Assembly (NCBI GenBank): GCA_030153805.1
Contig: JASKLG010000009.1
Location: 1-38,078 of the forward strand
Length of the DNA stretch: 38,078 nucleotides
Origin: Bacillota bacterium
Lineage (GTDB): Bacteria > Bacillota > DTU030 > DUMP01
Direction: 5' to 3'
Below the pieces are notes generated by a model, which did no database searches, was not told the DNA's origin, and saw only the letters and a list, made by a program, of their open reading frames with translations. The number at the start of each line of letters is the position of its first letter. The first letter of the stretch is position 1. Made by a program: the position numbers and the translations under genes. This document shows positions 1 to 38,078 of this stretch, piece after piece.

Positions 1-162
1 AACTGGCGCCCTCCTCAGCTTTCTAGCCTGCTCACTAGTCTCGCCCTATTAACATTCAACGTACAGAAGAAATTCCCTTTTTTTCCTGTAATAATTTTTG
101 CTTCCCGCAAATTCCAGCCGGGTTAGGGTGCGAACTGCCGCCGGCAGACGTTGAAATACGCC

Positions 163-207
163 GTTCGAGGAGGAATTTGCGCCGATTCCGCGGAACTACT
201 TAATACT
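163..207 (+). promoter_or_regulatory. Unassigned conserved-looking element in the hisC leader
   Basis: The 283 bases before hisC hold no convincing gene. Within them, a stretch beginning GAGGAGGAATTTGC and continuing through CGCGGAACTACTTAA looks like a patterned intergenic element, with an AGGAATTT half followed about ten bases later by a GCGGAA half. I have the impression that similar AGGAATTT...GCGAA elements recur upstream of genes in Clostridia, but I cannot search. A TTG-initiated reading frame runs through it into hisC in another frame and is probably not a gene. Function is unknown. Confidence 0.25.
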
Positions 208-283
208 CTGTCCGGCTCAGCAAGCTTCGGGTCAAGATCCGCCTTCTTTCAGGCAAAGATTACACCAGAGAGGAGATTAAGTT

Positions 284-1351
284 TTGAACTTTCTACGCAA
301 AGAGGCGGCCGCCCTCCCGCCCTATCAGCCGTTCCCCAGTGGGGCCAGAATAAAGCTCGATATGAACGAAAACCCATTCCCGCTCCCTGAGCCGGTGCGC
401 CAGGCGGCCATCGAAGTTGCCGCACAGCTCGACTTCGCCCGGTACGGGGACAGCAGTGCCACCGTCCTCCGTGCAACCCTGGCCGCCTATGCCGGAGTCC
501 AGCCCGAGATGGTTTTCTGCGGCAACGGATCCGATGAAATTATCCATGTCCTTCTCACCGCCTTCGGCGGAAACGGCCGGCGCGTAATCATCCCCCGCCC
601 TACCTTTGTCACCTTCCGGCGCGAGGCCATCCTGAGCGGGGCGGAGCTCGTCGAGGTTCCCCTGGCTCCTGCCGAAAGTTCGAATCCTTTTGCCCTAGAT
701 ATCGACCGGATCATCCATCTCGCTGCGGAAAAACCCAGCATAGTCTTTGTCGTTAACCCTAATAACCCTACGGGCAACCTCATTCCGCCGGAAGACCTGC
801 TCAGAGTCCTTACCGAAACGGAATCTCTCCTCGTGGTGGATGAAGCATATTATGAATATGCCGGTATCACCCTGGCACAAGAAGTGGCCCGGTACCCGCG
901 TCTGGCCGTAATGCGGACGCTTTCCAAAGCCTTCGGGTTGGCCGGCCTCCGCCTGGGATACCTAATTGCCTCGCCGGAAGTGGTAGCGGCTCTGGACAGG
1001 GTGCGCCTGCCTTTCAACGTCAATATGTTTACCCAGGGAGTGGCCCGGGCCGCCGTCGAAAACGCCCACCTTTTCCAGCCGCAAGTGGCCGCACTCCTCG
1101 CCGAAAGGGACAAGCTCTGGCAAGGGCTTGCCTCGCTGCCGGGTCTCCGCCCCTTCCCGACTCACACCAACTTTATTCTTTTTTCCGTACCCAAACCGCC
1201 GGCCGACGTGTGGCATCGCCTCTTCGCCGCCGGTATCCTCATTCTGGACGTCAGCCGCGATCCTCTTCTTAAGAACTGCCTGCGCGTCAGCACCGGCACG
1301 GCAGAAGAAAACGCCGTCTTTCTCCAACGCCTTAAAGAGTGCCTGGCATAA
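284..1351 (+). CDS. hisC: Histidinol-phosphate aminotransferase (HisC)
   Basis: This PLP-dependent fold-type I aminotransferase makes histidinol phosphate from imidazole acetol phosphate and glutamate in histidine biosynthesis, in the cytoplasm. The 355-residue protein has the normal family length. It shows the NPNNPTG motif at residues 158-164, DEAYYEY at 186-192 and the PLP-lysine motif SKAFGLAGLR with K215. The TTG start is chosen because an AGAGGAGA ribosome binding site lies about eight bases upstream and the protein then begins at the usual family N-terminus. No other his gene is adjacent; the only other possible histidine gene in the window is a PHP phosphatase about 22 kb away on the other strand. 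Closely related aminotransferases of this family can act on aromatic or cobamide precursors, so the exact substrate is family inference. Confidence 0.88.
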   Translation: MNFLRKEAAALPPYQPFPSGARIKLDMNENPFPLPEPVRQAAIEVAAQLDFARYGDSSATVLRATLAAYAGVQPEMVFCGNGSDEIIHVLLTAFGGNGRRVIIPRPTFVTFRREAILSGAELVEVPLAPAESSNPFALDIDRIIHLAAEKPSIVFVVNPNNPTGNLIPPEDLLRVLTETESLLVVDEAYYEYAGITLAQEVARYPRLAVMRTLSKAFGLAGLRLGYLIASPEVVAALDRVRLPFNVNMFTQGVARAAVENAHLFQPQVAALLAERDKLWQGLASLPGLRPFPTHTNFILFSVPKPPADVWHRLFAAGILILDVSRDPLLKNCLRVSTGTAEENAVFLQRLKECLA

Positions 1352-1366
1352 AGCCGCGTCTTGCTT

Positions 1367-1396
1367 AAAGCCCGGAGCCAGTTCCGGGCTTTCTTA
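1367..1396. terminator. Bidirectional terminator between hisC and the desulfurase gene
   Basis: A 10-bp stem with arms AAAGCCCGGA (1367-1376) and TCCGGGCTTT (1383-1392) encloses a six-base loop. It has U-rich flanks in both directions and sits between two convergent genes, ending right at the desulfurase stop codon. Confidence 0.85.
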
Positions 1397-2545
1397 GTAC
1401 TCGCGCGCCAGAGCCTGTAGAGCTTCCACGGCAGTAAGCACCTCTTCTTCCGTATTGAAGTAGCCGAAACTGAACCGCAGGGTGCCGGCCGGGAAAGTAC
1501 CGATCGTTTTATGGGCTAAAGGAGAGCAGTGCAGGCCGGAGCGTACCATAATCCCGTATTCGGCATCCAAACGCGCCGCCACCTCCCCTAAATCCGCACC
1601 GTCCAGGGTTAAAGAAACTGTGGCTACCCGCTCATCCATCTGTTCGGGTCCGTACACCCGCACGCCGGGAATACCTTCGATGCCGGCCAAAAAAAGCCTG
1701 GTTAGATTCTGTTCATGTTCCCGGATCTTCTCAAGCCCGGTGGCGGTCACAAACTGAATCCCGGCGCCTAGACCGGCAATGCCTACCGTGTTGGCCGTGC
1801 CTGCTTCAAATTTATCCGGTAGGAAGTCAGGCTGTTCTCCCAGATCGGATTTACTGCCCGTTCCCCCCTGTACGAACGGCACCAGGCGTTCAGCAGCCCG
1901 CTCGCTGATGACAAAACCTCCCGTCCCGGGCGGGCCGTAGAGCGCCTTATGTCCGGTAAAAGCGAGGAAATCGAGGCCGAGTGCCTGAAAATCGATGTCG
2001 AGCACCCCGGCCGTCTGCGCCGTATCGAGGACGAAAAAGGCCTCCGATTCCCGGAGAACGGCCGCGACTTCCGCTACAGGTAGAATCGTTCCCGTCACGT
2101 TAGAGGCATGGGTGAGGACGACCAGCTTGGTGTTTTCTCTCAGCGCCCGGCGCACATCTTCGGGATCCAGTCTTCCGGCGCGGTCGCAGGGAACGATAGA
2201 AAGTTTAACCCCATAATGTTTTTCCATAAACCTAAGGGGCCTCACCACAGAATTGTGCTCCATGCTGCTTAAAATCACGTGATCCCCCGGAGAAAGAAGT
2301 CCCTTGATGGCAAAATTCAAGGCGTAGGTAACATTGGGCGTAAAAATCACCTGTTTTTCCGACGGGGCATTGAACAAAGCCTTGAGCCGCTCCCTGGCCG
2401 CGAAGACAATCCGGCCGGCCTCGATGCTGCCGGCGTAGCCACCCCGCCCGGGGTTACACCCTACCTGCTTAAGGTAGTGTTCCATGGCCTTCCAGGTAAT
2501 TTCAGGTTTGGGATGCGATGTGGCCGCATTGTCAAAATAAGGCAC
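1394..2545 (-). CDS. Cysteine desulfurase-like class V aminotransferase, selenium-locus type
   Basis: This PLP enzyme of the SufS/CsdA group probably removes S (or Se) from cysteine (or selenocysteine) and holds it as a persulfide (or selenide) on a cysteine. It has 383 residues. The PLP lysine is K200 in TGHK, followed by the GPPGTGG loop. The catalytic cysteine is C340 in SGLHCSPLAH. It matches the subfamily that is commonly linked to YedE, YedF/TusA and DUF3343 genes in selenium-using anaerobes, and those genes sit just across the divergent intergenic region. The start is GTG, supported by an AGGAGG site eight bases upstream. Immediately upstream are remnants of a LysR gene, whose apparent tail overlaps this start. 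A role in general Fe-S cluster supply is the main alternative, but the neighbours favour Se/S handling. Confidence 0.85.
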   Translation of the reverse strand: MPYFDNAATSHPKPEITWKAMEHYLKQVGCNPGRGGYAGSIEAGRIVFAARERLKALFNAPSEKQVIFTPNVTYALNFAIKGLLSPGDHVILSSMEHNSVVRPLRFMEKHYGVKLSIVPCDRAGRLDPEDVRRALRENTKLVVLTHASNVTGTILPVAEVAAVLRESEAFFVLDTAQTAGVLDIDFQALGLDFLAFTGHKALYGPPGTGGFVISERAAERLVPFVQGGTGSKSDLGEQPDFLPDKFEAGTANTVGIAGLGAGIQFVTATGLEKIREHEQNLTRLFLAGIEGIPGVRVYGPEQMDERVATVSLTLDGADLGEVAARLDAEYGIMVRSGLHCSPLAHKTIGTFPAGTLRFSFGYFNTEEEVLTAVEALQALAREY

Positions 2546-2756
2546 CTACTTTTCCTCCTCTTCGGCTCTTTTTATCAGGTCCTGGGGTCGGTACGAGTTT
2601 CAGCCCCAACTCTTTCAAAGCTGCCATCCGGCATGTTACCGCCGGCGGCGAGACATACGGCACTCTGCCTGAATTCGTAACCATACCGTGCAGGACGACT
2701 TCAAGGAAAACCTCTAACTGTCTTAGCTCTACCTGGCTTCCCTGCATTTTTCTCAA
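2532..2756 (-). pseudogene. Degenerate LysR-type regulator (HTH remnant)
   Basis: A 74-codon minus-strand frame contains the start of a LysR helix-turn-helix. ELRQLEVFLEVV is followed by a garbled stretch, then YVSPPAV and AALKELGLKL. Compared with intact LysR proteins, the FTxAA helix is scrambled, one residue is missing before ELGLKL, and everything after the HTH is lost. In another frame, the bases just before the desulfurase start read DLIKRAEEEEK followed by a stop, which could be the old C-terminus. A LysR regulator is a known companion of selenium-metabolism loci, so this is probably an internally deleted, dead copy of that regulator. There is no good ribosome binding site. It could still encode a short peptide, but not a functional LysR protein. 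Confidence 0.6.
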
Positions 2757-2841
2757 GATCAGTATCTTAAAGAGACCAAATTATGTCAACGAGTATAATG
2801 ATTTTTTTAGCAGTTAATTCGGCTGGATTAATAACTTATAT

Positions 2842-2871
2842 TTGTCGCTCCTTCCCAGATTACTCTACAAT
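2842..2871 (+). promoter_or_regulatory. Candidate promoter of the yedE operon
   Basis: TTGTCG (2842-2847) and TACAAT (2866-2871) are separated by 18 bases, and yedE starts at 2916. A second TATAAT at 2888-2893 is also present but lies very close to the ribosome binding site. Which one is used cannot be decided from sequence. Confidence 0.4.
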
Positions 2872-2915
2872 AAGATAAGGTGGTTGTTATAATCTTCACG
2901 AGGAGGCATGCGACC

Positions 2916-4010
2916 GTGAACGAAAAAAAACTGGTGATCGCTGCAGGAGCAGCCATCGGTCTCTTAAGCGTACTTCTTGTAAAATTCGGTAACCCGCCTA
3001 ACATGGGGGTTTGTGTGGCTTGCTTCATCCGTGATATTGCTGGTGCCCTTGGGCTCCACCGGGCCGAAACGGTCCAGTATCTCCGCCCGGAAATACCGGG
3101 TTTTATTCTCGGGTCTGCCCTTATCGCCCTCGCCACCGGTGAATTCCGTGCCCGAGGCGGCTCCGCGCCCATCCAACGCTTTTTCTTGGGCTTTTTTGTT
3201 ATGATAGGAGCTCTCGTCTTTCTCGGCTGCCCGCTACGTATGGTGCTCAGGCTGGCCGCAGGGGACTTAAACGCCCTGGTCGCCCTATTCGGTTTTGCCG
3301 CCGGTATTTGGGTAGGACTCCTCTACATAAAAAACGGATTTTCCCTGGGTAAAGCACAGCGTCTCGCACCGTCAAACGGTTTCATTCTGCCGGGAGTAGC
3401 CATGGCGCTTTTACTTCTACTCTTGGTTAAACCTGCTTTCATCTTTTTCAGTGACAAGGGTCCTGGCGCATCCCACGCCCCTTTTTATCTCTCCCTCTTT
3501 GCCGGCCTCGTCATCGGCGCCCTGGCCCAGCGCTCGCGTCTTTGTATGGCCGGAGGCATCCGTGATCTTTTCCTCATTGGTGACCCGCATCTTTTTATAG
3601 GTTTTGTCGCCATTTTTGTAGTTGCCCTGGGACTCAATCTAACCGTCGGCCAGTTTAAGCTTGGGTTTTTAGAACAGCCCATCGCCCACAGCGATGCTCT
3701 CTGGAACTTCCTCGGCATGTTTCTCGCAGGATACGGGTCGGTACTCTTGGGCGGTTGCCCGCTCCGCCAGTGCATCCTGGCCGGTGAGGGCGATACCGAT
3801 GCCGCACTAACCTTTCTTGGCATGCTCACAGGCGCCGCCTTTGCCCACAATTTTTCTCTGGCCGCCTCACCCAGCGGGGTCCCCTTAAGCGGGAAAGTAG
3901 CGGTGATCATCGGCCTTTTGGTCGTCACCGCCATTGGCTACTTCAACCTACCTCAATATGTCCAGGCCACCAGCCGAAAGGAGCGTTCGACTTATGGCAC
4001 ACAGAGTTGA
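2916..4010 (+). CDS. yedE: YedE-related selenium-metabolism membrane protein
   Basis: This is a polytopic inner-membrane protein of the YeeE/YedE family, thought to move sulfur or selenium compounds across the membrane. The 364-residue product has about ten hydrophobic segments and two internally related halves. Conserved cysteine motifs are visible: ACFIRD near the N-terminus, GCPLRM, RLCMAGGIRD and GGCPLRQCILAGEGDTDA. This pattern matches the subfamily tied to selenium use rather than thiosulfate-uptake YeeE. I chose the GTG at 2916 because AGGAGG lies nine bases upstream; an in-frame ATG at 2880 has no such site. The gene overlaps the following tusA by 17 bases, so the two are probably translated together. 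The substrate is not established and is inferred from neighbours. Confidence 0.82.
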   Translation: MNEKKLVIAAGAAIGLLSVLLVKFGNPPNMGVCVACFIRDIAGALGLHRAETVQYLRPEIPGFILGSALIALATGEFRARGGSAPIQRFFLGFFVMIGALVFLGCPLRMVLRLAAGDLNALVALFGFAAGIWVGLLYIKNGFSLGKAQRLAPSNGFILPGVAMALLLLLLVKPAFIFFSDKGPGASHAPFYLSLFAGLVIGALAQRSRLCMAGGIRDLFLIGDPHLFIGFVAIFVVALGLNLTVGQFKLGFLEQPIAHSDALWNFLGMFLAGYGSVLLGGCPLRQCILAGEGDTDAALTFLGMLTGAAFAHNFSLAASPSGVPLSGKVAVIIGLLVVTAIGYFNLPQYVQATSRKERSTYGTQS

Positions 4011-4215
4011 TGCGCGCGGGCTCTCCTGCCCCCAGCCGGTAGTCCTCACAAAAAAAGCGCTGGCCGAACTTCAGGCAGGCCAGCTGGAAGTTGTGGTAGA
4101 TAATCCGGCCGCCCGGGACAACGTGCTCCGCTTTGCCCGGAGCGCCGGCTGTCAGGTTGAGCTCAGCACGGCAGGCGATGACTACCTTATCCGCATCACC
4201 AAGAAGCAGGTGTAA
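3994..4215 (+). CDS. TusA/SirA-family sulfur (selenium) carrier
   Basis: This small cytoplasmic carrier receives sulfur or selenium as a persulfide on a single cysteine. The 73-residue product is a complete TusA domain with the CPQP motif, C12 being the acceptor. It lies within a selenium-type locus, where the usual partner is YedF, a TusA domain fused to a DsrE-like domain. Here only the TusA half is present. The ATG start is supported by GAAAGGAG about ten bases upstream and it overlaps the end of yedE; the DUF3343 gene starts two bases after its stop. Likely partners are the desulfurase encoded on the opposite strand and the DUF3343 protein. Confidence 0.85.
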   Translation: MAHRVDARGLSCPQPVVLTKKALAELQAGQLEVVVDNPAARDNVLRFARSAGCQVELSTAGDDYLIRITKKQV

Positions 4216-4217
4216 AC

Positions 4218-4481
4218 ATGAAGAGTCTCGCCCAACCTTACTTGGTTATTACCTTCCCCAACACCCATGCGGCCCTCAAGTTCGACAGCGCTTTCAAAGA
4301 AAAAGGTACGGCCAAGCTGGTACCCGTGCCGAGGGAGATAAGCTCCAGCTGTGGGCTCGCTGCGCGCCTGCCCGATCAGGACGCAGAGAAACTGATCGCC
4401 ACCCTGACCACTTTGGACGTGGACTACGATGGAATCTATCGTGTGGCACCCGGGGAAAAACCCAAGTGCCTGACACCTTAA
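4218..4481 (+). CDS. DUF3343 putative Se/S carrier-like protein
   Basis: This 87-residue cytoplasmic protein belongs to the DUF3343 family, which is often found beside desulfurase, TusA/YedF and YedE genes and has been proposed to carry sulfur or selenium. The conserved block VPVPREISSSCGLAARL contains the likely active cysteine, C45, in a CGL motif. Its start is two bases after the tusA stop, so it is the last gene of a yedE-tusA-DUF3343 operon, which is followed by a terminator. The biochemical role of the family is not firmly proven. Confidence 0.85.
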   Translation: MKSLAQPYLVITFPNTHAALKFDSAFKEKGTAKLVPVPREISSSCGLAARLPDQDAEKLIATLTTLDVDYDGIYRVAPGEKPKCLTP

Positions 4482-4539
4482 CTCGGCCCACACTGATCCA
4501 CTCTACGGAAATAAGTAGGCGCCATTTAGCCTTCGATCC

Positions 4540-4569
4540 GGCGACCAAATCAAGGTCGCCCTTCTTTTT
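4540..4569 (+). terminator. Terminator of the yedE operon, overlapping the convergent M48 gene
   Basis: The 7-bp stem GGCGACC/GGTCGCC (4540-4546 and 4554-4560) is followed by CTTCTTTTT on the plus strand. The stop codon of the convergent protease gene lies in its loop, so the last codons of that gene double as the terminator. There is no T-run on the minus side. Confidence 0.8.
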
Positions 4570-5794
4570 GCGGCACTGCACGGATGGCTTCTATTCGCCG
4601 CAGGGTACTAGGGTGGGTGTAAGAAAACCATTCGATGAAGGGCGGCGGAGAAATGTCGGCTGAGGCACGCCGGGCGAGGTTCACCTGCAGGCGCACGGCA
4701 GCCTGCGGGTCGCCGGTAAGTTTTACCGCGTAGGAATCGGCCGCAGTCTCCATGCGCCGTGAGATGACGTTCGTGATGGGACTGCCGAGAAAAGAAGTTA
4801 GGAGGAAAAAAAGCACCACCAGAGCCCAAGTCTCGGGCGGGTAAGGGCCGCGACGCGGTAAGTCCAGGGTCAAGCGCAGGAGCAAAAAGAGAAGCAGCCA
4901 CAAAGCAAAATTGGCAAGGATCCCGTAGATCGTCCCCCGGCGGACATGCCCCAGCTTCCAATGGGCCATCTCGTGCGCCACTACAGCCTCCACTTCATCA
5001 CTAGAATAGTCCCTAAGAAGCGTGTCGTAAAGCACGATTCGCCTGGTCCTGCCCAGGCCGGCAAAGTAGGCGTTGGCTTTAGTGGTGCGCCGGCTGGCGT
5101 CCATCACCAACACTTTGTCCACCGAAAGGTCAGCCCGCTCCGCCAGGCGCTTTACCATGATTACTATCTCCGGATCCCGCACCGGAGTAAAGCGGTTAAA
5201 AAGCGGCGCCACCAAAACCGGCCAGAGATAGTTGGCCACCACCAACCAAACGGCCAAAAAGGTTCCGGCGTAAAGCCACCAGGTTTGCGGCCAGCGTCCC
5301 GTCGCCCAGAAGAAAAGCAACACTCCGGCCCCACTGAGCACCAGATCCAACGCCGCTCCCTTAAGGTAGTCGGCCCACCAGCCGGCCAGGCTCTCGGTGG
5401 AAAATCCCCACTGGTGTTCCAGGAAGTAGCTACTATAAAGGCTAAAGGGCAAGTTTACCGCCCGGAGCAGCAACCAAAGAGCCAAGAAGAAAAGAAACCC
5501 GGCCGCCAACGGCCGTCCCTTCCCCAGCCTGGTTGCCACCTGTGCGAGGCGCCCACCCGCCGGCCCGAGGACCAGCCAGGCAACGACGCCGACTTCGACG
5601 GCAAAGCTGGCCAAGAAGATGAGCCGTTTGGCCTGAGCGTACCTGCGCCCTGCCGCAATTTCGGCAGCACTAAAGTATTGCTGCGCCGCCGGGTCCACAG
5701 GCCCCGGAAAGAGCGTGAAATACAGGTAAAGTAGGGCAAACAGGCCCGCCAACAAGAGAAGCCCCCACCACACTATTCGCCCGCGCACACCCAT
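4550..5794 (-). CDS. M48 (Ste24-like) integral membrane zinc metallopeptidase
   Basis: This is a membrane-embedded zinc protease of the CAAX prenyl protease/Ste24 group, 414 residues long. In bacteria such proteins are thought to act in membrane protein quality control. The zinc motif is HEMAH at residues 274-278, with the third ligand E349 in RRMETAAD. Other family marks are EHQWGFS (126-132), the PLFNRFTPV stretch (198-205) and SYTHPS (391-396). Several hydrophobic segments are visible, including residues 9-29, 56-77, 97-112 and 290-310. The ATG at 5794 is the first possible start because an in-frame TAA lies three codons upstream; no good ribosome binding site precedes it, and a GTG two codons later is possible. 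It follows sbp after a structured 120-base gap. Confidence 0.85.
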   Translation of the reverse strand: MGVRGRIVWWGLLLLAGLFALLYLYFTLFPGPVDPAAQQYFSAAEIAAGRRYAQAKRLIFLASFAVEVGVVAWLVLGPAGGRLAQVATRLGKGRPLAAGFLFFLALWLLLRAVNLPFSLYSSYFLEHQWGFSTESLAGWWADYLKGAALDLVLSGAGVLLFFWATGRWPQTWWLYAGTFLAVWLVVANYLWPVLVAPLFNRFTPVRDPEIVIMVKRLAERADLSVDKVLVMDASRRTTKANAYFAGLGRTRRIVLYDTLLRDYSSDEVEAVVAHEMAHWKLGHVRRGTIYGILANFALWLLLFLLLRLTLDLPRRGPYPPETWALVVLFFLLTSFLGSPITNVISRRMETAADSYAVKLTGDPQAAVRLQVNLARRASADISPPPFIEWFSYTHPSTLRRIEAIRAVPQKEGRP

Positions 5795-5914
5795 CCCGGC
5801 TTAGGGATTCGGCCGCCTTTGTCTTCAGCCGAGTTTCCCCGTGACCAGGCTTCGCCTCCTTTCCAGGTACCTTTTTGGTTCCCAAGAGGCTGACGATATC
5901 AAGCCTTCCAGACC
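5795..5914 (-). promoter_or_regulatory. Structured leader of the M48 protease gene, class unknown
   Basis: This 120-base gap is unusually rich in pairing. On the minus strand there is an AGGC-GAA-GCCT hairpin, then TCGGC/GCCGA arms extended by GGG/CCC across an internal loop, then a CCCTAAGCCGGG stretch ending at the start codon. An earlier TTGGGAACCAA block is self-complementary. This may be a cis-acting RNA. I could not match it to a known riboswitch. Confidence 0.3.
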
Positions 5915-6277
5915 TCAGTGCAGACCGGTCCCTGCCCGGCGCCGGTAGTAGTCCACAAGATGGCGGCGCATAACCGCCAGGTTCTGGAAAATGCGCACGC
6001 CGAAGGCAAACAGAGCGGCATAATAAATCTCTACGCCCAACCGATCCCCCAGGTAAGTGAGGCCGGCGGCAAGGAGGGCATTGCTGAAAAAGCCCGTAAC
6101 GAAGAGCACGGGGTCGAACTGTTCCTCAATGCTGCCGCGCAAACCGCCAAAGACCGAATCCAGCGCCGCCAGAATGGCCACCGCCACGTAGCGCGTGTAC
6201 GCGGCCGGGAAGGTAAAAGGAAAAATAAAGCCGATGGCTATACCGACCAATAGACCCAGCAAGGGCAGCCACATCAC
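5915..6277 (-). CDS. sbp: Small basic protein Sbp (DUF1290)
   Basis: This is a 120-residue integral membrane protein of the small-basic-protein family, found beside division genes in Firmicutes. Its function is not well defined. It begins MMWLPLLGLLVG and has about three hydrophobic segments, with FGGLRGSIEEQFD between the second and third and a basic tail. The GTG at 6277 is taken as the start because AGGAGG is seven bases upstream and it gives a four-base GTGA overlap with the DUF881 gene; the ATG at 6274 is the alternative. It is the last gene of the dcw-type run here. In many relatives ftsA and ftsZ come next, but here an M48 protease gene does. Confidence 0.85.
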   Translation of the reverse strand: MMWLPLLGLLVGIAIGFIFPFTFPAAYTRYVAVAILAALDSVFGGLRGSIEEQFDPVLFVTGFFSNALLAAGLTYLGDRLGVEIYYAALFAFGVRIFQNLAVMRRHLVDYYRRRAGTGLH

Positions 6278-6999
6278 GGCTGTGCCTCCTTTTCTACCGG
6301 ACGGGCAAACCGGAATTTTTCACCGCCGACGTACGCCGGCAGGATCAGTTTGTCTTTCTTTTCGATTTGTACCTGGATGCCCCAGAACTGGACCGTTTCT
6401 AAGATTCCGCCCCGCATCTTAATGGCCGTTTCTAAACCGTCCGGGTCGCCGATAGCTTCCACCACATAAGGAGGCGCAATTCGCGTGTTGTTTACGGAAA
6501 TAGTCGGGCCGGCGCAGCGGATTTCACTCAGGGCCACGATACGCTGGCCGTTGACCGTAATGGCCTCTGCACCTGCCGCCTTCAGCTCGTTGACGAGCTT
6601 GAGCAGGTCCTCGTCGTGAATAAGGAACAGGTTAGGGTCCTGTCCGGGCTGGGCAACCCGGGTACTGTCGTTCAGGGTCACCACCAGGCCCGGGCCCTCT
6701 ACCGGCGTGAGGCCGGCAATGAGCCGTGCCTTTTTAAGTTCTTCCTGCATACCCGCCGTAACGCTTTTTTCTTGTCGCATCACCTCATCTAATTGGGCGG
6801 TAAGCTTATTGACCTGGGCACGCAGGGCGTCCCGCTCAGACTCGGCCTGCTTGAGCAGGTTCGCCATCTCTTCGAGCCGCTTGGTTGGCAGGTCGTTTCT
6901 TAGGCTGGCCTGCGTGCGGATCTGGGCAGTTAAGATTACCCCGAGAAGAACACAAATGAGAGTAATCCAAATTTGCGAGATGCGCTTCATGGTCTTCAC
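6274..6999 (-). CDS. DUF881 family membrane-anchored coiled-coil protein
   Basis: This 241-residue protein has one N-terminal membrane segment (about residues 8-25), then a coiled coil (about 38-90), then a globular DUF881 domain. The last carries recognisable blocks such as GPGLVVTLND and AGAEAITVNGQRI. The family (YlxW/YlxX in Bacillus) sits with ftsQ and sbp in dcw clusters and is presumed to act near the division site; its mechanism is unknown. The GTG at 6999 and the ATG at 6990 are both possible starts; a GGGGGTG block is better spaced for the ATG. It overlaps sbp by four bases. Only one DUF881 gene is present, whereas relatives often have two. Confidence 0.85.
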   Translation of the reverse strand: MKTMKRISQIWITLICVLLGVILTAQIRTQASLRNDLPTKRLEEMANLLKQAESERDALRAQVNKLTAQLDEVMRQEKSVTAGMQEELKKARLIAGLTPVEGPGLVVTLNDSTRVAQPGQDPNLFLIHDEDLLKLVNELKAAGAEAITVNGQRIVALSEIRCAGPTISVNNTRIAPPYVVEAIGDPDGLETAIKMRGGILETVQFWGIQVQIEKKDKLILPAYVGGEKFRFARPVEKEAQP

Positions 7000-7064
7000 C
7001 CCCGTTCAGCATCCCATTATAGCACAGGCAGCGTTCCAAGGTACGTTAAGCCAAGAACCAATCT

Positions 7065-7784
7065 CTACCGTTTTAGCCGGACGACGGCTTCGTTGCCGCT
7101 ACGCACATCGATAGTGGCCGCTACCTGTCCCCGGGCCTTCAGCTCGGCCAAAGTACCGTTAAGAAGTGCTAGTTTCCTGTCAATGTCCACAGGCCGACCC
7201 AGGAGTATCTGCTGACCGTTTAAGGTATAAAGGGTGAATTCACCGGCGTCATCGCGGTGGATCTCGGCCATCTGAGCCAGAAATTCGTCTTTCAAGCCCT
7301 GCAGACAACGGCTGATGTCCTGCACTACCTCTCCCGGCAGGCGCTGACCCAGACGTACCTCATCTTCAATGCTAAAGCCCGTTACCAGAGGAAGGGCTTG
7401 TCCGCTGAGATCGGGCCGGACGGCCAGAATCACGCCGTCACCGGCCACCTCTAAAAAAGAAGTGCGGTAGGGCAGAAGAAATAACGGGCGGCGCTCCTCC
7501 ACCTTGAGCACCACCTGCCCGGGCAGGTGTCGGATGAGTTGAATACTCTTGATCCAAGGGTGGCCGGCCACCGCTCGGGCCACCTCATCGGCCCGTAAGC
7601 TGAATATATTGACTCCCGCCTTAACACCGGTCAACGCCTGGATCTCTTCGCTTTTTACCTGCCGGATTCCAACAACCTCGATGCTTCTTACAGTAAAGTA
7701 AGGGGAGCGCATGAGTCCTGCAGCAGCCCCCATGAGAACCATGAAGATCAAAATAAGAATTTGAAACGCCCGCCGCGAAAGCAT
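7065..7784 (-). CDS. ftsQ: Cell division protein FtsQ/DivIB
   Basis: This bitopic membrane protein of the divisome links FtsL and the septal synthase. The 239-residue product has a short cytoplasmic N-terminus, a membrane segment (about residues 8-25), a POTRA domain starting FTVRSIEVVG and containing HPWIKSIQLIRHLPGQVVLKVEERRP, then the FtsQ/DivIB beta domain. The ATG start lies three bases after the murA stop, with an AAGAGGT site upstream. The position after murA and before DUF881 and sbp is typical of Clostridia. Confidence 0.88.
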   Translation of the reverse strand: MLSRRAFQILILIFMVLMGAAAGLMRSPYFTVRSIEVVGIRQVKSEEIQALTGVKAGVNIFSLRADEVARAVAGHPWIKSIQLIRHLPGQVVLKVEERRPLFLLPYRTSFLEVAGDGVILAVRPDLSGQALPLVTGFSIEDEVRLGQRLPGEVVQDISRCLQGLKDEFLAQMAEIHRDDAGEFTLYTLNGQQILLGRPVDIDRKLALLNGTLAELKARGQVAATIDVRSGNEAVVRLKR

Positions 7785-7787
7785 CTT

Positions 7788-9044
7788 TCACCGTACCTCT
7801 TGAATCCGCTCTATCTGAGCACCGAGCTTCTTAAGCTTCTTTTCGAGATCCTCATAACCCCGGTCGATGTGGTGCACGTGCTCTACCAGAGTCTGCCCGT
7901 CGGCCACCAGTCCGGCCAAAACCAGCGCCACACCCGCCCTGAGGTCCGAGGCTTCAACGCAGGCACCGCTTAACCGTTCCACGCCGCGGATGACGGCCGC
8001 CCGCCCTTCGATTTTAATCTGGGCACCCATGCGCCTGAGTTCGTCGACGTGCTTGAACCGGTTGATGAAAATGTTCTCAATAACTACGCTGGTACCTTCA
8101 GCAATGCTCAACATGGCCATAGTTTGGGGCTGCATGTCGGTAGGATAACCCGGGTAGGGCAGAGTCTTAACGTCCACCGCCTTAAGCCGACGGCCCGTTA
8201 CGTGGATGCCTTCCCCGCTCGTTTCCACTTCCGCCCCTGCCTCGCGCAGCTTGGCGGCGACAGGCTCAGTATGTTCGGCGATCACGTTTTCCAGGTAAAC
8301 ATCGCCCTGGGTCATAGCCGCGGCCACCATGAAGGTACCGGCTTCGATGCGGTCTGGAATAACGGAATGATTGGTAGGATATAGGTCGGTGACGCCTTCA
8401 ATTTTTATGGTATCCGTGCCGGCACCCCTGATCTTAGCGCCCATCTTATTTAGGAAATTCTGTAAATCGACAACCTCCGGCTCCTTGGCCGCGTTGCGAA
8501 TAAAGGTTATTCCGCGGGCACGCACGGCGGCCATCATGATGTTCTCGGTGGCCCCCACGCTGGGAAAATCCAGGTGCACGTCGCTACCGCGCAGCTCTTT
8601 GGCCTCGGCCAGCACGTACCCGTGCTTTTCGGTGATTTTTGCCCCCAGAGCCGCCAGGCCTTTAAGGTGCAGGTCAATAGGACGCGGCCCGATGGCGCAG
8701 CCCCCGGGGTAGGAAACCTTCACCCTGCCCAAGCGTCCGAGAAGGGCACCCATGATGAAGATGGAAGAGCGCATCTCACGCATGAGGTTTTCCGGAACCT
8801 CGCAGGACGCCACGTTCCACGCATCGATCTGGCAGTACCCCTTACCCCGTTCAACTTGAGCGCCCATAAGCTTGAGAATCTCGCACATAACTCGAACATC
8901 TCGTAAATCCGGTACCTCATGGATTTGGCAGCTACCGGGGCAAAGGAGACTCGCGGCCATGATCGGAAGGGTGGCGTTCTTTGCCCCGGCGATGCGGACC
9001 GTGCCTTTAAGCGGCGTCCCGCCCGTGATAATGAATCTGTCCAT
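7788..9044 (-). CDS. murA: UDP-N-acetylglucosamine 1-carboxyvinyltransferase (MurA)
   Basis: MurA transfers enolpyruvate from PEP to UDP-GlcNAc, the first committed step of peptidoglycan synthesis, in the cytoplasm. The 418-residue product has the normal length. The substrate-binding K22-N23 pair and the catalytic, fosfomycin-reactive cysteine C116 in PGGCAIGPRP are present. The open frame extends upstream over murC, but the ATG at 9044 gives the standard N-terminus MDRFIITGG and has a GGGGGGTG site nine bases upstream. It starts 43 bases after the murC stop and is followed by ftsQ. murB, often nearby, is not in this cluster. Confidence 0.95.
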   Translation of the reverse strand: MDRFIITGGTPLKGTVRIAGAKNATLPIMAASLLCPGSCQIHEVPDLRDVRVMCEILKLMGAQVERGKGYCQIDAWNVASCEVPENLMREMRSSIFIMGALLGRLGRVKVSYPGGCAIGPRPIDLHLKGLAALGAKITEKHGYVLAEAKELRGSDVHLDFPSVGATENIMMAAVRARGITFIRNAAKEPEVVDLQNFLNKMGAKIRGAGTDTIKIEGVTDLYPTNHSVIPDRIEAGTFMVAAAMTQGDVYLENVIAEHTEPVAAKLREAGAEVETSGEGIHVTGRRLKAVDVKTLPYPGYPTDMQPQTMAMLSIAEGTSVVIENIFINRFKHVDELRRMGAQIKIEGRAAVIRGVERLSGACVEASDLRAGVALVLAGLVADGQTLVEHVHHIDRGYEDLEKKLKKLGAQIERIQEVR

Positions 9045-9087
9045 ACGGGAAACACCCCCCGTTTCTCCTCTCCCTCTAAAGCAGTTA

Positions 9088-10482
9088 TCAGGCCTGAGCG
9101 ACGCTTTTTTCTTGCCGGCCGAGAGCCGCCACCAATTCCACACCGACAGTCCACACGTTGCCGGCGCCAACCGTGAGCACCAAGTCGCCCGGGCGGAGCC
9201 GCCCGAGAAGATAGGGGACAACATCTTTCAGATCGGGGATATATACCGGGCAAGGTCCATCTTGTGCCGCCACCGCGTCGACGATGAGCTTGGAAGTTAC
9301 GCCTGCGATGGGAGCTTCTCCCGCTGGATAGATATCGGTGATAATAAGTTCATCAGCCTGGCCGAAGGCCGTGCCGAATTCCCGGTGCAGGAATTTGGTA
9401 CGCGTGTAACGATGGGGTTGGAAGACGCAGATAATGCGATCAAAATGGCCCAATTTAGCCGCGCTTAAGGTAGCCTTAATCTCCGTGGGGTGATGGCCGT
9501 AATCGTCCACCACATAGATACCGCCCACCTCACCAACCAGCTCGAAGCGCCGGTGTACACCGTGGAAGTCGGCCAGGGCAGACCGGACCACACTGAGATC
9601 TATTCCTACCTCCCGGGCCACCGCCACTGTAGCCAGAGCGTTAAGGATGTTGTGTTTTCCCGGGACACTAAGGACTAGAGTGCCGAGGCACACGCTGCGT
9701 TCCCAAACCTCAAAGCTACTCCTCAGAGCATGGTGGCTGATGTTACGTGCCTCATAGTCAGCCGCGCTTTCTAAACCATACGTTACCACGCGCCTTTGGC
9801 AGGTAGCGGCGATACGGGCGGCATTGGCATTATCAGCACAGAGGACCGCCAGCCCGTCCTCCGGTACTTGGTTCACAAAGGTAGAAAATGCCTCGACAAT
9901 CTTCTCCGGGGTACCGTAGTAATCCAGGTGATCATCTTCCACGTTGGTGACCACGGCGATATGCGGTCTGAGTTTTAGAAAGCTGCCGTCGCTTTCATCG
10001 GCCTCGGCCACCAGGTATTCGCCGCCGCCCAGCTTAGCATTCCCGCCGATATCGTTCAGCTCCCCTCCAATAAGCACCGTAGGATCTAATCCTCCCCGCT
10101 CCAGCGCAAGAGAAATCATCGACGTGGTAGTGGTTTTGCCGTGTGCTCCGGCTACGGCTATACCCTTGCGCCCTTCCATGAGCCGGGCGAGCATCTCACC
10201 GCGCTGGATGACGGGAATGCCCGCTTTCCGGGCCGCCACAAGTTCCACGTTGTTTGCCGGAATTGCCGAGGAAACCACCACCAAATCCGGATGGCCGAGA
10301 TTGGTCACCCTGTGACCGATGTGGATTGTAGCTCCCATCTCCGCTAGCCGCGCGGTCGTCTCAGAGCGCTTAAGGTCGGAACCGGTTATGATGTTTCCTG
10401 CTTCTAGTAGTACTTTGGCCATAGCACTCATACCGGCACCGCCGATGCCGATAAAGTGAATAGTGCGTTTGGTCGTCAACAC
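9088..10482 (-). CDS. murC: UDP-N-acetylmuramate--L-alanine ligase (MurC)
   Basis: MurC is the ATP-dependent ligase that adds L-alanine to UDP-MurNAc. From the GTG at 10482 the product has 464 residues, with the nucleotide-binding GIGGAGMSA near the N-terminus and the Mur ligase ATP loop GAHGKTTT at 112-119. A GGAGAG site precedes this GTG; the open frame extends to an ATG at 10551 that would add a poorly conserved 23-residue tail, so I prefer the GTG. A TTG one codon downstream is also possible. It sits between murG and murA. All Mur-ligase domains (N-terminal, central and C-terminal) are present. Confidence 0.93.
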   Translation of the reverse strand: MLTTKRTIHFIGIGGAGMSAMAKVLLEAGNIITGSDLKRSETTARLAEMGATIHIGHRVTNLGHPDLVVVSSAIPANNVELVAARKAGIPVIQRGEMLARLMEGRKGIAVAGAHGKTTTTSMISLALERGGLDPTVLIGGELNDIGGNAKLGGGEYLVAEADESDGSFLKLRPHIAVVTNVEDDHLDYYGTPEKIVEAFSTFVNQVPEDGLAVLCADNANAARIAATCQRRVVTYGLESAADYEARNISHHALRSSFEVWERSVCLGTLVLSVPGKHNILNALATVAVAREVGIDLSVVRSALADFHGVHRRFELVGEVGGIYVVDDYGHHPTEIKATLSAAKLGHFDRIICVFQPHRYTRTKFLHREFGTAFGQADELIITDIYPAGEAPIAGVTSKLIVDAVAAQDGPCPVYIPDLKDVVPYLLGRLRPGDLVLTVGAGNVWTVGVELVAALGRQEKSVAQA

Positions 10483-10580
10483 GCAGGTTCTCTCCTTCCA
10501 AGCTCTGTCTTTATCCGCGCGGTAGGGTAACTTGTGGGTGGCGCCTTGCATTGTACTCTATGCATCAGGCGGCCGAGGTG

Positions 10581-11693
10581 TTACTGGCAGCCGGCCAGGC
10601 GCTTAATTTCCGCAGCAATAATGTGGGCTGCATCGCGCCTTCCCAAGGCCCGAGCACGTTCGGCCATGAGGGCGCGTTCCTCCGGGCGGGCCAAAAGGTC
10701 CTGCACGGTCTGCGCCAGCCGCCTACCGCTCAGATCCTTTTCCCGGATCATTATCGCTGCGCCCCGGTCCACTAAAAGCCGCGCATTGTACTCCTGGTGA
10801 TTGGCGGTAACATAAGGAGAAGGCACCAGAATGGCAGGGATACCTCGGGCCGTGATCTCCGCAATGGTAGTGGCTCCGGCCCTGGTTACTACCAGATCGG
10901 CCGCCGCCAAAGCATCTTCCATATTATATAAATAAGGCCTCAGTAACATTTTCCCCTTCCCCGGGGCAGGTATACCCGCCCGGCGCACTTTCTCCTCAAT
11001 TGTAGCAAAATCAGCGCTCCCTGTCACCACAAGCAGCATATTCCCAGGTTGGGCAAGAAGTGCCGGTGCGGCCGCCACAGCCGCCTCGGTAAGCGGCCGG
11101 GCTCCGCGACTGCCGCCGAAAACCACCACCAGCTGGACGCCGGGGTCGATATCCAAATTTTTCCGCCCCTCCTCGCGCCCGCGCCGCCATACCGCCTCGC
11201 GCACCGGGTTACCGCTGACCAAGACTTTGCGTTTGGGGAAAAAACGGGCAGAATCCTCGTACGAGACGGCCACCCGCCGGGCAAACCGGCTGAGAGAGCG
11301 GTTGGCCAGGCCCGGGAGGGCGTTTTGCTCATGAAGCAATACAGGAATACGGCAGAGGGCGGCGGCCAAGACCACAGGCACCATAACATAGCCACCTGTA
11401 CCCACTACCACCTCCGGCCGGAAGCGGCGGATGATCCTAAGTGCTTGGACAAAACCGTGCAAGTTTTGAAATAGCGTGCTCAAATTGGCCGGCGTGAGGC
11501 GCCGCTTCAGTCCGGCCGAGCTGATGGTTTCCAGCTCAAAGCCTGCCTTGGGCACCAATTCGCTTTCTAAGCCGCGTTCGGTGCCGACAAAAAGCAGTTT
11601 TGCGTTCTGATCTTCGCGGCTTAAGAGCTGAGCCACCGCCAGGGCCGGGTAAACGTGCCCGCCGGTACCACCGCCCGTAAAAAGAACGCGCAT
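10581..11693 (-). CDS. murG: Undecaprenyl-PP-MurNAc-pentapeptide GlcNAc transferase (MurG)
   Basis: MurG adds GlcNAc to lipid I to make lipid II at the inner face of the cytoplasmic membrane. The 370-residue product opens with the donor-binding loop GGGTGGHVYPALAVA and has the C-domain features VTRAGATTIAEI and PSPYVTANHQEYNA typical of the family. It lies between ftsW and murC in the usual Clostridia order, 18 bases after the ftsW stop. The ATG start is preceded by an AGGGAGGAG site. Confidence 0.95.
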   Translation of the reverse strand: MRVLFTGGGTGGHVYPALAVAQLLSREDQNAKLLFVGTERGLESELVPKAGFELETISSAGLKRRLTPANLSTLFQNLHGFVQALRIIRRFRPEVVVGTGGYVMVPVVLAAALCRIPVLLHEQNALPGLANRSLSRFARRVAVSYEDSARFFPKRKVLVSGNPVREAVWRRGREEGRKNLDIDPGVQLVVVFGGSRGARPLTEAAVAAAPALLAQPGNMLLVVTGSADFATIEEKVRRAGIPAPGKGKMLLRPYLYNMEDALAAADLVVTRAGATTIAEITARGIPAILVPSPYVTANHQEYNARLLVDRGAAIMIREKDLSGRRLAQTVQDLLARPEERALMAERARALGRRDAAHIIAAEIKRLAGCQ

Positions 11694-11711
11694 TCCTATC
11701 TCCTCCCTGTA

Positions 11712-12812
11712 TTACACCCGCTGGCCCTGGCTGGAGATGTTGAGTAGAATCCCGATTCCTCCCAAAGAGAACACGAGCGAGGAGCCGCCGTAACTGATAA
11801 AAGGCAAAGGGATTCCGGTAATAGGAAGAGAGCCTGTAACCACGCCGATGTTCACTAAAGCCTGCAAAGTTACCATGCCAATGATGCCGATGGCGAGAAG
11901 TGACCCAAAGCGGTCCGGCGCCAGCATGGCCGCACGGCAACCCCGCCAGACAAGGAGAAAGAAGAGAACTAGCACAGACAAGGTACCAAGAAACCCGAGT
12001 TCTTCGCCGAGGATGGCAAAGATGAAGTCCGTATGTCGTTCCGGCAGGTAGAGATACTTCTGGTGGCTTTGGCCGAGGCCAACGCCGAAAAGCCCACCGG
12101 ATCCGATGGCATAAAGGGACTGAATGATGTGGTACCCGGCACCAAGCGGATCAGCGCTCGGATTTAAGAAGGCTAGAAAACGGTTGCGGCGGTATGTTTC
12201 GCCCATGATGGCCCACCAAATTACGGGCACCGACAACGCCGCCAAACCTGCCAAATGCCTCCCGTCGGCACCGGCTGCAAAGAGCATTATCCCCGCCGTT
12301 CCGGCCAGGGCTACGGCGGTACCCAAGTCCGGCTGTTTGAGAATCATGAGGAACAGGGCAGCGAGAAGTACGAGGGGTGGGAATAGGCCGCGCCAGAAAT
12401 CCCGGATCTTCTCTCCCCGGTCGGCCAGAAACCCTGCCAGAAATAAAACTGTGCAAAGCTTGGCCACTTCCGACGGCTGGACGTTTACCGGGCCCACCCG
12501 TAACCAACGCTGCGCCCCGCCGCCCTCCCGGCCTATTCCTTCAACCAGCACAATTCCCAGCAGAACCACAGCCACAATAAGGGCCGGAACCCCCCAGCGC
12601 TTTAGCCGGTGATAGTCGACCTGCATGAGAAAACTCATTCCCACCAAACCAAGGAACGACCACAACGCCTGGCGCTTTAAATAGTACAGGCCGTCGTTGA
12701 ATTCGGCCGCAGCCGCGACGCTGCTGGAACTAAAAACCATAACAATTCCCAGCCCCAGGAGGGTAATCGTAGCAAAAAAGATGAGAAAATCGGGCCGTCC
12801 TTTGTTTCTCAC
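11712..12812 (-). CDS. ftsW: Lipid II polymerase FtsW/SpoVE (SEDS family)
   Basis: This polytopic SEDS glycosyltransferase polymerises lipid II together with a class B PBP at the septum; spore-formers may use a paralogue, SpoVE, in the spore cortex, and the two cannot be told apart here. The 366-residue product has about ten membrane segments. SEDS marks include QPSEVAK, the catalytic-aspartate region KQPDLGTA, a large loop with PERHTDFIF, and SYGGSS near the C-terminus. The start is GTG, overlapping the murD stop by four bases (GTGA), so the two genes are translationally coupled. Confidence 0.92.
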   Translation of the reverse strand: MRNKGRPDFLIFFATITLLGLGIVMVFSSSSVAAAAEFNDGLYYLKRQALWSFLGLVGMSFLMQVDYHRLKRWGVPALIVAVVLLGIVLVEGIGREGGGAQRWLRVGPVNVQPSEVAKLCTVLFLAGFLADRGEKIRDFWRGLFPPLVLLAALFLMILKQPDLGTAVALAGTAGIMLFAAGADGRHLAGLAALSVPVIWWAIMGETYRRNRFLAFLNPSADPLGAGYHIIQSLYAIGSGGLFGVGLGQSHQKYLYLPERHTDFIFAILGEELGFLGTLSVLVLFFLLVWRGCRAAMLAPDRFGSLLAIGIIGMVTLQALVNIGVVTGSLPITGIPLPFISYGGSSLVFSLGGIGILLNISSQGQRV

Positions 12813-14179
12813 GCCGATTCCCTCCCCAGTTCGGCTACTGCCGCTTTGAAGGCGCGCCCGCGCTCTTCATAGTTGGCAAACATATCAAAACTCGCACAGG
12901 CAGGAGAAAGAAGCACTGTATCCCCAGGCCGGGCCAGGGTACGGGCCAGCCGCACGGCCGCGTTCAGGGACTCGACCTCGTGTACGGCCGTAAATCCCCC
13001 CGCCCGAAGCGCCTGGCGAAACTTCGGGACGGCCTCTCCCAAAAGCACCACCGCCCGGCAGCGGGCCTTAATCACCTCCACCAGACCGGCAAGATCAGTG
13101 CCCTTGTCGCGCCCGCCGGCGATAAGAACGATAGGTGGCGGAAAGGCCTCTAGGGCCTTGATGGCTGCGTCCGGATTGGTCCCTTTGGAGTCGTTTACGT
13201 AACGCACACCTTCGATGGTGGCCACATACTCACAGCGGTGTTCTACACCGGTAAAGGACTTGAGGACGTGGGTAATGGTTGTAATCTCGGCGCCGGCAGC
13301 ACACGCGAGGAGAGCCGTGGCCAGGGCATTTTCCAGGTTGTGCACCCCGGGAATTCCCAGCTCTTCTACCCGGCAGAGGATTTCCCGTTTTCCCTGCCAG
13401 CCCAAAACAAGCCGCCCCTCCTCTACCCACGCCCCTTCGCTTAGGGGCTGCCGGCGGCTGAAGAAGAGCACCCTGCTTTTCGCAAGATCGGCCAGGGAAC
13501 GGGTGGGGCCGTCGTCGGCGTTTAGTACCAGGAAGTCCTCCGGACCCTGGTTGGCGAACACCCGGGCCTTAGCCGCACGGTAGGCGGCGAAGCTGCCGTG
13601 CCGGTCAAGATGATCTTCGCTCAGGTTGAGGACGGCGCTGATGCGGGGGTGGAAGCGCTCGGTGCGGACCAGTTGGAAGCTGGAAACCTCAGCCACCACC
13701 CAGGTGCCGGGTGCGAGGTCGGCAACAGCCCGGCTAAGGGGGACGCCGATATTTCCGGCGACCACACTTGGTAGGCCGGCCTCCCTGAGCGCCCGGCCCA
13801 CCCAGCTGGTAGTAGTAGTTTTTCCGTTAGACCCGGTAATAGCGACATACGGTCCCCGGTAAAGGCGCCCGGCAAGCTCCAGCTCACCGATGACTGGTAT
13901 GTGTCGCCGGTCGGCTTCGGCTAGAAGGGGTATGGTGTCCGGTACGCCGGGGCTTACGACGATAAAGTCGATTCCGTTGAGCAGCGAAAGCGGGTGCTCC
14001 CCGAGAACCAGTTCGACCCCCAGGTCGCTGAGCGTCTGAACCTCAGGCACGAAGGCAATTTCCGAACGGGCGTCGGTAGCCACCACCTGCGCTCCGTGCC
14101 GGGCCAGAACCTCCGCGGCGGCGGTGCCGCTCCGGGCAAGTCCCACCACCAGAACGCGTTTACCTCTATATTCCTCCAC
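12809..14179 (-). CDS. murD: UDP-N-acetylmuramoyl-L-alanine--D-glutamate ligase (MurD)
   Basis: MurD adds D-glutamate to UDP-MurNAc-L-Ala. From the GTG at 14179 the product has 456 residues, starting VEEYRGKRVLVVGLARSG, with the ATP loop GSNGKTTTT at about 116-124. I chose this GTG because an AAGGGGG site lies about eight bases upstream; the open frame runs back over the mraY end to 14302 and that extra part is not conserved-looking. GTG at 14185 is a close alternative. It follows mraY after 32 bases and overlaps ftsW by four bases. Confidence 0.93.
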   Translation of the reverse strand: MEEYRGKRVLVVGLARSGTAAAEVLARHGAQVVATDARSEIAFVPEVQTLSDLGVELVLGEHPLSLLNGIDFIVVSPGVPDTIPLLAEADRRHIPVIGELELAGRLYRGPYVAITGSNGKTTTTSWVGRALREAGLPSVVAGNIGVPLSRAVADLAPGTWVVAEVSSFQLVRTERFHPRISAVLNLSEDHLDRHGSFAAYRAAKARVFANQGPEDFLVLNADDGPTRSLADLAKSRVLFFSRRQPLSEGAWVEEGRLVLGWQGKREILCRVEELGIPGVHNLENALATALLACAAGAEITTITHVLKSFTGVEHRCEYVATIEGVRYVNDSKGTNPDAAIKALEAFPPPIVLIAGGRDKGTDLAGLVEVIKARCRAVVLLGEAVPKFRQALRAGGFTAVHEVESLNAAVRLARTLARPGDTVLLSPACASFDMFANYEERGRAFKAAVAELGRESA

Positions 14180-14211
14180 AAGCACACCCCCTTTGCAGCT
14201 TAAGGCCGTGT

Positions 14212-15171
14212 TCAAGCCCCCATATACCACAGCGCCAAACCGAAGGAGGCAAAAGCCGCCCCGGCCAGCCAAAAACGCCGAACTACTACCGGTTCCGGCC
14301 AACCTCCCAGTTCAAAGTGATGATGCAGTGGGCTCATGCGGAAGATGCGCCTCCCTGTGAGACGAAAGTAAACCACCTGCATAATCACAGAAAGCGTCTC
14401 CAGCACATACACGCCCCCAATTACGGCCAGCCAGATCTCCGTTTTTGTAAGCACAGAGGTGGCCGCCAGCCCCGCCCCTAGGGCCAGAGAACCGGTGTCT
14501 CCCATGAAGATTTGGGCCGGGTAAGAATTAAACCAGAGAAATCCAAAGCAGGCGCCTGCAAAGGCCGCCGTAAAGACGGCCAACCCTGGACTCTGCTCCA
14601 GGGCGATGAAAGTGTAGGCCAGGAAGGCAATATTGGCGGTACCGGCGGCCAGGCCGTCTAAGCCGTCGGTAAGGTTGACCGCGTTGGCGGCACCTACCAC
14701 CACAAAGATGACGAAAGGAATGTACCAAAAGCCGAGGTGCCATGTTCCTATAAACGGAAGGCGCACCGCATCACCGAGGGCTGGATTGAAGTAGACCCAT
14801 GCACCTAGAAGGCCGGCCAGGATTACCTGAGCCGCCAACTTCTCCCTAGCCTTAAGGCCCAAAGACCTGCGGCGCACAGCCTTGCGCGCGTCATCTTCCA
14901 GCCCGATGAAGGCATACCCCAAAGTAAGGCCTAAGGCCATTAGCGTACCCGGCGCGCCGCGGGTAAAGAGGAGGGCGGAAGCGGCAGTGGCCCCAACCAA
15001 TACCAAGCCTCCCATGGTAGGTGTGCCCGCTTTTACCTGGTGCCGCGCCGGCCCTTGACTGCGGATGGTCTGGCCGTACTTTAGGCGTCGGAGGTAGCTG
15101 ATAAGAGGTGGAGTCAAAGTCAGAGTGAGAGCCAGGCTTAAGACCGCAGCTCCAAGGATACGGCTCAACAT
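14212..15171 (-). CDS. mraY: Phospho-MurNAc-pentapeptide transferase (MraY)
   Basis: MraY is the integral membrane enzyme that moves phospho-MurNAc-pentapeptide from UDP to undecaprenyl phosphate, making lipid I. The 319-residue product has about ten membrane segments. Family motifs are GTPTMGG, the metal-binding NAVNLTDGLDGLA region, GDTGSLALG and the C-terminal SPLHHHFE. Its start touches the murF stop, so the two are translationally coupled. Confidence 0.95.
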   Translation of the reverse strand: MLSRILGAAVLSLALTLTLTPPLISYLRRLKYGQTIRSQGPARHQVKAGTPTMGGLVLVGATAASALLFTRGAPGTLMALGLTLGYAFIGLEDDARKAVRRRSLGLKAREKLAAQVILAGLLGAWVYFNPALGDAVRLPFIGTWHLGFWYIPFVIFVVVGAANAVNLTDGLDGLAAGTANIAFLAYTFIALEQSPGLAVFTAAFAGACFGFLWFNSYPAQIFMGDTGSLALGAGLAATSVLTKTEIWLAVIGGVYVLETLSVIMQVVYFRLTGRRIFRMSPLHHHFELGGWPEPVVVRRFWLAGAAFASFGLALWYMGA

Positions 15172-16568
15172 TACTGTTCCTCCAAAATTTTTCCTGTTAA
15201 GGCCGCCACTACTTCTTCAAAGTGCATGCCGCGCGAAGCTTTAACCAGCACCACGTCTCCCGGCCGGACGGCCTGTCGCGCCGCCTCGGCCGCCGCCCGA
15301 GCATCCTGGCAGATCAACACCTGTGCGGCGGGAAGTCCCTCAGTCCGCGCAGCTTCTGCCAGGTGAACTGAAAGCGGCCCGGCAGTAATCAGGCAGTCCA
15401 CACCCACTTCAGCCGCCAGGCGGCCGATTTCCCGGTGTGCATCCAAGCCGTACTCGCCCAGCTCCAGCATGTCACCCAGAATGGCCACCTTGCGCCGGTG
15501 GCCGGCCACGTCCTTGAGCGTCTCCAGTGCACCGCGCATGGAGGTTGGATTGGCATTGTACGAGTCGTCGATGATGAGAACACCGTCCGGCCGGCGGGTG
15601 AGGTTTAGCCGCATGGCCGAAGGGCGAAACGCCTCAAGACCGGAACACATTTCCTCCAAACTCAGGCCGAAGTAGTGACCCACGGCTATGGCGGCCAGTG
15701 CGTTGAGTGCCGTGAAACGGCCCGGCAGAGGAACAAAAACCTCACCCGTACCGCAGGGTCCGCTTACCTTAAACCGCACACCTTCCGTTCCCACAGGCTC
15801 GACTCCCTCTGCCCGGAAATCCGTGCCCTCCCCCAGCCCGAAGTACACCGCCCGAGCGCGACTTTTAGCTGCCTGGCTGCGGACCCAGGTGTCGTCTCCG
15901 TTGAGCACGGCCAGCCCGTCCGGTGGCAGAGCCTCCAGGAGTTCACCCTTAGCCCGGGCAATATTTTCCTGTGATCCAAGAATTTCGATGTGGGCATGTC
16001 CGATGTTGGTGATAACCCCCACCTCTGGCCGGGCCGCCTGAGCCAGGCGGGCGATTTGGCCCAGGCCGCGCATGGCAAGTTCAACCACCGCCACATCATG
16101 GTGCCCTTCCAAGTTAAAAAGTGTGAGGGGCAGCCCGATTTCCGTGTTGAGGTTCCCTTCATTTTTCAACGTAGAGTAGCGGGTACCGAGAACAGCCGCC
16201 GTCAAATCTTTCGTCGTGGTTTTACCGGTACTCCCGGTAATGGCCACCGTACGCACGGCAAACGAATTCCGGTACCACGCGCCCAGTGCAAGAAGGGCGG
16301 ATGCGGTATCGGCAACACGGATCAGGGCCTTCCCTTCCGGCACACTTCCCGGCATCTCTTGCTCTATAAGGGCTGCAACTGCACCTGCGGCCAGGGCGGC
16401 AGGCAGAAAAGCATGCCCGTCCACCCGCTCTCCCCGGATGGCCACAAATAAGTCGCCCGGGTGCACTCGGCGCGAGTCATGAGATACGCCAGTTATGGTC
16501 GCCTCCGGGTTGCCCTTAAGATATCCGTTTGTAATCTGGGCCACCTCGGCTGCCGTCATTGGCCGCAT
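15171..16568 (-). CDS. murF: UDP-MurNAc-tripeptide--D-Ala-D-Ala ligase (MurF)
   Basis: MurF attaches D-Ala-D-Ala, completing the UDP-MurNAc-pentapeptide. The 465-residue product has the ATP loop GSTGKTTTK at 112-120 and a DSRRVHPGDLFVA N-terminal domain. Two starts are possible: ATG at 16568 gives MRPMTAAEVA, which resembles common MurF N-termini, and ATG at 16559 gives a four-base ATGA overlap with murE. Either way it is coupled to murE. Confidence 0.93.
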   Translation of the reverse strand: MRPMTAAEVAQITNGYLKGNPEATITGVSHDSRRVHPGDLFVAIRGERVDGHAFLPAALAAGAVAALIEQEMPGSVPEGKALIRVADTASALLALGAWYRNSFAVRTVAITGSTGKTTTKDLTAAVLGTRYSTLKNEGNLNTEIGLPLTLFNLEGHHDVAVVELAMRGLGQIARLAQAARPEVGVITNIGHAHIEILGSQENIARAKGELLEALPPDGLAVLNGDDTWVRSQAAKSRARAVYFGLGEGTDFRAEGVEPVGTEGVRFKVSGPCGTGEVFVPLPGRFTALNALAAIAVGHYFGLSLEEMCSGLEAFRPSAMRLNLTRRPDGVLIIDDSYNANPTSMRGALETLKDVAGHRRKVAILGDMLELGEYGLDAHREIGRLAAEVGVDCLITAGPLSVHLAEAARTEGLPAAQVLICQDARAAAEAARQAVRPGDVVLVKASRGMHFEEVVAALTGKILEEQ

Positions 16569-18073
16569 TTTCCCGTCATCTCCCTCAAGAACTCACGCGC
16601 CACCTGCCGGTCGTCGAAAGGCAAGGTACGGTCGCCAATGATCTGGTATGTTTCGTGCCCTTTACCGGCAATGAGAACCACGTCATCCGCCCGGGCCTCT
16701 GCCAGAGCCTCCCTGATGGCTTCCCGCCTGTCCGGAATAAGAATGTACTTCCCAGAAGAGCCTTCCTCCGCGCGCGCCCCGGCCTCAATATCCTGCATAA
16801 TAGCCAGGGGATCTTCGCTCCTTGGATTATCGGAGGTTATAAACACCCGGTCGGCATATCTTACCGCCAGATGCCCCATGATCGGCCGCTTCGTACGGTC
16901 GCGATCTCCCCCACAACCAAAAACGAGGATTATGCGCCCGCGGGCAAATTCTTTCGCCGTCCTTAGGATATTCTCCAAGCCGTCCGGTGTGTGAGCATAG
17001 TCGACAATAACGGCGAAATCCTGGCCCTCCTGGATCAGTTCAAACCGTCCCGGCACACCCGGAAGCCCTTCCAGGGCCGCTTTAATAGTGGCGAGCGAAA
17101 TACCCTCCGCAAGCCCTACCCCGCAGGCCGCCAGCGCGTTGTATACGCTGAAAAGGCCGGTAAACCGGAGCCTGACCCGTTCCGTGCCGATGGGCGTGCG
17201 CAACGTAAAAGCTACCCCCTGCGCCTTAATGTCCACATCTTCCGCCCTGATATCGGCCTCTTCCCGAACGCCGTAGGTGAGAATGCGCTGGGAGGTGGCG
17301 CGGCGCATGGCCTCGCCACTCGGATCGTCGGCATTGATCACGGCCGTGCGGGAGCCGGCTTTTGCACCAAGACGATCGAGCTGTTCAAACAGGCGGGCCT
17401 TGGCCCGGCGGTAGTTGTCGAGTGTCTGGTGGAAATCTAAATGGTCCTGGGTAAGGTTGGTGAAAACGGCTATGTCGAACTCGATGTTCTTTACCCGCCC
17501 GAGCTCAAGGGCATGAGAAGAAACCTCCATAACGGCATGCGTCACGCCCACTTTGGTCATACGGTAAAAAAGCTCTTCCACATCCAGCGACTCCGGCGTA
17601 GTCCTTTCCACCGGCAGCACCTCGTCGCCCACGTGGTTTTCCACCGTTCCGATGAGTCCAGTCTTATGTCCGGCCGCCCGAAAGATGGCCTCGCTCATGA
17701 AGGTGGTGGTGGTCTTCCCGTTCGTGCCTGTGACACCAACCACGCGCAGCCGGCGCGAAGGGTAACCAAAAAATGCCGCCGCCAAATCGGGCAGGGCCTG
17801 CCGGCTGTCCGGAACCACTACCTTGACGATGCCCGGCGGCACGCTCACCTCCGGACGGTCCACCACTACGGCCCGCGCTCCTCTGGCCAGGGCCTCGGGC
17901 AAATAAAGGTGGCCGTCCTGCCGGAAACCGCGTATGGCCACAAACAAGCCCCCCGGCTCTACCCGGCGGGAATCGTAGGCAATTTGGTTTACCGTAACAT
18001 CGGCGGCCGGTTCCAGCCCTTCTAAGGTCAGAACCGGAGTTGCGGCAATTAGTTCACGCAGTTTCTTTTCCAT
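16556..18073 (-). CDS. murE: UDP-MurNAc-L-Ala-D-Glu--meso-diaminopimelate ligase (MurE)
   Basis: MurE adds the third residue of the stem peptide. The ATP loop GTNGKTTTT lies at 117-125 and the DNPR motif at 415-418; DNPR marks enzymes that use meso-diaminopimelate rather than lysine, so the wall should be of the mDAP type. The product has 505 residues from the ATG at 18073, which has GGGAGG nine bases upstream. The open frame goes further upstream but without conserved sequence. A 187-base gap separates it from the upstream PBP gene. Confidence 0.94.
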   Translation of the reverse strand: MEKKLRELIAATPVLTLEGLEPAADVTVNQIAYDSRRVEPGGLFVAIRGFRQDGHLYLPEALARGARAVVVDRPEVSVPPGIVKVVVPDSRQALPDLAAAFFGYPSRRLRVVGVTGTNGKTTTTFMSEAIFRAAGHKTGLIGTVENHVGDEVLPVERTTPESLDVEELFYRMTKVGVTHAVMEVSSHALELGRVKNIEFDIAVFTNLTQDHLDFHQTLDNYRRAKARLFEQLDRLGAKAGSRTAVINADDPSGEAMRRATSQRILTYGVREEADIRAEDVDIKAQGVAFTLRTPIGTERVRLRFTGLFSVYNALAACGVGLAEGISLATIKAALEGLPGVPGRFELIQEGQDFAVIVDYAHTPDGLENILRTAKEFARGRIILVFGCGGDRDRTKRPIMGHLAVRYADRVFITSDNPRSEDPLAIMQDIEAGARAEEGSSGKYILIPDRREAIREALAEARADDVVLIAGKGHETYQIIGDRTLPFDDRQVAREFLREMTGKCGQ

Positions 18074-18260
18074 CGCCTTAGCCTCCCTACCGTTCTCCGC
18101 CCTTAGTATTTCTTTTTTTCTGGTACTTGATCCAGTCGTTTCCTTCGCGTTGGTAAGCCAATCCAACTTCGGCCGTGCCGGCCAGGTTAGAGATTTCGGT
18201 AGTGAGGGTCCTTTTCCTGCTGCTGAAACCCCTTTCCTGGTTAACTTTTAGTAAACAATT

Positions 18261-20381
18261 TTACGGCGTAACCGGAGGTTCGGTACCCTCCGCCTGCTCC
18301 TCTGTCGCCGGTGGCCGAAACTCGACAACCACTAGAGACCCGGCCGGTACGCGAGTACGCGGCGCCGGGTCCTGGCTCACAGCCAGCCCCGTCCCTACCG
18401 GCTTCAACGTAAGACCGATCTCGGCCAAAGTTTGAGCCGCTTGACGCATTGTCTGCCCTTTTAAATTGGGAACGGTTACCATGCCGGGCGACGGGTTGGC
18501 TTCGCCCTGAACCAGGATGATGCGCGTACCCGGCGCTACCATCGTACCGGGCGGCGGTGTCTGGTCGATAATCACACCGCCCTCTCCCTCCAGCTTGTAC
18601 GGAAGGCCTCGCTCCTCAAGCACCTTCTTCGCCACCTCCGGCGGGAGGTTCACCACCCCCGGCACCTCTACGGCCCGTTCGGTTTCTTCTTTTTCTTCCG
18701 GCAAAGCGGCAGGCGGGATGCCTAAATAACGCAGGCTATCCTCCATAACCCGCTTGAAAACCGGCGCCGCTACCACGCCGCCGTAATAGGCGCCCTTTGG
18801 TTCATCCACCACCACCAGGACGGCCAAGCGCGGGTCATCCACCGGCCCAAAGCCGATAAAAGATGCTACATGCTTATCCGAGACGTAGCGCCCGTCGACG
18901 ATCTTCTGCGCCGTTCCTGTTTTCCCGGCCAGGCGGTAGCCGGGAATCTGCGCCTGACGGCCCGTCCCGTCCTCCACAACGCCTTCCAACAGGCGCGCCA
19001 CCAGGTCGGCCGTACCCGGCGATACCACCTGGCGGACCTCTACCGGACTGAACGCTTTAACTACGTTTCCAGACTCATCCCGGATCTCGCGCACGATCTG
19101 CGGTTTCAGCAGAACCCCGTGGTTGGCAATGGCTCCGACCATAGTAATCATTTGCAGTGGCGTCACGGCAATACCCTGGCCGAAAGCAATGTTGGCCTGT
19201 TCTACCGGCCCTACCCGGTCGAGCGGGAGGAGAATGCCCTGTGCTTCGCCCGGCAGGTCAGAGCCGGGTACCGATCCAAAACCGAAGGCAGTTATGTAGC
19301 GGTACAGCCGGTCTTTGTTCATCCTGAGCCCTATTGTCATAAAGCCGACATTACAGGAATTCTTGACCACCTCAGCAAAGGTTTGGCTGCCGTGTGCGGT
19401 CACACAACCTATATAATGGTCGGCTACCTGCATGCCCCCGCGGCAGTAAAATCCGTCGCCCTCTTTTACCACGCCCTCCTCAATGGCCGCGGCCGCAGTA
19501 ACGATTTTGAACGTGGATCCCGGTTCGTAATTGTACCAGACAGCCAGGTTCCGCCGGTTTATCTCCGGCACAGCCAGGGGCTTATTGGGATCGAAGGTGG
19601 GGCGGTTGGCCAAAGCCAGGATCTCCCCCGTGCGGGGGTTAGTGACAATGATGGTAGCGCCCTTTGCTTGCGTCTCCTGCATCACCCGGTCCAGTTCGCG
19701 TTCGGCAATGTGCTGGATAACCTCATCAAGGGTAAGAACGAGGTTGTCGCCATTCTTAGAAGGCACGTACTGCTTCTTTCCCCCTGGGATCTCCCGGCCG
19801 TAGGCATCTGTCTCGCCGCGGAAGCGGCCCGGGGTACCGCGAAGTTCCTTGTCGTAAACCAGCTCCAACCCTTCCAAACCTTGGTTGTCGATGCCGGCAA
19901 AGCCCAGGACGTGAGCGGCCAGAGTGCCGTTGGGGTAAAAGCGTTCACTTTCTTCCACCAGATATACTCCTTCGAGCTTCAGGTCGCGCACCCGCTTAGC
20001 TTTATCCGGGTCAATTTTACGCTGAATCCATTCAAAGGAAGTGTTTTTCTTAACCTTGGTCAGGACCTGGTCCGGAGAAATCTCCAATGCCGCCGCCAGT
20101 TCTCGAGCCACCTTTTCCGGATCGCTGATCTGCCGCGGGTTCACCACCACACTGTCCAGGCTGACGTTGATGGCCAGTTTTTTCCCATTTCGGTCGGTAA
20201 TGATGCCGCGTTTGGGCTGAATCTCAATCTCGCGCAGGCGCTGGGCCAGAGCTTCCGACCGGTAGCGCACGTGGTTCAGTATCTGAAGGTAGAAAAGGCG
20301 GGCCGCCAGCCCGCTATAAGCAACGGTAACTAGGAGGAAAAACACGGCTATTCGCCGCCGCATGAGAAGCGTTTGCTTCAC
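18261..20381 (-). CDS. Class B penicillin-binding protein with PASTA domains (SpoVD/FtsI type)
   Basis: This is a membrane-anchored D,D-transpeptidase that cross-links peptidoglycan at the septum or, as SpoVD, in the spore cortex. The 706-residue product has an N-terminal membrane segment (about residues 10-30), a dimerisation domain, and a transpeptidase domain with S289-TFK, S342-CN and K487-TGT catalytic motifs. Two PASTA domains follow (about 572-636 and 640-700), separated from the catalytic domain by an acidic linker. The PASTA repeats favour the SpoVD-like class. As the only PBP in this dcw cluster, it may serve vegetative division. After its TAA, the same frame stays open for 57 codons. 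Confidence 0.92.
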   Translation of the reverse strand: MKQTLLMRRRIAVFFLLVTVAYSGLAARLFYLQILNHVRYRSEALAQRLREIEIQPKRGIITDRNGKKLAINVSLDSVVVNPRQISDPEKVARELAAALEISPDQVLTKVKKNTSFEWIQRKIDPDKAKRVRDLKLEGVYLVEESERFYPNGTLAAHVLGFAGIDNQGLEGLELVYDKELRGTPGRFRGETDAYGREIPGGKKQYVPSKNGDNLVLTLDEVIQHIAERELDRVMQETQAKGATIIVTNPRTGEILALANRPTFDPNKPLAVPEINRRNLAVWYNYEPGSTFKIVTAAAAIEEGVVKEGDGFYCRGGMQVADHYIGCVTAHGSQTFAEVVKNSCNVGFMTIGLRMNKDRLYRYITAFGFGSVPGSDLPGEAQGILLPLDRVGPVEQANIAFGQGIAVTPLQMITMVGAIANHGVLLKPQIVREIRDESGNVVKAFSPVEVRQVVSPGTADLVARLLEGVVEDGTGRQAQIPGYRLAGKTGTAQKIVDGRYVSDKHVASFIGFGPVDDPRLAVLVVVDEPKGAYYGGVVAAPVFKRVMEDSLRYLGIPPAALPEEKEETERAVEVPGVVNLPPEVAKKVLEERGLPYKLEGEGGVIIDQTPPPGTMVAPGTRIILVQGEANPSPGMVTVPNLKGQTMRQAAQTLAEIGLTLKPVGTGLAVSQDPAPRTRVPAGSLVVVEFRPPATEEQAEGTEPPVTP

Positions 20382-20397
20382 GCCTGCCCACCAACCT

Positions 20398-20892
20398 TTA
20401 GTTTTCCTCGCTGATCCCCTTGGCTAGAGCCCGGCGCACCCCCTGAGCCCAGTTCAAAAGGGCCGTCACCCTGTCGGGCTTGGGAGTCGGTGCCGGCTCT
20501 AGTGTACCTGTAATTTGAGTCTCAACCGGTGGCTCGGGAAGTACCGCCACCACCTTAACCTCTTCCGGTTTACAGAAGCCCAGACGCTGGGTAGCCTCTC
20601 TTTCAATGCGGGCGAGCGACTTTAGTTCTCCGGCCTCTTGCTCCAGCTGCTCCTGGACGGCAATTAAGCGGCCCAGTTCCTTTTCCGCCCGCGCCAGACG
20701 CAGGTTGAGCTGGGCGACATATGCGTACTGAGCCACATAAGAGAGCACCAGGGCTACGACCGTAGCCACAAAGAGGCCGTACGCCGTAAGAGGAGTCACC
20801 TTTTTTCTTGCCCGCCGCTCGATCTGCCTTCCAGAGCGGGGAGCCGATTCTTCCGTCATAGGAGCACGGAGCGCCGCAGTCTTCCCTACCAC
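20398..20892 (-). CDS. ftsL: FtsL-like septum protein
   Basis: This small bitopic divisome protein has 164 residues: a basic cytoplasmic N-terminus (RRARKK around 26-31), one membrane segment (about 36-58), then a leucine-rich coiled coil (about 62-100) of the FtsL/DivIC type. A C-terminal extension rich in Pro follows, longer than most FtsL proteins. Identification rests mainly on topology and position, since the sequence family is weakly conserved. The GTG start overlaps the rsmH end by seven bases and has GGAGGGA upstream. It precedes the PBP gene by 16 bases. Confidence 0.85.
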
Positions 20893-21812
20893 CTTATGCG
20901 TCCCTCCTCCAGGCTAGAACCATGCTTCTTCTCCCCAACCCGGAGTTTGGCACTCCGAGAGCGCGGGTTGCGCGCAATTTCCGCTTCGGTAGGCGTTACC
21001 GGCTTCTTGGTTACGATCTCAATTTCTCCAGCCCCAGCCAGGCGGCGAAAAGTGTGCTTGACAATACGGTCCTCAAGCGAGTGGAAAGAAATGACCAGGA
21101 CGCGCCCGCCCGGTGCCAGAATGTGGCCGGCCGCCACCAGGCTTTCTTCCAGACAGCCGAGCTCGTTATTCACGGCAATGCGCAGGGCTTGAAAAGTCCG
21201 GCGCGCCGGGTGCGGCCCACGCCGTCGGGCTGCCGCCGGAATGGCTTCCTTGATCACCTCCACCAGCTCCCCCGTGGTATCGATCGGGCGGCGCAGCCGG
21301 CGTTTCTCGATAAAACCGGCAATCCGCTGAGCCCATTTTTCTTCGCCGTACTCTCGTATAATTCGCGCGAGTTCCCGTCGCGGCCAGGTGTTCACAACAT
21401 CCCAGGCCGTAAGCGACTGGGTGCGGTCCATGCGCATATCGAGCGGCGCATCAACCTGGTACGAAAATCCCCGTTCCGCTTCATCCAGCTGGGGTGAGGA
21501 CACGCCCAAGTCAAAGAGGATGCCTTGAGGGGCCGGGAGTCTTGATTCCTGCCAGATTTCCTTTAGCCGGCAGAAATTGGCATGCACCAGCCGGACGCGG
21601 TCTCCATATGGCTCGAGCTTTTCACCAGCCGCAGCCAGGGCAGCCTCGTCCCGGTCGATGCCCAGAAGAACCCCGTCTGGGGCAGTCCTTTCTAAGATTT
21701 CTCGCGCATGTCCGCCGCCACCTAAAGTGCAGTCGATATAGAGTCCTCCGGGACGGCAGCCCAAGTAGTACAATACTTCGTCTAACATAACGGGCTCGTG
21801 CCGGAAGGTCAT
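20886..21812 (-). CDS. rsmH: 16S rRNA (cytosine(1402)-N(4))-methyltransferase (RsmH)
   Basis: RsmH (MraW) uses S-adenosylmethionine to methylate C1402 of 16S rRNA. The 308-residue product begins [14 protein letters not shown] and carries the SAM loop [10 protein letters not shown] and the [11 protein letters not shown] motif. The ATG at 21812 is chosen because GGGGTGATC precedes it and it matches the family N-terminus, rather than the frame start at 21833 inside mraZ. It begins ten bases after the mraZ stop. Confidence 0.95.
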
Positions 21813-21822
21813 TTGATCACCC

Positions 21823-22254
21823 CTAAATGCCAAGGTCTACCATCTTTTCGGCGAATTCGGCAAAGTTGTCGCGCACGGTAGCGCTGTAATTGTCCCACTC
21901 TTCCTGGCTCCAAATCTCCAGCCGGGTAGATACACCGATAATGACCGCATCCCGCTCAATTCCGGCATAGCTTCTCAGGTTGGCCGGTATAAGAACGCGG
22001 CCTTGGTTATCCAAACTGCATTCCGTAGCCCCGGCGAAAAAGAAGCGCACGAAGGCCCGGGCATCACTACGGGTAAAAGGCAGTTCCTTCAGCTTGCGTT
22101 CTAGCGTAGCCCACTCAGCAAGGGGGTATACGAACAGGCAACGGTCCAGCCCCCGGGTCATAATAAAGCGTTCGCCGAGCTCCTCGCGAAGGCGGGCAGG
22201 GATAAAAAGCCTGCCTTTGCCGTCTAAGGCATGCCGGTACTCACCCATGAACAT
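21823..22254 (-). CDS. mraZ: Transcriptional regulator MraZ
   Basis: MraZ is a DNA-binding protein with two AbrB-like SpoVT domains that regulates the dcw operon it heads. The 143-residue product begins [20 protein letters not shown] and repeats the fold at [17 protein letters not shown] chose the ATG at 22254 because GGGGTGAG is six bases upstream; the open frame extends to a GTG at 22263. A triple repeat that fits an autoregulatory operator lies just upstream. Confidence 0.94.
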
Positions 22255-22280
22255 GCCGCTCACCCCACCGGGCTGTCTAC

Positions 22281-22310
22281 TTCACCACTTTCCACCACTT
22301 TCCACCACAT
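22281..22310 (-). promoter_or_regulatory. MraZ-type operator, three 10-bp direct repeats
   Basis: Read on the minus strand, GTGGTGGAAA occurs twice in a row and is preceded or followed by a variant copy, giving three GTGG units at exact 10-base spacing, about 25 bases upstream of the mraZ start. MraZ proteins are known to bind tandem GTGG/TGGG-type repeats at about one helical turn in the promoters of their own operons. The match of site, position and adjacent gene makes autoregulation of the dcw operon likely. I could not pick a confident -35/-10 pair. Confidence 0.75.
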
Positions 22311-22348
22311 AGATTCGCCCCAGCCGGTGGTTTTTCCTGCTATGATTG

Positions 22349-22380
22349 GAAAAAAATAAAAGACCTGGTTGACCAGGTCC
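22349..22380 (-). terminator. Terminator after the HutP-family gene
   Basis: On the minus strand GACCTGG-TCAA-CCAGGTC (22362-22379) is followed by TTTTATTTTTTT. This strong intrinsic terminator separates the HutP-family gene from the mraZ operon. Confidence 0.9.
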
Positions 22381-22404
22381 AGTTCGACTTAAGGCTTTGC
22401 TCAA

Positions 22405-22866
22405 CTAAATCTGAGCCGTCTCCTGTTCTTTGCCAAAGGCAGGGCTGGGAGCCGCCACGGCCCTGTGCCCCAATCCGAGGGCTACTTCGTTGAGGTGTAG
22501 AAGGCCGATCCCGCAAAAGATGACCACCACTATGTGCTCACCCTTACGGGCGATCCCAATTTTGCCGCCTACATTTAGACCAATCGCTTTGGGCATAATC
22601 TGGGAAAGCGCTTCACGGGCGGCACCGGCCACTCCTCCCTCTTCCGCCTGCACTTCGGCTATAAGCCCTTCTCGTTTAGCCGCCACCACCGCTCGCTCGA
22701 TGACTTTCTTTACGGAAGAGATGAACTCCCCGCCGTAATCTACTGCCGCCGCATAAATTCCCTCTTGTCGCAATACCTCCTTGAGCCGCTGCTCGTCATC
22801 GCGCGTCCGCGAAAGGGCCATCTCGATCGCCGCCCGGGCCACTTCGCTCGATCGCGCCATCTCCAT
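22405..22866 (-). CDS. HutP family protein
   Basis: This 153-residue protein matches the HutP family, the RNA-binding antiterminator that in Bacillus responds to histidine and Mg2+ to allow hut expression. Family-like blocks are VDYGGEFISSVKK, IERAVVAAKREGLI, AREALSQIMPKA and GEHIVVVIFCGIGLLHLNEVA. It is longer and differs from Bacillus HutP, belonging to a group in Clostridia with no hut genes nearby, so the ligand and target RNA are unknown. The ATG at 22866 has GGGGGG eight bases upstream. It follows a PHP-type histidinol-phosphatase gene by 18 bases, which could suggest a histidine link, and it is separated from mraZ by a strong terminator. Confidence 0.8.
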   Translation of the reverse strand: MEMARSSEVARAAIEMALSRTRDDEQRLKEVLRQEGIYAAAVDYGGEFISSVKKVIERAVVAAKREGLIAEVQAEEGGVAGAAREALSQIMPKAIGLNVGGKIGIARKGEHIVVVIFCGIGLLHLNEVALGLGHRAVAAPSPAFGKEQETAQI

Positions 22867-22884
22867 GTCACCCACCCCCCTTTT

Positions 22885-23655
22885 TTATCCAAGTGGAACC
22901 AAGAACCTTCGGCGGTTAGAAAAGATAGCGATTTTCCGGTATCCCGCCCGCCAAGCCAGGGTCGCAGCCAAATGAATGTCCCGGCCGGCATCCTGCGGGC
23001 GGTGGGCATCAGAACCCAAGGTAAGAGGTATGCCCAGCCTCGAGCATTCCTCAAGGAGTGCCTGGGTCGGGTAGAAGTCGTGCGCAGGCTTGTGCCGTCC
23101 GTTAGTATTAAGTTCTATACACAACCCGGCGTCGGCTATAGCGGCCAAAGCCGGGAGCGCGAGGTTTATGGCATCTTGAGGAGGAACAAAGTTAAAAATT
23201 TTTATGAGATCTAAATGGCCGATGATGTCGAAAAGCCCGCTAGCTGCCGCCTGAGCTACACAGGCATAGTAACGACGAAAGAGATCCGTTGTCTCCCAAT
23301 CGGCGTACTGGGGAATGTTAGTGTCTACATCAAAAGAGAAACCGTCCACCTGGTGGACGGAACCAATAACGAAGTCAAAGGGCCACTCCCTTAGAAAGGC
23401 CCTGATTTCTGCTTCCCGGCCGGGAACGTAGTCGACTTCCACTCCTACGCGCACGACAAGACGCGGAAAGCGCTTTGCCTGAAGCTGGAATCGTTCCGGG
23501 TCAAAATGTGGGCGGTAGTAGTCGTGCTCGGCAAAGCCAATTTCCTTCAAACCCCGACTTAACGCGGTTTGGCAGTAAAGGGCCAATTCCTCGTCACTTT
23601 GGTGAAAGCTATCGTGACCGAGGGTATGGATATGGTAGTCGACCAGCAAAGGCAT
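22885..23655 (-). CDS. PHP-domain histidinol-phosphatase (HisJ-like)
   Basis: This metal-dependent PHP phosphatase probably converts histidinol phosphate to histidinol. The 256-residue product begins with DYHIHT, the first PHP motif. Later metal-binding motifs are FAEHD, VGVEVDY, IGSVHQVDG, GHLDLIK and LGSDAHRP. The DUF-like arrangement and the IELNTNGRHK block match HisJ/HisK phosphatases. The ATG start is preceded by GAAGGAAGG. It is followed by the HutP-family gene, and hisC lies at the other end of the window, so a histidine role is plausible but the operon does not prove it. Confidence 0.82.
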   Translation of the reverse strand: MPLLVDYHIHTLGHDSFHQSDEELALYCQTALSRGLKEIGFAEHDYYRPHFDPERFQLQAKRFPRLVVRVGVEVDYVPGREAEIRAFLREWPFDFVIGSVHQVDGFSFDVDTNIPQYADWETTDLFRRYYACVAQAAASGLFDIIGHLDLIKIFNFVPPQDAINLALPALAAIADAGLCIELNTNGRHKPAHDFYPTQALLEECSRLGIPLTLGSDAHRPQDAGRDIHLAATLAWRAGYRKIAIFSNRRRFLVPLG

Positions 23656-23675
23656 TCCTTCCTTCTCTTTGAAGC

Positions 23676-23840
23676 CTAAGATAAACCAGAAAGTTCACGT
23701 GTCGCGAGAAGCAGGTATTTGTCTAACTCACGGCTCAACTCAAGTACCCGGCCCCTGGCAATGTTGCCGCCAAGGGTTCCTGCTACTCGGTAAAGCTCTT
23801 CCCGCAAAGCTTCAATCGAACAAAACACGTTAGAACTCAC
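23676..23840 (-). CDS. Spo0E-family aspartyl-phosphatase-like small protein
   Basis: This 54-residue cytoplasmic protein has the two-helix Spo0E pattern: SIEALREELYRVAG, then a turn, then VLELSRELDKYLL with the SxELD signature. Spo0E proteins remove phosphate from Spo0A and restrain sporulation. The turn between the helices contains GGNIARGR. I chose the GTG at 23840 because GGGGAGG is eight bases upstream; the open frame begins 14 codons earlier without a good site. A good -35/-10 pair precedes it. The PHP gene follows after 20 bases, so they may be co-transcribed. Confidence 0.75.
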   Translation of the reverse strand: MSSNVFCSIEALREELYRVAGTLGGNIARGRVLELSRELDKYLLLATRELSGLS

Positions 23841-23872
23841 CCGACAGCCTCCCCTTTTCAACACTGTACTAA

Positions 23873-23901
23873 ATGATAGCAAAGAGTTAATGGCAAATCA
23901 A
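23873..23901 (-). promoter_or_regulatory. Promoter of the Spo0E-like gene
   Basis: On the minus strand TTGATT (23896-23901) and TATCAT (23873-23878) are separated by 17 bases, about 33 bases upstream of the GTG start. The spacing and both boxes fit the housekeeping sigma factor. Confidence 0.6.
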
Positions 23902-23954
23902 GTAAAGGTATGCAGTATTTTACATTAAAATGTTGTTAAGAGGGAGACTGTGCC

Positions 23955-24068
23955 TTACCTAAGGGAACGATTGCGATTACCGTAACGGCGAACGGCTAGT
24001 TGTACAAGTAAAAATAGCATTCCCGCCAAAAACAGGGTACCGAAGAGGAGGTCCATCCAGAAGGCCAT
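23955..24068 (-). CDS. Small single-span membrane protein, 37 residues, unknown
   Basis: A short frame starts with ATG at 24068, has an AGGAGGGA site nine or so bases upstream, and ends with TAA. The product begins MAFWMDLLFGTLFLAG and has one hydrophobic span (about residues 4-26) followed by a basic tail (RRYGNRNRSLR), so the N-terminus probably faces outward or the tail inward by the positive-inside rule. It lies between the Spo0E-like gene and the lipoprotein gene, all on one strand. I do not recognise a family. Strong translation signals and the clean topology argue that it is real. Confidence 0.55.
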   Translation of the reverse strand: MAFWMDLLFGTLFLAGMLFLLVQLAVRRYGNRNRSLR

Positions 24069-24155
24069 GCCACCGTCCCTCCTTTCGGTCGGACTCTACA
24101 GAATTATTTTACAACCACCCCGCCGCCGGCACAAGCACCAATTGGCCGGGTAAGT

Positions 24156-24177
24156 AAAAAGGCTAAAGCTCCTTTTA
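24156..24177 (-). terminator. Weak terminator after the lipoprotein gene
   Basis: On the minus strand AAAAGG(A)GCT pairs with AGCCTTTTT around a two-base loop, with one bulge and one G-U pair, and ends in five T. It overlaps the lipoprotein stop codon. Confidence 0.35.
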
Positions 24178-25803
24178 AGGGAGATTCCGCACCATAACCG
24201 TAATCGGATAAGGGGGCACTTGATTATCGGCACTAAGGTAGGCCAGCAGGGATCCAAAAGGGAAGAAACGGCTTTTCCAGCCTGAGGAGGCGGTGAGCTT
24301 TTCAGCCCGGCCGTCCAGGCTTATCAGGTAGATCTGAGTATCCAGCGTATCGGCAAAAGTTGGTGCCAGCCGCGCCGTAAGGAGCCGCCCTTCCCACCAC
24401 ACCAGCGATTCATCGACGGCTTCCGTAGCGAGCACCTCAACCTGGTTGGGATGCGGGCCGTAGGCGAGGATAGTCACACCGCCGCTAGAGACATAGCGGT
24501 AAACAAGCACCCGGGCGCCGTCGGGCGAAAAGCCGGCTGCAGCCAGCCATTCTCCCTGGGCCGGCCCTAGCTCCACCAAGCTCCCGTCCAATCCGGCCAA
24601 AAAGAGGCGCTGCCACCTCACTTCCTCAAAACCATCCGGCCCGGGAGCTACCCTGGCACTGAGAAACGCCAGGCGCTCTCCATCTGGCGACCAAACGGGT
24701 GCACCTACCTTCTCCCCGTGGGGGGCCCTCCAAGAGGCGAGTTGATTTCCACCGGTATCGACGATGTTAAGGCGCGTTGCGGGTGGTAGGGGGCCGTCTT
24801 CGCCGACCTGGAAATCGTAATCTTTCCCCTCATCCTTGGGAGCGGCACTCAAGAAGGCTAGTTTCTTTCCGTCCGGCGACCAAACCGGACCAAAGGCAAA
24901 CTCTTTTCCTACTGCCACCCGCATCTCTTTCCCGCTCGCCACATCCAACAGGATCAACCCGTGCCCGGTAGGTTCCGGCTCCGGATAGACCACCAACTCT
25001 CCTTTAGGATCGGGGGTAATGCTGAAAAAGCCGTCCCAGGAAGGAAGGTCGCCCTTCAAACGCCGCGTTTCTCCCGTATCTACGTTTAAACGCCACAGCT
25101 CGTTTCCGCGATGCAGAAGGAGCCAGCCGGTCTCGGCATTAAAGTGCTGGCTACGGATGAGCTCCGGCCCGCCGGGAAGCCAGGCGAGGCGCCGTTCGGA
25201 ACCTTCCAGGTTTATAGCATAAATAGTTACTCCAGTTTGGCCTAAGTTCAGCCCGTCCGGCTGAACCCCGTCCACTGCATAGATAAGCTCCCGTCCGTCC
25301 CGGCGCCAGCCGAAAAAGGCAACGGCGGTTTTCCCTTCTCCGCTGCGGTCAACAAGCTTCAGCAAGCGCCGAATATTGCCTTCAACCCTATCCCAAACCC
25401 AAAGGCCATACCCCTTTGCCTCACCATAAATCGCCAGGTACCGGCCGTCAGGTGACCAGGCCAGTTCCGGGAGAATCCCAAAGAAAGGCCCGATGGCCGT
25501 CTCCCCTTCTTTTTTTTGCAGCTCTACGCCGGGGGAAAGTACCGGCTCGGGCTCGCGCGTTGAGGGTTGGGGATCCTGAGAAAGAACAGGCTCTGATGTA
25601 TCCTGCCCGCCGGAACTATCTGCCGGTGAAGAAGAAACAGGAGTCGGCTCCTCATCTATGATGTCCGGACTAGATCCCGCCGGTAGAGAAGCAGAGGGTT
25701 TTTCCCCCGTGAGTGGTGTCCCCGGCCGGCAGCCGGCTACGGCCCAAACGAACACAAATACGGCTAAAATAATTAACATAATAGGACGCAGGCTTGAGCG
25801 CAT
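24175..25803 (-). CDS. TolB-like beta-propeller lipoprotein
   Basis: This is a predicted surface lipoprotein of 542 residues, probably anchored to the outer face of the membrane. The signal peptide ends in the lipobox AVAGC with C25 as lipidated residue. A low-complexity Ser/Pro/Glu linker (about 30-95) follows. The rest is a beta-propeller of WD40/TolB-like (PD40) repeats, seen as WSPDGRYLAIYG, GWRRDGRELIYAVDG, WSPDGKKLAFLS, WSPDGERLAFLS and FSPDGARVLVYRY. No catalytic residues are evident, so a scaffold or sensor role is possible. The ATG has GGAGGGGGAAG upstream. It appears to be a single-gene unit. I do not know its function. Confidence 0.75.
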   Translation of the reverse strand: MRSSLRPIMLIILAVFVFVWAVAGCRPGTPLTGEKPSASLPAGSSPDIIDEEPTPVSSSPADSSGGQDTSEPVLSQDPQPSTREPEPVLSPGVELQKKEGETAIGPFFGILPELAWSPDGRYLAIYGEAKGYGLWVWDRVEGNIRRLLKLVDRSGEGKTAVAFFGWRRDGRELIYAVDGVQPDGLNLGQTGVTIYAINLEGSERRLAWLPGGPELIRSQHFNAETGWLLLHRGNELWRLNVDTGETRRLKGDLPSWDGFFSITPDPKGELVVYPEPEPTGHGLILLDVASGKEMRVAVGKEFAFGPVWSPDGKKLAFLSAAPKDEGKDYDFQVGEDGPLPPATRLNIVDTGGNQLASWRAPHGEKVGAPVWSPDGERLAFLSARVAPGPDGFEEVRWQRLFLAGLDGSLVELGPAQGEWLAAAGFSPDGARVLVYRYVSSGGVTILAYGPHPNQVEVLATEAVDESLVWWEGRLLTARLAPTFADTLDTQIYLISLDGRAEKLTASSGWKSRFFPFGSLLAYLSADNQVPPYPITVMVRNLP

Positions 25804-25831
25804 CGGCTTCCCCCTCCGTAATTGCTCCTTA

Positions 25832-25837
25832 ATTATA
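25832..25837 (-). promoter_or_regulatory. Candidate -10 box of the lipoprotein gene
   Basis: TATAAT on the minus strand lies about 29 bases upstream of the start codon. The matching -35 is poor (ACTTTT at 17-base spacing), so the call rests on the -10 and the AT-rich surroundings. Confidence 0.4.
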
Positions 25838-25865
25838 AGACGAACTGATTAAGAAAAAGTTACTG

Positions 25866-25898
25866 TTAAATTAAATAAAGACTCCGGGTGTTCCGGAG
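25866..25898 (-). terminator. Terminator after the spore protein gene
   Basis: On the minus strand CTCCGG/CCGGAG (25882-25887 and 25893-25898) with a five-base loop is followed by TCTTTATTTAATTT. Confidence 0.8.
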
Positions 25899-25910
25899 CC
25901 CTTTAGGCGA

Positions 25911-26138
25911 TTATTTTTTAATGCGGCCACCCCGCCGGTCCATTTCTTTTTCGGCCAAGCGGAGCATTTTCTTAACCATATGACCGCCGATCTTACCAAC
26001 TTCTCGGGTAGTCATGTTTTCCCAGCCCTCTTCGGCAATATCGTCGTCAAGGCCGAGATCTTCAGCCACTTCAGACTTAAGGGCGTCTAGTTCATCCTCC
26101 GCCTCAGGAACTTCGGGCCTTCTTCCTTTGCGTGCCAC
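25911..26138 (-). CDS. Alpha/beta-type small acid-soluble spore protein
   Basis: This DNA-binding spore core protein coats and protects DNA in the dormant spore and is degraded at germination. The 75-residue product contains LKSEVAEDLGL, which includes the germination-protease recognition site, and the highly conserved GWENMTTREVGKIGGHMVKKM block. A charged N-terminal extension (RKGRRPEVPEAEDE) is longer than in typical members. The GTG start has GGAGGGAGG seven bases upstream. Expression would be expected from a forespore (sigma-G) promoter, but I could not define one. It is divergent from niaR and has its own terminator. Confidence 0.92.
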   Translation of the reverse strand: MARKGRRPEVPEAEDELDALKSEVAEDLGLDDDIAEEGWENMTTREVGKIGGHMVKKMLRLAEKEMDRRGGRIKK

Positions 26139-26248
26139 TTTACCTCCCTCCTGCCCTTAGCCTTTCCCAAACCGGCAGGATTCTTGCGCGAAAAATCCGG
26201 TACGGCAGGAATCGAAAGGAAAGGCAGGGAATACTGGACTTAGAGGTG

Positions 26249-26767
26249 ATGGTTGTGACTCACGAGCGGCGGGCAGCGCTGTTGGCACTCTTAAAGGAGC
26301 GCCGGCGTCCTGTTACGGGAGCGGAGTTGGCTCAACGCTTTGGAGTTAGCCGGCAGGTTATCGTCCAGGACATAGCCCTTCTTCGCGCGCAGGGAGCAGA
26401 CATCGTTGCCACCTCCCAGGGGTATCTGTACGGAGAAGGCGGCACCCTACGCGCAGTTTCTCGCCGATTGGCCTGCCGGCACTCTCCCGCAGAAACACGC
26501 GCCGAGCTTATGGCTATGGTCGAGGCCGGTTGCCGGGTAGTGGACGTTATTGTAGAACACCCTCTTTACGGAGAAATCCGGGGTCTTCTTCTCCTGGAAA
26601 CGGCGGCCGACGTGGAAGAATTCGTTAGCCGCTTGGAAACCCAGGGAGCTCAGCTTCTCTCGAGCCTCACCGGCGGCGTTCACCTGCACACAGTAGAGGC
26701 GGCCACTCCCGCCGCACTCGAGCGGGCTGAAAAGGCTTTGCGCCGGTTGGGCATCCTCCTCAGCTGA
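26249..26767 (+). CDS. niaR: Niacin-responsive transcription repressor NiaR
   Basis: NiaR represses NAD-salvage and niacin uptake genes when niacin is plentiful. The product of about 173 residues has an N-terminal winged HTH (RRPVTGAELAQRFGVSRQVI) and a C-terminal 3H domain with conserved histidines in CRHSPAE, EHPLYGEI and GGVHLHTVEA. The ATG at 26249 is the listed start; a GTG two codons later (26255) is better spaced from the AGAGGTG site. The frame runs further upstream over the divergent spore gene without conserved sequence. The next gene on the same strand is a niacin-type ECF component, which is the expected target. Confidence 0.85.
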   Translation: MVVTHERRAALLALLKERRRPVTGAELAQRFGVSRQVIVQDIALLRAQGADIVATSQGYLYGEGGTLRAVSRRLACRHSPAETRAELMAMVEAGCRVVDVIVEHPLYGEIRGLLLLETAADVEEFVSRLETQGAQLLSSLTGGVHLHTVEAATPAALERAEKALRRLGILLS

Positions 26768-26788
26768 GTCGCCACCCTGTATTTACAC

Positions 26789-26818
26789 TTGACAAGACAG
26801 CCTTCTTCCCGGTAAAAT
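26789..26818 (+). promoter_or_regulatory. Promoter of the niacin ECF component gene
   Basis: TTGACA (26789-26794) and TAAAAT (26813-26818) are separated by 18 bases, 48 bases before the start codon. The TTTACACTTGACA stretch over the -35 box is where a NiaR operator would be expected, but I cannot confirm a palindrome of the family type. Confidence 0.65.
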
Positions 26819-26865
26819 ACACACGAGGCTCAAAGACAAAACCATAAGGGAAGAAGGAATCTACA

Positions 26866-27366
26866 ATGCGCGTTCGCGATTTGGTTTATGGGTCTTTGCT
26901 TACCGCCCTGTCCCTTCTTATACCTTTAGCGTTTGGCAATTACCTCAGGGTTTACCTGCCGCCTTTTTCGGCTACGTTGGCTTCACACGTACCGGTAATG
27001 CTGGCTATGTTGGTAAGCCCGGCGGCGGCAATGTTGGTGGGAACCGGTTCGGCCATAGGTTTTCTTATGGTAATGGGGCCTGTAATTGCCGCTCGGGCTG
27101 CGGTACACATAGTTTTCGGCCTGGTAGGAGCCCTGCTTGTTAAGCAGGGAAGGAGCTTCCGCAGCGCTCTGCTTCTTTCTGCCCCCATCCATGCCCTCGG
27201 CGAGGCCTTGGTAGTGTTGCCCTTTGGCTTCACATCCTACCAAGCCTTGGTCCTGGTGGGTATTGGCACCCTGCTCCACCACATCGCCGACGCGGCCATT
27301 GCCCTTTTGACAGCCGGTAGTCTTAGGTTGGGCAGTTTCTTCTACGCCCGGACGCGCCATGTTTAG
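26866..27366 (+). CDS. niaX: ECF transporter S component, probable niacin transporter NiaX
   Basis: This substrate-binding membrane subunit of an energy-coupling-factor transporter has 166 residues and about five to six membrane segments. The N-terminal part reads MRVRDLVYGSLLTALSLLIP, then VYLPPFSATLASHVP and GPVIAARAAVHIVFG. These fit the S components of this family. Assignment to niacin comes from adjacency to niaR, which is the known regulatory partner of niaX in Firmicutes. The shared EcfA/EcfA'/EcfT subunits are not in the window. An AAGGA site lies seven bases before the ATG, with a strong promoter upstream and a strong terminator after. Confidence 0.7.
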   Translation: MRVRDLVYGSLLTALSLLIPLAFGNYLRVYLPPFSATLASHVPVMLAMLVSPAAAMLVGTGSAIGFLMVMGPVIAARAAVHIVFGLVGALLVKQGRSFRSALLLSAPIHALGEALVVLPFGFTSYQALVLVGIGTLLHHIADAAIALLTAGSLRLGSFFYARTRHV

Positions 27367-27395
27367 ATTGCGGAGAGAAGTTGAACTACAGAGCA

Positions 27396-27424
27396 AAAAA
27401 GTGCCGGGGAATCCGGCACTTTTT
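27396..27424. terminator. Strong bidirectional terminator between niaX and the ferredoxin gene
   Basis: A 12-bp stem, AAAAAGTGCCGG (27396-27407) and CCGGCACTTTTT (27413-27424), has a five-base loop and T-runs in both directions between convergent genes. Confidence 0.92.
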
Positions 27425-27445
27425 GCTACTCTCTTGGCCAGCTTG

Positions 27446-27634
<189 letters not shown>

Positions 27635-27650
27635 TTACCAAAATGATAGG

Positions 27651-27715
27651 GGGGCCAGTAAACTCTACCTGTAGTTTACCCACAGAAAAGACCTGGCCCC
27701 GGGTCCTTACCCGAA
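27651..27715 (-). promoter_or_regulatory. Structured leader of the ferredoxin gene
   Basis: Nested inverted repeats lie upstream of the ferredoxin start. The outer arms are GGGGCCA (27651-27657) and TGGCCCC (27694-27700), and the inner arms are GTAAACT (27658-27664) and AGTTTAC (27673-27679). A further short hairpin CGGGT-CCTT-ACCCG adjoins it. It could be an operator (the inner palindrome) or a leader RNA. No T-run follows, so it is not a terminator. Confidence 0.4.
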
Positions 27716-27810
27716 CCAGTATATACATTCTCACCTGCAGGCAAAAATCCTCTTTTACCCGGCAGTTTTTTTTGCCTTTTTCCCTTCATCTTTCGCTATT
27801 AAGACGCAGG

Positions 27811-28782
27811 TTACGACAATTGGGTCAAGGCCGTTTCGTCATTTTCATCCTGGCTTACGTTGCCGGGGTCGACATGGACCACCACAGTACCGGGAACGCG
27901 CTCCCGGATGCAGCTTTCCACCTGGGAGGCGATAGCATGCGCGTGCCCGAAGCTCAGGCGCTCGTCGACAACAATATGCAAGGAAACGGCTTTGAGGTTG
28001 CCGTAATCGTGGACGGCCAGGTCGTGTACGCTGAGAACCCCGGGTACAGCTTTGGCCAACCCGACAATCTCCTGCACCAGGCCTGCCGTCGGAGCCTCTC
28101 CCATAAGGGTGCTGCCGGCAGAACGTCCAAGATTCCAGGCCGTATACATGATAAGGATGGATACGAGCAGCCCGAAAACCGCATCCACCCTGTAAAAACC
28201 GTGCCGGGCCGCAACGATGGCCCCGGCAACCAGGACGGAAGCGACGGCATCACTCCTGTGGTGCCACGCATCGGCCAGTAATGCGGCCGAGTTAATGCGC
28301 CGTCCTAAATCTATCGAAACCCGGGCCATAACTTCCTTTACCGCCCCGGAAGCCAGCATAATAAGTGCCGCGGCCGTAGTACCGGTAACGCGGCTGCCAC
28401 GGAAGAGACGCTCAATAGAAGAGCGGGCGAATTCCAAACCTACAAGACCCAAAAGGAGGGCAATAATAAGGGTTGCAACAAACTCGATGCGCCCATGGCC
28501 GTAAGGGTGCTCTTTGTCGGGACGGCGGCGCGCAGCGTGAAAACCAAGGACGACAACAACCGAAGTGAGCACGTCGGAAAAGGTATGGGCCGCATCAGCA
28601 AGTAATGAGACGCTGTTTAACGACAGGCCCAGAAAAGCTTTCAAAGCCGAAAGAACAAGGTTCGACGCGATACTGACCCAGCCTTCGAGGAAGCCAAACT
28701 TCGCCCTGGTGGCCGGATCGGCCGGATCGTATTCCCCGCGTATAAAAAGCGCCAACAGCCAGTCGGTAAGGCGATGGATCAT
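27811..28782 (-). CDS. Cation diffusion facilitator (CDF) metal exporter
   Basis: This membrane antiporter expels divalent metals such as Zn, Fe, Mn or Co against a proton gradient. The 323-residue product has six membrane segments. The transport-site aspartates are in DAAHTFSD (segment II) and DAWHHRSD (segment V). A C-terminal cytoplasmic dimerisation domain binds metal, with several histidines. The histidine/aspartate pattern does not fix the metal. The ATG is preceded by GGAAGGGAGAG. It is on the minus strand between the ferredoxin gene and a divergent PPDK_N-type gene, with a long inverted repeat upstream. Confidence 0.88.
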   Translation of the reverse strand: MIHRLTDWLLALFIRGEYDPADPATRAKFGFLEGWVSIASNLVLSALKAFLGLSLNSVSLLADAAHTFSDVLTSVVVVLGFHAARRRPDKEHPYGHGRIEFVATLIIALLLGLVGLEFARSSIERLFRGSRVTGTTAAALIMLASGAVKEVMARVSIDLGRRINSAALLADAWHHRSDAVASVLVAGAIVAARHGFYRVDAVFGLLVSILIMYTAWNLGRSAGSTLMGEAPTAGLVQEIVGLAKAVPGVLSVHDLAVHDYGNLKAVSLHIVVDERLSFGHAHAIASQVESCIRERVPGTVVVHVDPGNVSQDENDETALTQLS

Positions 28783-28829
28783 CTACTTTCTCTCCCTTCC
28801 GTGCTGGAGGCACCCGCCGCCACTGAAAA

Positions 28830-28863
28830 GGCACTTGTGAGGCCTCACGGTCCCACAAGTGCC
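28830..28863. repeat. Inverted repeat between the CDF and PPDK_N genes
   Basis: Perfect 10-bp arms GGCACTTGTG (28830-28839) and CACAAGTGCC (28854-28863) enclose 14 bases, and GTGAGGCCTCAC is a second palindrome nested across the junction. The two structures compete for the same bases. No T-run follows on either strand. It could be an operator for the divergent genes. Confidence 0.5.
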
Positions 28864-29011
28864 CGCGTCACTTGCTGCACCCCAGGTGCCCGGCTTCACC
28901 AACCGTGCGGTCGGCCGCCTGATCCGGCAACATTATAACATACAGCCTCCCGTCCCATCAATGACAGCCCTGCGCCGCCGGCAACAAGTTTTTGGTTTTA
29001 TGAGGAAGGCC

Positions 29012-29025
29012 GTCTATGCTATAAT
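29012..29025 (+). promoter_or_regulatory. Extended -10 promoter of the PPDK_N gene
   Basis: TGCTATAAT fits the extended -10 pattern (TGn followed by TATAAT at 29020-29025), 32 bases upstream of the start codon. The -35 box is poor, which extended -10 promoters tolerate. Confidence 0.5.
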
Positions 29026-29056
29026 AAGCAAAAAGCAAACACGGGGGGCTTTGGCG

Positions 29057-30778
29057 ATGGCCAATGCCGGTAAAATCGCACAATTCTTGGCTTTTAATCC
29101 CCTGGAAAACCCTATTTATAAGTCGCACACCTTCGGCTCGGGAAAAATCGGCGGCAAAGCCCGCGGCCTTCTTTTTGCCCAAGAAGTGCTCAAGCGCACC
29201 CGCGATCCGCTTCTCGCCCGGGTGGCCATACCCGAGAGCTATTTTGTAACCACCAGCGTGTTCGATGACTTCGTGGCCGACAACCAGCTGCAGAGCCTGG
29301 CTGAAAGTGGCCGGGAGTTTCCCGAGATTGAAGCAGCTTTTCTTCGCGGCACCCTGCCGACCTGGTTCCGGGAACAACTGGCCGCCCTCCTCCAGCAACT
29401 CGATTGCCCCTTGGCCGTTCGCTCCTCCTCTCTCCTGGAAGATAACCTCAAGTACTCCTTTGCCGGCAAGTACCTCACCACTTTTGTCTCGTCGAGCGGC
29501 GATCTGGAGTCCAGGATGCTGGCGCTGGAAAAGGCCATCAAGCGGGTCTACGCCAGCGTTTACTCGCCGAGCGCAGTGGAATACCGCCGCAAGCACGGCC
29601 TGCGCGGGGATAGGATGGCGGTGCTCATCCAACCCCTGATCGGGAAAGAGCGGGGCGGTTACTTTTACCCAGAGACGGCAGGGGTGGGGTTTTCTAAGAA
29701 CTACCGGCGGTGGACGGAACGAATCAAAAAGGAAGACGGGGTAGTACGTTTGGTCTTCGGGCTTGGGACACGCTGTGTCGGCCGCGAGTATGCCCGAACC
29801 TTCTCCCTGACCAACCTGAGCCTGCGCCCGGAGGGCCATAACCCCCGCGAGATAGCCAAGTATTCGCAGGAGCGCTTTGACTCGGTAGACCTGGCTACGG
29901 GCGAAGTGCGCGTTTTCAACATCAACCAACGCCTGAGCGTGCTGGATTACCACCCGGGGTTTCACCAGTACGCCCAGCTTTACCTGGCGGGCACCAACGA
30001 AATACGAGACCTGGGAAGCTTTGTCCCCACGCTCGGCCCGGGTGATAAGATCGTGTTTACCTTTCAGAATTTCCCCCGCTTTCATCCCGAACTCTTCAGC
30101 ATAACCCGCGCTCTTTTCGCCGTTCTGGAAGAAGAAATGGGCGTTCCGGTGGATATCGAGTTCACCTATGAACCCGAGGACAAAGTTTTCACCCTGGTGC
30201 AGGCCCGCCCGCTCTCCAGTTACGAAGAATACCGGTCAGTGTATATTCCCGACAACCTGCCTCCCGAAAGCATCCTACTTAAAGGAGACCGGATGCTTAC
30301 TAACGGCACCCTGGTCGGTATCCGGCACCTGGTGTACGTGGATCCGTACATCTATCAGGAAGCGGCCGACAAGCACGCCGTAGCCCGGGGAGTAGGCCGT
30401 GTTAATCGCAGCCTGGAAGGAGAGCGTTACATCCTGGTTGGACCCGGCCGCTGGGGTTCAACAAGCCCGGAGCTCGGCGTGCCGGTCAACTACAGCGAAA
30501 TCTCGAACTGTGGTCTTCTGGTGGAGCTGGGCATCCGGCAGGCCAACTTTGTGCCCGAGCTTTCTTACGGGACGCATTTCTTTGCCGACCTGGAGGTAGA
30601 CGGCATTCTCTACCTGCCGGTCTTCGATACCATACCTACTAATGTGTTCAATACCTCCTGGTTTCAAAGCTACCCGGCAGAACCTACCGGCCACCCGGCC
30701 GTTCGCGTTTACAGCGGCGTCTTCAACGTTTATCTGGACGGCGAAGGCATGTGCGGCTGCGTGGTGTTGAGCCGGTGA
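29057..30778 (+). CDS. Stand-alone PEP/pyruvate-binding (PPDK_N-type) protein
   Basis: This 573-residue cytoplasmic protein has the ATP-grasp-like nucleotide-binding domain of pyruvate phosphate dikinase and PEP synthase, but not their phosphohistidine or PEP/pyruvate-barrel domains. The nucleotide-binding domain shows GGKARGL (32-38), VRSSSLLED (121-129) and SFAGKY (134-139), and later VQARPLSSYEEY. A distinct C-terminal region includes PGRWGS (about 460-466) and SELGVPVNY-like text. Without the His domain it cannot carry out the dikinase cycle, so the function is unknown; a phosphotransferase or regulatory role is possible. I chose the ATG at 29057 because GGGGGG is nine bases upstream. It is followed by an ECF S component 34 bases later. 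Confidence 0.75.
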   Translation: MANAGKIAQFLAFNPLENPIYKSHTFGSGKIGGKARGLLFAQEVLKRTRDPLLARVAIPESYFVTTSVFDDFVADNQLQSLAESGREFPEIEAAFLRGTLPTWFREQLAALLQQLDCPLAVRSSSLLEDNLKYSFAGKYLTTFVSSSGDLESRMLALEKAIKRVYASVYSPSAVEYRRKHGLRGDRMAVLIQPLIGKERGGYFYPETAGVGFSKNYRRWTERIKKEDGVVRLVFGLGTRCVGREYARTFSLTNLSLRPEGHNPREIAKYSQERFDSVDLATGEVRVFNINQRLSVLDYHPGFHQYAQLYLAGTNEIRDLGSFVPTLGPGDKIVFTFQNFPRFHPELFSITRALFAVLEEEMGVPVDIEFTYEPEDKVFTLVQARPLSSYEEYRSVYIPDNLPPESILLKGDRMLTNGTLVGIRHLVYVDPYIYQEAADKHAVARGVGRVNRSLEGERYILVGPGRWGSTSPELGVPVNYSEISNCGLLVELGIRQANFVPELSYGTHFFADLEVDGILYLPVFDTIPTNVFNTSWFQSYPAEPTGHPAVRVYSGVFNVYLDGEGMCGCVVLSR

Positions 30779-30812
30779 ATCTGGCCCGAGTGCCAAGAGG
30801 AGGAAGCTACCT

Positions 30813-31340
30813 ATGTCTAAACCCGCACTTCACTCTTTTGCCTTTACCGCACTTTTCACAGCCTTGGTAACAATAGCTACCATGGCCTTTAAGGTGCCCG
30901 TGCCGGCCACTCAAGGGTTCATCAATCTCGGGGACACTTTTATTTTTGCCGCCGCCCTCCTGTGGGGCGGGAAGAGCGCCTTCTTGGCAGGAAGCCTTGG
31001 TTCCTCGCTGGCCGACATCCTGAGCGGGTACCCCCACTGGGCCCCCTTTACCTTTTTTATTAAAGGACTTGAGGGGTATGTGGCCGGCTACATAGGGCAC
31101 CGGCCTTTTAGCACTGCCGGGCGCCTGGGGCCGGCCGTGCTGGGCCTGCTGCTGGGCGGCCTGCTCATGGCCGGGGGTTACTTTGTGGCCGAGGTGCTCC
31201 TTTACGGGCTCCCGGCCGCACTGGTGGAACTTCCGGGGAATGCCTTTCAGGCAGGTGGGAGTCTCATGATTGCCCTACCGCTTTCGGTGGCTCTGAGGCG
31301 GGTGGGTCTGGACCGTCGCGGGTATGAAGGCCGTCAATAA
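30813..31340 (+). CDS. ECF transporter S component, substrate unknown
   Basis: This 175-residue membrane protein belongs to the ECF S-component family of vitamin transporters. It has about five to six membrane segments and the blocks PVPATQGFINLGDTFIF and SSLADILSGYPHWAPFTFFIKGLEGY, which are typical of one subfamily (ECF-ribofla_trS/HMP-type). The substrate is not determinable here. The ATG has AGAGGAGG ten bases upstream and starts 34 bases after the PPDK_N gene, so it may be co-transcribed. The energising subunits are not nearby. Confidence 0.8.
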   Translation: MSKPALHSFAFTALFTALVTIATMAFKVPVPATQGFINLGDTFIFAAALLWGGKSAFLAGSLGSSLADILSGYPHWAPFTFFIKGLEGYVAGYIGHRPFSTAGRLGPAVLGLLLGGLLMAGGYFVAEVLLYGLPAALVELPGNAFQAGGSLMIALPLSVALRRVGLDRRGYEGRQ

Positions 31341-31369
31341 GCCGGTTCCTATTAACATTTCAGCTCGCA

Positions 31370-31412
31370 TATAATACTTCGCTCCCAGTCACACTAAGGG
31401 CGGGGTGACTGG
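31370..31412 (+). promoter_or_regulatory. fixC promoter and start-codon hairpin
   Basis: A TATAAT box lies at 31370-31375 with a weak -35. Beginning at about the predicted transcript start, CCAGTCAC (31385-31392) pairs perfectly with GTGACTGG (31405-31412). The loop holds the ribosome binding site and the second arm contains the GTG start of fixC, so the hairpin could control initiation. Confidence 0.4.
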
Positions 31413-32721
31413 TGTGGGAGAGACTTATGACGCCGTAGTGGTAGGAGCCGGACCCGCCGGTAGTGCTGCGGCACTCGTCATGGCCAAGAACAACCTTAAA
31501 GTCTGCCTTCTGGAACGGGGAGAAACCCCCGGCAGCAAAAACATGTTCGGCGGCACCGTTTACCGCCTGCCTACAGCCGAACTGGTGCCGGCTTTTTGGG
31601 AACAAGCACCGCTGGAACGACCTGTGGTTACCGAAGAACTCTGGTTTCTGGACGATGTTTCGGCAGTGAAGTTCGGCTTTACCGCCCTGCAGTTTGCCCG
31701 GCCGCCTTATAATAAATTTACCGCCCTCCGCCCCGCCTTTGATCGCTGGTTCGCCGATTTAGCCGTCCGAGCCGGGGCGAAACTTTATACCTCCACTTTG
31801 GTTCAGGATATTCACTGGGAGAAGGTCGGGCTAACCGGCAGGCGTGCAGCCGGGGTGGTGCTCGAGGATGGGCAGGTAATCGAAGCCAACGTGGTAATCC
31901 TGGCGGAAGGTGCTGCCGCCTTCCTGACTCAAAAAGCCGGATTGCGCCGCAGCATTCCACCCAGCCAACTGGTTCTTTATGCCCGGGAAGTGCTAGCCCT
32001 ACCAGCCGCGACCATTGAGGAGCGCTTCCATCTTGACCCAGGGGAAGGAGCCGTTCTCGGTTTTGTCGGCTTTCCCGCAGGAGGGATCATCGGCAAGGGC
32101 GGCATTTGGACTAACCGCGAATCCGTTTCCATCATGGTAGGTGGCTACGTGAACCAGCTCCAGGCAGCCGGATACAGCCTCCCGGCCCTTCTTGTCCGCT
32201 TCAAAGCCCATCCGCTCATCCAGCGGCTAATCGGCGGAGCAGAATCCCTGGAGTATCAGGCCCACATCATCCCGAAGGGAGGGTTTGACAACATTCCACA
32301 ACTTGTTGCTCCTGGAATCCTGGTCGCCGGGGATGCCGCCCTTATGATAAGCGGGCGGCGCGGCTCAGACCTTGCCCTCCTTACGGGCCAGTATGCAGGG
32401 GAGGCCGTGGTGCAGGCCCACGCTAAACGCGATTTTAGTGTAGCTACCCTGTCCGCGTACGAGCGCCGGATTCAAGAGAGCTTTTTCCTTTCCGACATCA
32501 AAGCCAGCCGCCACGCACACACTTACTATGCGACGCACAGCGATGCCGATCTACTTCTGACCAAAGCTCTAAACAGCACCATGCTCGAGTTTTTCCGCGT
32601 GGATATGGAAACGCATAAAGAAAAGAGACAGCGGATTATCACCAAGCTTAAATCAATGCAGTCACCGGCCAAAACGCTGCGCGACCTTTGGGCCGGACTA
32701 AACAACTGGGGGGTGTTTTAA
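31405..32721 (+). CDS. fixC: FixC-type electron-transfer flavoprotein:quinone oxidoreductase
   Basis: This FAD protein of the FixC/ETF-QO family moves electrons between an electron-transfer flavoprotein and quinone or another acceptor. The 438-residue product has the FAD-binding motif VVGAGPAGSAAAL with the following LLERGETPGSKNMFGG, and a second flavin-contact region LVAGDAALM. GTG at 31405 is listed; GTG at 31414 is an equally good start. The next gene, fixX, begins directly after the stop and in the same frame. fixA and fixB, the flavoprotein subunits that usually complete the set, are not in the window. Confidence 0.85.
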   Translation: MTGVGETYDAVVVGAGPAGSAAALVMAKNNLKVCLLERGETPGSKNMFGGTVYRLPTAELVPAFWEQAPLERPVVTEELWFLDDVSAVKFGFTALQFARPPYNKFTALRPAFDRWFADLAVRAGAKLYTSTLVQDIHWEKVGLTGRRAAGVVLEDGQVIEANVVILAEGAAAFLTQKAGLRRSIPPSQLVLYAREVLALPAATIEERFHLDPGEGAVLGFVGFPAGGIIGKGGIWTNRESVSIMVGGYVNQLQAAGYSLPALLVRFKAHPLIQRLIGGAESLEYQAHIIPKGGFDNIPQLVAPGILVAGDAALMISGRRGSDLALLTGQYAGEAVVQAHAKRDFSVATLSAYERRIQESFFLSDIKASRHAHTYYATHSDADLLLTKALNSTMLEFFRVDMETHKEKRQRIITKLKSMQSPAKTLRDLWAGLNNWGVF

Positions 32722-32724
32722 CTG
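32708..32724 (+). promoter_or_regulatory. Ribosome binding site and CTG start of fixX
   Basis: GGGGGG (32708-32713) lies eight bases upstream of CTG at 32722-32724, the codon right after the fixC TAA. This is a normal spacing for initiation, and the fixX frame has no ATG, GTG or TTG anywhere, so CTG is the best start candidate. Confidence 0.65.
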
Positions 32725-32997
32725 TCTACACGCGAGTACGATCCCCTCCAGTTTGTCACCATTAAGGTCGCTCCCACATCCCACATCGCCCTCAAAGATC
32801 CGGTCGCCTGCGGCCGCTGCCAGCAGCACCCGTGTGTTAGCATTTGTCCGAGCGGCGTTTTCGCCTGGCACGCCGGCGAACTCACGGCCGACTACCGGCG
32901 TTGCATCGAGTGCTTAGCCTGCCCTTTTATCTGCACTCAGGGGAACATCATCTGGCACTACCCTCCGGGGGGATATGGAGTCGTCAATCATTACTAG
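32722..32997 (+). CDS. fixX: FixX-type ferredoxin-like protein
   Basis: This small iron-sulfur protein (91 residues) partners with FixC. The cysteine pattern is CGRCQQHPCVSIC (C30, C33, C38, C42) and CIECLACPFIC (C61, C64, C67, C71), followed by the family tail GNIIWHYPPGGYGVVNHY. The first residues read (L)STREYDPLQF, and it ends with TAG. No ATG, GTG or TTG lies in this frame; the frame is the same as fixC and starts immediately after the fixC TAA. CTG at 32722 has GGGGGG eight bases upstream, so CTG initiation is the favoured model. Readthrough of the TAA to make a FixC-FixX fusion is the alternative. Confidence 0.8.
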   Translation: MSTREYDPLQFVTIKVAPTSHIALKDPVACGRCQQHPCVSICPSGVFAWHAGELTADYRRCIECLACPFICTQGNIIWHYPPGGYGVVNHY

Positions 32998-33024
32998 CCG
33001 CGGCCCTCAGCACTAAGTTAATGC

Positions 33025-34167
33025 TTAGCACATAGTTCTCCCCACAGCGACTAGCCGCAGGGCACGCTCGGCAGCCAGAGCCAGAAGCTCCCTGCCCCGG
33101 CGCATGGCCTCGCTAAGGGAAAGCGGGTAAGGGGTGAGCGGGTACAGGGCATCGATGCCGCAATTGTAAACGGGCTCCACATCATCCCCAATTCCTCCGG
33201 CCACGGCGATCACCGGAATGCCGGCAGCCTTGGCTACGCGTGCCACTCCAGCCGGCGTTTTCCCGAAGGCCGTCTGGGCATCTATCTTTCCTTCGCCCGT
33301 GAGCACCAGATCGGCCCCTCTTACGCGTTCAGCTAAGTTCACGGCCTGAATCACCATCTCTACACCAGGCATAAGGCTGGCTCCGAGAAACGCAATGAGC
33401 CCTGCGCCGAGGCCGCCGGCGGCTCCGGCACCCGGGATTTCGGCCACGCTCAGGCCGAGTTCTTTTTTTATCACTTCCGCCAGGTGCGCGAGGTTGGCGT
33501 CCAGTTCAACCACCATCTCCGGCGTGGCACCCTTCTGCGGCCCGTAAACGGCCGCCGCCCCGCGCAGGCCGCAGAGCGGATTATCTACATCGCAGGCTAC
33601 CCGAATCTCCACTGCCGTAAGGCGCGGGTCGAGCCCGCTGAGATCGATGTGCTCCAGGTCTTTGAGGCTGCCCCCGCCCCAACCGATTTCTCTGCCCGCG
33701 GCATCGGTAAAGCGGGCACCCAGGGCTTGGGCCATACCAACACCGCCGTCGTTAGTGGCACTGCCCCCGATACCCACCACCAATCGTCTGCAACCGGCAT
33801 CTAAGGCCGCGAGGATCAGCTCGCCCACGCCGAAAGTTGTAGTGACCCGGGGATCCCGCCTGTCTTCTGGTACGAGGTAGAGGCCGGCTGCCGCCGCCAT
33901 CTCGATAACGCCCGTCTCACCATCACCCAAGATCCCAAAGGCGGCCTTCACTGGCTCGCCCAGGGGCCCGGTCACAATCTTCTCGTGCATGGTACCGCCT
34001 GTGGCCTTCACCAGGGCTTCGGTAGTTCCCTCGCCACCATCGGCCATAGGTACGAGCACCACCTCGGCATCCGGCCACAAGCGCCGGATACCTTCGGCCA
34101 TGGCTTCGGCCGCCTCCCAGGCGCTAAGGCTGCCCTTAAACGAATCCGGAGCTACTACAATGCGCAT
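33025..34167 (-). CDS. glxK: Glycerate 2-kinase
   Basis: This cytoplasmic kinase of the GarK/GlxK family phosphorylates glycerate to 2-phosphoglycerate, feeding lower glycolysis. The 380-residue product shows APDSFKGSLSA at the N-terminus, the ADGGEGTTEA block, GIGGSATNDGG and the C-terminal GEGKIDAQTAFGKTP. The ATG is preceded by GAGAGGAG. It lies 82 bases after the Gfo/Idh/MocA gene, which may supply a related sugar acid, though this is speculative. It converges with fixX. Confidence 0.92.
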   Translation of the reverse strand: MRIVVAPDSFKGSLSAWEAAEAMAEGIRRLWPDAEVVLVPMADGGEGTTEALVKATGGTMHEKIVTGPLGEPVKAAFGILGDGETGVIEMAAAAGLYLVPEDRRDPRVTTTFGVGELILAALDAGCRRLVVGIGGSATNDGGVGMAQALGARFTDAAGREIGWGGGSLKDLEHIDLSGLDPRLTAVEIRVACDVDNPLCGLRGAAAVYGPQKGATPEMVVELDANLAHLAEVIKKELGLSVAEIPGAGAAGGLGAGLIAFLGASLMPGVEMVIQAVNLAERVRGADLVLTGEGKIDAQTAFGKTPAGVARVAKAAGIPVIAVAGGIGDDVEPVYNCGIDALYPLTPYPLSLSEAMRRGRELLALAAERALRLVAVGRTMC

Positions 34168-34249
34168 ACTTCCGCTCCTCTCCCTAAATTGAGCTCCTCT
34201 GGAAGATTAGCTCCAAAAACAAAAATTACCTGCATTGGCTGACAAATGC

Positions 34250-35416
34250 TTAGGTAAATAGAACCGGCCGTCCTGAGGCGGCGCTTTCCGTTAAAGCCGC
34301 CGCCACCTGAAGGGCCGCTTCTGCATCGCTTAAAGTAACCGCCTGGTGCCGGGCCGGGTTGCCGACGGCTGCAGCCAGCTCTAAGAGACCCCGGCGTACT
34401 GAGGCACGGTAAACCGTCCAACGGTCCGCTTCTAGTGCATAACTAATTTTAAGGCGGGCCGTAACTTTGAACGTGTTGCCGCGCCCCCGCAGCATGACCT
34501 CGCCCCGACCGAGCAGTTCGACAGTACATTCCTCAATTTTGACCCCAATGTCCGGAAGCCAATCACGGGTCTCCGCCAGGATTTTCCCGGTAAGATAATC
34601 TTCTATCTCAGGCGTTACCAAGGCGTCCAAAGTAAGCCGTACAGGTATCCAGCCGTCCAAGGCCGCATAAGCGCGCTCCCAAACCAGATTAAATACGGTG
34701 TGTTCGAAGGGCTCGGGCTTGGTAAAGCCGTGGTAATAGCTCACCGGGCAACCATTTTTGTGCCTGACAGTCCCGACCACCCGTTCCACCAAATTTTGTT
34801 CCGGGCGTACGAAATCGCTTGCCCACGCCCATTCAGCCGGTCCCAGCAGCCAGTTGGCGATGTCGAGAAAGTGTACACCGTGTTCGATCCAGATGCCCCC
34901 GCTTTTCTCTCTGTCCCAGAACCAGTGCCCGGGAAGCAAATGGTCGTCGTGGGCGTAGTTTTCCAGGTAGGCGCGCTCAGGTAAACCAAAAAGCCCTTTT
35001 TCAGCGAAAGTATGCAGGAGAAAGTAAAGCGGATTCCGGCGCATGACGAAGTCGATACCTGTTCTCAGGCCGTGGGCTTTGGCAAAACGGGCCAGTTCGG
35101 CCAAATCCTGCGGCTCCAGGGCTCCCGGTTTTTCCAAAAATAGGTGTTTACCGCCGGCCAACACTTTTCTCCCCAGTTCGGCATGAAGATACGGAGGAGC
35201 CGCAACAATGATCACATCCACCGCCGGGTCCGCAACCAGGGCGTCTATCTTTTCGTACACCTTAAGTGGAGGAAACTCACTAGCAAACGCGGCGCGCTGC
35301 TCGGCGCTTACATCGGCGGCGGCCACCAATCTTAACCCGGCCGTGTCGCTGAGGGCCTGAGCAATCACGCGGGAAAACCTTCCCAGGCCGATAATGCCGA
35401 TTCCTAATTCTGCCAT
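34250..35416 (-). CDS. Gfo/Idh/MocA-family oxidoreductase
   Basis: This NAD(P)-dependent oxidoreductase acts on a sugar or polyol derivative; the exact substrate is unknown. The 388-residue product has the Rossmann start GIGIIGLGRFSRVIA and the catalytic motif EKPGAL, with a C-terminal domain. The ATG at 35416 has GGGGGG eight bases upstream, and starts seven codons inside the open frame. It begins 21 bases after the stop of the serine hydrolase gene, so the two are likely co-transcribed. Confidence 0.82.
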   Translation of the reverse strand: MAELGIGIIGLGRFSRVIAQALSDTAGLRLVAAADVSAEQRAAFASEFPPLKVYEKIDALVADPAVDVIIVAAPPYLHAELGRKVLAGGKHLFLEKPGALEPQDLAELARFAKAHGLRTGIDFVMRRNPLYFLLHTFAEKGLFGLPERAYLENYAHDDHLLPGHWFWDREKSGGIWIEHGVHFLDIANWLLGPAEWAWASDFVRPEQNLVERVVGTVRHKNGCPVSYYHGFTKPEPFEHTVFNLVWERAYAALDGWIPVRLTLDALVTPEIEDYLTGKILAETRDWLPDIGVKIEECTVELLGRGEVMLRGRGNTFKVTARLKISYALEADRWTVYRASVRRGLLELAAAVGNPARHQAVTLSDAEAALQVAAALTESAASGRPVLFT

Positions 35417-35437
35417 CGCGCAGCCCCCCGACCGCAT

Positions 35438-36403
35438 TTACTGGCCTTTTCCTTGGCCCGATCCCATGCCGCCGGCTCCAGAAGAGCCTTTACGAGTTTG
35501 GTAGTCGTAGACCAGGCGGGAGATTTCCCCGATGGCCTCAAAGCCGGGGTTCTCGCTGGCCCCGACATCTTTGGTCATCACCGTAAGGATATACGGACGG
35601 TCAGGAAGGAACACCACCCCGGTATCGTTGGCTACGGCAGGAAGAGCTCCCACCTTGTGCGCAACCCGTACGTCCTCCGGCAAAAGGGCCGGCAGCCCGT
35701 CTTTATGAATGGTGTTCGTAAGATCGTCGATGAGTAGCCCCCCGATATCCGGATTCCGTTCGGCGAAATCGAGGGCCGCCCGTATATACGTACTAAGATC
35801 TTCGGCCGTAGATAAATTCTTGTCCTCAGGATAAACCGTCTTCCCTCCTAGGCTGCGCATAAAGTTCTTCAGGTTCTCTTTGCCCAAGCGGCGCGTCAGC
35901 ATACGCCAAGCGATGTTGTCGCTTACACGAATCATGAGGGAAGCCAGCTCCCGCAAGGTGAAAGTCTGACCCGGCGAAGCAGCAAACTGGATAACGCCCG
36001 CACCGCCCTGGTAATCCAATTCGGGATCGTAAGCCATACGTTCGTCCAGGCTAAGTTTGCCTTCCGCCGCCAGGTTGTACAAGTAGAGGGCAACGGCCAC
36101 CTTGATGGAGCTGGCCGCAGGAAGGGCCACGGTTTCATTGATGCCGAAATGCGCACCGGTTTTTAGATCCCAAAAATAAACACCGAAAGTTCCCGGCTTT
36201 GTTCTAATGTATTCTTCTACGGCCGCTTTGAGTTCGTCACAGCCGTCCGGGATGGCCAGTGGATCAGGTCCATACTTGTAATACCTGCGCGGAAGGTTAA
36301 AGCTGTGCATACCCACAGCTAACACTAAGGCCAAGAGCGCGCCGACCACCAAGGACCATCCCTGGTGCCGGCCATCTCTTCCCAGCCAGTTCCAATAGAC
36401 CAT
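35438..36403 (-). CDS. Membrane-anchored class A beta-lactamase-like serine hydrolase
   Basis: This 321-residue protein has a membrane anchor (about residues 16-34) and a class A beta-lactamase-like domain outside the cell. The motifs are S98-S99-I100-K101 (SxxK with S98 the likely nucleophile), S161-D162-N163, and H249-K250-V251-G252 in place of the usual KTG. PEDKNLSTAEDL (192-203) corresponds to the region of the class A glutamate. The KVG variant and the anchor argue against a typical resistance enzyme and suggest a cell-wall peptidase or esterase. The C-terminus is a Gly/Ser/Gln-rich tail. The ATG has AAGGGGGG upstream, and a likely promoter lies in the gap from buk. Confidence 0.8.
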   Translation of the reverse strand: MVYWNWLGRDGRHQGWSLVVGALLALVLAVGMHSFNLPRRYYKYGPDPLAIPDGCDELKAAVEEYIRTKPGTFGVYFWDLKTGAHFGINETVALPAASSIKVAVALYLYNLAAEGKLSLDERMAYDPELDYQGGAGVIQFAASPGQTFTLRELASLMIRVSDNIAWRMLTRRLGKENLKNFMRSLGGKTVYPEDKNLSTAEDLSTYIRAALDFAERNPDIGGLLIDDLTNTIHKDGLPALLPEDVRVAHKVGALPAVANDTGVVFLPDRPYILTVMTKDVGASENPGFEAIGEISRLVYDYQTRKGSSGAGGMGSGQGKGQ

Positions 36404-36451
36404 GTAAGTCCCCCCTTTTTTCTGCCCTCAGGTTTTCCGATGATCGGGGGG

Positions 36452-36460
36452 ACTATACCA
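36452..36460 (-). promoter_or_regulatory. Candidate extended -10 of the serine hydrolase gene
   Basis: On the minus strand TGGTATAGT fits an extended -10. Palindromes flank it: CCGAT-G-ATCGG (36437-36447) near the predicted transcript start, and AATACTGTATT (36466-36476) upstream. Confidence 0.35.
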
Positions 36461-36502
36461 TATCAAATACTGTATTCCTCGCCGGATCTATACCCTTCTA
36501 CT

Positions 36503-37585
36503 CTATACATACTCCTTAGCCGGTTCTTCGCCGCGCAGTACTCGCAAGGCTCCCCGGGCGAGGGCCGGGAGCTCCTCTTCACCCGGAACTACTACCACAG
36601 GCGCTATAAACTCTACCCGCCGCCGGATTCCGCTAGTAATCCGTTCCGAATGTGCCACACCCCCGGTGAGCACAACGCGGTCGACTTTACCCTCCACCAC
36701 GGTGGCCATGGCTCCAATGGCTTTGGCCACCTGGTAAATCATGGCATCCAGTACTAGGGCCGCCCGTGCATCACCACCAGATGCGCGTCGCTCTGCCTCG
36801 CGCAGGTCTTTTGTACCCAGGTAGGCAAAAAGCCCTGACTCTTTAGTAAGAATATCCTGGACATCCTTAACGTTAAGGCCTTGCTGGAACTTTTCATAAC
36901 AGAAGGCTACAAGTTGCGTCGTCGGCAGATCGCCGGCGCGTTCTATGGAGAACGGTCCTTCATCGTTGGCGTTGGTGGTATCGATCATGCGGCCGCCACG
37001 GTGGACGCTAACGGAAAAGCCGCTCCCCAAGTGGGCCACAACCAGGGTTACGTCCTGGTAGGTGCGGCCTAAGTCCGCCGCCACCTTTCTGGCCACCGCC
37101 TTCATATTAAGGGCGTGGGACCGGCTGAGGCGCTCGATGGCCGGGTGGCCGGAGATCCGCGCCACATCCTCATACTCGTCGACAACCACGGGGTCCACGA
37201 TGAAAGCAGGTATGCCGAGATCCTCCGCCAGGTAGTAGGCAATCACTGCGCCTAAATTCGAGGCGTGATCGGCCCCGGGGCGATTGATAAGGTCGTCCAC
37301 CATCTTGGCGTTGACACGGTAGGTTCCGCCGGCCAGGGGCTTGAGCACCCCACCGCGCCCAACTACGGCCGCGAGCGTTTTCAGATCAATCCCTGCCGCC
37401 GCCAGCGCTTCCCGCAAAAAGCGCAGGCGGTACTCGTACTGGTCCGTTGCCTTTTTGAATCCTTTAAGGTCTTCCGGCCTGTGCTCGACTTTTCTCTCCA
37501 GCACCGGCCTTTCGCCGGCAAAAACGGCAATTTTCGTACTGGTCGAACCCGGGTTAATGGCTAGAATCAGCGGCTCTCCCGTCAC
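36503..37585 (-). CDS. buk: Butyrate kinase
   Basis: This cytoplasmic acetate/butyrate kinase-family enzyme interconverts butyryl phosphate and butyrate with ATP. The 360-residue product has the N-terminal INPGSTSTKIAVF nucleotide loop, VGRGGVLKPL, VAHLGSGFSVSVHRGG and VVLTGGVAHSE. Branched-chain fatty-acid kinases share this fold, so the acyl substrate is uncertain. The GTG start has GGGGGAG upstream. Phosphotransbutyrylase is not in the window. Confidence 0.9.
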   Translation of the reverse strand: MTGEPLILAINPGSTSTKIAVFAGERPVLERKVEHRPEDLKGFKKATDQYEYRLRFLREALAAAGIDLKTLAAVVGRGGVLKPLAGGTYRVNAKMVDDLINRPGADHASNLGAVIAYYLAEDLGIPAFIVDPVVVDEYEDVARISGHPAIERLSRSHALNMKAVARKVAADLGRTYQDVTLVVAHLGSGFSVSVHRGGRMIDTTNANDEGPFSIERAGDLPTTQLVAFCYEKFQQGLNVKDVQDILTKESGLFAYLGTKDLREAERRASGGDARAALVLDAMIYQVAKAIGAMATVVEGKVDRVVLTGGVAHSERITSGIRRRVEFIAPVVVVPGEEELPALARGALRVLRGEEPAKEYV

Positions 37586-37800
37586 GCTTCTCTCCCCCTT
37601 TACTTGTCTGGGTTATGTGTTCCTATAGTCGGCCCGTTCTGCCATTCTTCAAAGTCTTATTTCGGCATTTACGCCCGACTTCCTCCCAACAGTAGCCTTC
37701 CCTAGGCTGGGCGCCACAGCATTGTTTCGATTTGAAGCCGAAAGTGATAAACTAACTTTTGGCACCGACAAAACATAAGACCGGAAAGGATATAACGCCG

Positions 37801-38078
37801 ATGTATTTACCTCCTAAATTTTTGCAGAAAATGCAGGCGCAGCTGGGTAGTGATTTTCCGCGCTTGGTAAGTAGCTATACGGAACCTGCTACCGCAGGGC
37901 TGCGTGCTAACAGATTAAAAATTTCTGCAGATAGTTTGCAGAAACTCCTTCCCTTTTTACGGGAACGAATTCCCTGGACTAGCGACGGTTTTTACTACGA
38001 CGACCGAGAAGTGCGGCCGGCGAAACTTCCTTATTACTATGCTGGCCTTTATTACATTCAAGAACCGAGCGCCATGTT
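37801..38078 (+). CDS. RsmF-like rRNA methyltransferase, N-terminal part
   Basis: The window ends inside this gene, so only the first 92 codons are visible. The product begins MYLPPKFLQKMQAQLG and contains SYTEPATAGLRANRLK and PYYYAGLYYIQEPSAM, which match the N-terminal region of RsmF-type 16S rRNA (cytosine-5) methyltransferases of the NOL1/NOP2/Sun family. The SAM-binding and catalytic cysteine parts lie beyond the window. The ATG at 37801 follows a GGAAAGGA site at somewhat long spacing, and is divergent from buk, 215 bases away. That gap contains an AGCCT/AGGCT hairpin but no confident promoter. Confidence 0.8.
   Translation, partial: MYLPPKFLQKMQAQLGSDFPRLVSSYTEPATAGLRANRLKISADSLQKLLPFLRERIPWTSDGFYYDDREVRPAKLPYYYAGLYYIQEPSAM

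Follow-up and report, generated by a model that had tools for sequence, protein, structure and literature searches.

What has become of the regulator at a selenium locus whose neighbouring genes are intact? The window, by which we mean the whole 38,078-nucleotide stretch of Bacillota DNA analysed here, carries in its first six kilobases hisC (plus strand), a cysteine desulfurase gene (minus strand), yedE, a SirA/TusA-like gene and a DUF3343-type gene (all plus strand) and a gene for an htpX-like protease (minus strand). Between the desulfurase gene and yedE lies a 74-codon open frame without internal stop (2532-2756, minus strand), and the coordinates of the features discussed are collected in Table 1. 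The same adjacent gene set makes up the yedE - SirA/yedF - DUF3343 - Sec lyase cluster described by Lin et al. (2015; PMC5322559), where a LysR_Se subfamily was proposed with selenophosphate as its suggested signal, YedE was proposed to be a selenium transporter or exporter, and DUF3343 a carrier. The statement in the first-pass annotation that selenium-metabolism loci come with a LysR regulator is in line with that source, and according to PMC9312934 LysR_Se/HrsM was later verified. Against the SclA model (NF040779) the desulfurase of the window scores 429 bits, below the cut-off of 525, and it is possibly a selenocysteine lyase. A search of viral contigs with this desulfurase returned nothing informative.

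Table 1. Features of the yedE-desulfurase locus in the window, and of the RNA element on contig C5 of the same genome
Feature	Coordinates	Strand	Basis
Cysteine desulfurase family protein, intact	1394..2545	-	TIGR01977 482.9 bits, above cut-off; pN/pS 0.14 vs G001
3' end of lysR, reads DLIKRAEEEEK-stop	2546..2581	-	28/36 bases identical to G001 lysR end
Deletion junction	2582..2594	-	two collinear blastn blocks; exact breakpoints below resolution
Decayed 5' end of lysR (HTH), former start to about codon 48	2595..2732	-	homology to G001 lysR start; PF00126
Promoter-like site of former lysR, TTGACA-17-GATACT	2761..2789	-	promoter scan 10/12
AT-rich element ATTAAT...TATTTG (yedE direction)	2827..2844		alignment of six intergenic regions; conserved in family
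Promoter-like site of yedE, TTGTCG-18-TACAAT	2842..2871	+	scan; -10 column conserved in family
Second yedE promoter-like site, TCTACA-18-TATAAT	2864-2893	+	scan
yedE, putative selenium transporter, intact	2916..4010	+	TIGR04112 507.6 bits; PF04143; pN/pS 0.15
SirA/TusA-like protein	3994..4215	+	PF01206 E=1.7e-21; YedF TIGR03527 positions 1-69 of 194 only
DUF3343-type putative Se/S carrier	4218..4481	+	PF11823 E=1.2e-19
RNA element	L136 1498-1892 (G000:C5 ~13871-14265)	-	homologues L135, L138-L144

The open frame between the desulfurase gene and yedE

Taken alone, the profile similarity of this frame amounts to a weak match. The Pfam HTH_1 profile (PF00126) aligns over its positions 1-43 of 60 with E=6.7e-5 and 23.2 bits, under the family cut-off of 26.6, and the best NCBIfam match, NF040786 (LysR_Sec_metab), aligns over profile positions 2-48 with E=5e-4 and 19.1 bits, which falls far below the whole-protein cut-off of 250 bits. 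The identity of the remnant is settled by its place and its flanking DNA, both of which correspond to those of the intact lysR in G001, a genome of the same genus, and this correspondence rules out a chance similarity of the HTH frame. By blastn, the window and the yedE-lysR-desulfurase interval of G001 share two collinear blocks: the left one, matching at 68% over 414 aligned positions, runs from the start of yedE to about LysR codon 48, and the right one (82% over 198) runs from the last LysR codons into the desulfurase gene. The gap between the blocks measures 14 bases in the window against 733 in G001, which puts the net loss at 719, and the C-terminal substrate-binding domain (PF03466) present in the G001 copy is absent from the window. 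On the desulfurase side of the junction the similarity to the G001 lysR end is sharply bounded, the count given in Table 1 for the bases just before the desulfurase GTG dropping to 2/12 in the next block upstream. This retained tail is in a different frame from the HTH part; it holds the desulfurase ribosome site GAGGAGG, and its TAG stop directly precedes the desulfurase GTG.

The HTH part is itself eroded: (i) the former start codon is now GTA (2732-2730), where relatives carry GTG or ATG; (ii) one glutamate codon present in the relatives has been deleted inside the helix-turn-helix; (iii) 14 of the 28 residues that are invariant in five relatives have changed, the other 14 being kept, and where G001 has the stretch TEAAKTLYIS the window has TNSGRVPYVS; and (iv) a conserved leucine has become a proline. 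The disabling lesions are therefore the internal deletion, the lost start codon, the lost codon and the change of frame between the two parts. On these points the first-pass annotation read the locus well: the readable start of a LysR HTH, the one scrambled helix, the single missing residue, the loss of the rest of the protein and the LysR-like tail in another frame were all borne out.

Rates of change point in the same direction and have to be read with care. Against G001, the remnant gives a pN/pS of 0.48, with differences distributed over the codon positions as 20/19/28 and 28/58 amino acids identical; the corresponding pN/pS for the desulfurase, yedE, hisC, htpX, DUF3343 and a full-length LysR gene encoded on contig C5 of the same assembly is 0.13-0.22, and that for the HTH of this C5 paralogue 0.02, while amino-acid identity reaches 317/363 for YedE, 330/383 for the desulfurase and 58/60 for the paralogue HTH. 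The yedE-type LysR evolves fast even when intact, since its HTHs are 57-76% identical to each other in the family and give pairwise pN/pS of 0.21-0.30, and our verdict thus rests on the lesions and not on rate alone: decay is proved by the deletion together with the missing start and the missing HTH codon, and not by low HTH identity in itself.

Two readings would keep a working protein. The frame could encode a short DNA-binding protein derived from LysR, for instance a shortened repressor acting on the divergent promoters; it is open throughout, an ATG or TTG in the same frame closely precedes it, and part of the recognition-helix sequence can still be recognised. LysR dimers, however, require the linker and the effector domain, both of which are absent from the remnant, and the changes to half of the invariant residues, to the HTH codon, to the leucine and to the start, together with the many second-position differences, are unlike what protein constraint leaves behind, making a functional product highly improbable. 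Alternatively, the gene might be whole in the real genome and broken only by assembly or binning, as this species is represented by a single genome, whose assembly is fragmented (107 contigs, 90% complete). The junction nevertheless lies inside a contig, and a simple misassembly would not alter half of the conserved residues, the start and an HTH codon while the flanking genes stand at 79-87% amino-acid identity; we regard the chance of such an artefact as negligible.

The remnant is thus almost certainly what is left of the selenium-associated lysR of NF040786 type that is linked to yedE, now a pseudogene, internally deleted and with its HTH eroded, and the process is ordinary pseudogenisation with loss of a regulator. 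The internal deletion (net ~719 bases relative to G001) joined the HTH region out of frame to the last 11 codons, and substitutions together with the codon loss eroded the HTH; only the order of these events is inferred. No functional regulator would be expected from the remnant site. Set beside LysR_Se (LysR_Sec_metab, with HrsM as its archaeal counterpart), to whose profile the remnant still aligns, the gene of the window is dead, having lost ~720 bases, its start codon and HTH residues. The internal deletion, relaxed substitution and intact neighbours are those of bacterial regulator pseudogenes generally; what sets this one apart is that both of its ends are kept and that they coincide with a divergent promoter region and a ribosome site.

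The interval in related genomes

We compared the genome of the window (G000) with two others of the same genus (G001 and G002) and with five further members of the family (G003-G007). The yedE-desulfurase interval is readable in four of these seven relatives (G001, G003, G006 and G007), and the intact copy that the first-pass annotation had envisaged there is present in 4/4: a full LysR gene, divergent from yedE and abutting the desulfurase gene downstream. These slot orthologues score 290-302 bits for NF040786 (cut-off 250). In G004 a contig ends inside the slot LysR, the fragment being open over 112 codons, and in G005 the contig stops just before yedE. The order in G001 (htpX, DUF3343, yedF, yedE / lysR, desulfurase ... 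hisC) is that of the window.

The other member of the genus presents a different picture. G002 is without the whole lysR-yedE-yedF-DUF3343 block and retains the desulfurase gene beside htpX (G002:C2:43785-43899, L130), where homology to the desulfurase starts ~115 bases after the htpX end and extends only 16 bases upstream of the desulfurase start. A genome search found no yedE match anywhere in G002, and a DUF3343-like match on its contig C8 sits in a different context. One small genus hence shows the selenium locus in three conditions: with its regulator whole (G001), with the regulator gutted and the transporter kept (the window), and reduced to the desulfurase after loss of the entire module (G002).

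A LysR gene between yedE and the desulfurase gene was found in genomes of this family and at one other locus (L086), in contrast to most other yedE loci surveyed. LysR was detected in 7/50 yedE loci (L086, L089, L090, L101, L114, L115 and L121), lying between the two genes in L086 alone, although many of the surveyed loci are short and absence of LysR from them is weak evidence. Among 13 further chosen loci, three (G009, G010 and G012) have a LysR gene on the far side of the desulfurase gene. As a separate observation, G007 carries, beside an intact yedE, dispersed pieces of this gene at C53:2522-3039 and C136:2666-3006, some of them interrupted by in-frame stops; these are perhaps a decayed second yedE.

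Control of the locus after the loss

The hexamers and spacing of the former lysR promoter are identical in G001, G003, G004, G006 and G007. The same hexamer pair and spacing stand ahead of the desulfurase gene in a Thermoanaerobacterales assembly (L081), with no LysR detected between them, and that locus may offer a natural parallel for a promoter serving the desulfurase directly, whether LysR was lost there or never present, both histories being compatible with a yedE tree. The AT-rich element upstream of yedE may have bound the lost regulator, and a dyad search of the intergenic region for a LysR box found no site common to all six sequences.

Both ends of lysR probably persist because the neighbours need them, as their conservation suggests: the divergent promoter region belongs to the 5' end, and the ribosome site of the desulfurase gene to the 3' end. 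Since the lysR promoter and this ribosome site are preserved, the former lysR promoter probably now drives the desulfurase gene directly, the dead gene forming the leader of the transcript. A more elaborate version would make the dead gene a control element in cis, in which the inherited promoter and ribosome site and a ~200-base lysR leader tune the desulfurase and the paralogous LysR_Se reads the old site; such tuning might perhaps operate through translation of the short frame that overlaps the desulfurase start. We consider this version improbable.

If lysR is a pseudogene, is the locus still regulated? The C5 paralogue is the single NF040786 match of the genome at E<=0.001 (C5:12815-13693, 304.9 bits); it is intact and heads a lysR-selD-yedF group. 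Being the only such gene left, and with the AT-rich element and the promoters of the window locus conserved, it could control the yedE and desulfurase promoters in trans, so that regulation persists. It is, however, just ~36% identical to the yedE-type LysR of G001, inspection by eye revealed no evident copy of the yedE-side element upstream of it, and both types of LysR, the yedE-linked and the C5-type, coexist in G001, G003, G006 and G007, which suggests separate duties; control in trans is accordingly conceivable but on the unlikely side. The chances that the locus has become constitutive, its only local regulator lost without replacement, seem to us evenly balanced. The regulator is destroyed, a near-consensus promoter is retained, and yedE loci elsewhere have LysR on the far side of the desulfurase gene or, in many cases, none detected nearby; on the other side, an AT-rich element that served no protein would hardly be expected to stay conserved, although the element overlaps the yedE promoter. 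The first-pass annotation had taken the loss of a selenium-type LysR to suggest that the locus is unregulated or under another control. The loss itself stands; the suggestion goes further than the evidence, as the promoter, the AT-rich element and the intact paralogue all remain and are compatible with either outcome. A response of yedE and the desulfurase gene to selenium, if this organism retains one, would have to run through the paralogous LysR_Se.

Loss of selenium use was considered as a cause and rejected, tRNA-Sec and selD both being present. The tRNA-Sec gene is intact at C5:36362-36451 (minus strand) of 36456, which leaves 5 bases to the end of the contig. Neither selA nor selB turned up in the G000 assembly; in G001 the two genes adjoin tRNA-Sec, so a missing contig is probably the simpler reading. 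The selD gene of G000 (L062, reverse strand, ~6284-6290) reads ASG-TGA-GAKLGP, with an in-frame TGA in a motif that we take to be the catalytic site, and its product is a probable selenocysteine protein.

A putative structured RNA and an apparently exchanged stretch on contig C5

An Rfam scan of the window found a NiCo (nickel/cobalt) riboswitch alone, at 28846-28936 on the minus strand (47 bits; gathering score, 37). Outside the window, a conserved RNA-like structured element of ~300-395 bases lies upstream of the C5-type lysR_Se-selD-yedF group in 8/8 genomes of the family (G000-G007). It is closed by a long stem and contains a U run, and its homologues in G014 and G016 adjoin unrelated genes. 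The structure alignment left out G002, which is nearly identical to G000 there, and in G005 the contig ends inside the following LysR gene. The predicted fold on nine sequences has 116 pairs, 46 of them with compensatory changes. Paired cells reach 96.4% against 87.2% in shuffles and <=47.5% in slid controls, and 0/500 shuffles reach any of the measures; the fold was derived from the same alignment used for the pairing count, which tilts the comparison in its favour.

This element had no Rfam match at E<=1 in 9 loci, and raising the limit to E=10 in 6 loci gave low-scoring matches only, all far under the cut-offs. 6S RNA was ruled out as its identity, the 6S RNA of the genome sitting elsewhere, and ARAGORN found no tmRNA there. 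A model of the first 105 positions has matches at E<=1e-4 in 103/299 genomes of the phylum, usually a single one in each, and the matches adjoin varied genes in the 12 loci opened; the exact 3' motif was not found in 11/12 of these, whose 3' ends are thus unconfirmed. A narrow literature search turned up no paper on the element, and we make no claim that it is unpublished. The element has the look of an independent non-coding RNA family that Rfam lacks, and it is probably of wider interest than the lysR remnant.

The same contig shows a second peculiarity. Between G000:C5 and G002:C45 (L171, L172; ~12.5-20 kb) identity rises to 97.5-100% between about 13 and 19 kb of C5, compared with ~82-90% in the left flank, 85% near 21 kb and 84-91% in the other contigs compared. 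This stretch, which covers the intact lysR_Se and the RNA element, looks like the product of a recent homologous exchange between the G000 and G002 lineages.
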